Shown piece after piece: positions 1 through 64,000 of a DNA stretch of 64,000 nucleotides. How positions within the stretch are numbered: the stretch's first letter is position 1; each line of letters opens with the position of its first letter. The position numbers were made by a program, and so were the translations under genes. Below the pieces are notes generated by a model. The model had not been told where the DNA came from and did not search any database. It worked only from the letters and a program-made list of their open reading frames with translations. Source of the DNA: Psychrobacter sp. Ps6 (GTDB taxonomy: Bacteria > Pseudomonadota > Gammaproteobacteria > Pseudomonadales > Moraxellaceae); assembly GCF_022129235.1 (NCBI RefSeq), contig NZ_JADQAI010000006.1, forward strand, positions 1-64,000, read 5' to 3'.

Positions 1-69
1 AGCTATTTGACGCCGTTTGTCAAAGATTTAGCCATTTTTAGCCCATTTAGTGATACACGTTTGAATTAG
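1..69 (+). CDS. Possible 3' end of an unidentified gene (partial, cut by window edge)
   Basis: Frame +1 is open from the first base to a TAG at 67-69 and would encode 22 residues ending in DTRLN. The stop codon sits inside a small dyad (TAGGG-acacg-CCCTA, 67-81). That arrangement, a stop lying in a terminal inverted repeat, is common at the ends of insertion sequences, but nothing here identifies a transposase. A second hairpin, TTTGAC/GTCAAA, lies at 6-24. The call is a guess from a short open frame and could be chance. Confidence 0.2.
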   Translation, partial: SYLTPFVKDLAIFSPFSDTRLN

Positions 70-122
70 GGACACGCCCTAGTAATGTCAGTTATAAGTT
101 AACCGTCTACTAAATGTGTCAT

Positions 123-3100
123 TTAAAACTGCCAACTATAGACCACGTCTACCGCGTTCTCGGCGGCTGAACTGGCTTCTACGTAGATGCGACGAGTCAA
201 CTGATAGCGAACAGACAGACTGTTTTGAGCATTGAAAACACCTACGCCATAGCGAATATACAAGTCAGGGGTCACGTAACCGGTGACATTGACATTGGTA
301 TCTTCACTACTGCCTGAGGCATCAACGGTCAAACTCTGTAAGCCAAAAACTTGTCCAATTTGATTGGTAAGGCTGCGCGTTCCACTAAGACCAAAGCTTA
401 GTCCAGCTGCTGCCAAGTTATTGGTCACTTGTGACTTGAACCCTTGCTCACTGATTTGAGTCGCACTTTTGTTATCGATTCGCCCTGTCACTAGCGCATT
501 CATTGCTTGCTGCTGGGTCAAACCTGCATTATTAAAGACGATGATATTTGGGCTTTCAGTCGTACCTTTCACACGCAGACCCACTGTTTTACCATTAATG
601 GTTTTTGCAGCTTCAATACTCAAGCTAGGCTTCATAACGTCGCCATTGAAGCGCACTTGACCATAATTGAGCTCTAGGCTTTGACCAAAAGCATTAATGT
701 TGGTACGACGCGAGACCTGAACCACTCCTTTTGCGCGCATGATACCTGTGCCATTTTGGTTGATGTTAATCGCACCAGCCAACGGAATGACGGCACCAAA
801 ACCACGGAAGTTGATATCATCGCCTAAATCGACACCGATATCAGCATTAATAGACCAAGGTTTTGACATTGCCAATACGTCATCGATGTTACCAATCAAA
901 CGACGGTCTAGCACAACTACATCTTCAGATTGAGTCACAATGTCTTCGCTGGCTTCTGGTGGACGAATGGTCGCTGACGGCACGCTAACTGCCCCTTTGA
1001 TGTCCACATAGCGGTCACTTGGACGTACGATAATGTCAATATCAGGATTGATCTCAGCCACTAGTAAAGGCGGCTGCGTAATCACAAGCCCTTCACCAAC
1101 AATACTCAATTTGGCTTGTAGCTTTTGCTGCCAATTGACCGTACCGGTCAGTGTACCTGTCCCTGTACCGCTTTTGAACGTCCCGTCAATAGTCGCCTGC
1201 GTGCCGCGAATTTTGGCCTGTGTATTAACATTAGTCAAATTCACTGGCAAGTCTAGCATGGCGATGCGACCATTAGAGAGTTTCACATCACCGTAGAACT
1301 GAGGCTTATCTAGCGTACCGCCAAGTCCTCCTGCCATCGTAACGTTACCTTTTAGTACTCGCATACCCGGGAAGAAAGGCTTAAAGATGGCCAAATCAAG
1401 CTCATTTAACACGAGTGCACCAGAGATTGGTTTCGGCGTTTTATAAGGATCAACAACGACTTCAGCATAACCGCGAGCACCGCGACCCGTATTGATGTCG
1501 GTACGCAGCTTGATACCTTCTGGCACCGACAAGGCGATTAGTGAAACACGCTTATAAGGCAGTGTCACAGGCGTGCTATCCCCGTCTTGAATCAAGCCGA
1601 TTTTGCCATTATCTGAATATAGTGCCGTGTTAATGGTTGGTGGACGACCACGTTGCCAACCGACAATGGCTTTACCATTAATTTTGCCGTGCCAATCAAT
1701 ATCCTTTGGTAAAAATACTGAAAATAATGATGTATCTAAATTCTGCAATGCCACATCGACCTCACCACTGGCTGGAGAAGCCACTAAGTTCTTGCGTAAG
1801 CATAGTTTGCCCGTTTGATCCGCGGCCTGCCAACAATGTGCAGCCAACTGTACTTTGAGATCTGTACTATTGCCATTTTGATTATTAGGCAAATTCACAA
1901 TCAGCTGTGCTGGCTGTAATTGATTCAGGGTAGCGTATCTGGATTTAACGCGGCCTTTACCGATGACCCCTGACCAGCGTAGTGTGTTTCGATCGAACCC
2001 ACCTTTTAGTCTGGCACCAATGTCCAGTTGCTTATTGGCCACATTGAGATCAACCACATGAGATTTTTCAGTACCGTTAAATGATGCTTTAACACTATCG
2101 AAGCTTTGTCCCGCAGCATCCAGACCTTCAGCGCTGACGATAAGCTGGCTTGGGCTATTGGCTAAATTAACCAGCTTGCCACGTATACGACCTTGACGCA
2201 AAATAAAGCCCGGTAGTGCAATCCGCTCACCGACTAAATCGATATAAATCGTTGGCAGTGCCTGACCTGCTGGTTGAGACAAAGTCGCTCCACCAGTCAC
2301 TTTGCCAGCAAGCTTGTCCGATAACTGATCTAAGCTTGTGATATTAATTTTAGTTTGTAGCTGTTTGGCATTACCATTAGCAGTGACATAGTTGTCACCC
2401 CAGCGCAGTATCAAGTTGTCAGCATTTAAACTATCGATCAATGCATTCACTTGCTTATACTGTGCTTGGGCATCTTGTGTTTGTAGACGTTTGAAATAAC
2501 TGGCTAAGTCTTTTGGCAATCGCAGTTTTGCAGCCAAACTACCTTTAGCACTAAGTGGCTGGCCTTTTAGCATACCGCTCAGATTGACTTGTTTGATATT
2601 GATCGTTTGCTGCGTATCGCTCCAGCGACCATCCGTATCGATGGTACCTGTGATAAGGCTTGGTGTATCCTTTAAGAAATATCCGATATTGAAGCGATCC
2701 ATCACCGCATTGATGTCCCACGCGATGCCTTGACGCACATCGACCGTTCCTGTGGCATCGATACTACCTGCTGCACCCACGTGGCGGAAACGCTTGATAC
2801 GAATCAGTTGGCTATCACCACTTGCCTCAATATTGAGCTTACCTGCTGGTAATTGCTCGGCATCCAAGACCCCATCAAAATTCACAGCAAAACGCTGTAA
2901 TGTACCTGCGGTATTTGGTCTATTTTTAGGCGCAGCCTGCCACTCGCCACTGGTTTTTAGATCACCTGTGATGATGGCTGGATTATTGGGTAAAAAGTAA
3001 CCCAAATTGAAGTTGTCAAAGCGACCATCGACGGTCCAGCCGATATTGCTACGCAAATCAATGACACCTTTGGCATTCACTCCTCCAGCCTCACCATTAT

Positions 3101-5117
3101 AATTTAGTTTGCGGATACTAATCAGATCAGGCGTCCCTGCTGCATCAATTGATAGACGACCTTTTGGTACGTCTGCCGTATCGATCTGACCATTAAAACG
3201 GGCGTCAAATACAGACAACTCACCACCCACGATATCGACACTGGTATCACCGCTACCTGTTATACCGATCGCGCGACCGTTTTGCGTGGCATCAAGCTGT
3301 GCCTGTAAGTCGGTATTATTGACAGTAATCACATGACGCTGACCGCTCACCCCGTTTTTGGTGATATTTAGCAATCGACCACGAGCACTCACACGCCCTG
3401 TTAGACGCTCAAGTGGTAAATCGCTACGGTATTCTTTAGGCAATAAACCTTTGGTCGCTGCATCAATTTGCCACGTCAGCGGACGGTTTTTATTTGCTAA
3501 CTGAATTTGTCCGGCGCCTGACAGATCGCCTACGATGCCATCATAATTGAGTCGATTGATATCAATAATGTCACCTGCTTTACGCAAGCGCACGTCATAA
3601 TTGCCTTTAGGTGCAGCATTGAGTTCATTGATAACGGCATTGGCATCGACGGATAGGTTTGAACCACGAACGATGACATCTGCCTGACCGCGAGGACTAT
3701 CAATATTGCCGATGTTGGGTACATCACGGCGGATCAAATTTTGCCAAGTGGCATCAACGTACCAAGGCGCCACTTGCTTAGACTTAGCAGAGGTTTCACC
3801 GCGGATCATATTGGCATTGATATGTTCACCATCGCGCTGACGCAAATCTGCATCGATCTGCGTATTACCTTTGCTGTTCTGCTGCTGATAGCGTAGCGAT
3901 AACCTGCCATTAAGGGTTTGCGGAGCATACGCTTTAAAATCAGTATAGTCGTCAGGAATAGCACGGCGAATATCAAAGTTACTACCAGCCGCACGCAGCG
4001 TCGCATTAAAGCTATCTTTCCAACCTAATATACCCTGTATTACCAAACGCCCAGATGGAACGTCAGCCTCTAAACGATCAATGCGCAATTGACTATCTGC
4101 AATGACCGCCCGCCCTTGATAATGACCGGACGGAATGTCTTTGGCAGTCAATTCCGTATTGATGCGAAGTCGTATCTCGGAGATGACCCCTGATGCAGTC
4201 GCCATACCACTTTGCAGACGAATGTCTTGATCGTCTGCATAAGGAACCAAAATATCATCCCATTGTAGTTTTGCTTGAAATGGTGACCCTGTATCCAGTG
4301 CCTGAACGACAAAATTGCCACTAACATCGCTATCGTTATAGCGGCTACGCACTTGCCCAACCGTACGTTTTAGCGTACCGGTTGCCGTGATATTCAGTGG
4401 ATCAATGTATGCCTTTTCAAGCGCACTGACTTCTGCAATCGCGCTCAAATCCAACGGATAGTCGCCTTGCAAGTCAATCTCGCCTTGTAGGGCACTGACT
4501 TTGACGATATCAGCATACTGTAAGTCGCCACGACCTACCGTGACGGTACTACCAACCCATGTCAGATCACGAGCCACAATGTCATTGATGACAATAGGAT
4601 CTTTGGTTACTTGCTTATAAATAATTTTCTTAATTTTTGCTTTATCAAAACGTAGATTGACTGGTAGCTTTAGGGTTTTATAATCAAAAGGTTCGCCAGT
4701 CGGTGGTTTCTTATTGAGAATTTCGATGGTCTGTATATCGGCATCGCTCAGATGCACTTCTTTTGCAAATACCGCACGCCAGCCTATTTTTACATAGGCT
4801 TTGTCTACTAATACCTCAAGGTCTTCAGTTGCATCGATATCGATATCGGTCAGCCAAATACCATCACGCAAATTACCGCGCCCATATTTGAAATCGATGC
4901 CCGTCTCAGCACTGATTTTTTCTAAAATGAACTTGGTGCCAGAGTCAGTGCCTGCGGCATAAAAAAATATCGCAAACATAATCACTAGTACGATAAGAAT
5001 CAGTACCAGTAGCTTGAGTAAAAATGATAGCGGGTACCAGCGCCTAACAGCACGAGCATCGCGCTGTGCTGGATCTTCATCTGGTGCATTGTTAGGCGGG
5101 GTATTTTCTGTCAGCAT
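123..5117 (-). CDS. tamB: Translocation and assembly module protein TamB
   Basis: Inner-membrane-anchored AsmA/TamB-family protein thought to span the periplasm and work with TamA in outer-membrane protein insertion or lipid transport. About 1664 residues, longer than the E. coli protein (about 1260). One membrane segment lies near residues 35-55 after a basic N-terminus. It is followed by a very long beta-rich stretch and a C-terminal DUF490/TamB domain ending in aromatic residues (VYSWQF). Modules containing a GYFL motif followed by ITG and a GxW ending repeat in the middle, suggesting internal duplication. I chose ATG 5117 (MLTENT), three codons inside the longest frame, which opens with TTG. 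It lies 100 bases downstream of tamA on the same strand, consistent with a tamA-tamB operon. Family call is firm. Confidence 0.93.
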   Translation of the reverse strand: MLTENTPPNNAPDEDPAQRDARAVRRWYPLSFLLKLLVLILIVLVIMFAIFFYAAGTDSGTKFILEKISAETGIDFKYGRGNLRDGIWLTDIDIDATEDLEVLVDKAYVKIGWRAVFAKEVHLSDADIQTIEILNKKPPTGEPFDYKTLKLPVNLRFDKAKIKKIIYKQVTKDPIVINDIVARDLTWVGSTVTVGRGDLQYADIVKVSALQGEIDLQGDYPLDLSAIAEVSALEKAYIDPLNITATGTLKRTVGQVRSRYNDSDVSGNFVVQALDTGSPFQAKLQWDDILVPYADDQDIRLQSGMATASGVISEIRLRINTELTAKDIPSGHYQGRAVIADSQLRIDRLEADVPSGRLVIQGILGWKDSFNATLRAAGSNFDIRRAIPDDYTDFKAYAPQTLNGRLSLRYQQQNSKGNTQIDADLRQRDGEHINANMIRGETSAKSKQVAPWYVDATWQNLIRRDVPNIGNIDSPRGQADVIVRGSNLSVDANAVINELNAAPKGNYDVRLRKAGDIIDINRLNYDGIVGDLSGAGQIQLANKNRPLTWQIDAATKGLLPKEYRSDLPLERLTGRVSARGRLLNITKNGVSGQRHVITVNNTDLQAQLDATQNGRAIGITGSGDTSVDIVGGELSVFDARFNGQIDTADVPKGRLSIDAAGTPDLISIRKLNYNGEAGGVNAKGVIDLRSNIGWTVDGRFDNFNLGYFLPNNPAIITGDLKTSGEWQAAPKNRPNTAGTLQRFAVNFDGVLDAEQLPAGKLNIEASGDSQLIRIKRFRHVGAAGSIDATGTVDVRQGIAWDINAVMDRFNIGYFLKDTPSLITGTIDTDGRWSDTQQTINIKQVNLSGMLKGQPLSAKGSLAAKLRLPKDLASYFKRLQTQDAQAQYKQVNALIDSLNADNLILRWGDNYVTANGNAKQLQTKINITSLDQLSDKLAGKVTGGATLSQPAGQALPTIYIDLVGERIALPGFILRQGRIRGKLVNLANSPSQLIVSAEGLDAAGQSFDSVKASFNGTEKSHVVDLNVANKQLDIGARLKGGFDRNTLRWSGVIGKGRVKSRYATLNQLQPAQLIVNLPNNQNGNSTDLKVQLAAHCWQAADQTGKLCLRKNLVASPASGEVDVALQNLDTSLFSVFLPKDIDWHGKINGKAIVGWQRGRPPTINTALYSDNGKIGLIQDGDSTPVTLPYKRVSLIALSVPEGIKLRTDINTGRGARGYAEVVVDPYKTPKPISGALVLNELDLAIFKPFFPGMRVLKGNVTMAGGLGGTLDKPQFYGDVKLSNGRIAMLDLPVNLTNVNTQAKIRGTQATIDGTFKSGTGTGTLTGTVNWQQKLQAKLSIVGEGLVITQPPLLVAEINPDIDIIVRPSDRYVDIKGAVSVPSATIRPPEASEDIVTQSEDVVVLDRRLIGNIDDVLAMSKPWSINADIGVDLGDDINFRGFGAVIPLAGAININQNGTGIMRAKGVVQVSRRTNINAFGQSLELNYGQVRFNGDVMKPSLSIEAAKTINGKTVGLRVKGTTESPNIIVFNNAGLTQQQAMNALVTGRIDNKSATQISEQGFKSQVTNNLAAAGLSFGLSGTRSLTNQIGQVFGLQSLTVDASGSSEDTNVNVTGYVTPDLYIRYGVGVFNAQNSLSVRYQLTRRIYVEASSAAENAVDVVYSWQF

Positions 5118-5217
5118 GACTCTCAACTACGTTAAAAAGTGATGACCAGCAATCGGTACGGTAAGTGATGAATAAAACGGTTTAGGCAATTTGTTTGTAC
5201 ACTGATAAAGCGAGCAT

Positions 5218-8200
5218 CTACAACGGTGAGCCAATAAAGAAGTGCAATCGCACAGGAATATTGTCTTCTGTCACCCCTGCGGCGACATCGACACGCACTA
5301 TTCCGACAGGAGAGGCCCAGCGCACACCGACGCCGACGCCAACTTTGGTTTCAGCATCAAAGTCTTTGTCGTACGCATTACCAACATCGGTAAAGAATGC
5401 ACCGCGAAAGCCCGGTTTGAACTCATAGTTATACTCTGCACTACCAACCGCTAGTACTTGCCCGCCTGTCAGATAGCCTTTATCGTTTAGTGGCGATAAG
5501 CTCTCGTAGTCATAGCCACGGATACTTTGGTCGCCACCTGCGAAAAAGCGCAATTTGTAAGGCACATCATAGAAATCATCTGCCCAAATATAACCACCAT
5601 TCAAACTACCAAGTACTTGATGTTTTTTGTCATCACCAAAGCTATAAATACCGCTAACACCAGCACGAACGATGGCCAAATCAGTATCACTCAGTGCTTT
5701 GTCAGCACCTGCTTCAATCGAATAATACTGACGCATACCGCGCGTTGGATTGGTCGCACTATCCGTGTCGGTTTTATTCATACCATAGCCAAACAGCAAT
5801 GCTTGCTGCTTGGGATTTGACGAGGTAAAGCGGATAGGTAAATCATCACGCGCGGCGCCATCAACGCCAGTCTCTAGCTCGTCCAAACGATAACGCATAG
5901 AGTAGCTACGATTCCAACCACTATCACGGCGAATATTACGTGCCAAGGCCGCTTTTAAAGTGGTGGTAGATAAATCAAAGTTACCTTTGCCTTGGTCAAT
6001 AACTTCTTCTTCATAAGACAGACGCCCATCCAATTTATCATTGAGCGGGTGATTCCAAGGGCGGCTTGCATAGACAGCGACGTTTTTGCTGATTCTGGAT
6101 ACTTCCGTTTCTGCGCCTGCTTGATAACCCTGACGGTTAAGCAAATTATAATCGATCTTTGCGGTTGCTCGAACGCCTGTGTCAGTACCATAACCCAAAC
6201 CAACTTGCGCATCACGCGGTTTGTCAGCATAGACAAAAACGTATAACGGTACTTTTTTGCTTGTCGCAACGTCTTGCGGCGTCTTGCGTCCTGCTAATGT
6301 CGGTGGTACAAAGTTCTCATCAGCCAGTAGGTTTTCTTCATCAGGGAATATTTTTTGTGCCACATTGCTAATTGAATCACTAATTTTGCCTAATAAGTTA
6401 TCAGCTTCTTGGTCTTTTTCATCTAGCACGCGATCATCAGGTAAGTTACTTAGGCGCTCTGCTTTTTTCTTAACGGCTTGTAGCTTATCAAGCGTTTCTT
6501 CATCAGCCTCAAACTCGATAGCAGCAATGTCAGCTTCGTTGACAGTCTCTCCACTACCGTTACCTAAGGCACTTTCGCTCGCTACGCCAGTATCACTACC
6601 CGTATTTTCTGTACTAGCCAAACGATTATTGGATGCTGCTAGAGTAGCATTATCGCCAGTAATACCTGAGACGCCATCATTATCAACATCCTCATCCAAT
6701 ATAGCATTGCTATTGGCAGGTGCATTATCAAATGCCAATGTACTGGCTTCACTCCGGTCATCTGGCGGTAATATAGACTCAACGTTGACAGTATTGAAAT
6801 AGCGAGTCGCTGACAAGTCATTACTAAACTTTGTCACTGACGGACGATAGAAAGGATCACCTGGCGCAAACTCATACAATTGCTGCAATAACGACAATTC
6901 TACTGGGAGTTTGTCAGGGTCTTGTGTCAGCGTGTTGGTTTCTTTGTCATAGGTAAAGAAAACAACATCATCAAACTCGTAGCGGTCGCCTGTGTTATAG
7001 ACCAAAGACATATCCGCTTTGTTGTCTGGCAAGATAATATCGACAGATTTGTTCAACCAATATTGATCGAAATATCCATAAGTATTACTCAAAGACTCAA
7101 GCGCGGCTTTGCTGCTCTTGTAGACACGGTGGTTAAAAATATCACCTTCTTGCGGTGGTAGTTCTTTTTCAAGCGCGACAAACTCTTCTTGCTCACCGCC
7201 CTCACCGCGAATATCAACAATACGGCTGTCTACAATAACAGGCTCGCCCAGCTCTTCGATAACCACATTGATCGTATCACGCGTAGGCTGACGTAGACTA
7301 AGCGTCACATCATAGTAACCCACTGCCTTGGCAGCATCCAATGCTGTTTGCCGCAGACGTGGCAGCGCCGCTGTGAAATCAATGACTGATCGCACTGAGG
7401 TGTCATCGAGGGCCGCTTTAATGTTTTTCATTGGCTGAGCATCGTTGTCAGCCTTGATGAGTTTTGGCTGACCATTAGCGGTGTCTTCACCAGCGGCTTG
7501 TTGTATATAAACCGTGGTTTCCACACTAGGCAATGCCATCGCGCCACCATTGAACAACCGATTATAAAGACGTTTAACAATGTTGCTTTTATTACGTGCG
7601 AGCGGCTTTGACTGGTCAGCTTGCTCGATGCTTTGATTGACAGCCTGAGTATCATTCTGATAATCCGGTAAGTAGTCTTCAGGATCAATCACATCTGAGG
7701 GCATGTTGTCGCCATCGGTTATATCGCTATCACCCGCTACTATCTCGTCATTAATGCCATTTGCTGTATTGACACCTCCACTACTGACAGAGTCACTCAC
7801 GTTAATGGGACGTGACATAATTTCAGCTGTGGCTGCCTGCTCTGCTGCCGTTTCACTTTTGCCTAATGTGTCAAGATTGCTAGGTGCAGATAAGTCGGTC
7901 GCATCTAACTCAACATCTAAGCCAATGGGCGGCGCTGTGTCGTTTAATGTGGCAATTGGCGTATCAAAAGCACTGTCATTGTTAATGCTGTCGATATCTT
8001 GAGCATTTTGCAAATCCATCGCAGCCAACTCACGATCAATCTGCTCAGGCGTCATCATCTGATAGCTTTGCTGCTGTATCGCCGTTGCTTGTTGCAACAA
8101 ATCATCGTTAGATAGATCTGCTTGCATGCCTTCTGCGTACCTATCATCGTCGAAACGATTTGAATCTTGCAGGCCACTATTCTGATTATTATTTCGGGCA

Positions 8201-8649
8201 CTGTCATTCTGAGAAGATGACGAGTTAGCGCCTGATTTTTTGATACCTAGTGTTTGTTCGCTATAGTCATCCAAGACCGACTGATCAATAATGCCCTGCT
8301 CCACTGCCTTTTTTAGACGTAGTGCATCTAGGGCAGTATCGAGCTGGCTATCATCGTCTGATGGTGCGCCTGATGTATTATTAGCCGTTTGATTGTTGGC
8401 TAATTGAGTCTTAGCGACTTGATTACTGGTCGATGGATTGGTGATATTTGTGTTGGTTGTCTCAGCCAATGCTGCAGGTGCAACACTGACTAGGCTAGTA
8501 GCTAGCGCGGTACAGAGCGCTGAGCGCTTGAAATGAATACGGGGAGTACCGCTATGAGTGCTTTGGATGCTGATATCGTTCTGAATACTCATGCTGTCAC
8601 GCTGCCTCATTAATATGTTGCGTGCTCGAGTTGAAGGCGGCTGGGTCAT
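5218..8649 (-). CDS. tamA: Outer-membrane assembly factor TamA with unusual acidic extension and insertion
   Basis: BamA/TamA (Omp85) family outer-membrane protein, partner of TamB. The C-terminal part (about 800-1143) is the 16-strand barrel, with the RGY motif (SIRGYDYES) and a terminal aromatic strand. POTRA domains occupy roughly 375-625. At 1143 residues it is about twice the E. coli length (577). The excess is an Asn/Asp/Ser/Gln-rich region at about 63-370, and a second acidic stretch at about 625-793 that interrupts the last POTRA between NTVNVES and PLYVFVYAD. ATG 8649 has a good ribosome site (AGGA, seven bases upstream). That gives a long polar n-region before the hydrophobic signal core, with likely cleavage after ALA at residue 62. 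Starts at residues 14 or 20 are alternatives. Confidence 0.92.
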   Translation of the reverse strand: MTQPPSTRARNILMRQRDSMSIQNDISIQSTHSGTPRIHFKRSALCTALATSLVSVAPAALAETTNTNITNPSTSNQVAKTQLANNQTANNTSGAPSDDDSQLDTALDALRLKKAVEQGIIDQSVLDDYSEQTLGIKKSGANSSSSQNDSARNNNQNSGLQDSNRFDDDRYAEGMQADLSNDDLLQQATAIQQQSYQMMTPEQIDRELAAMDLQNAQDIDSINNDSAFDTPIATLNDTAPPIGLDVELDATDLSAPSNLDTLGKSETAAEQAATAEIMSRPINVSDSVSSGGVNTANGINDEIVAGDSDITDGDNMPSDVIDPEDYLPDYQNDTQAVNQSIEQADQSKPLARNKSNIVKRLYNRLFNGGAMALPSVETTVYIQQAAGEDTANGQPKLIKADNDAQPMKNIKAALDDTSVRSVIDFTAALPRLRQTALDAAKAVGYYDVTLSLRQPTRDTINVVIEELGEPVIVDSRIVDIRGEGGEQEEFVALEKELPPQEGDIFNHRVYKSSKAALESLSNTYGYFDQYWLNKSVDIILPDNKADMSLVYNTGDRYEFDDVVFFTYDKETNTLTQDPDKLPVELSLLQQLYEFAPGDPFYRPSVTKFSNDLSATRYFNTVNVESILPPDDRSEASTLAFDNAPANSNAILDEDVDNDGVSGITGDNATLAASNNRLASTENTGSDTGVASESALGNGSGETVNEADIAAIEFEADEETLDKLQAVKKKAERLSNLPDDRVLDEKDQEADNLLGKISDSISNVAQKIFPDEENLLADENFVPPTLAGRKTPQDVATSKKVPLYVFVYADKPRDAQVGLGYGTDTGVRATAKIDYNLLNRQGYQAGAETEVSRISKNVAVYASRPWNHPLNDKLDGRLSYEEEVIDQGKGNFDLSTTTLKAALARNIRRDSGWNRSYSMRYRLDELETGVDGAARDDLPIRFTSSNPKQQALLFGYGMNKTDTDSATNPTRGMRQYYSIEAGADKALSDTDLAIVRAGVSGIYSFGDDKKHQVLGSLNGGYIWADDFYDVPYKLRFFAGGDQSIRGYDYESLSPLNDKGYLTGGQVLAVGSAEYNYEFKPGFRGAFFTDVGNAYDKDFDAETKVGVGVGVRWASPVGIVRVDVAAGVTEDNIPVRLHFFIGSPL

Positions 8650-9100
8650 GTTTACGTCCTATCCCTTCACGCGGCATACTATTATTAACGATGACTATCG
8701 CCAAGTCTGACCGGTGAATAAGCTTATAGCAGTGGGCTGAAATTAATGGTTTACTGCGTTGCTTGTCATGATGGAAGTCTCTAGCGCATATTATTCAGCA
8801 CTCGATGGGTGACACCATTCAAACAGTCTTGATTGATAGCAGGCCTTCACCTTTACCGTCGCTCGCACCTTTTAATACAACCACATAAAATTTACAAATC
8901 ATAACTTAGTTAATTATGAAATCATAGCGCAGGTTTCATGTATTTTTACCTAAGCCTTGCTATTATACGGCTTAATATTGATAAAACCTATGCTGTATTT
9001 CGATAAGTTTTTGATAATATTGATGATTGCTATCGCATTATAAGCTGCGTTCAGCGCCTCTTCTTACTTTATCAGCCGCGTCTCATCTGTAGGAACGTTC
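8650..9100. other. Divergent intergenic region between tamA and MFS transporter gene
   Basis: About 450 bases without a supportable gene. It must carry the promoters for tamA (leftward) and the transporter (rightward), but I see no hexamer pair close to consensus. A weak dyad (TCATAA, nine-base spacer, TTATGA) lies near 8898-8918. No RNA gene or repeat recognised. Confidence 0.4.
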
Positions 9101-10432
9101 ATGTCCAATCAGTTTCAGCTATTTAAGCGCCGCCGTTTTAGCGCCATGTTTTTTACCCAGTTTTTGGGCGCTTTTAATGACAATATCTTTAAACAAGCAC
9201 TCATACTGGTTCTGACTTATACCGCTGCCAGTCAATTGGGCGTCGAAGTCAGTATTTTAAACAATTTGGCCGCGATGTTATTCATACTGCCCTACTTTTT
9301 GTTTTCGGCATTGGCAGGACAAATCGCTGATAAGTATGAAAAATCTAAGCTCACGCAGTTTATCAAAGTGCTTGAGCTGATCATCATGGCAATCGCTGCG
9401 GTTGGTTTTGTTTTTGAATGGTACACCCTTTTATTTGTCGCGTTGTTTTTGATGGGCACGCATTCGACCTTTTTTGGACCGATTAAGTACGCTTATCTAC
9501 CACAGGCGATGAAAGAAGATGAGCTGGTCGGTGCCAATGGTCTGTTTCAGATGGGCACTTCTCTGGCTATACTTGTTGGTATGATTGTCGCTGGCATCTT
9601 AACTCAGCTATCACAATCACTGTACTGGATTAGCGCCACCGTATTGGTCGTTGCTGTGCTGGGTTATCTGGCAGCACGTTATATCCCTAACATGCCAGCT
9701 ATGCAGCCTGATCTTAAGATTAACTGGAATATTATCACCACCAGCTTGTCTACGGTGCGCTATCTCTACTCTCTACCATTTTTGTTTTTTGTCATTCTTG
9801 GCAACAGCTGGTTTTGGTTCTATGGGGCGACGTTTTTGACTCAAGTGCCAGAGTTCAGCAAAGTCATTTTGCATGGTGATGAGTCGGTGGTTATTTTTCT
9901 ATTGACGCTATTTTCGGTAGGCGTGTCGATAGGCTCGCTCCTATGCAAATCATTGACCAAAAACCAAGTAAGCCTGCGCCTATTACCTTTTGGTATTGCT
10001 GGATTGAGTATCTTTGCTATTGATTTGTACTTTTCACTTTCAAGCCTAAACATAAATGTGAATAATGACACATTGCTTGGTATCAGTGATTTATTTGGTA
10101 TCAGTGGGAGCTGGCGCGTTTTTGCTGATTTGTTCTTATTGGGATTTAGTGGTGGTCTGTATATTGTGCCTTTATATGCCTCGATGCAGGCCTATGCGCC
10201 AAAGAGCCATCGCGCGCGTATCGTGGGTGCCAACAACATATTCAATGCGATATTTATGGTCACGTCAGCGATTTTTGCGATTGTCATCTTAAATGCATTA
10301 GGGCTAAGTCTACCGCAGCTATTTTTGGTAACAGGTGTGCTCAATATTGCTTTTGGTATCTTCTTATACCTTAAGCTAAATAGACATATCAAACAGGCGG
10401 TTATCCAAACCAATGATGAAATGGTTATATAA
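9101..10432 (+). CDS. MFS transporter, LplT (lysophospholipid transporter)-like
   Basis: Twelve-helix major facilitator protein of 443 residues. The N-terminal motif GAFNDNIFKQAL and the segment ADKYEKSKL match the LplT family and the MFS half of LplT-acyltransferase fusions. Those proteins flip lysophospholipids across the inner membrane for re-acylation. No acyltransferase domain is fused here and none lies next to it, so the substrate is inferred from family resemblance only. ATG 9101 is supported by TAGGAA about six bases upstream. It stands alone: tamA is divergent upstream, and coq7 follows 183 bases later in the same direction without a clear terminator between them. Confidence 0.8.
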   Translation: MSNQFQLFKRRRFSAMFFTQFLGAFNDNIFKQALILVLTYTAASQLGVEVSILNNLAAMLFILPYFLFSALAGQIADKYEKSKLTQFIKVLELIIMAIAAVGFVFEWYTLLFVALFLMGTHSTFFGPIKYAYLPQAMKEDELVGANGLFQMGTSLAILVGMIVAGILTQLSQSLYWISATVLVVAVLGYLAARYIPNMPAMQPDLKINWNIITTSLSTVRYLYSLPFLFFVILGNSWFWFYGATFLTQVPEFSKVILHGDESVVIFLLTLFSVGVSIGSLLCKSLTKNQVSLRLLPFGIAGLSIFAIDLYFSLSSLNINVNNDTLLGISDLFGISGSWRVFADLFLLGFSGGLYIVPLYASMQAYAPKSHRARIVGANNIFNAIFMVTSAIFAIVILNALGLSLPQLFLVTGVLNIAFGIFLYLKLNRHIKQAVIQTNDEMVI

Positions 10433-10615
10433 ATAAGCCATATCGAGCTTAAATAACGATAGCAATCGATAGGTTATCAAGGTAATAATATTGATGCCGA
10501 TAATTTCGATTGTTTGCTATAGTAATGTGCATAAGAGCTGTACATAGGATTATTGCCCTAGAGCAGTCACTAGTCTTATTTTATTGATAGAATTTAACGC
10601 CATCAGGAGTGAACC

Positions 10616-11260
10616 ATGGCCCTGCGTCCCTTATCCAAAATCGACCAGTTATTGCTTGGGGTCGACAAAGCATTACGAGCTGTCGTGCCAAACTCAAACC
10701 CCAGTACGCGCCCATTGCCAGTGAGTAGTGACGAGATTCCTGAACTGACCATCACAGAGGCGCGTCATGTCGCAGGATTGATGCGTATCAATCATACCGG
10801 TGAAGTGTGTGCGCAAGGTCTCTACCACGGACAAGCATTTGCTGCGAAAGACAGTGGCGTCAAGCAAGCCATGCAAAATTCTGCTGAAGAAGAAGTCGAC
10901 CATCTGGTCTGGTGCGAGACGCGCTTAAATGAACTGGGTAGCCATGCGAGTGTGTTTACCCCGCTTTGGTATGGGATGTCTTTTGGCCTAGGTGCAGTCG
11001 CGGGGGCTATCTCAAATGAGTTTAGTTTGGGGTTTGTCGCGGAAACAGAAACACAAGTTAGCGAGCACCTGCAAGATCATATCAATCAACTACCCGAACA
11101 TGATAAACGTTCAAGAGAAATACTGGCACAAATGGATATCGAAGAGCGACATCATCGCGAGCTCGCACTAGCAAGTGGCGGCGCTGCATTATCACCACCT
11201 GTACGTCAGACGATGCGCTGGATGGCCAACTGTATGAAGGCGACTGCTTATCATTTGTAG
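10616..11260 (+). CDS. coq7: 2-polyprenyl-3-methyl-6-methoxy-1,4-benzoquinone hydroxylase (Coq7)
   Basis: Di-iron hydroxylase of ubiquinone biosynthesis acting on the penultimate ring-hydroxylation step at the inner membrane. The 214-residue protein has the ferritin-like iron-ligand motifs in order: NHTGEVCAQGLYHGQA (Glu about 62), EEEVDHLVW (paired Glu and His), ETETQVSEH and EERHHREL. It is the usual length for bacterial Coq7, which replaces UbiF in Pseudomonas, Acinetobacter and relatives. CAGGAG seven bases upstream supports the start. It is probably a single-gene unit. Its ubiquinone product is the pool from which the downstream bd oxidase would draw quinol. Confidence 0.94.
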   Translation: MALRPLSKIDQLLLGVDKALRAVVPNSNPSTRPLPVSSDEIPELTITEARHVAGLMRINHTGEVCAQGLYHGQAFAAKDSGVKQAMQNSAEEEVDHLVWCETRLNELGSHASVFTPLWYGMSFGLGAVAGAISNEFSLGFVAETETQVSEHLQDHINQLPEHDKRSREILAQMDIEERHHRELALASGGAALSPPVRQTMRWMANCMKATAYHL

Positions 11261-11478
11261 AGGTATATATAATAAGTTCATCGATGGCATATCTGGTCTC
11301 ACTGACACTACCAGATTCACTCAACGCTAGCGAGTAACAATCCTACCACAGATAGCGCAAAGCTTAATTTGCTAGGGTGTTAAAAATTTGTACGATTTTG
11401 CAGCAAAAATATATCCTGACTATCAACCGATTAATGAATAAATAACGACTAAATAAATTAAATAAGGTAATGATTTTT

Positions 11479-12657
11479 ATGAAAGCAACTCTCTTTAATA
11501 GCGCGTCTTCCAAGTCGCCAAAGCTTGCAACCTTGACTGCGCTCGCGGCTGCCTGTGCAATGATGCTTTCTGCGCCTGTGAATGCCGCAGAAGCTGACAC
11601 TGCTGCTACATCAGCACCTGCTGTACCGAGCGCTATAGATTCCAGCAAACGTGTGATTCGTCTGGCAAGGCCAGGTGCGACGGCCAGCACAGCTCAAAGT
11701 ACAACAGATGCTATGCCTTCTAATAGCGCTCCGTCAGTTAATACTCAGCCAATGATGCCGTCAAGCAACACTCAGCCTAACCGTACCCCTTTGAGCACGG
11801 CACAGGCAGCACAGATGATGCAATCAAGCAGTACTCAACCAAATCGTGTACCTGTCAGCGCCGCTCAGCCACCAGCATCGCAAATGATGAATCCAGCTAA
11901 TGCCCCTGTAATCAGCGGTACCACTCGCGTCTATGAGCCAGGTCCGATGACTGCGACTGGTATTGATCTGCGCAGCGGTCAGCTCTTGAATATTCCAACA
12001 CCACAAGTACAGCTCTCAGATGTGAGCTTTATCAAAACCGTCTTGATCCCGCAACAAAAGGGCCTAGGTACTGATAAACTTGACGTCAGTTTGCTTGATG
12101 ATTTCATCGCAGACGTCTCACCGAATGCTCGTCACTATCCACCGAACTTCCCTAACCGCACTCAGCGCCATTACACTCGCGAAAAAATCAAAGTATTGGC
12201 CGATTGGATTGAGCCTTATGCCAAATCACCAAATGCGTCTTACGATGTATTGATGCGCGCAGCTAAGCTAAACGGAATGGGTCGTAATCTAGACTTAGGC
12301 TCAGACTACACGGTACGCGGCGGGCAATATGTTGACCGCGCCATCAAAATTCAACCAGATAGCGGTGAAGCCAATTTCTTATATGGCATGATGCTATCAG
12401 AAGGTGGCGGGTTTAAAGAAGGCCAAAAATATCTAGACCGCGCCGTATCACTAGGTTATACCGAAGCAGAGCAAAGCTTGGCACAGTCAGACCTACTCAG
12501 TGATCGCCGTGCTAACGCCCTAGAGCGCCTACGTCGTCTTGAAGCAAAATACCCTAACAACACCGTTATTCCTCAGCAAATCAAACTGGTTGAAGATGGC
12601 AAATTCTACATTTGGGACATCCCTGCACCGGATATCAATGTGAAGCCAGGTGCCTAA
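11479..12657 (+). CDS. Secreted protein of unknown function with C-terminal TPR/Sel1-like repeats
   Basis: About 392 residues. A classical signal peptide (hydrophobic core, then APVNAAEA) gives likely cleavage after NAA near residue 37. Residues about 65-135 form a low-complexity Ser/Gln/Pro/Met linker containing the duplicated unit SSNTQPNRTP / SSSTQPNRVP. The C-terminal half is helical and resembles TPR or Sel1 repeats (GEANFLYGMMLSEGGGF, GQKYLDRAVSLGY). I place the start at ATG 11479, eleven bases after AAGG; ATG 11470 is possible but only two bases from it. No catalytic motif seen. A periplasmic scaffold role is the most one can infer. A strong terminator follows at 12718. Confidence 0.7.
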   Translation: MKATLFNSASSKSPKLATLTALAAACAMMLSAPVNAAEADTAATSAPAVPSAIDSSKRVIRLARPGATASTAQSTTDAMPSNSAPSVNTQPMMPSSNTQPNRTPLSTAQAAQMMQSSSTQPNRVPVSAAQPPASQMMNPANAPVISGTTRVYEPGPMTATGIDLRSGQLLNIPTPQVQLSDVSFIKTVLIPQQKGLGTDKLDVSLLDDFIADVSPNARHYPPNFPNRTQRHYTREKIKVLADWIEPYAKSPNASYDVLMRAAKLNGMGRNLDLGSDYTVRGGQYVDRAIKIQPDSGEANFLYGMMLSEGGGFKEGQKYLDRAVSLGYTEAEQSLAQSDLLSDRRANALERLRRLEAKYPNNTVIPQQIKLVEDGKFYIWDIPAPDINVKPGA

Positions 12658-12717
12658 ATTGGTACTGTTTGCCTACATTAAAGATAAACAAATAATTTTG
12701 TAGTCTTAGCATACCTA

Positions 12718-12758
12718 GCGCCTTTGTTTTTATGAATATAAAGCAAAGGCGCTTTTTT
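12718..12758 (+). terminator. Rho-independent terminator after the TPR-like gene
   Basis: Perfect 9-bp stem GCGCCTTTG / CAAAGGCGC (12718-12726 and 12744-12752), with further A/T pairing possible in the loop, followed by six T at 12753-12758. It lies 60 bases after the stop of the upstream gene. Confidence 0.85.
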
Positions 12759-13027
12759 GTATCTAATAGAAACCTGCTTGCACAGAACATTGTCTTTTTA
12801 TACTTTGTCTTTTTCTCCTTTGTCTAAATGAACGCCCTTTTTAACCAAAAATTTAAGTGTATCTCAAAATAATAACCATCATTTGAAAAAATCGTTCGAT
12901 ATATAGCGCTTGGTTACAACCCTTCAAATAAAATAGTCTAATATCAAAAGTTACGCTAAACTCTATTATAACCAAGAGCATTTCCATTTCTAGTTTTCTC
13001 ATAACTACTTTTTTACCGGACTGACCT
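12759..13027. other. AT-rich intergenic region upstream of the lipoprotein hydrolase
   Basis: With the terminator region before it, this makes about 370 gene-free bases. It is AT-rich and presumably holds the promoter of the hydrolase gene. I could not pick a confident -35/-10 pair, and no RNA or repeat was recognised. Confidence 0.35.
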
Positions 13028-15499
13028 ATGACTTCTGCTAGCACTAGCAAAAACACGGTAACGCAAGCCAATAAAAAAATGCTGCCTATCGCCTCAGTCG
13101 CATTATTAACAGCCGCAATGCTGCTACCAGCCTGTAGTGTCGTCTCGGTGGAAAAACAAGCATCGGCCAAGACCATCTCAGCACAGCGCGGTAATATCGT
13201 CACTGATAATCAACTAAGCAGCGATACGGCATCTGCCTTGCTATCAGCAGGTCTTAATGAGCAAGCTTGTATGCAGCAATTCGACTTGTGCCTGACTCAG
13301 CTCACGGACAGTATTTTAAATAAGCACTATCGACCTGCACTGGCGATTTTTGCAGAACTGCACTACGCAAAAGCGCGCCAGCTTGCCGACTCACAAAACT
13401 GCCGCAATGCACTTGCTCGTCCACCACTTGACCCATACTACGCCAATGCGCCTTTGAGCGAAGACGATGCCAAAACGCAGCAAGAAGAGACCACTCTTTG
13501 CTTAAACAATTATCAGGACAGACTATTTAATGCGGTTAAATATAGCTATACCTATTTGTTTTATGACAGCCTGACTCATGATTTTGAGGGTGCTGATGAA
13601 AGCTATAGTAGTGATCATGCGCAAACCCGCATCCCAACTGACAACGATATTCAGACCCAAGATATCTACAACGCTGCCAGCAATGATGTCATTACGCAGC
13701 TGTATCGATCGACCGAAAATTCAGATAAATTAATGAATGGCACAAGAGTGGAATACTTAACCATACCTTCTGCCAAGCGCGATAGCAGCGATCAAGCAGC
13801 GATTGCCAATCGAGCCCCGCTAAAAGGTAGAGCGATCGACCAAGTGAAGGTCATGAAAGTACAAGTAGATGATTATGACCTCGGCATCTATTTGCCAAAT
13901 GAAAACAACTATTTGCAAAATGCTCATAAGCAAGACTCTGCGCTAGCAGACTTAGTTTCTACTTACGAGCTACGTCTCTCTGGGCTAAACTCTGTTAGCA
14001 AACGTCCCGGTTTAGGTATCAGCTTAGTTGCTTCTCTCGATGATCGATATACCACCACGATTCGCCAGTTATTGGCATCATCACTATCGGGTCGATTAGC
14101 CAATGAGAGTGACAATACAAAAGATAGCGAGCCAAGCTCACGCATTTACCCTACTGGTCATCTACTGCTGACTGGTTTGATCAAACCAAGTGGTGATAGC
14201 GTGCTGGATGTGCTGAGCAGTCGCCAGCTCGATATCCATCTATACAATCCATACCAAACTGAAACCGTCAACATTCTTAACGATAACTATCCGTTAGCAG
14301 CCAATTTCTCAGCAGGTTATGGAATGTGGCTGGCAGAAAACCAGTTGGACAGCGTGGGTTATTTGAACCTCATCACGCGCCAGCCAGATGCTCGTCTACC
14401 CAAACTGTTTATGCTCGAACCTTATGACCCTGACAAGCGTGTCATCATTATGCTGCATGGGCTGGCGTCTAGCCCTGCAACGTGGGTCAATCTTACTAAC
14501 GATATTCTCAATGATGATAAGCTGCGCGACAATTACCAAGTTTGGCAAATATTTTATCCAACCAATTTGCCTATTTTAGAAAACCGTTATCAGATTCAGC
14601 AATTAATCAACACTACCTACGAGCAGACGGACCCGACAGGACAAAATCGCGCCAGTAAAAACAGCGTGATCATTAGCCACAGCATGGGAGCCATTATCGC
14701 GCGCATGATGCTGTCCGATGACAACTTGGTCGATGATTTGGATAGACTTGATGATCAAGACATTCTCTCTAGTAGTGAAAAACGGCAAATCCGTGACGCA
14801 CTAAAAGAATCGTTTGGTGAAAAGGAATTGAAAAAACGGTTTGAGCTACAATCCTTGCCACAAGTAGACACCGCTGTCTTTTTATCTGCACCTTTTCGCG
14901 GCACTGACTATGCAGACCGCTGGTTTACGCGGGCACTGCGCCGTATTGTTTATTTGCCAGTCGGTTTGGTCAAAACTGTGACTGATAACTTAGCGACGAT
15001 TGCCACGCAAGGCGATCTGGCGCAAAACCCATTGGGCGCTTTATATCTACAAAATGGTGCCAGTCAGCTCAGTGACAAATCTTCTTTTATCGAATTAACC
15101 AAAGATCTGACGATCAATAGCCATGTGACTTATCATTCAATTATTGCCAACAACGATGCTGATATCACAAAAGGGTTGGCTCAAGCACAGCCTGACGGTG
15201 CCAAAATTGATTTATCGCAAGCAGTAGAAGAAGACGCGACAGATAAAAGCGTAAGTGTCAGCGTGTCAGAGGACACATCAGAGCTGCCTGCTGAGCCGCT
15301 TGTCGCTGCCGTCACTGTTGATAAAAATATCAGTCAGGCGCTAACCCAGCGTTTATCAGATGGCATTGTTCCCTATACCAGTGCTCACCTAGATGGCGCC
15401 GCGTCTGAAACAGTTATCAATGGCGGTCATAGTATTCAAACCAATCCGCAAACTATTTTGACGCTGCGGCGAATTTTGCATGAACAGTTACAAGAATGA
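13028..15499 (+). CDS. Large lipoprotein with alpha/beta-hydrolase (lipase/esterase) domain
   Basis: 823 residues. A lipobox LLPACS near residue 38 follows a hydrophobic segment, so the protein is probably lipidated at that Cys. The first 450 residues match no domain I recognise. The second half is an alpha/beta hydrolase: MLHGLASSPATW supplies the oxyanion-hole HG, SHSMGAIIARMM supplies the nucleophile elbow (Ser about 553), and GGHSIQTNP near the C-terminus likely carries the catalytic His. Substrate is unknown; PGAP1-like or triacylglycerol-lipase-like activity are options. The acidic, Ser/Thr-rich patch at about 735-760 looks like a surface loop. Transcribed alone, with 450 bases before cydA. 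Confidence 0.8.
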   Translation: MTSASTSKNTVTQANKKMLPIASVALLTAAMLLPACSVVSVEKQASAKTISAQRGNIVTDNQLSSDTASALLSAGLNEQACMQQFDLCLTQLTDSILNKHYRPALAIFAELHYAKARQLADSQNCRNALARPPLDPYYANAPLSEDDAKTQQEETTLCLNNYQDRLFNAVKYSYTYLFYDSLTHDFEGADESYSSDHAQTRIPTDNDIQTQDIYNAASNDVITQLYRSTENSDKLMNGTRVEYLTIPSAKRDSSDQAAIANRAPLKGRAIDQVKVMKVQVDDYDLGIYLPNENNYLQNAHKQDSALADLVSTYELRLSGLNSVSKRPGLGISLVASLDDRYTTTIRQLLASSLSGRLANESDNTKDSEPSSRIYPTGHLLLTGLIKPSGDSVLDVLSSRQLDIHLYNPYQTETVNILNDNYPLAANFSAGYGMWLAENQLDSVGYLNLITRQPDARLPKLFMLEPYDPDKRVIIMLHGLASSPATWVNLTNDILNDDKLRDNYQVWQIFYPTNLPILENRYQIQQLINTTYEQTDPTGQNRASKNSVIISHSMGAIIARMMLSDDNLVDDLDRLDDQDILSSSEKRQIRDALKESFGEKELKKRFELQSLPQVDTAVFLSAPFRGTDYADRWFTRALRRIVYLPVGLVKTVTDNLATIATQGDLAQNPLGALYLQNGASQLSDKSSFIELTKDLTINSHVTYHSIIANNDADITKGLAQAQPDGAKIDLSQAVEEDATDKSVSVSVSEDTSELPAEPLVAAVTVDKNISQALTQRLSDGIVPYTSAHLDGAASETVINGGHSIQTNPQTILTLRRILHEQLQE

Positions 15500-15741
15500 T
15501 GTATGTTTTTGTTATTGGTGAATGTTTTAATGCATGGGACACCAAGTAATAAACAGAACAGATGTTTTATGAAAAAATACTCACTATTTCCAAGTCATTG
15601 TTATTCATAACGTTAATTTTATTTTCAAGAGTATTTTATGATTGTTTTTCTGACTCATAGGTATGTAGCTGTCTAACGGTATGGGTTGCGTGACTATCTA
15701 GGGAGGCGCATAATATATACAGCACATGACTGTAATATATG

Positions 15742-15810
15742 AATTTATAGGGACATAAATTATTCAATTCAGCTAAACAGTGAGTCGCAAGCTTAGCCAC
15801 AATTTATGTC
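15742..15810. promoter_or_regulatory. Inverted-repeat cluster upstream of cydA, candidate operator
   Basis: AATTTAT (15742-15748), six-base spacer, ATAAATT (15755-15761) is a perfect dyad. A further copy, AATTTATGTC (15801-15810), is exactly complementary to GACATAAATT (15752-15761) across a 39-base gap. Three half-sites within 70 bases upstream of the oxidase operon suggest a regulator site or an mRNA stem. The regulator is unknown. Confidence 0.4.
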
Positions 15811-15879
15811 TAATGTTGGTAAAGTAAAGTTCTGCGCCATTGAGCCATTGCCCGTAATCTTTGTCACCTTGATTTATGT

Positions 15880-15897
15880 ACAGTTACGGACAGTTAC
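15880..15897. repeat. Tandem ACAGTTAC direct repeat upstream of cydA
   Basis: ACAGTTAC occurs at 15880-15887 and 15890-15897, one helical turn apart, 55 bases before the cydA start. One-turn spacing suits a dimeric activator site, but this is inference. Confidence 0.35.
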
Positions 15898-15952
15898 TTG
15901 AGCGTTGTACGGAAGCCAGCGCTATTCAGCTAACAGATGAGAGTAACCGTTT

Positions 15953-17449
15953 ATGTTCGCTACGTTTATGATTGACCAGCTCGATGCGCTGATGCTCGCG
16001 CGCATTCAGTTTGCTTTTGTTATCTCGTTTCATATTGTCTTTCCTGCCTTCTCTATCGGACTTGCCAGCTGGCTTGCAGTACTTGAATTTCGCTGGTTAA
16101 GAACCGGTAATCCTATCTATGCTGAAGTGTATAAGCATTGGGTCAAGATATTTGCCGTCGTTTTCGGTCTAGGTGTGGTATCTGGCGTGGTGATGTCTTA
16201 TCAGTTCGGTACTAACTGGGCTGTATTCTCTGACAAGGCAGGTAACGTTTTAGGCCCACTACTCGCCTATGAAGTACTGACTGCTTTTTTCTTAGAAGCT
16301 TCTTTTTTGGGTATCATGCTATTTGGCTGGGGACGTGTCAGCAAACGCATGCACTTTGCCTCGACTGCCATTGTCGCTATTGGTACGCTAATCTCAGGAT
16401 TTTGGATACTTTCTGCTAACAGTTTTATGCAAACCCCTCAGGGCTTTATGATGGGTGCAGACGGTCTGCTTTATCCAACCGACTGGCTTGAGATTATTTT
16501 CAACCCTTCATTTCCTTACCGCTACGCACATATGATGACCGCGGCATTCTTGACGACTGCCTTTGTTATCGGTGGTATTGGTGCTTACTATATCCAATCC
16601 AAAAAACATGCCGATCACCGTGCGCATGGTCGCGTGATGCTTGGTATGGCGATGATTATGGCTATCTTTGTCGCGCCGGCGCAGGTGTTGATTGGGGATG
16701 AGCATGGTCTAAATACGCTTGAACATCAGCCAGCTAAAGTCGCCGCCATGGAAGGTATCTGGGAGGATGAGCGCGGTGCCGCTCTACGACTATTTGCGAT
16801 TCCTGATCAAGAAAACCAGACCAATAAATACGAAGTAAAAATCCCTTATGTGACTGGCCTGATTCTTACCCATTCATTAGATGGTGAGGTCAAAGGTTTA
16901 AAGAACTGGGCACCTGCAGACCAGCCACCGGTCATTATTGTGTTCTGGGCATTTCGTATCATGGTTGGTATCGGGATGTTGATGGTGCTGGTTGGCTTAT
17001 TCAGTCTCTACAAATACTTTAAGAAACAACAATTCAATTCTGATAGCGTGTGGTTCCACCGTGCGTGGATGATGATGACGCCGCTTGGCTTTATTGCTCT
17101 ATTGTCCGGTTGGTTCGTGACTGAAACAGGACGTCAGCCTTGGACAGTATATGGGGTGATTCGTACTGCTGAAAGTATGTCTCCCCTTGCAGCGCAGCAA
17201 GTGGCTACGACACTCATTGGCTTTATTGTGCTCTATATCTTTGTTTTTGGTGCGGGTAGTTTTTATATCTTGCGTTTGATTGCCCAAGGTCCTAAGCCTT
17301 ATACAGATCCTGCTGAAGACAACTTCTATGAACACTCAGTAACAGAAAGCCAAGGTCGCGCATTGAGTGGCGACAGCAATCCTGCCAAAAATACTGAAGA
17401 GGACTTAGATGCGCCTGCAGATGATGTCGATGATGGAGGATTACGCTAA
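15953..17449 (+). CDS. cydA: Cytochrome bd-type quinol oxidase subunit I (cyanide-insensitive-oxidase type)
   Basis: Haem-bearing subunit of the bd-type terminal oxidase that oxidises ubiquinol and reduces oxygen to water in the inner membrane. 498 residues, multi-helix. The N-terminal segment ARIQFAFVISFHIVFP carries the haem-ligand His (27), PYRYAHMMTAAF carries the second His, and FRIMVG carries the Met ligand. GWFVTETGRQPW is the family signature. The Q-loop after EHQPAKVAAMEG is short, as in the CioA subgroup named for cyanide insensitivity, and the tail is acidic. The TAATG junction makes it overlap cydB by one base, so translation is probably coupled. cioA is an equally valid name. Confidence 0.94.
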   Translation: MFATFMIDQLDALMLARIQFAFVISFHIVFPAFSIGLASWLAVLEFRWLRTGNPIYAEVYKHWVKIFAVVFGLGVVSGVVMSYQFGTNWAVFSDKAGNVLGPLLAYEVLTAFFLEASFLGIMLFGWGRVSKRMHFASTAIVAIGTLISGFWILSANSFMQTPQGFMMGADGLLYPTDWLEIIFNPSFPYRYAHMMTAAFLTTAFVIGGIGAYYIQSKKHADHRAHGRVMLGMAMIMAIFVAPAQVLIGDEHGLNTLEHQPAKVAAMEGIWEDERGAALRLFAIPDQENQTNKYEVKIPYVTGLILTHSLDGEVKGLKNWAPADQPPVIIVFWAFRIMVGIGMLMVLVGLFSLYKYFKKQQFNSDSVWFHRAWMMMTPLGFIALLSGWFVTETGRQPWTVYGVIRTAESMSPLAAQQVATTLIGFIVLYIFVFGAGSFYILRLIAQGPKPYTDPAEDNFYEHSVTESQGRALSGDSNPAKNTEEDLDAPADDVDDGGLR

Positions 17450-18465
17450 TGTTTAACTTCGGTGATGTATTAGATTTACCTCTTATTTGGGGCGGATTGA
17501 TTGCTTTATCTGTCTTTGTTTATGTGCTGCTTGATGGGTTTGATTTGGGCTGCGGAATTTTATTCCCGTTTGCAGGCTCAGATAAAAATCGCAGTCGCAT
17601 GATGAATTCTATCGCCCCTTTCTGGGATGGTAACGAGACGTGGTTGGTATTGGGCGGTGGCGGTCTATTTGCCGCCTTCCCTGTTGCTTACGGTATCATC
17701 ATGACAGGTCTCTACCTACCTGTGACCGCCATGCTATTCGGTCTTATCATGCGCGGGGTAGCGTTTGAGTTTCGCTTCAAGTCGTCGTCGCGTCGACATG
17801 TGTGGGACACTTTCTTTTTTGTCGGCTCAGTCGTTGCTACTTTCTCTCAAGGTATTATGCTTGGTGCGCTGGTACAAGGGTTAGAGGCCAGTAACCGTCT
17901 CTATACTGGTGGCCCGTTTGATTGGTTTACGCCTTTCTCGATTGTTTGCGGATTTGCCATGATTATCGGTTATGCCTTACTTGGCTCGACATGGCTCATC
18001 ATAAAAACAGAACACTCCCTACAAGTATGGGCGCGCAGAGTCTCAGGCTGGATGCTGACCGCGTTAGTGGTAGCGATGATTGTTGTGACCGCGTTCATGT
18101 ATTTTTCGGACATTGATGCATTAGAGGGATGGTTTGGTTTTCCAGAGCTGCTATATCTTGCCCCTATGCCTGTCATTGCTGTGATTTTGTTCTTTATCAT
18201 GCGCAAAGACCTGAAGACCGAACGTGAGTATCGTCCGTTTTTATTGACGGTTGCGCTATTTTTAATGGGTTATATCGGTGTTTGTTTTGCGCTATTCCCT
18301 TATATCGTACCGTATCAGATGACAATTTATGAGGCGGCGGCGGCGGATACTTCGCTATCATTTATGCTTATTGGCGCTGTTATCATGCTACCGATTATCT
18401 TGAGCTATACCGCTTTTGCTTACTATACGTTCAAAGGTAAATCTGATCATAATCCGATGTACTAA
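17449..18465 (+). CDS. cydB: Cytochrome bd-type quinol oxidase subunit II
   Basis: Second, haem-free integral subunit of the bd oxidase; 338 residues with about eight membrane helices. The N-terminus has the family motif VYVLLDGFDLGCGILFPF and then WDGNETWLVLGGGGLFAAFP, both typical of CydB/CioB. The start overlaps the cydA stop, and GGAGGA lies nine bases upstream inside cydA. It is followed 95 bases later by the 38-residue DUF2474-like protein, a combination characteristic of CioAB operons. Confidence 0.95.
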   Translation: MFNFGDVLDLPLIWGGLIALSVFVYVLLDGFDLGCGILFPFAGSDKNRSRMMNSIAPFWDGNETWLVLGGGGLFAAFPVAYGIIMTGLYLPVTAMLFGLIMRGVAFEFRFKSSSRRHVWDTFFFVGSVVATFSQGIMLGALVQGLEASNRLYTGGPFDWFTPFSIVCGFAMIIGYALLGSTWLIIKTEHSLQVWARRVSGWMLTALVVAMIVVTAFMYFSDIDALEGWFGFPELLYLAPMPVIAVILFFIMRKDLKTEREYRPFLLTVALFLMGYIGVCFALFPYIVPYQMTIYEAAAADTSLSFMLIGAVIMLPIILSYTAFAYYTFKGKSDHNPMY

Positions 18466-18560
18466 TCGTTAATAGTGATAAGTAACGGATCAGCTAGAAG
18501 CAGTGGCTATTTTTGCTGACAGTTGATAGCCACTGTTGATACGCTAATCAGGAGAAAGAT

Positions 18561-18677
18561 ATGAAAAAGCTTAGTAAAAAACAATCTCAATGGTTATGGT
18601 TTATTGGTCTATATACAGCAGGGTTTTTAGTTGTGTTTACGATTGCACAGCTTATCAAACTTGCTATGGGTGTTTAA
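18561..18677 (+). CDS. Small single-helix membrane protein, DUF2474-like bd-oxidase accessory
   Basis: 38 codons: a lysine-rich N-terminus (MKKLSKKQSQWLWF) followed by one hydrophobic helix (IGLYTAGFLVVFTIAQLI). Small proteins of this shape (DUF2474) are encoded directly after cioB in many proteobacteria. They are comparable in size and place to CydX, which stabilises E. coli bd oxidase. AGGAGA eight bases upstream is a strong ribosome site, and the gene ends before a perfect terminator. The family call rests on size, sequence style and position. Confidence 0.8.
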   Translation: MKKLSKKQSQWLWFIGLYTAGFLVVFTIAQLIKLAMGV

Positions 18678-18830
18678 TAAAACTGCCTGACATTAGAGAT
18701 TAGAACTATTGGAATCATAACCATCTGTATACTCAGTTTGCTAGATTTGAATGTATTTTGTGATTGATGCGTTGAAGGCACGATAAAAACGATATATCAA
18801 AACCCGTAAAAAATGTCGGAACCCATAAAA

Positions 18831-18864
18831 AAGCAGCGTTGATAATTCAACGCTGCTTTTTTGT
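18831..18864. terminator. Bidirectional terminator between cyd operon and murU
   Basis: Perfect 12-bp stem AAGCAGCGTTGA / TCAACGCTGCTT with a TAAT loop (18831-18858). A T-run follows on the plus strand and an A-run precedes it, so it can end both the cyd operon and the convergent amgK-murU transcript. Confidence 0.9.
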
Positions 18865-18884
18865 GTTTACCGGTGTATTTTTGC

Positions 18885-19628
18885 TTATGAATTTACTCGA
18901 CCTTGATGATTATCGATATCGTTTTTTTCAATAAACTCATTCACTTGTGCCAAGCGCTCGGCTGTACCAACGTCGATCCAGTTGTCAGTAATTACTTCAG
19001 CAGTAATCTGGAATTTAATCATCGCTTGCTTAAGTAGTGGTGCCAATGCGGCAGGCTGTCCTGATACCAGTCCTTCTACCAACGTAGGAGACATCACGCT
19101 GATACCAGCGAAAGTGAATTTGTCCGCATTGCCAACTGGCTGCTCGCTGGCAAGACCATTATTAATAGCGAAATCACCACCATCATTGTGCTCTGGATTG
19201 TCAATCAACAACAGATGTGCGCGCTGATCCGCACCTAATGTATAGTCTCGCAACTGAGCAAAATCATAGGTCGTCCAAACATCAGAGTTGACGAGAATAA
19301 ATGGCTCGTCTCGCAGCTTGCCTGACTGTAATGCTTGAAAAATGCCACCTGCCGTCTCTAACGGTTCATCGCCTTCTACTGACCAATGTAATTTGACCCC
19401 ATATTGCGAGCCGTCGCCTAAGGTATCTATCAGCTTATCAGACAACCATGATGCATTGATCGTGATATCGGTAATACCTGCGTCTTGTAGTGCTTTAATA
19501 TGCCAGACGATAAGTGGCTGTCCACCTACTTCAACCAAAGGCTTGGGCGTTTCTAGTGTTAATGGTCGCAGACGTGTACCCTTGCCAGCAGCCAAGATCA
19601 TGGCTTGTGTAATCGTAAAGCTAGACAT
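18885..19628 (-). CDS. murU: N-acetylmuramate alpha-1-phosphate uridylyltransferase MurU
   Basis: Nucleotidyltransferase of 247 residues that converts MurNAc-1-phosphate to UDP-MurNAc in the cell-wall recycling bypass. The N-terminus MILAAGKGTRLRPLT followed by PKPLVEVGGQPL is the sugar-nucleotidyltransferase signature. Further motifs are LVNSDVWTTYD (metal-binding Asp) and DNWIDVGTAERLAQ. GGAG six bases upstream supports the ATG. It lies 49 bases downstream of the kinase gene amgK, the known pathway partner, which separates it from other RmlA/GlmU-like enzymes. The pathway, described in Pseudomonas, bypasses de novo UDP-MurNAc synthesis. Confidence 0.9.
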   Translation of the reverse strand: MSSFTITQAMILAAGKGTRLRPLTLETPKPLVEVGGQPLIVWHIKALQDAGITDITINASWLSDKLIDTLGDGSQYGVKLHWSVEGDEPLETAGGIFQALQSGKLRDEPFILVNSDVWTTYDFAQLRDYTLGADQRAHLLLIDNPEHNDGGDFAINNGLASEQPVGNADKFTFAGISVMSPTLVEGLVSGQPAALAPLLKQAMIKFQITAEVITDNWIDVGTAERLAQVNEFIEKNDIDNHQGRVNS

Positions 19629-19677
19629 GCTTACTCCTATTTTTATTATTTATATCATTAATTTGATTGAGCATCAT

Positions 19678-20796
19678 CTACGCTGAAACAAACTTACCTT
19701 TGTATGCAGGTACGACAGCATCTTTTAACCATTGATTAAAAGATATGACGGCATGCTTGACCTCATCATTACCTTGTTCAGCCAGCCAGTTTAATTCAAT
19801 AATTAAATCACGCATGACTTTGGGAATATCGGCCAAATAGCGATCTTTGCCATCGCGTTTAGATAATCGAATAAAAATACCTAGTACTTTTAAATGACGC
19901 TGTACGCCCATTACATTGACGTCGTTTTCAAGCTGCACCACATTATCGGCTGTGGTTAGCGATTGTTGCTTTTGTAGCTGCCAAAAGTCGTTAATCCATG
20001 CAGATACTTGACGCTCTGGCCATTCGACATAGGCATCACGTACTAGCGAAACCAAATCATACGTGTAAGAGCCGATCACGGCATCTTGAAAATCAATCAC
20101 ACCTAAGCGCGATGTGTCCGCTTGGTCTTGCATGAGGTTACGACTATGATAGTCGCGATGCACAATGACTTGTGGCTGCAGCAGGATTTCATTGATAAGT
20201 ACCGATTTCAAGTTTTCCCACACCTTCTCATTCAGCTCTACGCTGATATAAGGGATAAACCACTCACTAAACAGGTTCATCTCGCGATCTAATAACGCCG
20301 TATCGTAATCTGGCAGCTGATACTGAGATCTTGCAGTCTCGACTGGTACCGTTTGCAGCGCTACTAACGTCTGCATGGCGAGCTGATAATAGTCATTTAT
20401 TTGATCTGGTGTTGCATCAGTCAGCAAATGAGCAAACTCTACTGCACCAAAGTCTTGTAGCACCAAAAAACCTTTTTCTAGATTTTGTGCGATGAGCGTC
20501 GGTACATTGATTGCAGGCGACATAAGCTTGGCAACATTGATGAATTGCCGCATGGCATCTTGCTCATCAGCAGAATCCATGACGATATAACGCGTATCTC
20601 CTGACCCATCAGCCTCTAGCAATTGAATGCGATGATAGCGGCGTGCACTCGCATCACCCGGTAAGCTGTCTAGATTAAAGGGCATATCTACAAATACTTG
20701 CTGTAACCAATGCTCGAGTTGTTGTTGGCGATTGTCGTTATTGTTATCGGTCATGTCAGGCTCTATAGTGGTTTTATCAGTCATAATGGGCATCAT
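19678..20796 (-). CDS. amgK: N-acetylmuramate/N-acetylglucosamine anomeric kinase AmgK
   Basis: Aminoglycoside-phosphotransferase-fold sugar kinase, 372 residues, that phosphorylates MurNAc (and GlcNAc) at C1 to feed MurU. HRDYHSRNLM is the catalytic loop with the base Asp and the Asn ligand. GVIDFQDAVIGSYTYDLVSL carries the metal-binding Asp. The early segment PGDASARRYHR fits the nucleotide loop. Several ATGs near the 5' end (20796, 20784, 20754) have no strong ribosome site, so the start is uncertain by up to 14 codons. First gene of the amgK-murU operon; divergent from lptD. Confidence 0.9.
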   Translation of the reverse strand: MMPIMTDKTTIEPDMTDNNNDNRQQQLEHWLQQVFVDMPFNLDSLPGDASARRYHRIQLLEADGSGDTRYIVMDSADEQDAMRQFINVAKLMSPAINVPTLIAQNLEKGFLVLQDFGAVEFAHLLTDATPDQINDYYQLAMQTLVALQTVPVETARSQYQLPDYDTALLDREMNLFSEWFIPYISVELNEKVWENLKSVLINEILLQPQVIVHRDYHSRNLMQDQADTSRLGVIDFQDAVIGSYTYDLVSLVRDAYVEWPERQVSAWINDFWQLQKQQSLTTADNVVQLENDVNVMGVQRHLKVLGIFIRLSKRDGKDRYLADIPKVMRDLIIELNWLAEQGNDEVKHAVISFNQWLKDAVVPAYKGKFVSA

Positions 20797-21166
20797 AGGT
20801 TAAATATAAATCATAAATAATTAAAGTAGTGATAAGTCAGGCAAATACTTGCTAAAATGGTCATATCTTAAGCCGCAACAACTGCGCCAGTAGACATATC
20901 AAGATATCATTCAGTAATTTAGCGCTAAGCTGAGTCTTTTAGCTCATTTAAAAGTAGCTTGGCTATATTATAAATTTTGGTAAATAGTGTAGCTGATTTG
21001 GTTTTTTTTGACTATGATTAGTCGTCATTATATGTAAAACAGCCAAATTCTTGAGATGACGCTATCGATGAGTGATTTTTTAGCCGTTTATTAACAACTC
21101 TGTCTTGTTGAATAATACGACTATGCAATTCAGTATCGCAATCCAATAGGCTCTGCAATCATAGGT
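20797..21166. other. Divergent intergenic region between amgK and lptD
   Basis: 370 bases without a gene, AT-rich, carrying the promoters of amgK (leftward) and lptD-surA (rightward). The only promoter-like pair I can point to is the lptD candidate at 21008-21036. No RNA or repeat element recognised. Confidence 0.4.
21008..21036 (+). promoter_or_regulatory. Candidate promoter of lptD-surA
   Basis: TTGACT (21008-21013), 17-base spacer, TATGTA (21031-21036). A small dyad GACTA-tgat-TAGTC (21010-21023) overlaps the -35 and spacer and could be an operator. It would give an untranslated leader of about 125 bases. Confidence 0.4.
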
Positions 21167-24100
21167 GTGCCCTTGTTATATTCTCCGCTTTACCAAAGCA
21201 TTCGTTTGATCTTATTTGGTGCCTTAGGCTTATCTAGCCTAACAGTTAGTGCTGCCATCAACGATGCTGACACACAGACAACTGAGCCATCAAGTGCTGG
21301 TAGTACAAGCAGCTACCTCTCTGATACCAATAACAGTAATGTCACTCAAAGCAGTGATTACAACGATATCCGTTATAAAGACGCGCGCCCACAGGTCGAT
21401 AATTCTCAAAGAGCGACTCCTGCTTCTAATTTTGATGACACAGGTTTCGCAAGCGATGCTACGTTAGAGGACAGCGCCTCCGATGATGTTTTGAATATCA
21501 CAGAGATTAATGAGTCTTCTGATACCGCCTCGATACAACCATCAAATACGACAGATAGCGATCAGGTAAGCCGCGACACACGTGCTAATGCTATGGTTAC
21601 ACCTGAAAATACCGTAGCGGATAACCGTCAGCTAGATATCAGTGATGAGAGTATTCAAGACAGTCTAGTGCGTTTGGCAGAATTTTATGAGCTCACACCA
21701 GAGACTCCTGTCTCAAATGACGTGGATAATACAGAAAATGCTGAGTCAGATAATATACAGAGTACTTTAGCGCCTACAGCGCAGACCATTCCAAAAGTTG
21801 GTAAGAACTTACGATTATTGCCAAACGCTATAGATAGTGCACAACGCTGTGAAGGTCAATGGGTCTATCCAAAGAGCAACCCTAATTATCAGCGTGCTGT
21901 GAATGAGGCTGGCGGTGCAAATGGACAACCCGTACCTGATGTTGACAGTATTCCCAATAATCAAGCACCTCTATTCACAGAGTCAGATTACGGTTATTAC
22001 AATAATATCAATTATGCTGAACTATCAGGTAATGTGAAAGTCGATCAGGGTACCCAGCATATCGAAGCAGAAAAAGTTGTGATTGATCTAAGCAATGGGG
22101 TGGCTGCTGCACAAGGTAGAGTCATGTTTACCGATCAGGCGACAGGACAATCACTGCAACGTAGCAATGCACCGAGCAATGCTCAAACCAGCTTTAATGA
22201 GAGAGCAAAAAAAGGTGGTCTGATTGGGGTTGCAGACAGCTTAAACTATAATACTGAAACTGGACAATCAACAGCCAACGATGTGGCTTTTGCTAGTGTT
22301 GAGCTACAAGCACACGGCTACGCTAAGCGCTTGAACAAGCCTAATGATAGTGAGTACGAGCTGGACGAGGTGATGTTTAGCACCTGTCCACCCACCAACC
22401 GTAAATGGCAATTTGATGCCAAAAGTATCGATTTGAATACTGATACAGGACGCGGCGAAGCCTATAATACGACTTTTCGTATTGCTGACGTGCCTGTCTT
22501 TTATCTCCCCTACTTTAACTTTCCAATAGACAGTCGTCGTAGTAGCGGATTTTTATTACCAAGTGCTAGCGTAAGTAGTGAGAGCGGTGTTGAGATTGAT
22601 GTTCCTTATTACTTCAACCTAGCGCCCAATTACGATGCCACGCTCAATACGCATGTATACACCGACCGTAATCCTATGGTCTCAGGTGAGTTCCGTTATT
22701 TGACCGAAAACTATGGAGAAGGCATTTTTAACGGTTCATACTTGCCTAATGACAAAGAATATAATGACGAAGATCGTAAAAGCTTTTTTTATGATCATTA
22801 TTGGTCATCCAAAAGTATTCCACGGTTAAGTGGTGATGCCAAATACAGCTATGTATCAGATGCAGATTATCTTGATGATTTTGACACTTTAGGTTTATCA
22901 GATAACACAATCAATCTACCAAGGCGTGCTCGAGTTAATTATTATAATGATTACGTCGATGGTGAGTTAAAAGTAGAAACCTTCCAAACGTTAGATGCGT
23001 TTACTGATAATGGTGAGGCTCTAGAGGATAAAGACAAACCCTATTCACGCCTACCACAGCTAAAGCTCAACTATCGACTGCCGTGGGCGAAGAACTTTGA
23101 CATCACTGGCGTACATGACTCTGCCTATTTTAAGAAGTCTATTGATGATGGCTCTGAGGATGAAAAGAGCGGTGCACGCATTTATAACAAAATAAGTGCC
23201 GTTTACCCGATGGAGAAGTCTTGGGGCTATATTAGGCCGAAGCTAAGCCTACAGCATCTCTATACTTCATATGATGAAGACAGCTTGGCAGACAATAACA
23301 TTAGTGAAGAAGATGGTAGCCAATCAGTCTTCGTTCCGCAAGCCAGTATTGATGCAGGTCTGAATTTCTACCAAGCAGGTTCACCCTTTGGCGCTTTTGA
23401 TGACACCATGGGTGGCTATCGTCTGCTTAGCCCGCGGGTGAAATACACTTATTCACCGTATAAAAACCAAAATGATATTCCTAACTTCAACACTCGTATT
23501 GCGTCTATTAACTATGAGCAGCTATTTTCAGACAGTTGGTTCTTAGGCCATGATCGCTTGCAAGATTTGCACTCTATCACGCCTGGTGTCAATTATCGTT
23601 ACATCGATGCAACGGGTGTGACACGTTTTGATGGTAGCATTGCAGAACAGTTCTATATAGATGATGGTCGTGTTACGCTTGATGATGAACAAAGAGTATT
23701 CAACTCTTCTTCCTCAGGCATGGTATGGGATACCAGCACCCAACCTTATAACAATTTTTGGGTTGATGTAAGCGGTGCGCTGACTAACGACTATGATTTG
23801 AACTATATAACGACTGAGCTACGTTATCAGCCATCAGATAATAGCTTGTTCAATGTGGGCTATGTCAAGCGTCAGCGTGATGAAAACACTGATCAGTTGC
23901 CATTGTCCGCATTTACCGCCTCTGCCGTTTTCCCTATTAATAATAGCTGGCGGATATTGGCTCAAGGTCAATATGACTATAATCGTAACAAGATGCTCGA
24001 TTCACTCATCGGTGTTGATTATGAAGATTGCTGCTTTGGCTTTGCAGTTTACGGTCGCCGTTACTATAATGACTTAAACGTCAAAGACGAACCAACACAA

Positions 24101-24217
24101 GCTGTTATGGCAGAAATTAGATTAAATGGGCTTGGCAGTGGCAGTAGCCGCCTAACACGGTTGCTCTCTGATAAGATATTAGGCTTTGAACCTGTCCAAA
24201 CTGCATGGAAAGACTAA
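21167..24217 (+). CDS. lptD: LPS-assembly protein LptD
   Basis: Outer-membrane beta-barrel that, with LptE, inserts lipopolysaccharide into the outer leaflet. 1016 residues against 784 in E. coli. GTG start followed by a signal peptide (core LILFGALGLSSLTVSA). An Asp/Ser/Asn-rich extension of about 190 residues comes before the first conserved Cys (RCEGQW, about 228). The OstA/LptA-like jelly-roll domain runs about 280-410 (YAELSGNVKV, VMFSTCPPTNRKW), and the barrel follows. Four conserved cysteines, one each near 228 and 405 and a CC pair near 954, fit the known inter-domain disulfides. surA follows in the same direction, the usual neighbour. Confidence 0.95.
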   Translation: MPLLYSPLYQSIRLILFGALGLSSLTVSAAINDADTQTTEPSSAGSTSSYLSDTNNSNVTQSSDYNDIRYKDARPQVDNSQRATPASNFDDTGFASDATLEDSASDDVLNITEINESSDTASIQPSNTTDSDQVSRDTRANAMVTPENTVADNRQLDISDESIQDSLVRLAEFYELTPETPVSNDVDNTENAESDNIQSTLAPTAQTIPKVGKNLRLLPNAIDSAQRCEGQWVYPKSNPNYQRAVNEAGGANGQPVPDVDSIPNNQAPLFTESDYGYYNNINYAELSGNVKVDQGTQHIEAEKVVIDLSNGVAAAQGRVMFTDQATGQSLQRSNAPSNAQTSFNERAKKGGLIGVADSLNYNTETGQSTANDVAFASVELQAHGYAKRLNKPNDSEYELDEVMFSTCPPTNRKWQFDAKSIDLNTDTGRGEAYNTTFRIADVPVFYLPYFNFPIDSRRSSGFLLPSASVSSESGVEIDVPYYFNLAPNYDATLNTHVYTDRNPMVSGEFRYLTENYGEGIFNGSYLPNDKEYNDEDRKSFFYDHYWSSKSIPRLSGDAKYSYVSDADYLDDFDTLGLSDNTINLPRRARVNYYNDYVDGELKVETFQTLDAFTDNGEALEDKDKPYSRLPQLKLNYRLPWAKNFDITGVHDSAYFKKSIDDGSEDEKSGARIYNKISAVYPMEKSWGYIRPKLSLQHLYTSYDEDSLADNNISEEDGSQSVFVPQASIDAGLNFYQAGSPFGAFDDTMGGYRLLSPRVKYTYSPYKNQNDIPNFNTRIASINYEQLFSDSWFLGHDRLQDLHSITPGVNYRYIDATGVTRFDGSIAEQFYIDDGRVTLDDEQRVFNSSSSGMVWDTSTQPYNNFWVDVSGALTNDYDLNYITTELRYQPSDNSLFNVGYVKRQRDENTDQLPLSAFTASAVFPINNSWRILAQGQYDYNRNKMLDSLIGVDYEDCCFGFAVYGRRYYNDLNVKDEPTQAVMAEIRLNGLGSGSSRLTRLLSDKILGFEPVQTAWKD

Positions 24218-24360
24218 CGAGATTTTTTGCTAGATTGCAGCACTATTTGCACAAATATTTATAACCCTACTATGGGTCACGCTGTCAAATATCTGATTAT
24301 TAAGTATTGGATTGCGTTGACCGACTACCATCCGATGCGATGACATTGATGAGGAGCATC

Positions 24361-25755
24361 ATGAGATTTTTTTCTTTACGTCAAACCAGCCGCGCTGTAC
24401 TGCTATCTATGGGTGCCAGTCTTGCACTGACATTAAGTGCTCAAGCAGCGACTGTGAAACCTGCCACAGCACAAGCCTCGACTACTGCTAATCAGAATGC
24501 AGTAAGTCGCTTGACACCTGCCAATAGCACCGATGGTATTGTCGCTTTAGTCAATGAAAACGCTATCCTAAAAAGTGAATTGGTCGATGCCATTACACAA
24601 ACCCAAGCCCGCGCACGAGCAGCAGGAGAACCTATTGCAAACTCAGCGCAATTGCAGTCAGAGGTGCTAAACGCGCTTATCTTGCGTGAATTGCAACTAT
24701 CAATGGTAAAACGTGTCGGTTTATCTCCTGATGAAACCGAGATCAATCAACGCCTTGCTCAAATCGCTCAATCTCAAGGGCTCAATAGCATCTCAGTATT
24801 ACAGCAACGCTTAGATGCCGCGCGTCCTGGTAGTTATGCCGCATTACGTGCTCAACTGATCGAAGATGCTGCTATTCAAGAGCTGCAGCAGCGTCAAATC
24901 AGTCGCCGAGTACGCATTAGTGAGCAAGATATTGATGCATTTTTGGCGTCGCCTGAAGCAAAACGTTTGAATCAAAGTGAATACCAAACTGTGCATGTAC
25001 GCGTTCCTTATATAGATGACTACAGCCGTCTGTCAGCAGCTCAGCGTGAGGAAGCGCTAAAAGTTGCACAGGATTTGCGTACTCGTTTACTTGCACCAAA
25101 TGTCAATGTCTCTGAAGCTGTTGCTGCAAGCCAAGGTAGCTATCCTATCCCTATTCAAGGTGGTGATATGGGCTTTCACAAAGCGGCATCCCTACCGACA
25201 GAGCTATCAAGCAAAATTACCAACCTCGATATTGGTGCAGTCAGTGAGCCGTTACTAACGCCTGAAGGTATCGATATCGTTAAGCTGGCTGATAAAAAAG
25301 CCAGTGATACCATGTTGATTCCGCAGTGGCATACTCGTCATATCTTAGTAAAAGTCGATGAGTTACAGACAGATGCACTGGCTGAACAGAAAATTAATGA
25401 TTTGTATGAGCAACTGCGTAACGGTGCTGATTTTGCTGCCTTAGCATCAACCTATTCAGACGATCCAGGATCGGCTGGCCGCGGTGGTGATCTTGATTGG
25501 GTCAGTGAAGAAGATATGGTAGGTCCATTTGAGGCCACAATGAAAAATACAGCTGTTGGTGACTACTCTGCCCCATTTAAAACTCAGTTCGGCTGGCATA
25601 TTCTAAAAGTTGACGGTAAGCGTCAGCAGGATGTCAGCGAGCAATATCGTCGCAATATGGCACGCCAAGCATTGTATCAGCGCCTAGCGCCTCAAGCACA
25701 AGAAGACTGGTTGCAAGAGTTGCGTGCAGGTGCCTATATCCAAGTACTCGGTTAA
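24361..25755 (+). CDS. surA: Periplasmic chaperone/peptidyl-prolyl isomerase SurA
   Basis: Periplasmic chaperone for outer-membrane proteins, 464 residues. Signal peptide (VLLSMGASLALTLSAQAA), SurA N-domain (GIVALVNENAILKSEL, EVLNALILRELQ), then two parvulin domains. The second is the better conserved (WHTRHILVKVDEL, YSDDPGSAGRGGDLDWV, FGWHILKV). I chose ATG 24361 because GAGGAG ends four bases before it; the longest frame begins with TTG 54 bases upstream. In this genome SurA must carry extra load if skp is truly absent. It sits in the lptD-surA unit and ends before a strong terminator. The pdxA gene that often follows is not here. Confidence 0.94.
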   Translation: MRFFSLRQTSRAVLLSMGASLALTLSAQAATVKPATAQASTTANQNAVSRLTPANSTDGIVALVNENAILKSELVDAITQTQARARAAGEPIANSAQLQSEVLNALILRELQLSMVKRVGLSPDETEINQRLAQIAQSQGLNSISVLQQRLDAARPGSYAALRAQLIEDAAIQELQQRQISRRVRISEQDIDAFLASPEAKRLNQSEYQTVHVRVPYIDDYSRLSAAQREEALKVAQDLRTRLLAPNVNVSEAVAASQGSYPIPIQGGDMGFHKAASLPTELSSKITNLDIGAVSEPLLTPEGIDIVKLADKKASDTMLIPQWHTRHILVKVDELQTDALAEQKINDLYEQLRNGADFAALASTYSDDPGSAGRGGDLDWVSEEDMVGPFEATMKNTAVGDYSAPFKTQFGWHILKVDGKRQQDVSEQYRRNMARQALYQRLAPQAQEDWLQELRAGAYIQVLG

Positions 25756-25827
25756 AGACCTGCGTTCAACTGCTTGGTCATAAGTTAATACACTGAGCGC
25801 TAATAATACTGATTAGCTTGCACAGAA

Positions 25828-25861
25828 AAAGGGTCTATGCCAATGCATATACCCTTTTTTT
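25828..25861 (+). terminator. Terminator of lptD-surA
   Basis: Stem AAAGGGT-C-TATGC / GCATA-T-ACCCTTT with loop CAAT and one mismatch (25828-25857), then a T-run. It lies 72 bases after the surA stop. Confidence 0.88.
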
Positions 25862-26001
25862 ATTTAGAAATCGACTGACTGTCAGTTAATTAGGATAATG
25901 GATAGCAAACCGCCTAAGTACAATTAACTTAATAGGCGGTTAAACCAATCTATTCAGCTGTGTATGGCAGGAATATTACAAATCGACAAATGACGCACAA
26001 A

Positions 26002-26037
26002 GAAAAGCCCCGAACCTAGGGCGATTGGTTCAGGGCT
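26002..26037 (-). terminator. Leftward terminator-like hairpin downstream of the EEP-family gene
   Basis: AGCCC-C-GAACC pairs with GGTTC-A-GGGCT (26006-26016 with 26027-26037), one mismatch, ten-base loop. On the minus strand it is followed by TTTTCTTTG. It would end transcripts from the minus-strand gene whose stop is about 250 bases upstream. Confidence 0.6.
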
Positions 26038-26235
26038 TCGGTGCTTCATGTTATTGTTATTATCTCTCTTCCATGTTGACTCATCCTAAGTCATAAACAG
26101 TAACGTATAAGACAGCGGGCTGACCTGTTCTTTTATTGATACCGTCTCAACACTGCATCCTTGCGTATCCTTGTGTTGATGAATACATTATAGGACAATC
26201 AATTTGGTACGAATAGAAGCTAAAGACCTTATTTG

Positions 26236-26255
26236 ACGTAAGCATATGCTTACGT
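26236..26255. repeat. Perfect 20-bp palindrome
   Basis: Half-site ACGTAAGCAT is followed immediately by its exact reverse complement, with no spacer. It lies 35 bases beyond the stop of the EEP-family gene. It may be a protein-binding site or part of a 3' structure; it lacks the loop and T-run of a normal terminator. Confidence 0.6.
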
Positions 26256-26290
26256 TATAAGAGTCAACTTTAACCTATACGTCGTACTCC

Positions 26291-27424
26291 TCATAAACTA
26301 AGACTGCCTTGCACCTCTCTGCGTTCATCTGACATTTTCTTGCCTTCTTTTTTACCTTCTTCAATCTTGCTATCTGCTTCTGCTACATCTTCTGCTTCTG
26401 CAGTAGGCGCATTGCCTTCTTGCTTGCTCGTTTCTTCTGGCTCATATTGTAAAGTCGTCATTACAGGAAAATGATCAGATCCTATAGACGGCATACGTCT
26501 GATATCAACTACTGTAAAGCAAGCGCTATGGAAAATATGATCCAATGCCCAACGCAGAAATGGATATTTGACATGAAAGGTGTTGATAAAGTGTCGACCA
26601 ATACGAGGATCTAGCAGCCCAGAAATACGCTGAAAGCGCCGCGTGGTTTTTGACCATGCCACATCGTTAAGATCACCAGCCAATATCGCGGTTTGCTCAT
26701 TTTCTTTGATGTGTTTGCCAACCATCAGAAGCTCAGCATCACGCGTGGTAGATTTATCAGCCTCAGTTGGACTTGGAGGCATAGGATGCAAACAATATAG
26801 CCAAATTACGCGGCCGCCTTGCAGTCGTAACTGCGTATGAATAGAAGGTATGTCATCAATCATTAGGTACTTCACTTCAGGATCTATGAGCTCAAGCTTA
26901 GAGTACAGGTGCATACCGTATAGATTGTCCAGCGGAACCTTAACTGTATAAGGATAATCAGACTCAATTTGCTGTAATGCTTTCTCCCATTTTTTATCAG
27001 TTTCAAGCGTAATTAAAATATCGGGCTGTCTATGCTTGACCAAATCAACCAATTTTTGTGTTTCATCATTGGGTGTTAACACATTTGAGACCATGATTTT
27101 TAATTGATGTACTTGCCCTTCTGGTTTGTCTTTTGCTTTTTGAACTTCTTTTTTCCATAGCTTGGTATACGGCAATACCATTCTTAGCTGGAACGCTAAC
27201 GTGATACTAAGCACTATAAATAACAACCATTGTCCCAGTTGCCACTCTGAGAAAAACATGATCATGCCAATCCAAGCAATAATGCCCAGTACCATTATCT
27301 GAATGCGTGGGAATTCGACGCCACGCACCCACCAATTATCCAGCGGCACCCAACCCCAGATCGTTAAAAATGCGATGAATCCTGCTAGCCATTGTAAGCT
27401 GTAATATAATAGTGAGAGATCCAT
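26291..27424 (-). CDS. Endonuclease/exonuclease/phosphatase (EEP) family membrane protein
   Basis: About 377 residues from ATG 27424 (MDLSLLYYS); the frame is open to 27499, where another ATG could start. Neither has a good ribosome site. Two to three N-terminal membrane helices (to about residue 85) are followed by an EEP-fold domain: KIMVSNVLTPND, ILITLETDKKW (metal Glu), GDLNDVAWS (Asp-Asn pair) and GSDHFPVM (final Asp-His). This arrangement matches bacterial membrane-anchored EEP proteins of the YafD type with unknown substrate. The C-terminal 45 residues are very rich in Glu and Lys. Probably monocistronic. Confidence 0.8.
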   Translation of the reverse strand: MDLSLLYYSLQWLAGFIAFLTIWGWVPLDNWWVRGVEFPRIQIMVLGIIAWIGMIMFFSEWQLGQWLLFIVLSITLAFQLRMVLPYTKLWKKEVQKAKDKPEGQVHQLKIMVSNVLTPNDETQKLVDLVKHRQPDILITLETDKKWEKALQQIESDYPYTVKVPLDNLYGMHLYSKLELIDPEVKYLMIDDIPSIHTQLRLQGGRVIWLYCLHPMPPSPTEADKSTTRDAELLMVGKHIKENEQTAILAGDLNDVAWSKTTRRFQRISGLLDPRIGRHFINTFHVKYPFLRWALDHIFHSACFTVVDIRRMPSIGSDHFPVMTTLQYEPEETSKQEGNAPTAEAEDVAEADSKIEEGKKEGKKMSDERREVQGSLSL

Positions 27425-27499
27425 AGTATGTAATAACCGTTTATTGAGATGATAATGGGGCCAATGATGATATATGCCATTCATTCCATGACAACGCAT

Positions 27500-27874
27500 A
27501 TCATGGTTTTAAATGAACTGAGTTTTAACTGAACTGACGTCAAGTATTAATGCTAGAAGCTTACTTTAGCATTTCATAAGATTTTCGCCTATATATGAGT
27601 CGCGATTCTGCAACAACTGCCATAAAAATTTACAATACCTGCCTGATCAAAATAATAGGTATTTTATCGAGAGCCTTATCCTTTACGGACAACCAAATAT
27701 ATTTTGCCAATACCTAAGCCAGACTCTAATAATAACGTAAAGTTATAGTACACATAGTTAATAGTGTATAGAAAACGAGTAAATAATAGCCAAAACGCCT
27801 TGCTTTTTTGTACCATTCACGGCATTGTTATCGGTTGGTGATGCAACAAATAATTGTAAATAGGACTGAATTTC
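27500..27874. other. Divergent intergenic region upstream of asd
   Basis: 375 bases, AT-rich, no ORF or RNA gene recognised. It should contain the asd promoter and that of the EEP-family gene. A lysine riboswitch would be conceivable upstream of asd, but I do not see its conserved core and do not call one. Confidence 0.35.
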
Positions 27875-29008
27875 ATGAGTAATTTAACAGTAGGCTTAGT
27901 AGGCTGGCGCGGCATGGTAGGGTCAGTATTGATTCAACGTATGCAAGAAGAAAATGACTTTAACGGTATTACGCCTGTCTTTTTTTCAACCAGTAATGCT
28001 GGTGGTGATGCGCCAAAATTCGACGGTATTGAAACTGGCCAACTAAAAGATGCTCATGATATTGAAGCACTTGCTACTTGTGATGTGATTATTACTTGCC
28101 AAGGTGGTGATTACACTTCAAAAGTTCACCAACCACTACGTGATAGCGGCTGGACTGGCTATTGGGTTGATGCAGCAAGTACGCTACGTATGAAAGACGA
28201 TAGTATCATTATTCTTGATCCAGTCAATCGCAGCGTCATTGATGATGCCCTAGCCAGTGGCAAAAAAGACTTTATCGGTGGCAACTGTACCGTATCACTG
28301 ATGCTAATGGCGATTGGTGAGCTATTCAATAAGGGCTGGGTTGAATGGGTCAGCGCGATGACGTATCAGGCTGCTAGTGGCTCGGGTGCCAATAACATGC
28401 GTGAGCTGATCTCAGGTATGGGTGTCTTGCGTGACGCTGTACAAGATGAACTAGCCAACCCTGCTAGCGCCATTCTTGATATTGATAAAAAAATCGCTCA
28501 GACACAGCGTTCAGCAGACTTTCCTACACAGTACTTTGGTGTACCGCTTGCTGGTAGCTTGATTCCTTATATCGATGTGCAGTTAGAAAACAAGCAGTCA
28601 AAAGAGGAATGGAAAGGCGGCGTTGAGACTAACAAGATTCTTGGTAATGACGAAGCTAGCACGATTCCTATCGATGGGATGTGTGTACGCGTCGGAGCAA
28701 TGCGTTGCCATGCGCAAGGTCTAACCATCAAGCTCAAAAAAGACATCCCTCTAGAAGAAATTGAAGCCGCCCTAAAAAATAGCGGCAATGAGTGGTTAGA
28801 TTTGGTCGAAGACGATAAAGAAGCCACTATGAATCGCTTAACGCCAGTCGCAGTGACTGGTACGTTAACAGTTGCATTAGGCCGCTTACGTAAGCTTAAA
28901 ATGGGCCCTGAGTATTTAGGTGCCTTTACTGTTGGTGATCAGCTGCTGTGGGGCGCAGCAGAACCATTGCGCCGTATGCTGAATATCATTCGTGAGCAAA
29001 AAAACTAA
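27875..29008 (+). CDS. asd: Aspartate-semialdehyde dehydrogenase
   Basis: NADPH-dependent reduction of aspartyl phosphate to aspartate semialdehyde, the branch point to lysine/diaminopimelate, threonine and methionine. 377 residues. N-terminal Rossmann motif [14 protein letters not shown]; catalytic Cys in [14 protein letters not shown] (about 138); [13 protein letters not shown] and the later His in [13 protein letters not shown] fit the gamma-proteobacterial Asd subgroup. TAGGA about ten bases upstream supports the ATG. A strong bidirectional terminator follows 26 bases after the stop, so it is likely transcribed alone. Confidence 0.96.
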
Positions 29009-29033
29009 ATCAAATAACCAAAACATCAGATAC

Positions 29034-29061
29034 AAAAAAGACAGCAAGTGCTGTCTTTTTT
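29034..29061. terminator. Bidirectional terminator between asd and SOUL-family gene
   Basis: AAAAAAGACAGC pairs with GCTGTCTTTTTT around an AAGT loop (29034-29061). A-run and T-run on both flanks let it work for both convergent genes. Confidence 0.88.
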
Positions 29062-29118
29062 TGCGATCAATAATCTAAATGGCTAAGAATAATGACTATA
29101 TGTCCTAATACCCTTGTA

Positions 29119-29775
29119 TTACTTTGGCTCATACGCAATCATTACCTCGTTACGACGTAAAAATGGCAATGTCCATGGCTCATCGTAACGTGCCAATTCT
29201 GGACCACCTATAGGCGTTAAATTTTTGCTTTGCATCCAATTTCTCAGTTCTTGTGTCTTCTTATCTACTTTATCACTTCCAGTAAATCCTGAAAATTTGA
29301 TAACGCCATAATTTTGAGCGGGTACTTCAACGATTTCGACGTCTGAGTTATTCGGTTTTGGTAACGTCTCCATCGTATATTTGCTGGGCATCGTGAATTG
29401 TACGCGCCACTTTCCGTCATCTTGTTGCATACTGACTGGTGCGGTCATTGCGATCTTCTGTGACTCGTTATTCCCTTTATTATCAGACTGCATAGTGACA
29501 GGCGCTGTCATGCTGATTTTGCTACTACCACCAGTTGGTGCGGTATTATTACCAAAAATATAATCCGCTAGGATTTTGAACCCTGCACGACTTGCCGCGC
29601 GTTGATCACCACTTACCCACGTTTGGGCGATCAACTGCTCATCATAACGACGTAACTCAAAGTCATCTGATTGTGCCAATAACGTATACTCTGGCTCTTC
29701 TGGATCAGCAGCCATCGCCCCTTTTGATATCAATAATATCCCGCCAACTAATAATAAATAACCTGTCTTTTTCAT
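29119..29775 (-). CDS. SOUL-family haem-binding protein, exported
   Basis: 218 residues from ATG 29775, chosen because GGAGAGG lies just upstream and a clean signal peptide follows (KKTGYLLLVGGILLISKGAMA, cut before ADPEEPEY). The mature part is a SOUL/HBP domain: YTLLAQSDDFELRRYDEQL, then two copies of the KISMTAPV / KIAMTAPVSM motif, then FTMPSKYTMETLP and YGVIKFSGFTG. SOUL proteins bind haem or tetrapyrrole; the role in bacteria is not established. The protein is predicted periplasmic. Convergent with asd, and divergent from tgt with a 260-base gap. Confidence 0.85.
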   Translation of the reverse strand: MKKTGYLLLVGGILLISKGAMAADPEEPEYTLLAQSDDFELRRYDEQLIAQTWVSGDQRAASRAGFKILADYIFGNNTAPTGGSSKISMTAPVTMQSDNKGNNESQKIAMTAPVSMQQDDGKWRVQFTMPSKYTMETLPKPNNSDVEIVEVPAQNYGVIKFSGFTGSDKVDKKTQELRNWMQSKNLTPIGGPELARYDEPWTLPFLRRNEVMIAYEPK

Positions 29776-29989
29776 ATAACCTCTCCGTTTTCTTAAAATA
29801 TGCGCTGATGGTTCTAAATACGTCATCATTATTATGACTTTTACTTTACCAGCGCAACGTAAGGGTTGTCTGTGTGTTTTGAAGCACTGTCTGTGTCTTT
29901 TGGTTATGACAATATTGTATCAATCAAAAAAACGCACTGACTGGCTATATTGACGGCCTGAATATCAATATCCAAAAAATCTCTAACAA

Positions 29990-29998
29990 TGCTATAAT
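29990..29998 (+). promoter_or_regulatory. Extended -10 promoter of tgt
   Basis: TGcTATAAT (29990-29998) is a perfect extended -10 element. The -35 region is poor, as is usual with this type. It would give a leader of about 30 bases before the tgt ATG at 30035. Confidence 0.6.
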
Positions 29999-30031
29999 TA
30001 TCGCCATTTTCATAGCTCATATATCGGTTAA

Positions 30032-31186
<1,155 letters not shown>

Positions 31187-31220
31187 TCCATTTTAATATT
31201 TATTGATATTATTAGACATA

Positions 31221-31254
31221 AAAAAGGGCTTAAGATAATTCTTAAGCCCTTTTT
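31221..31254. terminator. Bidirectional terminator between tgt and the symporter gene
   Basis: Perfect 15-bp stem AAAAAGGGCTTAAGA / TCTTAAGCCCTTTTT around a TAAT loop. It serves tgt and the convergent transporter gene. Confidence 0.92.
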
Positions 31255-31311
31255 ATATGAACCGCTTTTATCACTCAATGATTTACATGTCTAAATCATT
31301 GTAAATAACTA

Positions 31312-32664
31312 TTAGCCCATCAGTGAAGTAACAAATACCACGATCACAGCGATTGGCGCGATGACTTTTGCAACAATTTGCCAAAGCTGCCATGTCGCAT
31401 TAGATAAACCAAGCTCTTGCTGAATGCTACGCTGATCCATTTTCCAACCAACGAATACGATGGCCGCAAGACCTGTTAGAGGTAGAAGGAACTTACTGGT
31501 AATCTTGTCTAGTGCATCAAAAATACCATTACCCATAATAGTAAATTCAGACCATAGGTTGAACGATAGCAACGCGGCAATGCCTAATAGCCAAATCACA
31601 GTACTGGCAACAATAGTCGATACGGTACGGCTCATCGACGTACGTTCTTCTAGCAGCTCAACTGTTGGCTCTAATAATGAGATAGATGATGTGACAGCTG
31701 CAAAGGTGATAAGCAAAAAGAACAATGCACCAATGATAGTACCTGCACCCATGCTACCAAAAGCAATCGGTAAGCTGACGAAGATCAGACCAGGGCCTGA
31801 TGCAGGATCTAGACCATTACTAAAGATAATTGGGAAGATGGCTAGACCGGCCGCCAAAGCGATAACCGTATCTAAGATAACAACAGTACGTGCAGTTTTT
31901 AGCAAGTTCACTTCACGGCCCAAATACGAACCATAAGCAACCATGATGCCCATACCAATAGATAGTGTGAAGAAGGCATGACCTAATGCTGCAAGCATAA
32001 CGTCAGCCGTCAGCTTGCTCATGTCTGGCGTGAACAAATAAGCGACTGCCTCACCAAAACCACCATTCATTACGTTATAACCAACGATAATGAAAAGAAT
32101 CACACCCAGTAGTGGCATCAAAATCTTGGCTGTTTTTTCAATACCGCTCGTTACACCAATACCAACGATGACGGCAGTCAAAATCATAAATACGGTGTGC
32201 CAAATCGTCAATGTACCGGCTGATGCTAGCATCGCATCAAAGGTCGCAGCCACTGAATCACTGTCTTGGCCTGTAAAGCTGCCTGACGCAACCTTAGTGA
32301 TATAGTTAAGTGCCCAACCACCGATGACACTATAGAAAGATAGAATTAAAAAGCCACCCAAAATACCAGTAGCACCAACGATGGTCCAGTTACGAGATTT
32401 ACCTTCGCTAGCAGCCACATCCGCAAACGTGTTGACTGGGTTTTTTTGTCCACGGCGACCAATGAGCCATTCAGCAACCAGTATTGGAAAACCGACTAGC
32501 GCGATACAGAACAAATAAGCGATAACGAAAGCCGAACCACCGCTCTCGCCCACCATATATGGAAATTTCCATATATTTCCCAAACCAACTGCTGAACCTA
32601 CTGCCGCTAATACGAAGCCAAAACTTGAGCTCCATTGTGCATGTTCTTGTTTATTGATAGCCAT
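31312..32664 (-). CDS. Sodium-dependent transporter, neurotransmitter:sodium symporter (NSS/SNF) family
   Basis: Inner-membrane secondary transporter of 450 residues with about 11-12 helices. The N-terminal segment FVLAAVGSAVGLGNIWKFPYM is the unwound TM1 signature that binds sodium and substrate in LeuT-like proteins, and GGSAFVIAYLF follows in TM2. Bacterial members take up amino acids such as tryptophan, tyrosine or branched-chain residues; the substrate here cannot be read from sequence. It lies just beyond the lpxA terminator, so it has its own promoter within 32665-32860. Confidence 0.9.
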   Translation of the reverse strand: MAINKQEHAQWSSSFGFVLAAVGSAVGLGNIWKFPYMVGESGGSAFVIAYLFCIALVGFPILVAEWLIGRRGQKNPVNTFADVAASEGKSRNWTIVGATGILGGFLILSFYSVIGGWALNYITKVASGSFTGQDSDSVAATFDAMLASAGTLTIWHTVFMILTAVIVGIGVTSGIEKTAKILMPLLGVILFIIVGYNVMNGGFGEAVAYLFTPDMSKLTADVMLAALGHAFFTLSIGMGIMVAYGSYLGREVNLLKTARTVVILDTVIALAAGLAIFPIIFSNGLDPASGPGLIFVSLPIAFGSMGAGTIIGALFFLLITFAAVTSSISLLEPTVELLEERTSMSRTVSTIVASTVIWLLGIAALLSFNLWSEFTIMGNGIFDALDKITSKFLLPLTGLAAIVFVGWKMDQRSIQQELGLSNATWQLWQIVAKVIAPIAVIVVFVTSLMG

Positions 32665-32981
32665 TTTTTGCGTCCTCGTACTTCAAATAACGCTACTGAT
32701 AATCCTCCTTGATCATCATAAATAGTGACTACTACTATCAAACTATTTAGTAAACACTTCAATGTGAAGTGCCCCGTAACATTAAGAAAGAATTGTTTAC
32801 AATATCATAAACGCTCAGTTTCTGCTAAGCGACCAAAAAAGTCAAGCACTCATAAATATAAAAAGCCATAACAATTGGTTATGGCTTTTGGCAATATTAT
32901 CTTTTATTAATAAAATTTAGGCAAATTAAAACTGCAAAAAATAACTATTTAGCCTAGCTTCTACGGTGGCTGAACATACGT
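32665..32981. other. Intergenic region between lpxA and the symporter gene
   Basis: 317 bases. It contains the terminator of the envelope cluster (32861-32889), then an AT-rich region that should hold the symporter promoter (minus strand). No ORF corresponding to lpxB or any other gene is present. Confidence 0.5.
32861..32889 (-). terminator. Terminator of the lpxD-fabZ-lpxA end of the envelope cluster
   Basis: Perfect 12-bp stem AAAAGCCATAAC / GTTATGGCTTTT with a five-base loop. On the minus strand it is followed by a T-rich tract. It lies about 93 bases after the lpxA stop. Confidence 0.88.
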
Positions 32982-33761
32982 TTAACGCACTACCCCGCGA
33001 CGACTTTTCTGTAGTGAATCAATCAACAATTGAACTTTTGGCTCTTGAGATAGTAGCTCGCCTTGCAGAACCTCCAACGCTTTTGCTGTGGTCAGACCCG
33101 ATCTAAAGACGATACGATAGGCCTGGCGTAAGACATCAATCGTTTCTTTCGACCAATCTTTTCGGCGCATGCCTTCGATATTTAGACCATGAGCTTTTGC
33201 TGGATTACCAGACACCATCGTAAATGCTGCGACGTCTTTTAAAATCAAACTGGCACCGCCGATTAAGCTGTAATCATCTACTGTACAAAACTGATGAATA
33301 CCTGAATTACCACCGATGATTGTATGGCTACCGATAGTCACATGACCTGCAACGCCCACATTATTTGCCAGCACATTATGATCGCCAATCACACAATCAT
33401 GCGCCACATGAGTATTGACCATTAACAAGTTATGGCTACCTATCTTGGTCAGTTCACTATCTTGTGCAGTACCGCGATGAAGGCTACAAGCTTCGCGAAT
33501 CGTATTGTGATCGCCAATCTCAAGCCAAGTGCGCTCACCTGCATACTTTAAATCCTGAGGATCCTCTCCAACACTCGCAAACTGATAAAACTGGTTATGC
33601 GCACCAATACGAGTCAACCTAGTCACAATGACATGCCTATGCAGCACAGTATGTGGTCCAATTGACACTTCATCACCAATGATACAGTAGGGACCAATGA
33701 TGGCAGTCTCATCAATCTGTGCAGATGGTGAGATGAGTGCTGTAGGGTGAATCTGACTCAT
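32982..33761 (-). CDS. lpxA: UDP-N-acetylglucosamine acyltransferase LpxA
   Basis: First step of lipid A synthesis: transfers a 3-hydroxyacyl chain to UDP-GlcNAc. 259 residues from ATG 33761 (MSQIHPTALIS); the frame extends 26 codons further upstream but family length and N-terminus favour this start. Left-handed hexapeptide repeats (IIGPYCIIGDEVSIG, TIGSHTIIGGN) fill the first two-thirds. VNTHVAHDCVIGDHN holds the catalytic His. The C-terminal helical part is normal. Last gene of the cluster; lpxB, its frequent follower, is not present. Confidence 0.95.
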   Translation of the reverse strand: MSQIHPTALISPSAQIDETAIIGPYCIIGDEVSIGPHTVLHRHVIVTRLTRIGAHNQFYQFASVGEDPQDLKYAGERTWLEIGDHNTIREACSLHRGTAQDSELTKIGSHNLLMVNTHVAHDCVIGDHNVLANNVGVAGHVTIGSHTIIGGNSGIHQFCTVDDYSLIGGASLILKDVAAFTMVSGNPAKAHGLNIEGMRRKDWSKETIDVLRQAYRIVFRSGLTTAKALEVLQGELLSQEPKVQLLIDSLQKSRRGVVR

Positions 33762-33934
33762 GATGTGGGCCCTTGTATCATTCAATGCAAATAAATAGTC
33801 AGCCAAATACAGCCGGTTTGGCTTCATGAATGAAACCAATATCCGCTGCTTTGTTAAATATCAATATAATAGCTCATTATAATTGTAAAAATCGATTCGA
33901 TATAGCGCCTAATGAATGCTAACTTATTACAAAC

Positions 33935-34471
33935 TTAGGCACTTTTACTGTCTTTGATTTTTTGCTGTTCTTGACGCGCAATCATGATTTGAGCACTCGC
34001 AGCAAGTTCGTCTTCGACATGTACCGTACAATCAAACTTATAAATACCATGGCGTTGCATCACTGTCTTGGCACGAATAATGAGTTGATCACCAGGAATC
34101 ACTCGACGCTTAAAACGCACTTTATCCACACCAGCAAATAAATACAGATAGCCATCTTCTGAAGTCAGACCTGCACTAATAAACCCAAGTATGCCTGAAA
34201 CCTGTGCCATTGCCTCTACCATCAAAACCCCTGGCATGATTGGTTCATCAGGAAAATGTCCATTAAAAAACTCTTCATTAATGGTCACATTTTTGATACC
34301 CGTGATGCACTCTCCTGGTGTACAAGCGACCACCCTATCGACCAACATAAAAGGATAACGATGTGGTAAATAATGCTTAATCGTATGATATGTTAGTGGT
34401 AGCGTAAGACCTTGCTCAGCCAAGCTCTTGATGTCGTCATCGGTTGGGATATCTATATGGTTATTGCTCAT
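33935..34471 (-). CDS. fabZ: 3-hydroxyacyl-ACP dehydratase FabZ
   Basis: Hot-dog-fold dehydratase of fatty-acid elongation, 178 residues. LPHRYPFMLVDRV opens the domain. GHFPDEPIMPGVLMVEAMAQ carries the catalytic His and Glu. The N-terminal 25 residues (HIDIPTDDDIKSLAEQG) are a short extension relative to E. coli (151). AGGAAGC upstream supports the ATG. It lies between lpxD and lpxA as in most gammaproteobacteria, which balances the 3-hydroxyacyl-ACP pool between phospholipid and lipid A. Confidence 0.95.
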   Translation of the reverse strand: MSNNHIDIPTDDDIKSLAEQGLTLPLTYHTIKHYLPHRYPFMLVDRVVACTPGECITGIKNVTINEEFFNGHFPDEPIMPGVLMVEAMAQVSGILGFISAGLTSEDGYLYLFAGVDKVRFKRRVIPGDQLIIRAKTVMQRHGIYKFDCTVHVEDELAASAQIMIARQEQQKIKDSKSA

Positions 34472-34523
34472 AATGAGGCTTCCTTGCTATGTTTTGAATA
34501 TTTATTGTTTATATGTGTTCGCA

Positions 34524-35540
34524 TTAATCACGCCCAAGCTGACGAAAGCGTACCGCTGCACGGCGCCAATTAGCAGTTGGCATAGCAGCAGTTCCAGAAG
34601 AATACGAACCAGCAGTTTTTATAGACTTAGTCACCATGGTCATACCTGATAAAACCACATCATCTGTAATTTCGATGTGGCCTGTGATACCAACAGCACC
34701 GCCAATAATGCAACGTTTGCCTATAGTCGTACTACCCGCAATACCCGTTTGGGAAGCAATGGCAGTACCGTCACCGATACGTACGTTATGTGCAACTTGA
34801 ACCAAATTATCAATGATAACGTGATTGCCAATAACCGTATCATCAATGGCGCCGCGATCGATGCAGGTGTGGCTACCAATACGCACATGATCACCAATAA
34901 TCACACGGCCTAGCTGAGCGATACGCTCCCAGCCTGAAACACTAGGATTGTTGGTGGGCGCAAAGCCAAACCCTTCGGCACCAATACTCGCACCCGCATG
35001 CAATCTTGCATAATTGCCAATGACACAATCATGACCAATAACCACTTGCGATTTGATAACACTGTCAGTACCGATCTCAGAATGCGCCTCAATCACTACA
35101 TGGGCATCAAGTGAGCTACGCGCCCCTATTTGCACATAGTCACCAATGATACAAAAAGGACCAATATTGACCTCATCACCAATCACAGCACTATCAGAGA
35201 TCACAGCGCTAGGATGGATTCCAGCAGATAGTGACTGACGGGCAAATAGTTGGCTGGCACTGGCATAAGCTAGGTATGGGTTAGAGACAATCAACGCTAA
35301 GGCCGACTCAGGTACTTGGTCACGATACTCTTGGGTGACCAATACTGCGCCTGCTTGGCTACTGGACAAACTAGAGATATAGTGAGGGTCTGCCAAAAAG
35401 CTTAGCTGCCTTTGGTCAGCAGTAGTTAAACTTCCAACACTGTTAAATGGGTGACGTAACTGTTCAGCACTAATATCAGCCTTATTGATAATGGGCTGAC
35501 GCTGCTCAATCCGAGTGATAAGTTGCTCAATCGTTATCAT
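34524..35540 (-). CDS. lpxD: UDP-3-O-acylglucosamine N-acyltransferase LpxD
   Basis: Third step of lipid A synthesis, adding the N-linked 3-hydroxyacyl chain. 338 residues: an N-terminal uridine-binding domain ([13 protein letters not shown]), then hexapeptide repeats from about 110 to 320 ([38 protein letters not shown] with the catalytic His). It ends with a helix ([12 protein letters not shown]). It directly follows bamA in transcription order with a 146-base gap, where skp/ompH would normally lie. Confidence 0.95.
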
Positions 35541-35686
35541 AATGACTATTAATAGACTATTGTTATATATAAAACGGTCGTCAAAATAACAATGTGTTTT
35601 GACGACCTACTGGGAACTAATGACATTCTAACTTACTTAGACAAATATTTGAGAACGATTAGATATATTTAGATAATATTGGCGAT

Positions 35687-38107
35687 CTAGAATGTATTAC
35701 CAATCTGGAACTGGACTTTTTCAGTTTCGTCGCCTTCTTTATCACCAAAAGGTACGGCATAGCTGAGTGAAATTGGACCAATTGGCGTATACCAGGTCAC
35801 ACCTGCACCTGCACTAAATCGGAATTCGTTGTCTTGGGTTAAGAGTGGTACACCTGTATCCTCACCGGTGCCAGGATTAACGAAGGTACGGTCTTCTTTG
35901 TCACTCGTATCGAATACCTGACCACCTTCAGCAAATAGTACTGGACGCACTTGATCTGCCCAATCCCCTTTAAACGGCATTGGCAAAATCAGCTCACTAC
36001 CAAAACTAACTAACGCATTACCACCAACCTCTTCTGTACTATACGTCTGATTAGCGGGATCGTTAATAGCATCATAATAAGCTTGAGACTTAGGTCCTAA
36101 CGTTGAAGACTCATAACCACGTACTGAACCATAACCACCCGCGTAGAAGTTTTCGTAGAATGGCAAATCATTACCATAGCCCAGTTTGGTATAACCGCGC
36201 GCGATCCAGTCTTTATAAAGCGGATAATACACGTTGCCGCGATAAACGAGTTTCTGATAGCTAGAATCGCCAAGACCAATGGTAGCATCAACAGTGTGGC
36301 TCATACCTTTGGTCGGAAACACTGGGCGATCTAGGGTGCTGTAGTCCCAGCCCAATAGTAAGTTATAGGTTTGATAATCATTTTTAAAGCCAGTACGACC
36401 TTCGAAATCTCCAGTGAAGTCTTCAACAGTACCGCCGTCATCGATGATTTCTTGCGCGTTCGATATGCCGAGGAAACGGCCACCACGTACTGTCGTATTG
36501 TCGACATTTAGACCAGCACTGACACGCTTGGTCTCATCCACAGGATAGCTATAATTTAGCGTAGCACCGTAGGCATCAGTGACATAATTACTAACGTTTC
36601 TATCATCATATTTGGTTTCGCGATAGTAAGCACTCACACCTTGCGAGACGCCATTTTCTGTAAAGTATGGATCGGTATATCCTAAACTATACGAATCACG
36701 TGTCTCTGAACGTGACAGTGCGGCTTTAACACGGTTACCAGTACCCATAAAGTTATTTTGGGTTAAATCCAACTGAAAAGTGACACCGCCGCTCTGCGAG
36801 TAACCTGCCGCAATCGTTGAACTACCAGAAGGTTGCTCTTCTACTGTATAGTTGACATCTACTTGATCTGGCTGATTGGGTACTGGTTTTACATCAACGT
36901 TAACAGCTTTGAAGAAACCGGTACGCATAAGACGTGTACGTGAAAGCTGAATCTTTTCACTAGAGGCAAGAGACCCTTCCAATTGACGCATCTCACGGCG
37001 CAATACTTCATCTTGAGTTTTTAGATTGCCTGTGAAGTTGATACGGCGAACATAAATAGGACGTGCAGGATCGATATAATAATCCACGTCAACCATCTTG
37101 GTATCGTCATTAATGCGTGGTACGGGTCTAACTTGAGCTAAATAATATCCTTCGTTACCATAGCGTCTTTTGAGCTCGGCTGTTGTTTCATCCAGTTTGG
37201 CTTGTGAGTATTTTTCATTAGGCGCAAAAGTAACCAACTCTTTTAGTTCGTTATTATCAAAAGTGGGCTTACCTAAGAAATTGACGTCACCAAACTGATA
37301 CTGCTCACCTTCACTCAAACTGACTTCAATAAACACACTACGCTTATCTTCACTAATATTGAGTACCGCGTTATCTACTGCGAAACGCACATAACCATCG
37401 TTTTGATACAACGCTTTTAAATTGTCTAAACTGGCGGCCAGTTTTTCTTGTGCATATCGATCAGATTTTGATAGCAAGCGTGTCCATGATGATTCTTTTA
37501 CAGCAAAGACATCTTTGATTTCTTCATCACTAAAGTGTTTGTTGCCAATCACATTGATATCAACAACTTTAGCAGGCTTACCTTCAATGAAGCGCACATC
37601 AAGCTTGACGCGATTACCATCAAGTACCGTCTGATCTACTTCAATATTACTGTTGTAGTAACCTTGGCTGATATACTGCTGTTGTAGCTCATTAGCAACG
37701 CCTTGCAAGGTCGATTGCTTCAGTACATTACCAACAGACAGCCCAGCATTCCCAAGGCCTTGCTCCAGCCCTTCTTTAGGAATGAGCTTGTTACCTTCAA
37801 AATTTACTTCGGCAATGGTTGGACGTTCAATAACATCAAACCTTAGATTGCCACCTTCGACACGGCTTTGAATATCAGCAAAGTTTTCAGTCGCATATAG
37901 TGCCTTGATACTGGCTGCTAAGCTACTGTCATTTACCGTATCTCCTACCGTAATAGGTAGAACCGGATAGAGGCTATCAGGGGTTAGGCGTTGTAAGCCA
38001 TTGAAACCGATGTCAGTCACTACAAATTCTGCAGCCTGTACCGGCATACTCATCATCGCTACAACTAACGGCAACCCAGCCGCGCTCATAAATAAAGGCG
38101 TACGCAT
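35687..38107 (-). CDS. bamA: Outer-membrane protein assembly factor BamA
   Basis: Central Omp85 barrel of the BAM complex. 806 residues, normal length. Signal peptide ends PVQAA before EFVVTDIGFNGLQR. Five POTRA domains follow to about residue 420 (WTRLLSKSD and INFTGNLKTQDEVLRREM are recognisable), then the barrel with GYGSVRGYESSTLGP (RGY motif) and the terminal strand VQFQIGNTF. I chose ATG 38107 with GGA eight bases upstream; a GTG two codons earlier is too close to that site. It is flanked by rseP and lpxD as usual. Confidence 0.96.
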   Translation of the reverse strand: MRTPLFMSAAGLPLVVAMMSMPVQAAEFVVTDIGFNGLQRLTPDSLYPVLPITVGDTVNDSSLAASIKALYATENFADIQSRVEGGNLRFDVIERPTIAEVNFEGNKLIPKEGLEQGLGNAGLSVGNVLKQSTLQGVANELQQQYISQGYYNSNIEVDQTVLDGNRVKLDVRFIEGKPAKVVDINVIGNKHFSDEEIKDVFAVKESSWTRLLSKSDRYAQEKLAASLDNLKALYQNDGYVRFAVDNAVLNISEDKRSVFIEVSLSEGEQYQFGDVNFLGKPTFDNNELKELVTFAPNEKYSQAKLDETTAELKRRYGNEGYYLAQVRPVPRINDDTKMVDVDYYIDPARPIYVRRINFTGNLKTQDEVLRREMRQLEGSLASSEKIQLSRTRLMRTGFFKAVNVDVKPVPNQPDQVDVNYTVEEQPSGSSTIAAGYSQSGGVTFQLDLTQNNFMGTGNRVKAALSRSETRDSYSLGYTDPYFTENGVSQGVSAYYRETKYDDRNVSNYVTDAYGATLNYSYPVDETKRVSAGLNVDNTTVRGGRFLGISNAQEIIDDGGTVEDFTGDFEGRTGFKNDYQTYNLLLGWDYSTLDRPVFPTKGMSHTVDATIGLGDSSYQKLVYRGNVYYPLYKDWIARGYTKLGYGNDLPFYENFYAGGYGSVRGYESSTLGPKSQAYYDAINDPANQTYSTEEVGGNALVSFGSELILPMPFKGDWADQVRPVLFAEGGQVFDTSDKEDRTFVNPGTGEDTGVPLLTQDNEFRFSAGAGVTWYTPIGPISLSYAVPFGDKEGDETEKVQFQIGNTF

Positions 38108-38369
38108 AAACACTATCCGTCAATAAAAAACTTGCTAAAGTTAAGTTAAAAAGCACATGTTGTCCAGCCCATTTGCACAAAGTTGCAACTCCATGCATGG
38201 CTGACTCAGAACACTTTATATAAAAAGCATCACAAAATAAACTAAAAATTACGATTAGTACAGAGGCTATGACACAAAGTATCTTGCGTATAATAGCAAC
38301 AATCAAAGCGTAAGCGCCATTAAACCATTAGTATATCGTGCTTTATTGATTATATTACTCATCAACCGA

Positions 38370-39746
38370 TCAAAACAGCCTACTGATATCATTACCAATT
38401 GCTAACACCATGAAACCTGCCAGTAAGAGTAAACCGATATTTAAACCCACCATTTGTACCCCTTCAGAGAGCGGCTTACCGCGGATCAGTTCGATGAAAT
38501 GATAAACGATATGACCACCATCCAATACTGGAATTGGTAATAAATTCAATACAGCAAGACTCAGGCTAATCAATGCAGCCGTCGATAATACCATCTGCCA
38601 ACTGATATCAAAGCTTTGTTTGGCAACTTTGGCAATGGTAATCGGACCTGACAAGTTATCCAGACCAATCATACCTGAGAGCATTTTTCCCATCGAGCTT
38701 ACCGTCATCACGGCGAGCTGTTCAGTCTTCTCGAACGACTTGACCAATGACTCGCCAGGGCCATAAACCACGGTGGTTTTGTAGGCATCAGGGATAACAA
38801 TCTCAGTCTGATCCACCATGGCGCCAATTTGACCGTAATCATTGCCCAAGTTGTCTTTTTTACCTTGCGGCATAATTTGCAATTGCACCGCCTTATCGTC
38901 ACGCAATACGGTAAAATCAAGTAGGACCTCAGGATTATCACGAATAATACGCGTGACACTAATCCAATCATCAATTTTTTGATTATTGATGGCAGTAATG
39001 CGATCTCCCACCTGTAGACCTTGACGGCTAGCGGCACCATCAGGCGCCAATTCACCGACAATCGGGGCAATCTGTGGCTGCCACGGTAACATACCAAAGC
39101 TGGTCAATGCATCTTTGCCTTGTGCATCACCCTGCATAAATTGTGTGACTGGTGCTTGATAGGTTTTGATCGACTGATTGGTTTGAGCATCTGACTGTAG
39201 AGTGATACTCACATTGTCTGTCTCGCCCATCCGGCCTGCAAGGCGATAATTGATACCTTCCCACGTCTGTACATCGTGTCCATCAATCGCAACAATCTTA
39301 TCACCGACAGGTAATTGCGCCATCGCAGCAGGGGTATCTGGCAGTACTTGCCCAATCTTCGTAGCCAACTGCTCAGACGGCGTCATAAACAACACCCAAA
39401 AGAGCGCAATAGCAATGATGAAATTCATGATAGGGCCAGCGGCGACAATCGCAATCTTCTTGAGCGGATGCTGATAATTAAACGCAAGATGCTGTTCATT
39501 TTTTGCGACATTGCCTTCACGCTCATCAAGCATTTTGACGTAGCCACCGAGTGGCAATGCTGAGATACGATAATTGATGCCACTTTTTTTGCTTGTCCAA
39601 CCAAATAGTTTAGGGCCAAAACCGATAGAGTATGTTAATACTTTGACGCCGCACATCCGTGCCACGATATAGTGCCCCCACTCATGTAAGGCAATGAGTG
39701 GACCTAAGACAAATATTGCCGCAAGAAGCGTTAATAAAAACGTCAT
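38370..39746 (-). CDS. rseP: Site-2 intramembrane zinc metalloprotease RseP
   Basis: Inner-membrane protease that cleaves anti-sigma factors and signal-peptide remnants. 458 residues. HEWGH at 21-25 is the zinc site and LDGGH at about 408-412 supplies the third ligand region. Two PDZ domains lie between them (DKIVAIDGHDVQTWEG and DRITAINNQKIDDW). Four membrane segments are visible. Its place between dxr and bamA is conserved. The anti-sigma substrate RseA is not encoded in this window. Confidence 0.95.
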   Translation of the reverse strand: MTFLLTLLAAIFVLGPLIALHEWGHYIVARMCGVKVLTYSIGFGPKLFGWTSKKSGINYRISALPLGGYVKMLDEREGNVAKNEQHLAFNYQHPLKKIAIVAAGPIMNFIIAIALFWVLFMTPSEQLATKIGQVLPDTPAAMAQLPVGDKIVAIDGHDVQTWEGINYRLAGRMGETDNVSITLQSDAQTNQSIKTYQAPVTQFMQGDAQGKDALTSFGMLPWQPQIAPIVGELAPDGAASRQGLQVGDRITAINNQKIDDWISVTRIIRDNPEVLLDFTVLRDDKAVQLQIMPQGKKDNLGNDYGQIGAMVDQTEIVIPDAYKTTVVYGPGESLVKSFEKTEQLAVMTVSSMGKMLSGMIGLDNLSGPITIAKVAKQSFDISWQMVLSTAALISLSLAVLNLLPIPVLDGGHIVYHFIELIRGKPLSEGVQMVGLNIGLLLLAGFMVLAIGNDISRLF

Positions 39747-39875
39747 GATCTTTTCTCAGTATTGTTGCTTAGCATCTTTTATCAACATTAACATCGACAT
39801 CGACATCTTCACTAATATCGTTTATTAGCACCATATTTTAATTAAGATGCTGTCTATTGCTAACGATTTATACGA

Positions 39876-41084
39876 TTATGTCAACTTTGCCACAAGCTTA
39901 TCAGTAAGGTGACGCGCTATCTTGTCAATGGCTAATATATCTTCTATGTCAGCCGTTTCGTTTAATGGTGGCAGCTGTATATCGTTCAAGGCACGCTCAT
40001 TGATATCAGCAATATCAGTTAAACGAATTTGTCCATCTAAAAACGCCGCCACTGCAATTTCATTGGCTGCATTTAGTACAATAGTCGCCTGCGTACCTGC
40101 TTGCATGGCTTGACGAGCCAAGCGTAGACAGGCAAATTTTTGCAGATCAGGCTCGACGAACTCCAAACCACTAAGTGCATATAAATCTAGTGGCTGCGAA
40201 CCGCTATCAATACGGCTAGGGTAACTGAGCGCATGGGCAATTGGGGTTTTCATATCTGGACTGCCAAGCTGCGCTAAAAAGCTACCATCGCTATATTCTA
40301 CCATTGAGTGAATAATACTTTGTGGATGAATGACCACATTTATCTTATTTTCAGGCAAATCAAACAAATGACAAGCCTCAATCAGCTCAAGCCCTTTATT
40401 CATCATTGTGGCTGAGTCGACAGATATCTTCTGGCCCATTGACCAGTTAGGGTGCTTGACTGCCTCTGCGACAGTTGCTTGCTGCATATGTTTAAAAGAC
40501 TGCTGCAAAAATGGTCCACCAGAGGCTGTTAACCATAGTTTACGGACACCATGATTTGGCTGATGAATTTGCGTATTGTCTTGCTGAATAGCAAGTGGTA
40601 AGCACTGAAAAATGGCATTGTGCTCAGAGTCGAGGGGTAACAACGTAGCGTCATGTGTTTTGACCGCATTGATCATGACCTGCCCTGCCATCACTAGCGC
40701 TTCTTTATTGGCGAGCAAAATACGCTTACCTGCGCGTGCTGCTGCTAAGGTAGAAGGCAGTCCTGCCGCACCTACGATGGCAGCAACGACAGTATCAGTT
40801 TGTGAATCAGTAGCGATATCTACTAACCCTTCCTCGCCCCCTACTACATCACTATCAATTCCTGCTGCTTTAAGCCTTTTGGCAAACTCATCCACAGCTG
40901 CTGCTGGCACGCTGACGCGCTTAGGCAAAAACTGCTGACAGAGCGCAAACAGCTTATCTAAACGGTAGTAGCCTGACAATGCGTAGACTTCATAATATTG
41001 CGGTTGCGCCGCTAATATTGCTAACGTGCTATCGCCAATCGAGCCTGTCGCGCCTAGTACGGCGATGCGTTGCGTCATAACCAT
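39876..41084 (-). CDS. dxr: 1-deoxy-D-xylulose 5-phosphate reductoisomerase
   Basis: Second enzyme of the MEP isoprenoid pathway and target of fosmidomycin; 402 residues. NADPH motif LGATGSIGDSTLAIL at the N-terminus. LANKEALVMAG, LPLDSEHNAIFQCL (metal-binding Asp and Glu), WLTASGGPF, SVDSATMMNKGLELIEA and VIHPQSIIHSMVEY follow in order. Start at ATG 41084 or ATG 41078; AGG sits five bases before the first. It feeds isoprenoid precursors used by UppS, encoded two genes upstream. Confidence 0.96.
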   Translation of the reverse strand: MVMTQRIAVLGATGSIGDSTLAILAAQPQYYEVYALSGYYRLDKLFALCQQFLPKRVSVPAAAVDEFAKRLKAAGIDSDVVGGEEGLVDIATDSQTDTVVAAIVGAAGLPSTLAAARAGKRILLANKEALVMAGQVMINAVKTHDATLLPLDSEHNAIFQCLPLAIQQDNTQIHQPNHGVRKLWLTASGGPFLQQSFKHMQQATVAEAVKHPNWSMGQKISVDSATMMNKGLELIEACHLFDLPENKINVVIHPQSIIHSMVEYSDGSFLAQLGSPDMKTPIAHALSYPSRIDSGSQPLDLYALSGLEFVEPDLQKFACLRLARQAMQAGTQATIVLNAANEIAVAAFLDGQIRLTDIADINERALNDIQLPPLNETADIEDILAIDKIARHLTDKLVAKLT

Positions 41085-41254
41085 TAATGCCTATGATATT
41101 TAATATTTAGAGAATGAGAAAAGAATAAATGAAGGTTGAACAGTATAAAAGGCAATAAAGCTATATAGTAACAAATAAGATCGTTGTAAAAGATGAGCCA
41201 AAACGGTCACTTCGCTTACTTATCACACCATAAAATCAGCTAAGTGACTTTGTC

Positions 41255-42064
41255 TTATACCACAATCAAACCAAGCTGCTGTATCGCCCAAAAGCCAAGC
41301 GCGAATATCGGAGTTGCAGATAGCAATGAATCAATACGATCAAGTACACCACCATGCCCTGGTAAGATGGTGCCAGAGTCTTTGACATCAGCACGGCGCT
41401 TGAGCATTGACTCAAAAAGATCACCAAGCACAGAAGCTAGAATCGTTAGCGCCGATAGAGCTACAAAGGCGACTAGCGCTGCGCCCGTCAGTTGTAGCTT
41501 AAACACACTGATCGCAACGACTACCAGTAGACCTGTAATCAAACCACCGGCCAATCCTTCCATACTCTTATTGGGTGAGACATTGGGTGCCATTTTTCGG
41601 CGGCCAAGCTTACGACCAACGAAATAAGCACCACTATCAGCACACCAGACCAATAAAAATACATAGAGTAGCCACCATGCTGATAGCTGCCAGAGGTAAA
41701 AAATCGCAGTAATAGAGGCGGACAAAATAATGACACCCAACAACGCTAGATGTTTTCCGTACCATTTTGTCTTTGTTGGGAATGCACGTACCCAAGACAG
41801 TGCCATTAGCCATATGACAAGCGAGGCCGTCCACCAAAATAACCAAGTCACCTTAAACATAAGCGATAGAACAGTTATCACTAAAACTAGTAGCACAAAG
41901 ACAATAGGTCGACGCCACTTCGGCATCAACTTCGCCCACTCATGAGCGGCAATAATCACGCCAACGGCTAAAAGCGGTGCGAATAAAATAGGGGTTTGGC
42001 TCGCAAACATTGCAATACCAACGATAATAACGAGAACAATTGCCGTTCTAATTCGTTGCCACAT
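41255..42064 (-). CDS. cdsA: Phosphatidate cytidylyltransferase CdsA
   Basis: Makes CDP-diacylglycerol from phosphatidic acid and CTP for phospholipid synthesis. 269 residues, eight or so membrane segments. The family signature is present near the C-terminus: SMLKRRADVKDSGTILPGHG followed by GVLDRIDSLL, with the conserved Asp residues. VWCADSGAYFVGRKLG and MAPNVSPNKSMEG in the middle are also typical. Lies between uppS and dxr as in the classic cluster. Confidence 0.95.
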   Translation of the reverse strand: MWQRIRTAIVLVIIVGIAMFASQTPILFAPLLAVGVIIAAHEWAKLMPKWRRPIVFVLLVLVITVLSLMFKVTWLFWWTASLVIWLMALSWVRAFPTKTKWYGKHLALLGVIILSASITAIFYLWQLSAWWLLYVFLLVWCADSGAYFVGRKLGRRKMAPNVSPNKSMEGLAGGLITGLLVVVAISVFKLQLTGAALVAFVALSALTILASVLGDLFESMLKRRADVKDSGTILPGHGGVLDRIDSLLSATPIFALGFWAIQQLGLIVV

Positions 42065-42240
42065 ACTTATCGAGCCTTATAATAATGAAGAAGGTACAGT
42101 CAAAAAAATGCATTATAACAGTTAATAGACCTATGCCCATTAATAGCGATTGACCCTCATTAAAACGGTTTATCATCTCGTAAGCAAGCGGTATTGGCGA
42201 CCTAGAGAACACTGTCTGAATTTTTATGGCTACTATTGCA

Positions 42241-43005
42241 TCAGCAACTATGCTGCTCTATCCCTACCTGCTCGCTGGTTTTACCGAAGCGGCGTTGTCG
42301 CTGTGAAAACTCAGCAATCATCGAAGCCAGCTCTTTTGGAACAAAATCTGGCCATAAAGTTGGCGTGAAAAACAACTCCGCATAGGCCGCTTGCCATAAT
42401 AAAAAATTCGATATTCGGTAATCACCACCGGTACGAACAAGCATATCTACTGCTGGAGCGTCTGCCAGTTGTACTTGCTCACCAAGCATTTCTGCACTAA
42501 TATCTTCAGCTCTCAACTCACCTGCCTGCACTTGTTGTGCCAGCTGTTTTGCTGCATGAGCAATATCCCATTGTCCACCGTAGCTAATCGCAATGACTAA
42601 TGTCATGGCATCAAAGCTTGCAGTTTCTGCTTCAGCATCTGCCATTAGCGCTTGTAACTCTTCACTAAGCTGACTGCGATCACCAATAAAACGTAAACGA
42701 ATGCGGTATTTTTTCATACGCGGCATTTGCTCATGAATAGTCGATGCCAACAACTGCATCAATAGTGCAACTTCACTAGGTGGTCGCTGCCAATTTTCGC
42801 TAGAGAAAGCAAAAACGGTCAGTACTTCAATACCGGTCTCTACACAATATTCTACGATAGGGTCTAAAGCCGTTTTACCAGCTATGTGGCCTTGACCTTT
42901 ACCCAAATTATTGGCTTTGCCATATCTGTTATTACCGTCCATGATAATAGCGATATGACGAGGAAGCGTGTTAGGTGCCGAGGTGGCTGAAGTGGACATA
43001 GGCAA
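42241..43005 (-). CDS. uppS: Undecaprenyl diphosphate synthase UppS
   Basis: cis-Prenyltransferase making the C55 carrier for peptidoglycan and O-antigen. 254 residues. IIMDGNNRYGKANNLGKGQG is the substrate-loop motif with the catalytic Asp; the more common form is MDGNGRWAK, so Gly-to-Asn and Trp-to-Tyr changes are present. VFAFSSENWQRPPSEV, AISYGGQWDIAHA and LVRTGGDYRISNFLLWQAAY are fully typical. Two extra residues come before the serine-rich N-terminus. Separated from frr by 275 bases containing a hairpin. Confidence 0.94.
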   Translation of the reverse strand: MPMSTSATSAPNTLPRHIAIIMDGNNRYGKANNLGKGQGHIAGKTALDPIVEYCVETGIEVLTVFAFSSENWQRPPSEVALLMQLLASTIHEQMPRMKKYRIRLRFIGDRSQLSEELQALMADAEAETASFDAMTLVIAISYGGQWDIAHAAKQLAQQVQAGELRAEDISAEMLGEQVQLADAPAVDMLVRTGGDYRISNFLLWQAAYAELFFTPTLWPDFVPKELASMIAEFSQRQRRFGKTSEQVGIEQHSC

Positions 43006-43188
43006 ACTTGCTTATTGTTGAGGTAAAATAATAATAACGTGTGCAGTGGCGATTAAAAAGTGTCATGTAAATAATTCACAAATTTATCATAACTTAGCGT
43101 TCAAAATTTTTATAGCTTACAATATATTTGAGAAATATCAGTAAACTGCACTTATATTAGTAAATCATATTATCCATGTCATGATAAA

Positions 43189-43215
43189 CAGCCAATAACT
43201 GCAAGGTATTGGCTG
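43189..43215 (-). terminator. Hairpin between frr and uppS, possible attenuator
   Basis: Perfect 9-bp stem CAGCCAATA / TATTGGCTG with a nine-base loop. On the minus strand it is followed by TTTATC, a weak T-tract. It could partly terminate the frr transcript or stabilise its 3' end. Confidence 0.45.
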
Positions 43216-43280
43216 CTAAAATGTAGATAATACTCTGAACCAAGTTTTGCCATGAATGATGAATGACAAAACTGCTCGTC

Positions 43281-43835
43281 TTAAACTTCCATCAAGTCGC
43301 TTTCTTTTTTACTCAAGCGGCTATCGATAGTTTCAATGTATTTGTCAGTGATTTTTTGGATGTCATCATTAGCACGGCGCTCATCATCTTCTGAGATTTC
43401 TTTCTCTTTGGCTAACTCTTTGATGTCATTCATCATATCGCGGCGAATATTACGGATAGACACACGGCTACTCTCTGCTTCTCCACGAGCAAGTTTTTGC
43501 ATATCGCGGCGAGTCTCTTCAGTCAACGCTGGCATTGGCACACGAATCACATCCGCTGTCATCGGGTTTAGGCCCAAGTCTGCTTCGCGAATGGCTTTAT
43601 CTACCGCTTGTACCATCGTACGATCAAACGGTTGAACCAATAACGTACGTGAGTCTTCAACGTTCACGCTTGCTACTTGGTTTAGCGGTGTATCAGAACC
43701 ATAGTAGCTGACCATCACGCCTGACAACATGCCTGGGTGTGCACGTCCAGTACGAACTTTACTGAAAGTACTCTCAAGCGCTTCCAACGTTTTTTGCATG
43801 CGTGCTTCGCCGTCTTGCTTAATCTCTTTAATCAT
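43281..43835 (-). CDS. frr: Ribosome-recycling factor
   Basis: Splits post-termination ribosomes with EF-G. 184 residues, standard length. Recognisable parts: [44 protein letters not shown], and the long C-terminal helix ending [18 protein letters not shown] before the ATG gives a good ribosome site. It lies 124 bases downstream of pyrH, the conserved order. Confidence 0.97.
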
Positions 43836-43959
43836 TGTGTGTCCTTATTTGTCGCTATCGACAAATTTTTTATTTGCTATTGGGATATTTGTTATTAGCT
43901 ACTTTTCGTTATTAGCCATTCTCTGAAGTGACCAATCAACGCTACATCAGCGCATGGAA

Positions 43960-44685
43960 TTAATGAAAAACGCGTGTGCCTTCGTTTTCACCCATGATGA
44001 CATTCAATAATGCATTAGGTTTGGTCATATCAAACACTTGTAGCGGTACATTATGCTCACGGCATAAGGCAATAGCAGTCAAATCCATCACGCCAAGTTT
44101 TTGCTCTAACACTTCATCAAAGGTCAGACCATCATATTTGACTGCATCATCGTGTAGGCTTGGGTCTTTGTCATAAACGCCGTCGACCTTGGTCGCTTTA
44201 AGTATCAAGCCCGCTTCGATTTCGATACCACGCAAACAAGCAGCCGTATCAGTAGTAAAGAATGGGTTGCCTGTTCCCGCAACAAAGATACACACTTCAC
44301 CATTTTTGAGATAGCGAATCGCATTACGACTGCTATAGCTTTCGGTGACTTCACCAATCGGCAATGCAGACATCAAACGCGTTTTGATATTACGACGCTC
44401 AAGCGCATCACGCATCGCCAACCCATTCATGACAGTGGCTAGCATACCCATCTGATCACCCGTCACACGGCCAACCAACCCTTCTTTTTGTAATTGCGCG
44501 CCGCGATATAAGTTACCACCGCCAACCACGATACCAACCTGAACACCTAGTCCGCGCAAGTGAGCGATAGACAGGCTCATCTTATCGAGCACTTCGGTAT
44601 CAATACCCATGTCTTTGCTACCAGCCAAGGCTTCGCCAGAGAGTTTTAGCAAGATACGAGCGTAACGCGGGTTTTTGTCAGACAT
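43960..44685 (-). CDS. pyrH: UMP kinase PyrH
   Basis: Hexameric UMP kinase of pyrimidine nucleotide synthesis, amino-acid-kinase fold. 241 residues. [54 protein letters not shown] and [12 protein letters not shown] are all present. In most relatives rpsB-tsf precede pyrH; here rimO lies upstream on the same strand with a 172-base gap, so pyrH-frr probably has its own promoter. Confidence 0.97.
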
Positions 44686-44857
44686 GAGGTCACCTTATTA
44701 TCATGAAATTATAAAGAAAATTATGGGTAAAACACAAATCAAGTTTGCCCGTAACGCTGCGCTTAAAGATAAGCGTATTAAACAGGCTAAATTGCGCTAA
44801 TTGTAGCAAAAACTGCCCGCCATTGGGCAATTTTCACTCGTATATCTTATCGAACAC

Positions 44858-46453
44858 TTAACCTTGATAACTGGCAAATAGATCATATTCGCTAGCGTCA
44901 TCAATCGTCACGGTCAGGAACTGACCAACTTTGACTTGATCCGTAATATCATCAACATAGACATGCCCATCAATTTCAGGCGCATCGGCATAGCTACGGC
45001 AAATAGCAATATTTTCATCGCTATCGATCTCATCGACCAATACCGTTAAAGTCTTACCGACTTTTTCTTGTAGTTTTTGCGCTGAGATATCTTGTTGCAG
45101 CGCCATCAAACGCTCGTAGCGAGACTGTTTGACGTCTTCAGGCACATGGTCTGGCAAATCATTGGCGACAGCACCTTCTACCTCTGAATACGTAAATGCA
45201 CCCACGCGATCAAGACGCGCCTCTACTAGCCAGTCAAGCAAGCACTGAAAATCTTCTTCAGTCTCACCCGGGAAGCCAACCACAAAGGTCGAACGAATCA
45301 CAATATCAGGGCAGATATCACGCCATGCTTTGATACGCGCTAAGGTGTTTTCGCTGTGTGCAGGACGTTTCATCGCTTTTAGGATACGATGGCTGGCATG
45401 CTGAAAAGGAATATCGAGATAAGGCAACAGTTTCTTCTCGCCCATTAGCTCAACGACTTTGTCTACATGTGGATATGGATAGACATAATGCAAGCGTACC
45501 CAAATACCTAAATCATTCAATGCTTGGCACATGTCATAAAATTTAGACTTGAGCGGCATACCGTTCCAAAAACTGGTCTTATACTTGAGATCAAGACCGT
45601 AAGCTGAGGTATCTTGCGAGATAATGAGCAGCTCTTTCACGCCCGCTTTTTTGAGCGCCAGTGCTTCGTTCATCACATTATCAATCGGACGTGATACCAA
45701 ATCGCCGCGTAAACTTGGAATAATACAGAACGTACAACGGTGATTGCAGCCTTCTGATATTTTTAGATACGCATAGTGACTTGGCGTCAGTTTGATACCT
45801 GCCTCATTAATCAAATCTATTTTTGGATCATAGTTGGCATCTAAGCTGCGATTTGGCCTTGGCACGTGCTGTGCGACGGCCGTAATCACTTCATCATAGG
45901 CATGCGCGCCTGTCACTGCCAGTACAGCGGGATGCATTTCACGGATTTTGTCCGCTTCTTTGCCAAGGCAACCAGTGACAATCACTTTACCGTTTTTGCT
46001 AATGGCCTCGCCAATCGCATCAAGTGACTCTTGCACCGCTGACTCAATAAAGCCGCAGGTATTGACCACGACCAAATCTGCACCGTCATAGTCGCTGGCG
46101 ACTTGATAACCGTCACGGCTCAGCTCAGTGATAATACGCTCACTATCCACCAAGGCTTTTGGGCAACCTAGTGACACAAACCCAATCTTTGGCGCTACGC
46201 TAGTTGGCATAGTAGCCGTGGCATTAGCCGTCGAGGCTGAAGTAGCGTGGCTGCTTTGAGCAATGCTGCGGTTTTGATTGTGGTTGGCTTTATGATGATA
46301 GGGCTGGTCAGTATTTGCTTGACTGACCTCTGTCTGACTCTGCTCTTGCGGTATTGATGGCTTTGCAGGATTAAAGATAGTGGCAGTGTCTTTTACGGCT
46401 GACGTAGGGGCTATCGTTGTCGTGTTCACTGACTCGGTAGAAGTTTTGGACAT
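44858..46453 (-). CDS. rimO: Ribosomal protein S12 methylthiotransferase RimO with N-terminal extension
   Basis: Radical-SAM enzyme adding a methylthio group to Asp of ribosomal protein S12. From ATG 46453, 531 residues against about 440 in E. coli. The first 90 residues are a Ser/Thr/Asn/Gln-rich, low-complexity stretch with no recognisable domain. The MTTase N-domain begins at [37 protein letters not shown] carries the CxxxCxxC cluster (about 236). The C-terminal TRAM domain follows ([17 protein letters not shown]). ATG 46489 or TTG 46507 could also start. Divergent from ntrB. Confidence 0.93.
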
Positions 46454-46588
46454 GGCTGACCTTGCTAGAGATAAATTGGCTGAGCGCATTGTACGTTTTT
46501 TTTGCAAAAATCACCAGTTTTGCCGCTCTATAGTCTTGATTTATGGTTAAATATTGATTCAAACATCCTATCTTTCTGGGCACTATCC

Positions 46589-47959
46589 ATGACTGCTGAT
46601 TTTATCACCACCAAAACCACCCCTGATTTAGCATTCGTATCACAACATCTATTCACCGCTATTTTGTGGGTCAATGATCAGTTATCGATAACCCGCTTAA
46701 ATGCTCAAGCAGAGCAATTACTGGCTATTAGTAGTGGAAGGTTAATCAACCAGTCTATCCTGACGCTATTAGCACCCGATGAATTAAAATTAAAAGAAAA
46801 CGCTTCTATTGACAATGTCAGTGATGATGATGAAAACAAATCTCTGGATGAACCCCTCTACTCTTTGACAGAACGGTTTAATCAAGCACAAAATTACCAA
46901 CAGCCTTTCATTGACCATGATCATGTCATCCAAACGCCTTTGAATGGCAACCTACTACTCTCAGTCGATTATAGCGTGACGCCTGTTATCTACGAGCAGC
47001 AGTCATATTTTATTATCGAGATGTGGGGCAAAGACCGTCAAAGTCGCATCTCAGAGGAACAGCGCCAACAGCAGCAATATGCGGTTGCTCGCCACATGCT
47101 ACGATCGGTCGCACACGAAATCAAAAACCCACTTGCGGGCATTCGGGGTGCAGCGCAGTTATTGCAAAGGCAGTTTATTAAATTCAGTGATGCGAATACG
47201 ACGGCGGCCAATAGTCACTCTAATGCGCTTGGTATCTCACAGGACGCTAGCACTGGCACCAATGATGATTTGCAAAAAATGAATCAAAAGCTGCGTAACT
47301 ATACCGACATTATCATCTCAGAAACTGACCGTTTGACACATCTGATTGCTCAGCTGCTTGGCTCAAACCAGCTGCCAAACTGGCAAACGCTGAATGTCCA
47401 TGAACCACTAGAGCATGTTTTGACCTTGGTAGTCAGTCAATACCCACAAGTGACGATACAGAGAGATTATGATTTGTCATTGCCTGAGTTGTGTGCTGAC
47501 AAAGACCAATTGATTCAGGTATTTTTAAATATTATGAATAATGCGTGTGAGTCTATGACTGAGTTTGAGCAAACGCTACAGCAGAATAAGCTCTCTGCGT
47601 CTAAGGAGTTAGCATTAACCGACGTGCAGACCGATAGAGAGACTGCTTATCAGCCAACCTTGCACATTCAAACGCGCGTTGCCTTTCAACATACGATTGT
47701 CGGGCAGCAGCATAAGCAAGTACTGCAAATCACTATCACTGATAATGGTTCAGGCATTGATCCGGCACTTATCGGACAAATATTTTTTCCGATGGTGACC
47801 AGCCGTGCCGCAGGTACTGGCCTTGGCTTATCTATCGTACAAGATATTATCAGCCATCATCATGGTATGATTGATGTGAGCTCTACAGAGGAGGCGAACG
47901 GCAAACAAACACGCTTTACACTATATTTGCCTTTTACCCAGCCCGTCACTGAATCATAG
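46589..47959 (+). CDS. ntrB: Nitrogen-regulation sensor histidine kinase NtrB (GlnL)
   Basis: Soluble two-component kinase that phosphorylates NtrC under nitrogen limitation, normally under PII control. 456 residues from ATG 46589; the open frame reaches back to a TTG at 46502 but family alignment favours the later start. PAS-like N-domain (ILWVNDQLSITRLNAQAEQLL), H-box VAHEIKNPLAGIRGAAQLL (His about 174), N-box FLNIMNNACESM, G-boxes DNGSGIDP and AAGTGLGLSIV. It is longer than E. coli NtrB (349) through acidic and Ser/Asn-rich insertions after the PAS core and the H-box. ntrC follows. Confidence 0.93.
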   Translation: MTADFITTKTTPDLAFVSQHLFTAILWVNDQLSITRLNAQAEQLLAISSGRLINQSILTLLAPDELKLKENASIDNVSDDDENKSLDEPLYSLTERFNQAQNYQQPFIDHDHVIQTPLNGNLLLSVDYSVTPVIYEQQSYFIIEMWGKDRQSRISEEQRQQQQYAVARHMLRSVAHEIKNPLAGIRGAAQLLQRQFIKFSDANTTAANSHSNALGISQDASTGTNDDLQKMNQKLRNYTDIIISETDRLTHLIAQLLGSNQLPNWQTLNVHEPLEHVLTLVVSQYPQVTIQRDYDLSLPELCADKDQLIQVFLNIMNNACESMTEFEQTLQQNKLSASKELALTDVQTDRETAYQPTLHIQTRVAFQHTIVGQQHKQVLQITITDNGSGIDPALIGQIFFPMVTSRAAGTGLGLSIVQDIISHHHGMIDVSSTEEANGKQTRFTLYLPFTQPVTES

Positions 47960-48041
47960 AACACATGGCGGCATAAAACTGCTAAATTGTAAGACATCCA
48001 ATCCCAAACCGACAATAACAATTGCTCATTAGGCCCGATAC

Positions 48042-49817
48042 ATGACCCAATACAGTGACAACCAAAACCCTAAAAGCGATGCACACTCTCCAATAGTCAC
48101 CGTCAACAATGCACCCAGCGATCAGCCTGCAACGCTCTGGTTAATCGACGATGATGCAGCGCTGCGTATGGTATTGGCAGATACGTTTGAAGATGCTGGA
48201 TTGACCGTTATCAGTTTTACCCAAGCACAGGCAGCATGGACTCGGCTCAATGATGCACTAAAACAGCAAGCGTCAGCCACACAGCTGCCAGACGTAATAT
48301 TGACTGATATTCGTATGCCAATGATGGATGGATTGTCATTTAGTGACTGGGTACACCAGCACTTTCCGGACATGCCGATTGTCATTATGACAGCGCACTC
48401 AGACCTCACCTCTGCGATTAATAGCTATCAAACTGGTGCATTTGAATACTTGCCAAAGCCCTTTGACCTAGATGATGCTGTTGCCACTATCTATAAAGCG
48501 ATCAACTACCAGCCAAATATGGCGATAGCCCATTATTCGAACGAACCTGATACCCATATCGCGACTGACGCGCGCTCCGACAGTGATATAACACCTGAAA
48601 AGCCTACCAGTAAACCCTCTAAACACAGCAAAAATAAAGCTGATGTGACAACTGCCTCTAAAGCTAATAGCAATCCGAGCGGTATCATTGGTCAGTCACA
48701 AGCCATGCAAACCGTGTTTCGTGCCATTGGTAGATTGGCGCAGTCTCCTATCTCGGTCTTAATCACCGGAGAGTCAGGAACAGGTAAAGAGTTGGTCGCC
48801 AGTGCCTTGCATCAGCATTCACCGCGCAAACAGCAACCATTTATCGCACTTAATATGGCAGCCATACCGCACGATTTGATTGAGTCTGAATTATTTGGTC
48901 ACGAAAAAGGCGCGTTCACTGGTGCAACGACAACTCGTCAAGGACGTTTTGAGCAGGCTAATGGCGGTACGTTATTTTTGGATGAAATTGGCGACATGCC
49001 TTTTAGTACCCAAACACGTCTGTTACGCGTACTGGCCAATGGCGAGTTTTACCGCGTCGGTGGACAGCAGCCGATCCAAGTAGATGTCCGTATCATCGCC
49101 GCCACTCACCAGAACTTGGAAGAATTAGTCAAACAAAATCGTTTCCGTGAGGATTTGTTTTATCGTCTCAATGTCATTCGTCTACCGCTACCACCACTGC
49201 GCAAACGCCCCGAAGACATTCCTGCATTAGCGACCTACTTTATGCAGTCTGCAGCTGAGCAAATGAACACAACACCGAAACATTTGCATCCTGCGGCCTT
49301 ACAGATGATGCAGACCTTTGACTGGCGCGGCAATGTGCGTCAACTTGAGAATGTCTGCCTATGGCTGACAGTGATGGCAACTGGTGACACGGTAATGGCG
49401 ACAGATTTGCCACCAGAGCTATTAGAAAACACGCCTCTAGAGTCAGAGCTGTACCAAAAGCATGACTCATTACCACAAGCAAATACAGTGAATCCTCAAC
49501 TGCAAAATAACGATGATTTAAATAATCACAGCCAAAATAATCACGACCAAAATAATCAAGCCACTCAAGCTCCTGCCAGTCCAAATTGGCAAAAAGCGCT
49601 CGCTATCTGGGCTGAGCAATCTCTTAATACAGGCGAAACTGATATTCTACAAATGGCCACGCCTGAGTTTGAGCGAGTTTTATTGACAGCGGCACTCAAC
49701 CATAGTGGTGGCAAAAAGATAGAAGCGGCAAGCTTGCTTGGTTGGGGACGCAATACCCTGACCCGTAAATTGCAGCAATTAGACATCTCTGCACCCAGAG
49801 TGCCATCCAAAGAGTAA
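48042..49817 (+). CDS. ntrC: Nitrogen-regulation response regulator NtrC (sigma-54 activator)
   Basis: Activates sigma-54 promoters of nitrogen-assimilation genes. 591 residues. Receiver domain with phospho-Asp in DVILTDIRMPMMDG (about 89). A Lys/Ser/Thr-rich linker (about 165-215) precedes the AAA+ domain: GESGTGKELVASALH Walker A, GAFTGA loop in HEKGAFTGATTTRQG, GGTLFLDEIGDMP Walker B. A second Asn/Gln-rich linker (repeating NNHSQNN/NNHDQNN, about 487-507) precedes the Fis-type HTH (KKIEAASLLGWGRNTLTRKL). Both linkers are expanded against E. coli (469). Runs 82 bases after ntrB; same operon. Confidence 0.95.
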   Translation: MTQYSDNQNPKSDAHSPIVTVNNAPSDQPATLWLIDDDAALRMVLADTFEDAGLTVISFTQAQAAWTRLNDALKQQASATQLPDVILTDIRMPMMDGLSFSDWVHQHFPDMPIVIMTAHSDLTSAINSYQTGAFEYLPKPFDLDDAVATIYKAINYQPNMAIAHYSNEPDTHIATDARSDSDITPEKPTSKPSKHSKNKADVTTASKANSNPSGIIGQSQAMQTVFRAIGRLAQSPISVLITGESGTGKELVASALHQHSPRKQQPFIALNMAAIPHDLIESELFGHEKGAFTGATTTRQGRFEQANGGTLFLDEIGDMPFSTQTRLLRVLANGEFYRVGGQQPIQVDVRIIAATHQNLEELVKQNRFREDLFYRLNVIRLPLPPLRKRPEDIPALATYFMQSAAEQMNTTPKHLHPAALQMMQTFDWRGNVRQLENVCLWLTVMATGDTVMATDLPPELLENTPLESELYQKHDSLPQANTVNPQLQNNDDLNNHSQNNHDQNNQATQAPASPNWQKALAIWAEQSLNTGETDILQMATPEFERVLLTAALNHSGGKKIEAASLLGWGRNTLTRKLQQLDISAPRVPSKE

Positions 49818-49919
49818 TTAAGCACTTAAAACGCCATATTAAAAAACCATTAATATCAATTATTTATAAAAACAAGTAAAAATAAATGCAAAATAATTAA
49901 AAATAATCGCAAATAGGGG

Positions 49920-49947
49920 TTGACCAAAAATTCAAACTCTATATAAT
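49920..49947 (+). promoter_or_regulatory. Promoter of tRNA-Leu
   Basis: TTGACC (49920-49925), 16-base spacer, TATAAT (49942-49947), near-consensus sigma-70. The AT-rich tract upstream (49830-49915) may act as an UP element. The tRNA begins about 83 bases after the expected start point. Confidence 0.8.
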
Positions 49948-50036
49948 AGCCAACCACTGAGACGCACTACCGAATCAGTTAACTGTCTAGATAGCGTTTG
50001 AACTTAATCGCTTTTGATGATAGAGTAACGGAAAAT

Positions 50037-50121
50037 GGGGCTGTGGCGGAATTGGTAGACGCACCAGATTTAGGTTCTGGCGCCGCAAGGTGTGAGAGTT
50101 CGAGTCTCTCCAGCCCCACCA
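50037..50121 (+). tRNA. tRNA-Leu (anticodon UAG)
   Basis: 85 bases including an encoded CCA. The acceptor stem GGGGCTG pairs with CAGCCCC. The D-arm has the class II form (GGAATTGGTAGACGC), the anticodon loop reads TTTAGGT with TAG as anticodon, a long variable arm CGCCGCAAGGTG follows, and the T-arm is GAGAGTTCGAGTCTCTC. Closely resembles E. coli leuW. Single-gene unit ended by a terminator 35 bases on. Confidence 0.97.
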
Positions 50122-50153
50122 TTTTCGGATAGTACATCTTAGACCAAATATTA

Positions 50154-50178
50154 AAGCCTGCTTTTAGCAGGTTTTTTT
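50154..50178 (+). terminator. Terminator after tRNA-Leu
   Basis: CCTGCT / AGCAGG with a TTT loop, extended by a G-T and two A-T pairs, followed by seven T (50172-50178). Confidence 0.88.
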
Positions 50179-50202
50179 GTGTCTGTCATTCAGCATTTCT
50201 AG

Positions 50203-51234
50203 TTATAATTTTTCTAACTCACCTAATACAGCCTCCATACTCTGATACCTTTTCTCTACTCGCTTTGCCAATACTTTATCAACAATACTTTGATAGCGAA
50301 CATACTCTAACAGTAATTTTGGAATAGGCTGCTGGCAGTGCTGAATGGCCCAATCTGTCATCGGTTGCTGGCTTTGAAAGTCTATATTAAATGCTCGCTT
50401 CCCTATCAGTATCTCAACCATCATAATACCGAAGGCATAGATATCACTTTGTATCGTTGCTCTTTGTCCTTGCCAACGCTCAGGTGCCAAATATGCTGGT
50501 GTTCCGCCAGAAAAATTTATTGCGTTTGGTCGATCAATTCTTTGGGCTAATGCAAAATCTGTCAATAGTAAGTCAGGCACTATACAATCACTGTAAGCGT
50601 GAGTCGTTAGACTATCACTGAGCAAGATATTACTGGGTTTAATATCATTATGAAGCCAGCCAGCGTTGTGTAGGTTGCAGACTAAATGAGCAGACTCTTT
50701 GATCAAGTCATGTTTTTGATTGTCCGTTAACGATAGATAGTGATTCAGTAGTTTGGCTAAGCTGCCGTTTTTATAGTGCGGCATAACCAATACTGTTAAC
50801 TGCTGACTCTGTCCTAATGTGTCGACCTCTACATTGTGATAGGCCAATAGAGGTGGCGTAATAGAGCTAACTTGGGTTTTCTGCGAATTATATAACGCTT
50901 GCAACACGCTTATTTCGTAAGTTAAATCTGAGACACTTTGCAGCTTATCTGAAGTGGCGCGCAGCTCCCATTTAATCATCACACTACCATACTCTAGATG
51001 TCGTGCACGCGTTAGACCTTGATAGTAGCCTTGCTTGCTGCGTTGTTTGGCAATTTGCGTGTTACTTTCTTGGATTTGTTCTGTGCCTCCCTCTCTGTAT
51101 TGCTGACTGATACGCTGATGCACTATTTTACTATATGCTCGCTCTGACAATGCTTGAGTGATGACTGGTAATAGTTGTCCAGATTGCACTTGCAAGGCTT
51201 GTGTAATAGGCAAATTACTGGCACTATTTTTCAA
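50203..51234 (-). CDS. Serine/threonine protein kinase-like protein with DFA motif
   Basis: Hanks-type kinase fold, 343 residues, no membrane segment. VMIKWELRA holds the candidate ATP Lys (about 82), WLHNDIKPSNILLSD the catalytic loop (HND instead of HRD, Asp and Asn kept), LLTDFALAQRI the metal motif with DFA in place of DFG, and GGTPAYLAPERW the activation-segment end. DIYAFGIMMVEILIGKRAF is the usual F-helix. A glycine-rich loop is not obvious. Starts with TTG at 51234; GGAG eight bases upstream supports it. Divergent from the DUF815 ATPase gene with 77 bases between. Target unknown. Likely active given the kept Lys/Asp/Asn/Asp set. Confidence 0.85.
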   Translation of the reverse strand: MKNSASNLPITQALQVQSGQLLPVITQALSERAYSKIVHQRISQQYREGGTEQIQESNTQIAKQRSKQGYYQGLTRARHLEYGSVMIKWELRATSDKLQSVSDLTYEISVLQALYNSQKTQVSSITPPLLAYHNVEVDTLGQSQQLTVLVMPHYKNGSLAKLLNHYLSLTDNQKHDLIKESAHLVCNLHNAGWLHNDIKPSNILLSDSLTTHAYSDCIVPDLLLTDFALAQRIDRPNAINFSGGTPAYLAPERWQGQRATIQSDIYAFGIMMVEILIGKRAFNIDFQSQQPMTDWAIQHCQQPIPKLLLEYVRYQSIVDKVLAKRVEKRYQSMEAVLGELEKL

Positions 51235-51311
51235 AGTATTATCTCCATATTATAGAGTCGCAATCGCGCACTATCGTTTTACCCAACCGCCACTTTACCG
51301 CTAGAGTCATT

Positions 51312-52256
51312 ATGTCACAGTCTAACAATTACGCCCTGCCCGCCCCTTTATTAGCGTTGCTCAGTCAGTATCTGCAAGAACATGTCACACCAACCATTGA
51401 GATTAACCCAAGCCAGCTTGCGTATCGCTGGGTCGGTGGACGTACTGGTCACCTGCAGCCTTTGTCTGTCAATCTATTTTTGAGTTTGGATGATTTGCAA
51501 GGTATTGATGTGCAAAAAGCAAAGCTGGTACAAAACACCCGCCAGTTCTTAAAAGGCTATCCTGCCAATCACGTCCTGATGACAGGGACACGCGGTGCCG
51601 GCAAATCCTCACTGATTCGCGCATTGCTACAAGCCTATCATAGTGAGGGGTTACGGATTATCGAGATTGCGCGTGATGATCTACAGGTGCTAGATAAGAT
51701 TCGTGCCGCGATTAATGCGCTGCCAGCGGACTGCGCTTGTCGCTATATCGTTTACTGTGATGATTTGGCATTTAACGGTCAAGACGAGAGTTATCGGGCG
51801 CTAAAAAGTGTGCTTGATGGCGCGCTAGACTCTGAGCAAGACAAGCTACTGGTCTATGCCACCAGTAATCGCCGTCGCTTGCTACCACAGATGATGAAGG
51901 ACAATCTTGATATTTATAATGGGCAGACGGATGAAGTTAATCCTTACGAGACCATTGATGAGACCGTATCGTTATCGGATCGATTTGGCTTATCCTTGAC
52001 CTTTCATCCTATGGATCAGCAGACTTACTTACAGATTGTGCAGCATTATCTGCGTTTAGAGCAACGGAAAATTTCAGCTCGCATGAATGCTGATATTGAA
52101 ATGGATGTGGACGGTGAAAATCTACCTGACAAAATCAGAATGGACGCCTTGCGCTGGGCATCTGAACGCGGTGGACGCTCAGGACGGGTTGCTTATCAAT
52201 TCAGTCGTTATTGGAGCGGCACAACACAATTGGCTATTGCAGACCGTAAATCATAG
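51312..52256 (+). CDS. DUF815-family P-loop ATPase
   Basis: AAA-like ATPase of 314 residues. GTRGAGKSSLIRALL is the Walker A (about 92), RYIVYCDDLAFNG the Walker B-like segment, and LLVYATSNRRRLLP the sensor-1-like motif. These match the DUF815 family, which is common in proteobacteria and of unknown function. The last part (WASERGGRSGRVAYQFSRYW) is also family-typical. Divergent from a protein kinase gene and convergent with rnz. No start ambiguity: the ATG gives the normal N-terminus. Confidence 0.88.
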   Translation: MSQSNNYALPAPLLALLSQYLQEHVTPTIEINPSQLAYRWVGGRTGHLQPLSVNLFLSLDDLQGIDVQKAKLVQNTRQFLKGYPANHVLMTGTRGAGKSSLIRALLQAYHSEGLRIIEIARDDLQVLDKIRAAINALPADCACRYIVYCDDLAFNGQDESYRALKSVLDGALDSEQDKLLVYATSNRRRLLPQMMKDNLDIYNGQTDEVNPYETIDETVSLSDRFGLSLTFHPMDQQTYLQIVQHYLRLEQRKISARMNADIEMDVDGENLPDKIRMDALRWASERGGRSGRVAYQFSRYWSGTTQLAIADRKS

Positions 52257-52298
52257 TCGCTAAGCCATATCTTTGAAACTATCTCTTTACAGTCACGC

Positions 52299-53438
52299 CT
52301 AATTGCTGCGTGCAGAGCCTACATACTGCACGCGACTCTCCTTTCGACGGCCCTCTTGATTATCTACCAAGTCGGTAGCCCCATTGACGGTATATTGAGC
52401 AAAATCTTCTGCCAGCCATAGATTGCCTTGATAGACACTTTGCGCATCTAAGCGGATATAGGCCATATTTGGCGTTTCGCTATCTGGATTATCAAAGCTT
52501 TGGTAACGAGCGCTAAAGTGGGTCAAAATGATGTTTTTCAGGCTCATTTTTTGCGCGAAAGTACCCACTATATGCGCGCTGCTATGCATGGGATCAAATT
52601 CAAGGTTACGAGCTTGAATAGCCATCATGACCTCGTGCGTATAAGTGGCCTCATGCACCAACAAATCTGTGTCCATAACTGCTTCACTCAAATACTCTGG
52701 CGTGTCATTGTCCCCTGCTATTACTACTTTTGTCCGCTGCACATCATCATGAACATAGTCTGCTGAACGCAATTGTCGACCATCCTCAGTGATGACATTT
52801 TCACCTTGTTGTAGCTTGCCCCACAGCGCACTTGCTGGGATACCATTTGCTACGAGCTTATCCGTGTTAAGCGTGCGACGGCTGATGGTCTGCGTGATAC
52901 CAAATCCATGAGATGGCACACGGTGCGATAACGGATGAACCTCTATCATCAGCTGATGTTGATTATCCAAGTCGATTTTTACTTTACCTTTATTATTTTC
53001 TTGCGACAACAGGTTCTCTATCGACACAAAGTTGAGGGTAAATGGCAGATATAGTTCAGTATGTAGGATAAAGGCATCAAGCAGCGCCGAGATGGCTTTT
53101 GGTGCAATGAGCGTCAATGGCTCACGGCGACCTGACATCGCGGCACTTGCCAGCAGCCCTGGCAGGCCATAACAGTGGTCGCCATGGACGTGTGTAATAC
53201 AAATAGCTGTCAATTGACGTAAGGAGAGCTTGGTATGCAGTAATTGCTGCTGTGTGCCTTCGCCGCAATCGATGAGCAGCCACGGGCGCGACTTTTTATT
53301 TTGACTGTTACTATGCGGCTGGTTGCCTTTTGATGAACCAGACGCATGAGGATTCAAACACTCGATTGCCAAAGCAGTCACATTGCGCTGCTTAGTTGGC
53401 ACGCCTGCGGAGGTGCCCAAAAAGGTTAACTTTAGCAT
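52299..53438 (-). CDS. rnz: Ribonuclease Z (tRNA 3' processing)
   Basis: Metallo-beta-lactamase-fold endonuclease that trims tRNA 3' ends. 379 residues. LTFLGTSAGVPTKQRNVTAL opens the protein, ICITHVHGDHCYGLPGLL has the HxHxDH zinc motif, VVIAGDNDTPEY the Asp ligand, and LVHEATYTHE plus ILTHFSARYQ the later His ligands. It is longer than E. coli RNase BN/Z (about 305), owing to a short polar insertion near residues 34-49 (SSKGNQPHSNSQNKK), one near 130-155 and a C-terminal tail. A small membrane protein gene lies 32 bases upstream, probably co-transcribed. Confidence 0.92.
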   Translation of the reverse strand: MLKLTFLGTSAGVPTKQRNVTALAIECLNPHASGSSKGNQPHSNSQNKKSRPWLLIDCGEGTQQQLLHTKLSLRQLTAICITHVHGDHCYGLPGLLASAAMSGRREPLTLIAPKAISALLDAFILHTELYLPFTLNFVSIENLLSQENNKGKVKIDLDNQHQLMIEVHPLSHRVPSHGFGITQTISRRTLNTDKLVANGIPASALWGKLQQGENVITEDGRQLRSADYVHDDVQRTKVVIAGDNDTPEYLSEAVMDTDLLVHEATYTHEVMMAIQARNLEFDPMHSSAHIVGTFAQKMSLKNIILTHFSARYQSFDNPDSETPNMAYIRLDAQSVYQGNLWLAEDFAQYTVNGATDLVDNQEGRRKESRVQYVGSARSN

Positions 53439-53470
53439 AGGTCATGTCTTTTATTTATCAGAGGCACGGG

Positions 53471-53743
53471 TTAGGACCGTTGGCATATCATGGTTTTTTG
53501 ACCGTCAACCATTTGTCCACCATTGGCTGTACATTCATTGACCATATTAGATTCATAAGATTTCCAGCCACCATAAAAACTAGCGGCACACAAAATCACA
53601 ACCAGCAGCTTCTGCGACCAAGATTTGATAGATACTTGCTGGTTATCAACCGTTTGCTTGCTTTGCAAGTTCTGATCTAGCGACTGCTTAGTATCTGTGT
53701 CTTTCTTTGTTTTTGCATGATGCGATGTATTCAAGTCTGTCAT
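53471..53743 (-). CDS. Small single-pass membrane protein of unknown function
   Basis: 90 residues. About 40 polar, Lys/Gln/Thr-rich residues at the N-terminus are followed by one membrane helix (KLLVVILCAASFYGGW, about 45-60), then a short tail with two cysteines (ECTANGGQMVDGQKTMIC), which could form a disulfide if periplasmic. No family recognised. It sits 32 bases upstream of rnz on the same strand and after the GST terminator, so it begins the transcript that includes rnz. Coding nature is supported by clean spacing and a plausible protein, not by homology. Confidence 0.6.
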   Translation of the reverse strand: MTDLNTSHHAKTKKDTDTKQSLDQNLQSKQTVDNQQVSIKSWSQKLLVVILCAASFYGGWKSYESNMVNECTANGGQMVDGQKTMICQRS

Positions 53744-53756
53744 TATTTTATCCTAA

Positions 53757-53790
53757 AAAAGGCTTTGCTTATAAATAAACAAAACCTTTT
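53757..53790 (-). terminator. Terminator downstream of the GST gene
   Basis: AAAAGG-C-TTTG pairs with CAAA-A-CCTTTT (one mismatch, 12-base loop). On the minus strand it is followed by TTTTTTAGG. Confidence 0.7.
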
Positions 53791-53844
53791 ATCTAGTATC
53801 ACCTCAAGCATTGAGAGGTGTTTAAGTAATTATACCAATATCTA

Positions 53845-54513
53845 TTAAAACTGCGGTGTTCCGCCCTTTGCCTCAGCACGCTTAAAAGCGGGGCGTTCTT
53901 GACAGCGTTTGAGCCAGTTCAATAGATTGGCGTATTTAGATTGATCCATACCTGCACGCGCATTAGATGCAGCGACTACGATATACATTTGAATATCAGC
54001 GGCACTGAACGTCTCCCCTGCAAACCAGTGACTATGTTGTAGATGCTGCTCCATCAGATTTAAGTTGTTGATAATATTATTGTTGATCATACCATCTTCA
54101 ACTTGTTTACGAATACCTTTGCTGATCGGCTTGATAAGCATAGGCGATCGTTCAACCACTTTACTAAACACCAGACGCATGACTAATTGTGGCATCGCCG
54201 TGGCTTCGGCAAAATGCAACCAAAAAGTATAATCTTCCCACGCCGCTTCATTATCATCAGCTGGCTTAAACTGATGTTCTTTATCATAGTGTCTGAGCAA
54301 ATATTCGATGATGAAACCTGACTCAGCCAAAGCGCGATCACCCACTTCAAGCACCGGCGTGTGTCCCAACGGATGCACTTTTTTTAAGCTCTCAGGTGCA
54401 AGATACGCCTTAGTACGCTCATAGGTCGTCAGCTCATAATCCAGCTCCAACTCTTCTAGTAGCCATAAAATACGAAACGAGCGCGAATTGTTTAAATGAT
54501 GCAGAGTTAACAT
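53845..54513 (-). CDS. Glutathione S-transferase family protein
   Basis: 222 residues, two-domain GST. The thioredoxin-like N-domain has LHHLNNSRSFRILWLLEELE, with Ser/Asn as the likely glutathione-activating residues, and LGHTPVLEVGDRALAESGFI, the cis-Pro and ESxxI glutathione-binding motif. The helical C-domain contains WFAGETFSAADIQMYIVV with the conserved N-capping box. It resembles bacterial beta/theta-like GSTs with unknown substrate. Probably transcribed alone. Confidence 0.9.
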   Translation of the reverse strand: MLTLHHLNNSRSFRILWLLEELELDYELTTYERTKAYLAPESLKKVHPLGHTPVLEVGDRALAESGFIIEYLLRHYDKEHQFKPADDNEAAWEDYTFWLHFAEATAMPQLVMRLVFSKVVERSPMLIKPISKGIRKQVEDGMINNNIINNLNLMEQHLQHSHWFAGETFSAADIQMYIVVAASNARAGMDQSKYANLLNWLKRCQERPAFKRAEAKGGTPQF

Positions 54514-54714
54514 AAACCGTCCTAGTTATATATTGTTTTAAATCAGCCATAATCTCTTAAATATGGCGCCACGTTTTGAATGAAACATGACACCACTGTT
54601 CTTGATAATAGCGTAATTTTTGCCCCTTTGACACTGCAACTTTGTAGAACTGTGACGAAAGTACGGCCTAATAAGTCAGCTCTATATATATCTAGGACCC
54701 GGTAATCGTCAGCA

Positions 54715-55785
54715 TTATTCTACATGTAGTGCTTCAATCTTGCGCGTCATCTTATCTATCTTTTGCTGATATTTTTTGATTTGGCGAAAGCGGTGCGCAA
54801 TTAGCACGCCTTTAATACGGCGGTTTTTGAGACGGCGGCGCGGCGGAAAACTGCCCACTTGTGGCTCATTGTAACCATGTAAGCGGTCTTCACGTTTGCG
54901 CGACAGATAGCCAAGGGCGCTATCGGCAATCATAATCAGCAGTGCGATAAAAATCATGCTATACATTAGCATGGAGCCGCCTTCATGTAAGTTACGATCC
55001 AAAATCGCAATCGAAAATATGAATAAAAATACCGGCTCAAGGTAACACAAAGTCCCAAACAACGAGACAGGCAGCTTTTGACTCGCAACCATCGTCAGTG
55101 ACATCGCAGCAGTACTGATGATGCCCAATAATGGCAATAGATACCAAAGTTTATGGTTGGTGATTGCCACCTCAAAGCCGCCATTCATATATAGCGCAAC
55201 CAGTACGACTGGTAGCAGCAATACAAGATCAGAGATCAAGCCTGTGATAGGCGGTACGGCCAGTTTACGACGCAGCAAGTAGTACGGCGGATAACCCAAG
55301 CACACAAACAAAGTCGCCCAAGAGATCGCACCGTATTCAAAGATATCGTAAGCGATACCAAGACCGGCACATATAATCGCAGCCCACTGTAGCAAGCTCA
55401 TGTCTTCATTATAAAAAAAGCGACCGACCACGATCATAATCATTGGGTATAAGAAGTAACCCAATGTCACCTCAAGCCCCAAGCCATTGACCGGTGCCCA
55501 CATAAACATCCAGATTTGCGCACCCAAAATCGGAGTAGGTAATATAAATAAAAACCATTCTTTTGCGTTTTTTAGTGTTTTTAGATAATCAAAAATATGC
55601 TGCCACTGCTTTAGCACACTCACTAGCAGCACCAGACTAAAAAACATCGTGAGCACACGCCACGAAGCAACTTGCGTACCTGATAACGGTTGCAACAGCA
55701 AACCAAATAGGAACAGCAATGAGTATAAAAAATTTGCAGCCACAGCAGTGATCGTACCCTGCGAGGTTTGGTTAGTAGTCAACAT
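54715..55785 (-). CDS. RarD-like EamA-family permease, copy A
   Basis: Drug/metabolite-transporter superfamily protein, 356 residues, about ten helices and a basic C-terminal tail. WAPVNGLGLEVTLGYFLYPM matches the RarD signature. ATG 55785 was chosen over a GTG 27 bases upstream because AAGG lies eight bases before it and the tandem paralogue starts at exactly the same place with the same length. The paralogue (56023-57093) is similar from end to end. Substrate unknown; RarD was named for chloramphenicol sensitivity in other bacteria, but that is not evidence here. Confidence 0.85.
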   Translation of the reverse strand: MLTTNQTSQGTITAVAANFLYSLLFLFGLLLQPLSGTQVASWRVLTMFFSLVLLVSVLKQWQHIFDYLKTLKNAKEWFLFILPTPILGAQIWMFMWAPVNGLGLEVTLGYFLYPMIMIVVGRFFYNEDMSLLQWAAIICAGLGIAYDIFEYGAISWATLFVCLGYPPYYLLRRKLAVPPITGLISDLVLLLPVVLVALYMNGGFEVAITNHKLWYLLPLLGIISTAAMSLTMVASQKLPVSLFGTLCYLEPVFLFIFSIAILDRNLHEGGSMLMYSMIFIALLIMIADSALGYLSRKREDRLHGYNEPQVGSFPPRRRLKNRRIKGVLIAHRFRQIKKYQQKIDKMTRKIEALHVE

Positions 55786-55835
55786 CACAACAGCCTTTAG
55801 AGATTGGGGCACATCCTTTGCAATTTAAAAAAAAC

Positions 55836-55867
55836 AAAAGCCTCAGACGATAACGTCTGAGGCTTTT
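55836..55867 (-). terminator. Terminator downstream of permease copy B (near-duplicate of the gyrA terminator)
   Basis: Perfect 14-bp stem AAAAGCCTCAGACG / CGTCTGAGGCTTTT around ATAA. On the minus strand a T-run follows. Its 24-base core differs from the terminator at 57153-57184 at only three positions. Confidence 0.92.
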
Positions 55868-56022
55868 GCATATAAGGTCGTCGCGCAATCTAAGATAAAC
55901 GCTTTTAATGTATCTTGCTACATCATGGGCGGCATTATGTCAAAGTCGGCATAGATAAGCAATGCTACTGTGCATCTAGTGTATTAATTTCTACATCCAG
56001 TAAATTTAATGGACATAAGTGC

Positions 56023-57093
56023 TTATTTTGCATCAAGTTGTTCGAGTTTTTGCTGTATCTTATCCATCTTTTTTTGATAACGACGAATTTTGCGAAAGCG
56101 ATGCGCTTTTAGTACACCATCGATACGCTGATTGATAAAATGACGACGCGGCGGAAAGCCGCCAATCTGAAGCTCTCTATATCCATGCAAGCGGTCATTA
56201 CGCTGACGAACGAGATAGCCTATCGCACTATCGATTATCATGACCACTAGAGCAAGTGTAATCATACCGTACATAAAGAGCGAGCCACCTTCATCAAGAC
56301 TTTGACTCAGAACGGTAATGGACAACACAAATAACAGCAGCGGCTCTATGTAACTCAGCGCCCCAAATAACGACACTGGCAACTTGCTACTCGCAATCAT
56401 CGTCAGCGACATTGCTAGTGCACTAAATGCACCCAGCAATGGCAGTAGGTACCAAAACTTCATATTTTGTGCCGCCACACTAAAACCACCAGTGAGATAA
56501 AGCATGATCAGTACCACTGGCGTCAGCAATGTCAAATCAAACAACAAGCCAGTAATGGGCGGTACAGCAAGTGTGCGGCGCAATAGATAATACGGCGGAT
56601 AGCCCAAACATACAAATAGCGTCACCCAAGATACCGAACCATATTGAAAAATGTCGTAGCCAATACCTAGCGCTGCCATTATCGCTGCCGCATACTGCAA
56701 GACACTCATATCCTCACGATAAAAAAACCGACCAAGCACAATCATCACAAGTGGCAATAAAAAATAGCCCAAGGTGACATCCAGTCCAAATCCATTCACA
56801 GGTGCCCACATAAACAACCAAATCTGGCCGCCTAAGATCGGTGCAGGCAATATAAATATCAGCCATTCTTTCAAGGTTTTAAGTGTCTTTATATAATCAA
56901 AGACATGCTGCCATTGTTTGGTCAAACTGAGCAAGATGACCAAGCTTAACAACATCATCAGCACTCGCCATGAGGCTACCTGTGTCCCCGTTAAGGGCAG
57001 CATAAATAGCCCAAACAAAAACATCATCGAGAATAAAAAGCTCGACGATACCGCTGCGACAGTTCCCTGAAAAGTTTGATTGGTCGTAAGCAT
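56023..57093 (-). CDS. RarD-like EamA-family permease, copy B
   Basis: 356 residues, same length and topology as copy A directly downstream. Motif WAPVNGFGLDVTLGYFLLPL; the SSKLPVSLFGALSYIEPLLL segment corresponds to the second EamA half. The ATG has AAGG eight bases upstream, as in copy A. Lies between the gyrA terminator and the near-identical terminator that separates it from copy A, so each copy is probably its own unit. Function unknown beyond membrane transport. Confidence 0.85.
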   Translation of the reverse strand: MLTTNQTFQGTVAAVSSSFLFSMMFLFGLFMLPLTGTQVASWRVLMMLLSLVILLSLTKQWQHVFDYIKTLKTLKEWLIFILPAPILGGQIWLFMWAPVNGFGLDVTLGYFLLPLVMIVLGRFFYREDMSVLQYAAAIMAALGIGYDIFQYGSVSWVTLFVCLGYPPYYLLRRTLAVPPITGLLFDLTLLTPVVLIMLYLTGGFSVAAQNMKFWYLLPLLGAFSALAMSLTMIASSKLPVSLFGALSYIEPLLLFVLSITVLSQSLDEGGSLFMYGMITLALVVMIIDSAIGYLVRQRNDRLHGYRELQIGGFPPRRHFINQRIDGVLKAHRFRKIRRYQKKMDKIQQKLEQLDAK

Positions 57094-57152
57094 AACAACA
57101 GCCTTAAAAGTAAAACCCTGTGTACATTATTAAGAAAAAGTGAATGAAAAAT

Positions 57153-57184
57153 AAAAGCCTCCAACGATAACGTCAGAGGCTTTT
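57153..57184 (-). terminator. Terminator of gyrA
   Basis: AAAAGCCTC pairs with GAGGCTTTT; ACG/CGT re-pair inside around ATAA, with a two-base internal mismatch on each side. A T-rich tract follows on the minus strand. It lies 51 bases after the gyrA stop. Confidence 0.88.
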
Positions 57185-57234
57185 TTCTAGAACAATGATC
57201 AGAAACTAGACTGAAAAGCTAACTACCAAGACTA

Positions 57235-60042
57235 TTACTCGTCATCATCTACTGCATCATTGTCCAATGTGTAATCGTTGGCAATATCGATAACGTCGTT
57301 GGCATCGCTCAAAGCGGTATTGTCAGTTGCGGCATCGATATCTATCTGCTCTTGGCCGTCTACGGAGAAAGTCCCATCTTCTTTCATCGCATCGACTAAT
57401 TCATCATCGCCCTCTTCGTGCTCAACACGCGCCATAGCGACTAATTTTTCATCTTTTGACAGACGAATGAGCGTGACACCCTGTGTATTACGACCAGAGC
57501 TAGCGACATGCTCAACTGGCGTACGTACTAGCGTTCCTTTGTCAGAGATTAAAATAATATCATCAGTAGCGTCAACCTTGGTCGCTCGTACCAATGCGCC
57601 ATTACGCTCACTGGTCTTGATAGCAATTACACCGCCACCACCACGATTTTGCGTATTGAACTCTTCGATAAGGGTACGCTTACCAAAGCCGTTTTCACAA
57701 GCAATTAAGATTTCATGTACATCATCTTCGATAACGACCAATGATTTGATAAATTCATCAGCAGCCAGACGCATACCGCGAACACCTTTCGCTGTACGGC
57801 CCATCGCACGAGCATCATTCTCATCAAAACGAATGGCTTTACCACTTGAAGCAAATAGCATCACTTCTTGGCTACCATTAGTAATACGAGCGCTGACCAA
57901 TTTATCACCATCTTCTAGACCAACCGCGATCAAGCCGTTCGAGCGAATATTGGCAAACTGCTTAAGTTCTACCCGCTTTACTGTACCATTAGCCGTGGCA
58001 AAGAATACGAAAGGTGGCTCTGCTTGATTGCTATCTTCTACCGAATCGTCATCATTGCTATGCGCTGATACCTCACCTACTACTGATGTATCTTCTACAA
58101 TTTTTGGAATTGGCAATATCGTCGTCACTGTCTCATCGCTATTTAAACCAATCAAATTCACCAATGGACGGCCACGAGCACCGCGACTGGCAATCGGCAC
58201 TTCAAAGCCACGTAAGCTAAAGACACGCCCGCTGTCAGTGAAACACAAAACAGTCGAATGCGTTGATGTCACGACTAAATGGTCAATCACATCATCTTCT
58301 TTCATCGCCGTTGCAGACTTACCTTTGCCGCCACGTTTTTGTGCGACGTAGTCATCAATTGGCTGAGTTTTTGCGTAACCCGTACGTGAGACGGTCATCA
58401 CAACGGTTTGCTCAGGAATCAGGTCTTCACGACTAAAATCCATACGTGAGTCGATGATGTCGGTACGGCGCTCATCACCAAAGTTATCACGAATCTCAAT
58501 CATCTCATTAGAGATAATGCTCATGAGCTTATCAAAATCACCAAGAATAGACTCTAAATGAGTGATTTCGCGTAGTAAGTCTTGATATTCTTCAGTCAAT
58601 TTATCCTGCTCAAGGCCCGTTAGGCGATGCAATTGCATATCTAAAATCGCATTGACCTGCTCAAGGGATAAACGATAGCGCTCTTGTCCTTCAATCAGAC
58701 CAAACGGCGCTTTAGGATCTTCACCTTCGATAAATTCAGGACGTACAGACTGACTGCCAGCAGCGGTCAACATCGCAACGACACTACCTGAACCCCACGT
58801 ATTATTCAATAAACTTTCGCGTGCGAGTCCACGGTTTGCAGACGCTTTAATCGTCGCAATAATTTCATCGATATTGGCTAGTGCGACCGTTAGACCTTCG
58901 AGCAAATGACCACGAACACGGGCTTTGTTCAATTCATAAATCGTACGGCGTGTCACCACTTCTTGACGATGACGGACAAATGCAGCGATAAGCTGACGCA
59001 AGGTCAATAGCTTTGGCTGACCATTATCGAGCGCCACCATGTTGATACTAAAGCTAGACTCAAGCGGCGTTTGCAAGAACAAGTTATTGACGATAACTTC
59101 AGCCGTCTCACCGCGACGTAAGTCAATAGCGATACGCATACCGTCTTTATCAGACTCATCACGGATTTCGCTAATGCCTTCTATTTTTTTATCACGGACA
59201 AGCTCTGCGATACGCTCGATGAGTTTGGCTTTATTGGCCTGATAAGGCACTTCGGTAAATACGATACGCTCGCGGTCACGGTTGACGCCAGTATTACTCA
59301 TCGGCTCGATATGATAGCGACCACGAATATGCAGACGACCTTTACCCGTACGATAAGCATCTAAAATGCCAGCGCGACCATAGATAATACCGCCGGTTGG
59401 AAAATCAGGGCCTGAGATGTGTGACATCAGCTCTTCAGCTGAGACTTGTGGATTTTCAGCATAGGCCAAACACGCATTAATCACTTCGGTCAGATTATGC
59501 GGTGCCATATTGGTCGCCATACCAACAGCGATACCCGTCGCGCCATTGACCAATAAGTTAGGAATACGCGCTGGCATCACGCTTGGCATGCGCTCAGAGC
59601 CGTCGTAGTTGTCTTCCCAATCGACTGTGTCTTTGTCCAAATCAGCCAGCATCTGGTGGGTCAGTTTGGTCATACGTACTTCGGTATAACGCATCGCTGC
59701 CGGAGGATCATCATCGATCGAGCCAAAGTTACCTTGACCATCAACCATTGGATAACGCAAGCTAAAATCCTGCGCCATACGGACGATGGCGTCATAGACG
59801 GCAATATCGCCATGTGGATGGTACTTACCGATCACATCACCGACCACACGGGCTGATTTTTTGTACGGTTTATTATAATCGTTTGATAGCACGTGCATGG
59901 CATACATCACGCGGCGGTGTACAGGTTTGAACCCATCACGCACATCAGGCAGCGCACGCGAGACGATCACGCTCATCGCATAATCCAAATACGACTGCTT
60001 TAGTTCATCTACGATGCCAATAGGACTGACCGATTCGCTCAT
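57235..60042 (-). CDS. gyrA: DNA gyrase subunit A
   Basis: Type II topoisomerase subunit that breaks and rejoins DNA. 935 residues from ATG 60042 (MSESVSPIG), chosen for AAGGAG seven bases upstream; the frame runs 19 codons further. The active-site Tyr is in [11 protein letters not shown] (about 119). The C-terminal wrapping domain carries the GyrA-box ([13 protein letters not shown]) and ends in an Asp/Glu-rich tail of about 55 residues. The quinolone-resistance region reads [20 protein letters not shown], with Ile at residue 80 where E. coli has Ser83. An acidic insertion ([17 protein letters not shown]) lies within the C-terminal propeller. Otherwise typical. Confidence 0.97.
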
Positions 60043-60622
60043 ATACACTCCTTCACTCACATTTTTTTCTAACGTTGACACATCGCTTATAGCACCCATA
60101 GATCATATAAAAATACTGCCACATAAATGGGCAGTCATGATCAAAATACATACCATAAAAAAACACTGCTACACGTGCAAAACAATAGGAAAATAGCGAT
60201 AGTTTTAATGTTTAATAAAAGAAGCTATTTTAGCACAAATTTGCTGATTTAGGGGGTTCTGGCTGCCATTAAAATCAAGCCAAGCGGTTCATTCACAGTG
60301 ATATTTTGAATTATTGACACACACTAAAATAATTTTAGTAGCAGGTTTTTTTTGATTAACTGATTTTGCTATTTTTACAGACGAATTTACCATCTGCAGA
60401 GCAATGAGATACTCTGCCCACCTTACCTGAACAGAACCTACCAATTGTTCTAACATGAGCTAATGGTTTTCATAACCGTGCTATTTTCATGATAAGTATA
60501 TTACGGTTTAAATCATGTTAATGAGGCTATTTTTTTAGTGACGCTGGACAAAAAAATCCTAAGCGTTACACTAACTCATCTTTTATAGAACTCAAATAAC
60601 GACCTAACAGGCTACTTTTATT
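60043..60622. other. Long divergent intergenic region between gyrA and the small membrane protein gene
   Basis: About 580 bases without a credible gene. It includes the gyrA leader and promoter region (minus) and the promoter of the downstream pair (plus). TTGACA at 60314-60319 is a perfect -35 hexamer, but no good -10 follows at the right distance; instead a palindrome lies there (60323-60339, listed separately). No RNA gene recognised. Confidence 0.45.
60323..60339. promoter_or_regulatory. Palindrome ACTAAAAT-A-ATTTTAGT next to a TTGACA hexamer, candidate operator
   Basis: Perfect 8-bp arms around a central A (60323-60339), beginning three bases after TTGACA (60314-60319). Placement just inside a promoter-like element suggests a repressor site; the regulator and the promoter direction are unknown. 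Confidence 0.4.
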
Positions 60623-60904
60623 ATGGATATCCTTCTTGCGATTGTTTGGATTTTAGCAATGGTGCTATATAGCTTTTCGAGTGATTATGTTGCTAGCTTT
60701 CCCAACCATAATAATCGCGCTATCCCTTATGTCCGTTGGGGAGCACTTTTAGTCGCTATGGCTTTATCAGCATATTTAGCAAAAGCCTATCAAGAAAACC
60801 TACAAGGCAACGGTATGTGGGTATTTGTTATCGTCGTATTTGTCATTATTGTTTTAGCCAAGATCGTTTTTAAATGGGTCATTAATAGACGTTTGAAACG
60901 CTAA
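60623..60904 (+). CDS. Small membrane protein of unknown function, upstream of cmoM-like gene
   Basis: 93 residues with three hydrophobic segments (DILLAIVWILAMVLYSF, VRWGALLVAMALSAYLA, MWVFVIVVFVIIVLAKIVF) and a basic tail (KWVINRRLKR). No family recognised. The methyltransferase gene begins 46 bases after the stop in the same direction, so co-transcription is likely, although a functional link is not evident. Codon use and helix layout favour a real protein. Confidence 0.7.
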   Translation: MDILLAIVWILAMVLYSFSSDYVASFPNHNNRAIPYVRWGALLVAMALSAYLAKAYQENLQGNGMWVFVIVVFVIIVLAKIVFKWVINRRLKR

Positions 60905-60950
60905 ATGTTCTTATTGCTCTCAACCTCTCATCTATTGATCTGAATGCCTT

Positions 60951-61808
60951 ATGACAACTGAACATCAAAACAACCAACTTGACCAAAACCAAGCCACAGC
61001 ACCAGAAGGTACACGTGCCGATCGTAGCTTCGATGCCATTGCCGATCATTTTGAAAAAAAGGTCTACGGCGGATTAAAAGGAGAGATTAGACTGGCAGTA
61101 TTACGCCGTGACATTTTTGAATATAGTGCGCAGATAAGTGAAGCGCTTGGGCGACCGCTGCGTATCTTAGATGTGGGTGCAGGGCTTGCACAAATTGCCA
61201 TAGAGCTTGCTACTCAAGGTCATAGCGTAGTCATCAATGATATCTCAGCAAATATGCTTGAAAAGGCAAAAGCAAACGCTGAGCAAATCGATCAAGAGCT
61301 AGACATCACATGGTATGTATGCCCTTATCAAGCGCTTGAAGAAACGCTAGCTAAAGAAGAAAGCAATAAGTTTGATTTGATCATGTCGCACGCGCTACTC
61401 GAATGGCTGGCAGAGCCCGCTGCCGTCATGGACTTCTTTGATCAATATCTAACAGATGATGGCGCGCTGTCTTTGTGCTTTTACAACCCTGCAAGCTTCG
61501 ATTATCGCAATCTTATCATGGGAAATTTTAATTTACTCGATAATACAGACTATAAGGCAGACAATAAGAAAAGCCTCACACCCAATCATCCTGTTGCTAA
61601 AGAAGAAGTTGAGTCTTGGTTAAAGGCACATGACTATCAGACGGTACGTAGTAGTGGTCTACGAGTATTTCATGACTATGCACCGCTCAAGCGTGGTGGC
61701 CATAACGACCCAGATGCGGTGATAAGAATGGAGTTACGTTACTCACAGTTAGAACCGTACAAATGGCTTGGACGGTATTTGCATATTCTGGCTAAACGGT
61801 ACATTTAG
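60951..61808 (+). CDS. cmoM: SAM-dependent methyltransferase, CmoM-like (tRNA cmo5U carboxyl methylation)
   Basis: 285 residues. The entry segment RSFDAIADHFEKKVYGGLKGEIRLAVLRRDI resembles CmoM (old name SmtA), which methylates 5-carboxymethoxyuridine-34 of tRNA. SAM-binding motif LDVGAGLAQIAIELA (about 75), acidic loop NDISANMLEKAKANA, and DLIMSHALLEWLAEPAAVM follow as in that family. The first 25 residues are polar and extra. The tRNA-Leu(UAG) in this window reads codons of the kind modified by this pathway. cmoA/cmoB are not in the window. Symbol given with moderate confidence. Confidence 0.82.
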   Translation: MTTEHQNNQLDQNQATAPEGTRADRSFDAIADHFEKKVYGGLKGEIRLAVLRRDIFEYSAQISEALGRPLRILDVGAGLAQIAIELATQGHSVVINDISANMLEKAKANAEQIDQELDITWYVCPYQALEETLAKEESNKFDLIMSHALLEWLAEPAAVMDFFDQYLTDDGALSLCFYNPASFDYRNLIMGNFNLLDNTDYKADNKKSLTPNHPVAKEEVESWLKAHDYQTVRSSGLRVFHDYAPLKRGGHNDPDAVIRMELRYSQLEPYKWLGRYLHILAKRYI

Positions 61809-61827
61809 ACAACCGCTCAAAGGTTGT
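61809..61827. terminator. Short hairpin between convergent cmoM and ABC transporter genes
   Basis: ACAACC / GGTTGT with a seven-base loop directly after the cmoM stop. It lacks a T-run, so its terminator function is weak. Confidence 0.3.
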
Positions 61828-61835
61828 AAAGGCTG

Positions 61836-63161
61836 CTAAACGTCTTCATCAACCCTCGATGATCTGTCATATTCTGACCAAGTGGTGGCATTGACTTCTT
61901 TTTCATCAAATACCACCACATGCTCTAACAATGGCAAGATACCAATATGAGAGCCAATTGCATGATTATGATGGCTGGCAACTAGTGATAATACGGTCTG
62001 TCCGTCATCCAATTGCAATCGATATAAATAATTGGCACCGCGAAAAACCCGCCCAATCACCAAGGCTGTCTGCGTACTGTCATCATCATGAATGATATCA
62101 TCAGGGCGCACGAGTACTTTAATGGGCGTGCCATTGGGATAATCATACGCGCAATATTGTGGTTGTCCTGATTCATCGTAGACTTCCATGCGGCGATAGA
62201 TATTACCCAGCGCCGTCTCAACATGGCCTTCTTTGATGATACCGTCTATCATCGCGCCTTCGCCGACAAACTCAGCGACAAAAGGACTGACAGGCTCATG
62301 ATACAGCTCGCTTGGTGTTGCCCACTGTACCAATCTGCCCTTGTCCATGACCCCGACTTTATCTGCTAACGCAAACGCTTCGTTTTGATCATGAGTGACC
62401 AAAATCGCAGTAGTATTGGTACGTTTAAGAATATCACGGACATTCATTGCTAAGGATTCACGTAATACCACGTCTAGGTTGGAAAATGGCTCATCAAGTA
62501 GTAGTAATTTAGGCTTCGGTGCGAGTGCCCTTGCAAGCGCCACACGCTGCTGCTGACCACCGGATAGCTCATTTGGGCGTTTGTCCGCATGCTCAGTCAG
62601 TTCGACTAGGCTTAGCATCTCTTGTACTCGTGCTTTTTTATCAGCTGCTGACCATTTATTAAGGCCAAAGGCAATATTCTTGGCCACGCTCAAATGACCA
62701 AAAAGCGCATAATCTTGAAACACCATCCCCATGCCGCGCTTGGCTGGCGCCACGGCAAATGATTGGCGAGCTGTTTTTTCCGTTAGACGCTGATTGTTTA
62801 AATAAATAGTACCGCCGCGGCTTTGCTCTAAACCTGCGATCGCTCGTAATGCCGTGGTCTTGCCGCAGCCGCTATAACCTAAGAAGCATCCAATCTCTCC
62901 TTGCTCTAATACTAAAGACATACCATTGACGACGATGGTATCGTCATAGCCAACAATTAGGTTTTGTACACTAAAATAAGGATTGGTCGCGATAGTGCTC
63001 TCAGTATCTTGGCTCACAGTATCGGCTTGTTTTACAGGCTTGTTGGGTTGAGATTGAGCTGTCCGAGTTTGCACGACTGGTGATTTTTTGACAGGAGTAA
63101 TGCGTGCTCCAGTCTTTACGGACTGAGCGCCTGATGAGTCGTTCATTGAATCAGTGTACAT
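61836..63161 (-). CDS. Ferric-iron-type ABC transporter ATP-binding protein (FbpC-like)
   Basis: 441 residues from ATG 63161 (MYTDSMNDS); ATG 63146 and a frame extension to 63254 are alternatives. Walker A reads LGYSGCGKTTALRAIAG, the Q-loop MGMVFQDYALFGHLSV, the signature LSGGQQQRVALARALA, Walker B LLLLDEPFSNLD, and the switch His is in ILVTHDQNEAFALAD. A TOBE-type C-terminal domain follows (IKVLVRPDDIIHDDD). The 65-residue Gln/Thr/Lys-rich N-terminal extension before NPYFSVQNLIVGYDD is unusual for the family. Order permease then ATPase with an adjacent FbpB-like gene suggests ferric iron (or another inorganic ion) import. Confidence 0.88.
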   Translation of the reverse strand: MYTDSMNDSSGAQSVKTGARITPVKKSPVVQTRTAQSQPNKPVKQADTVSQDTESTIATNPYFSVQNLIVGYDDTIVVNGMSLVLEQGEIGCFLGYSGCGKTTALRAIAGLEQSRGGTIYLNNQRLTEKTARQSFAVAPAKRGMGMVFQDYALFGHLSVAKNIAFGLNKWSAADKKARVQEMLSLVELTEHADKRPNELSGGQQQRVALARALAPKPKLLLLDEPFSNLDVVLRESLAMNVRDILKRTNTTAILVTHDQNEAFALADKVGVMDKGRLVQWATPSELYHEPVSPFVAEFVGEGAMIDGIIKEGHVETALGNIYRRMEVYDESGQPQYCAYDYPNGTPIKVLVRPDDIIHDDDSTQTALVIGRVFRGANYLYRLQLDDGQTVLSLVASHHNHAIGSHIGILPLLEHVVVFDEKEVNATTWSEYDRSSRVDEDV

Positions 63162-63275
63162 AGACAATCCCAGTTCGCTATTAGTAGATACAATTTTGGG
63201 TAAAGCAGTAAAAATTATAATATAAGTTGGGTTACGCGCCATCGAATGTGGCAAATGTATACAAAGAAATCGCGG

Positions 63276-64000
63276 TTAGCCCTGTTTGTCACTTTGACGC
63301 AATAATATCCAAACAGGAAGCAATCCAACCAGTACAATCAATAGGCTCGGTAGTGCCGCCCGTCCCCACATGCCTTCGCTCGTCATTTCAAACACTCGCA
63401 CCGCCAGCGTATCCCAGCCCTGCCTGCGTGTCATCAATGTAATCGGCATCTCTTTCATCACTTCGACAAACCCCATTAATAATGCCGTTAGCACCCCAGG
63501 GCTGAGCACTGGTAGCATCACATGACGCCAACGCTGGTAAGCACTGTCACTAAGCAGTTTTGCTGCTGCTTCTTGATTGACGGTCAGGCGCTGTAACTGC
63601 CGATCCACTGGCTGAAAACTGACCGTCATAAAACGTGTCGATAAGGCCAATAGCATGACAATGACACTGCCAGAGAGCACTTGCTGCGAGGTGATACCAA
63701 AGGCAATCATTTGATTGTCTAGCCACGCAATGGGGATAAAAATACCCACTGCCAATACCGTACCCGGCACGACGTAGCCTAAATTGGCCAACGTGGTCAT
63801 CAGTTTGGTCGATTTATCAGGATATTGCCGCTTAATCCACGCAATAATCACTGCCAAAAAAGCAATAAAAAGCGTGGTCATACTAGCAATCATAAGGCTG
63901 TTAGTCACAAAATCAATATAGCGCGCATCAAAATCTTGGCGAAAATTTAATGCTGTCCAATAAATCAGCTGCAAAAACGGTATTAGAAAAGCCAGTAAAA
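63276..64000 (-). CDS. Ferric-iron-type ABC transporter permease (FbpB-like), partial, runs off the right edge
   Basis: C-terminal part of an inner-membrane permease; the frame stays open through the last base of the window (LLAFLIPFLQLIYW), so the start lies beyond 64000. About 241 residues visible with six helices. The EAA loop that contacts the ATPase is EAAAKLLSDSAYQRWRHVML followed by LPVLSPGVL, and FVEVMKEMPITLM is typical of the FbpB/ThiP-like group. The stop is 114 bases before the ATPase start, so the two form an operon; a periplasmic binding protein gene would be expected further upstream, outside the window. Confidence 0.88.
   Translation of the reverse strand, partial: LLAFLIPFLQLIYWTALNFRQDFDARYIDFVTNSLMIASMTTLFIAFLAVIIAWIKRQYPDKSTKLMTTLANLGYVVPGTVLAVGIFIPIAWLDNQMIAFGITSQQVLSGSVIVMLLALSTRFMTVSFQPVDRQLQRLTVNQEAAAKLLSDSAYQRWRHVMLPVLSPGVLTALLMGFVEVMKEMPITLMTRRQGWDTLAVRVFEMTSEGMWGRAALPSLLIVLVGLLPVWILLRQSDKQG

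What the first reader, a model, noticed from the sequence alone, without database searches (positions are those of the whole stretch)
54715..57184. Tandem permease duplication that apparently copied the gyrA terminator with it
Two RarD-like genes of exactly 356 codons each lie in tandem. Each is preceded by a hairpin whose 24-base core differs from the other at only three positions. The right-hand hairpin is the gyrA terminator; the left-hand one separates copy B from copy A. The duplicated unit therefore seems to be terminator + leader + permease. The left copy of the hairpin is perfect while the right one has mismatches, so the gyrA-side copy has drifted or the other has improved.
Basis: seen in the sequence. 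Interest (0 to 1): 0.5.

Follow-up and report, generated by a model that had tools for sequence, protein, structure and literature searches.

The report
Tandem transporter genes with copied terminator
A transporter gene behind gyrA was duplicated in tandem in a group of Psychrobacter bacteria together with the terminator hairpin in front of it; this is an ordinary kind of gene duplication with an unusually clear record, including a promoter-like element upstream of the hairpin in one copy only.

Summary
Two RarD-like permease genes of 356 codons (68% identical proteins) lie in tandem behind gyrA. Each has a hairpin in front; the 32-base hairpins differ at 3 positions, and no other place with the same arm pattern shares their core. 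Of 105 Psychrobacter genomes 61 have the tandem, 28 one permease, 16 none. Singles, including early-branching ones, carry such a hairpin before the permease, so the duplicated unit held hairpin, ribosome-site leader and permease. Deletion products agree: one genome seems to have lost copy A by crossing-over at the hairpins; six (about three events) lost copy B by crossing-over near the genes' 3' ends.

Two corrections. The right hairpin's 'mismatches' are G-U wobbles: as RNA in the gyrA direction 49 of 50 A-type cores are fully paired. And a conserved promoter-like element (TTGCTT-17-CATAAT) precedes the hairpin in 51 of 51 B copies, 0 of 51 A copies and three early-branching singles. The hairpin thus lies in the permease's 5' leader as well as behind gyrA. 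Read-through or attenuated expression is inferred, not shown. Evolutionarily ordinary; the promoter-terminator-permease layout is the part worth testing.

The parts
57235..60099 (-). gyrA
   Evidence: ORF of 954 aa; its C-terminal part was found upstream of the permease in 79 of 81 rows, the other two (L084, L086) being cut by contig ends
57153..57184 (-). hairpin T: behind gyrA and in the leader of copy A; 14 pairs, 2 of them G-U, loop UUAU, then AUUUUU
   Evidence: -20.2 kcal/mol on the gene strand, -14.6 on the other
57095..57105 (-). AAGGCTGTTGT, end of the leader of copy A with its likely ribosome-binding site
   Evidence: AAGGCTGTTGTNATG exactly twice in the genome
56023..57093 (-). copy A, RarD-like EamA/DMT permease, 356 aa
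   Evidence: TIGR00688 170.3 bits, cut-off 130.15
55934..55962 (-). promoter-like element P: TTGCTT - 17 nt - CATAAT, between copy A and hairpin T'
   Evidence: in 51 of 51 B copies, 0 of 51 A copies, 3 of 29 singles; GACTTTGACATAAT occurs once in the genome without mismatch and at ten more places with one
55834..55869 (-). hairpin T': perfect 16-pair stem, loop UUAU, followed by a T run; between P and copy B
   Evidence: -27.8 kcal/mol
55786..55833 (-). leader of copy B between hairpin and start codon, conserved across B copies; ends in AAGGCTGTTGTG (55786-55797)
   Evidence: 48 of 51 B copies compared: mean pairwise identity 0.835, length 50-57 nt from the hairpin end as the script set it
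54715..55785 (-). copy B, RarD-like EamA/DMT permease, 356 aa
   Evidence: TIGR00688 172.9 bits; EamA 37.2 bits, cut-off 28.2
53845..54513 (-). glutathione S-transferase-like gene (name from recall, no family search run on it); next gene downstream in relatives with and without the permease

Best explanation
A single ancestral locus, gyrA - P - hairpin - permease - GST-like gene, was duplicated in tandem once inside Psychrobacter; each copy received the hairpin and the ribosome-site leader, and copy A later lost P, so that its hairpin now closely follows gyrA. Supported by comparison: homology of hairpins, leader ends and genes, the order of events in outline, and later losses with junctions inside the repeated stretches. 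Inferred: the hairpin works as an intrinsic terminator that ends gyrA transcripts and, because it also lies between upstream transcription and the permease start codons, keeps both permeases at a low read-through level, copy A from gyrA and copy B from P. RarD-like proteins are EamA-type carriers, probably exporters, of unknown substrate (recalled).
For: One duplication: A clade and B clade separate in the tree, with nine single-copy rows outside both. Hairpin cores found in 50 of 51 A copies, 51 of 51 B copies and 27 of 29 singles. The leader string next to the start codon is exact at these two genes alone. P lies upstream of the hairpin in 51 of 51 B copies, 0 of 51 A copies and the early-branching singles L102, L106 and L107. 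Deletion products: L104 joins the gyrA-side half of hairpin T to the B leader (by eye); L062, L080, L081 and L083 are A-type with a B-type 3' end; L076 and L079 switch to B in the last codons (by eye). L123 lacks the permease but keeps the hairpin and a relic of the leader behind gyrA. RNA direction: of 500 A-type core pairs 428 are Watson-Crick, 71 G-U and 1 A-C. The hairpin stays in the predicted fold of 49 of 51 B leaders. Both copies are under purifying selection, median dN/dS 0.060 (51 A) and 0.045 (48 B rows that entered). Read-through: in L064, L081, L083 and L085 only 25-31 nt separate the stem from the start codon (L080 looks alike).
Against: No transcript data. The sigma-70 scan did not report P (TTGCTT has 3 of 6 consensus bases) and found promoter-like sites no more often than in shuffles; P rests on conservation alone, and 10 other places in the genome match its 14-base core with one mismatch, against 3 for the reversed pattern. 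The window's leaders are alike only over 11-15 nt. A promoter inside gyrA or one of another type could serve copy A. Three nested singles (L089, L092, L093) show no hybrid 3' end. An identical hairpin pair beside unrelated genes in the same genome shows that hairpin likeness alone does not prove gene duplication. The rows are related and partly near-identical, so counts are not independent events.
Confidence: 0.8

Rival explanations
1. The hairpins are independent terminators of the same generic type and the likeness is convergence or gene conversion; only the permease genes were duplicated.
For: 84 places in the genome have the arms AAAAGCC...GGCTTTT, and one other pair is identical without gene duplication.
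Against: No other place with the tighter arm pattern has this core; the leader string is shared and otherwise absent without mismatch; 27 of 29 single-copy rows have a like core before the permease; L104 seems to have recombined at the hairpins.
Confidence: 0.05
2. P plus T' is a small RNA gene (about 100 nt) that happens to lie in front of copy B; the permease is expressed by leakage only.
For: Conserved promoter-like element followed by a strong terminator-like hairpin with a T run; weak sub-threshold Spot_42 match over 55832-55910 (23.3 bits, gathering score 80).
Against: The stretch between P and T' is less conserved (mean pairwise identity 0.686) than P (0.919) and T' (0.877), varies in length and holds long inserts in L059, L075 and L078; its own consensus structure is only -1.1 kcal/mol, though 1 of 100 column shuffles was as low.
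Confidence: 0.12
3. T' is a regulated attenuator of copy B: a signal decides whether transcripts from P pass the terminator.
For: Order promoter-like element - short leader - strong hairpin - start codon in 51 of 51 B copies and in three early singles; the hairpin-to-start leader of B is conserved; in the predicted folds of the window and L042 the flanks pair around the hairpin, and in L061 a competing pairing replaces it.
Against: A competing fold in which the hairpin is gone appears in 1 of 51 B leaders (L061; L118 keeps 7 pairs); the consensus fold shows no antiterminator; no Rfam family at its gathering score; no conserved leader peptide seen by eye; large inserts tolerated in 3 B copies.
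Confidence: 0.25

Closest known systems
Tandem gene duplication with divergence and later loss by unequal crossing-over (recalled)
   Same: Repeat of leader and gene, divergence under purifying selection, deletions with junctions inside the repeated stretches
   Different: The repeated stretch includes a hairpin that also ends the neighbour gene, and one copy lost the upstream promoter-like element
RarD, TIGR00688, EamA / drug-metabolite transporter superfamily
   Same: Both copies exceed the curated cut-off of TIGR00688
   Different: About 95 residues beyond the model's match at the C-terminus, rich in basic residues; far below the cut-off of NF011959 (101-110 of 540 bits); the genome's next RarD-like protein at C1:556639 is 38% identical to B
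Transcription attenuators in 5' leaders (recalled: terminator between promoter and start codon)
   Same: Order promoter-like element, terminator-like hairpin, start codon at copy B
   Different: No conserved antiterminator, leader peptide or known RNA family found

Membership tests
RarD family (TIGR00688) | whole-protein score above the curated cut-off | tested here: met
   170.3 and 172.9 bits, cut-off 130.15
RarD of the PRK15430 type (NF011959) | score above the curated cut-off | tested here: not met
   101.4 and 110.4 bits, cut-off 540
EamA (PF00892) | score above the gathering cut-off of 28.2 | tested here: inconclusive
   A 27.9 bits (just under), B 37.2 bits (over)
Intrinsic terminator | G+C-rich stem followed closely by a T run on the transcribed strand | tested here: met
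Intrinsic terminator | transcripts end there | not testable with these tools
   no transcript data
Tandem duplication unit | collinear homology across hairpin, leader and gene | tested here: met
   hairpin and gene throughout, leader only in its last 11-15 nt
Tandem duplication unit | relatives with a single copy in the same place | tested here: met
   28 of 105 genomes; in two of them (L101, L103) a second GST-like gene lies between gyrA and the permease
Attenuator | promoter upstream of the terminator, gene downstream | tested here: inconclusive
   P conserved in 51 of 51 B copies but weak against the sigma-70 consensus; start site unmapped
Attenuator | alternative antiterminator structure or leader peptide kept across relatives | tested here: not met
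   consensus fold shows the hairpin and only short weak helices besides; hairpin kept in 49 of 51 predicted folds; no conserved reading frame seen by eye

The most novel reading that the evidence does not exclude
The hairpin is primarily the permease's own attenuator, used at the same time as the gyrA terminator: in this genus a permease family has been kept behind a terminator that also ends gyrA, so that copy A reports read-through from gyrA (hence possibly DNA supercoiling) while copy B answers to its own promoter through a second terminator. The duplication then split one doubly driven gene into two separately driven ones.
Probability: 0.2. Interest if true: 0.55.

Novelty: new member of a known kind. 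Interest (0 to 1): 0.3.

Why it matters
It is a well-resolved natural record of how a bacterial tandem duplication carries regulatory sequence with it, how one copy loses its promoter-like element, and how the repeats then serve as sites of loss. If the permeases are really expressed only through terminators, it would be a simple case for testing how duplicated genes divide their inputs.

Tried and rejected
Rfam search of 53400-57600: 4 matches with E up to 1, none at its family's gathering score. Consensus promoter and terminator scan: 10 promoter-like sites, 10.0 expected from shuffles; P is not among them. Conserved structure between P and the start codon: besides the hairpin, a helix of a few pairs between P and T' (-1.1 kcal/mol, as low in 1 of 100 column shuffles) and one between T' and ATG (-1.1, 17 of 100); not pursued. 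A conserved leader peptide or N-terminal extension in the B leader: rejected by eye, since the frame from the in-frame GTG is broken or gone in L072, L077, L087 and L088. Hairpin as a dispersed repeat or uptake signal: rejected, since of 4 places with the tight arm pattern only 2 have the core; this core with other arms was not searched. Relic of a first permease in L101 between gyrA and the first GST-like gene: none clear (best nucleotide match E 0.004 over 26 bases, which lies in the permease's 3' flank; the two hairpins match at E 0.057). Solved structures: no match to copy B at E 0.01.

Literature: four searches of the held library (one search found no paper); listings and starts of abstracts were seen. 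Of one paper, PMC12953519, I saw seven passages: it lists rarD_1, rarD_2 and rarD_3 in a Psychrobacter genome among resistance-associated genes and has no word beginning with 'duplicat' in its main text. In what I saw, nothing treats this locus.

Rows left out: the tree used 91 of 128 complete permease rows (near-identical loci dropped) and 5 of 8 outgroup rows tried, those without a stop. Leader alignment: 32 rows (29 of 51 B copies and 3 singles), 19 near-identical loci and 3 with long inserts left out. Interval conservation: 48 of 51 B copies. dN/dS: 51 of 51 A and 48 of 51 B copies, pairs with dS between 0.1 and 1.5. Nine near-identical tandem genomes listed were not fetched. Part of the printed output was cut; one search gives the gene places of all 81 rows.

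Full report
OBSERVATION. On the minus strand the order is gyrA (57235-60099), hairpin T (57153-57184), permease A (56023-57093), promoter-like element P (55934-55962), hairpin T' (stem 55834-55869), permease B (54715-55785), GST-like gene (53845-54513). Both permeases have 356 residues from ATG; the ORF lister starts B at GTG 55812 with 365. They are 68% identical, with 725 of 1068 coding bases identical and synonymous sites saturated in the window. Both belong to RarD by TIGR00688 (170.3 and 172.9 bits, cut-off 130.15), not to the narrower NF011959; EamA scores are 27.9 (A, just under the cut-off of 28.2) and 37.2 (B).

IS THE HAIRPIN LIKENESS REAL. The outer arms AAAAGCC...GGCTTTT are a generic terminator arm here: 84 places in the genome. 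The tighter pattern AAAGCCTC...GAGGCTTT has 4 places, and only these two share the core. The likeness of T and T' (score 12 of 18 inner bases) is reached by 1 of 1225 pairs among 50 of the 82 other hairpins, those that one search printed. That one pair is identical and lies 926 bp apart on contig 6, behind two unrelated convergent genes, so hairpin likeness alone would not be proof. Next to the start codons the string AAGGCTGTTGTNATG occurs exactly twice in the genome, at A and B; two more places have one mismatch, and the reversed control has none.

RELATIVES. Of 105 genomes of the genus, the window's own included, I count 61 with the tandem, 28 with one permease and 16 without. The 61 are 51 loci read here, the window included, one genome whose two copies lie on two contigs (L085 and L086), and nine near-identical genomes seen only in the list. 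Of the 16, one (G080, L133) is cut before the end of gyrA. In a sample of 249 genomes of the family, three other genera had matches at E 1e-40 or better, the best 4.6e-63, far weaker than within the genus; whether those lie beside gyrA was not checked.

SINGLE-COPY GENOMES HAVE THE HAIRPIN. The core was found before 50 of 51 A copies (L084 is cut by a contig end), 51 of 51 B copies and 27 of 29 singles; L112 and L113, very divergent, fell under the script's cut-off but have a hairpin at that place. The 29 include L085, which is an assembly break. In L123 (G005) the permease is gone, but hairpin and leader relic remain behind gyrA. In the other 14 permease-free loci that reach that far, gyrA is followed by other sequence and then the GST-like gene.

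TREE. In a quick maximum-likelihood tree of 91 permease rows and 5 outgroup rows, 30 B rows and the single L104 form one clade (support 100), and 33 A rows with 18 single-copy rows another (97). Nine singles (L102, L105-L108, L110-L113) lie outside both. One duplication inside the genus fits. Many inner branches are weak, and the singles at the base of the A side (L094, L095, L097-L101, L103, L109) could be early losses of B or early offshoots.

LOSSES MARK THE UNIT. Four of the nine are A-type with a B-type 3' end in the last two 15-codon windows (L062, L080, L081, L083), and two switch to B in the last codons (L076, L079, by eye). By the tree these six are about three events. L089, L092 and L093 show no such switch. 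Copy B is broken in L040, L041, L096 and L117, and lacks its first 18 codons in L118; among the 51 tandem loci no A copy is broken. L117 and L118 are drafts (titles JCM 18903 and JCM 18901) in which sequencing errors are possible. L087 and L090 show exchanged states at the last two diagnostic sites, as gene conversion would give.

THE PROMOTER-LIKE ELEMENT. Between copy A and T' lies TTGCTT-17-CATAAT with the spacer end TGACTTTGA. It is within one mismatch of TGACTTTGACATAAT in 51 of 51 B copies, and the first hexamer is TTGCTT in 48 of 51. No A copy (0 of 51) has it within 3 mismatches. Among the singles it is found before the hairpin in L102, L106 and L107, which branch early; two further script hits, L101 and L103, are the hairpin itself. 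So the ancestral order was probably gyrA - P - hairpin - permease; B kept it and A lost P. In the window the A hairpin follows gyrA after 50 nt. Conservation along the B leader (48 of 51 copies) is 0.557 from A stop to P, 0.919 in P, 0.686 from P to T', 0.877 in T' and 0.835 from T' to ATG. P does not pass the consensus scan, so it rests on conservation. In the window's genome its 14-base core has no other exact match, ten with one mismatch, and the reversed control has three.

HAIRPIN QUALITY. On the gene strand T folds at -20.2 and T' at -27.8 kcal/mol; on the other strand T has only -14.6 and T' -25.9. Of 500 pairs in 50 A-type cores, 428 are Watson-Crick, 71 G-U and 1 A-C; 49 of 50 cores are fully paired. 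All 50 carry one T-G wobble, so much of the 71 is one inherited change. B-type cores have 481 Watson-Crick, 16 G-U, 2 A-C and 11 other of 510 pairs; 39 of 51 are fully paired. At one position B has A-T in 26 and C-G in 15 copies, a two-sided change, and C-T or T-T in 10. The excess of G-U over A-C says that the A hairpin is kept as RNA made in the gyrA direction.

HOW IT MOST LIKELY WORKS. Supported: positions, homology, conservation. Inferred: T ends gyrA transcripts; A is reached by read-through from gyrA, since in four genomes only 25-31 nt separate stem and start codon (L064, L081, L083, L085, and L080 by its sequence), too little for a promoter clear of the hairpin; B is transcribed from P through T'. 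Both proteins are maintained (median dN/dS 0.060 for 51 A and 0.045 for 48 B copies). Folded with its flanks the B hairpin is kept in 49 of 51 leaders; L061 prefers a competing pairing and L118 keeps 7 pairs. I found no antiterminator, leader peptide or known RNA family shared across relatives, so a regulated attenuator is possible but not supported beyond the layout.

VERDICT. A real tandem duplication that included the hairpin. The general process is well known (recalled); this is a clear new case, with a correction about the hairpin's state and an added promoter-like element. Four literature searches (listings and abstract starts) and passages of one paper (PMC12953519) showed nothing on this locus beyond three rarD entries in a gene list of another Psychrobacter.

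Noticed in passing
own genome C6:312193-312221 and 313119-313147 (L232:1693-1725 and 2619-2651): Two identical 33-nt terminator hairpins flank about 0.9 kb between two convergent unrelated genes. In G048 and G090 the matches of the two gene ends overlap on one hairpin-sized stretch, so the window's genome seems to hold an insert at a shared terminator with the hairpin as direct repeat; the insert has an 82-aa ORF.
   Followed up: partly
L101 and L103 (gyrA end to permease): A second GST-like gene (65% identical to the other in L101) lies between gyrA and the permease, with a similar hairpin behind gyrA and another before the permease: perhaps a separate duplication of hairpin + permease + GST with loss of one permease.
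   Followed up: partly
window 54715-55785 and 56023-57093, last 95 or so codons: Both permeases run about 95 residues past the match to the RarD model (which ends at residue 259-261); the tail is rich in basic residues. Function unknown.
   Followed up: no
L059, L075, L078, between P and T': Long inserts between P and T' in these B leaders, plus one between T' and ATG in L078; part of the L078 insert resembles, reversed, a stretch behind gyrA in L123 (by eye).
   Followed up: no
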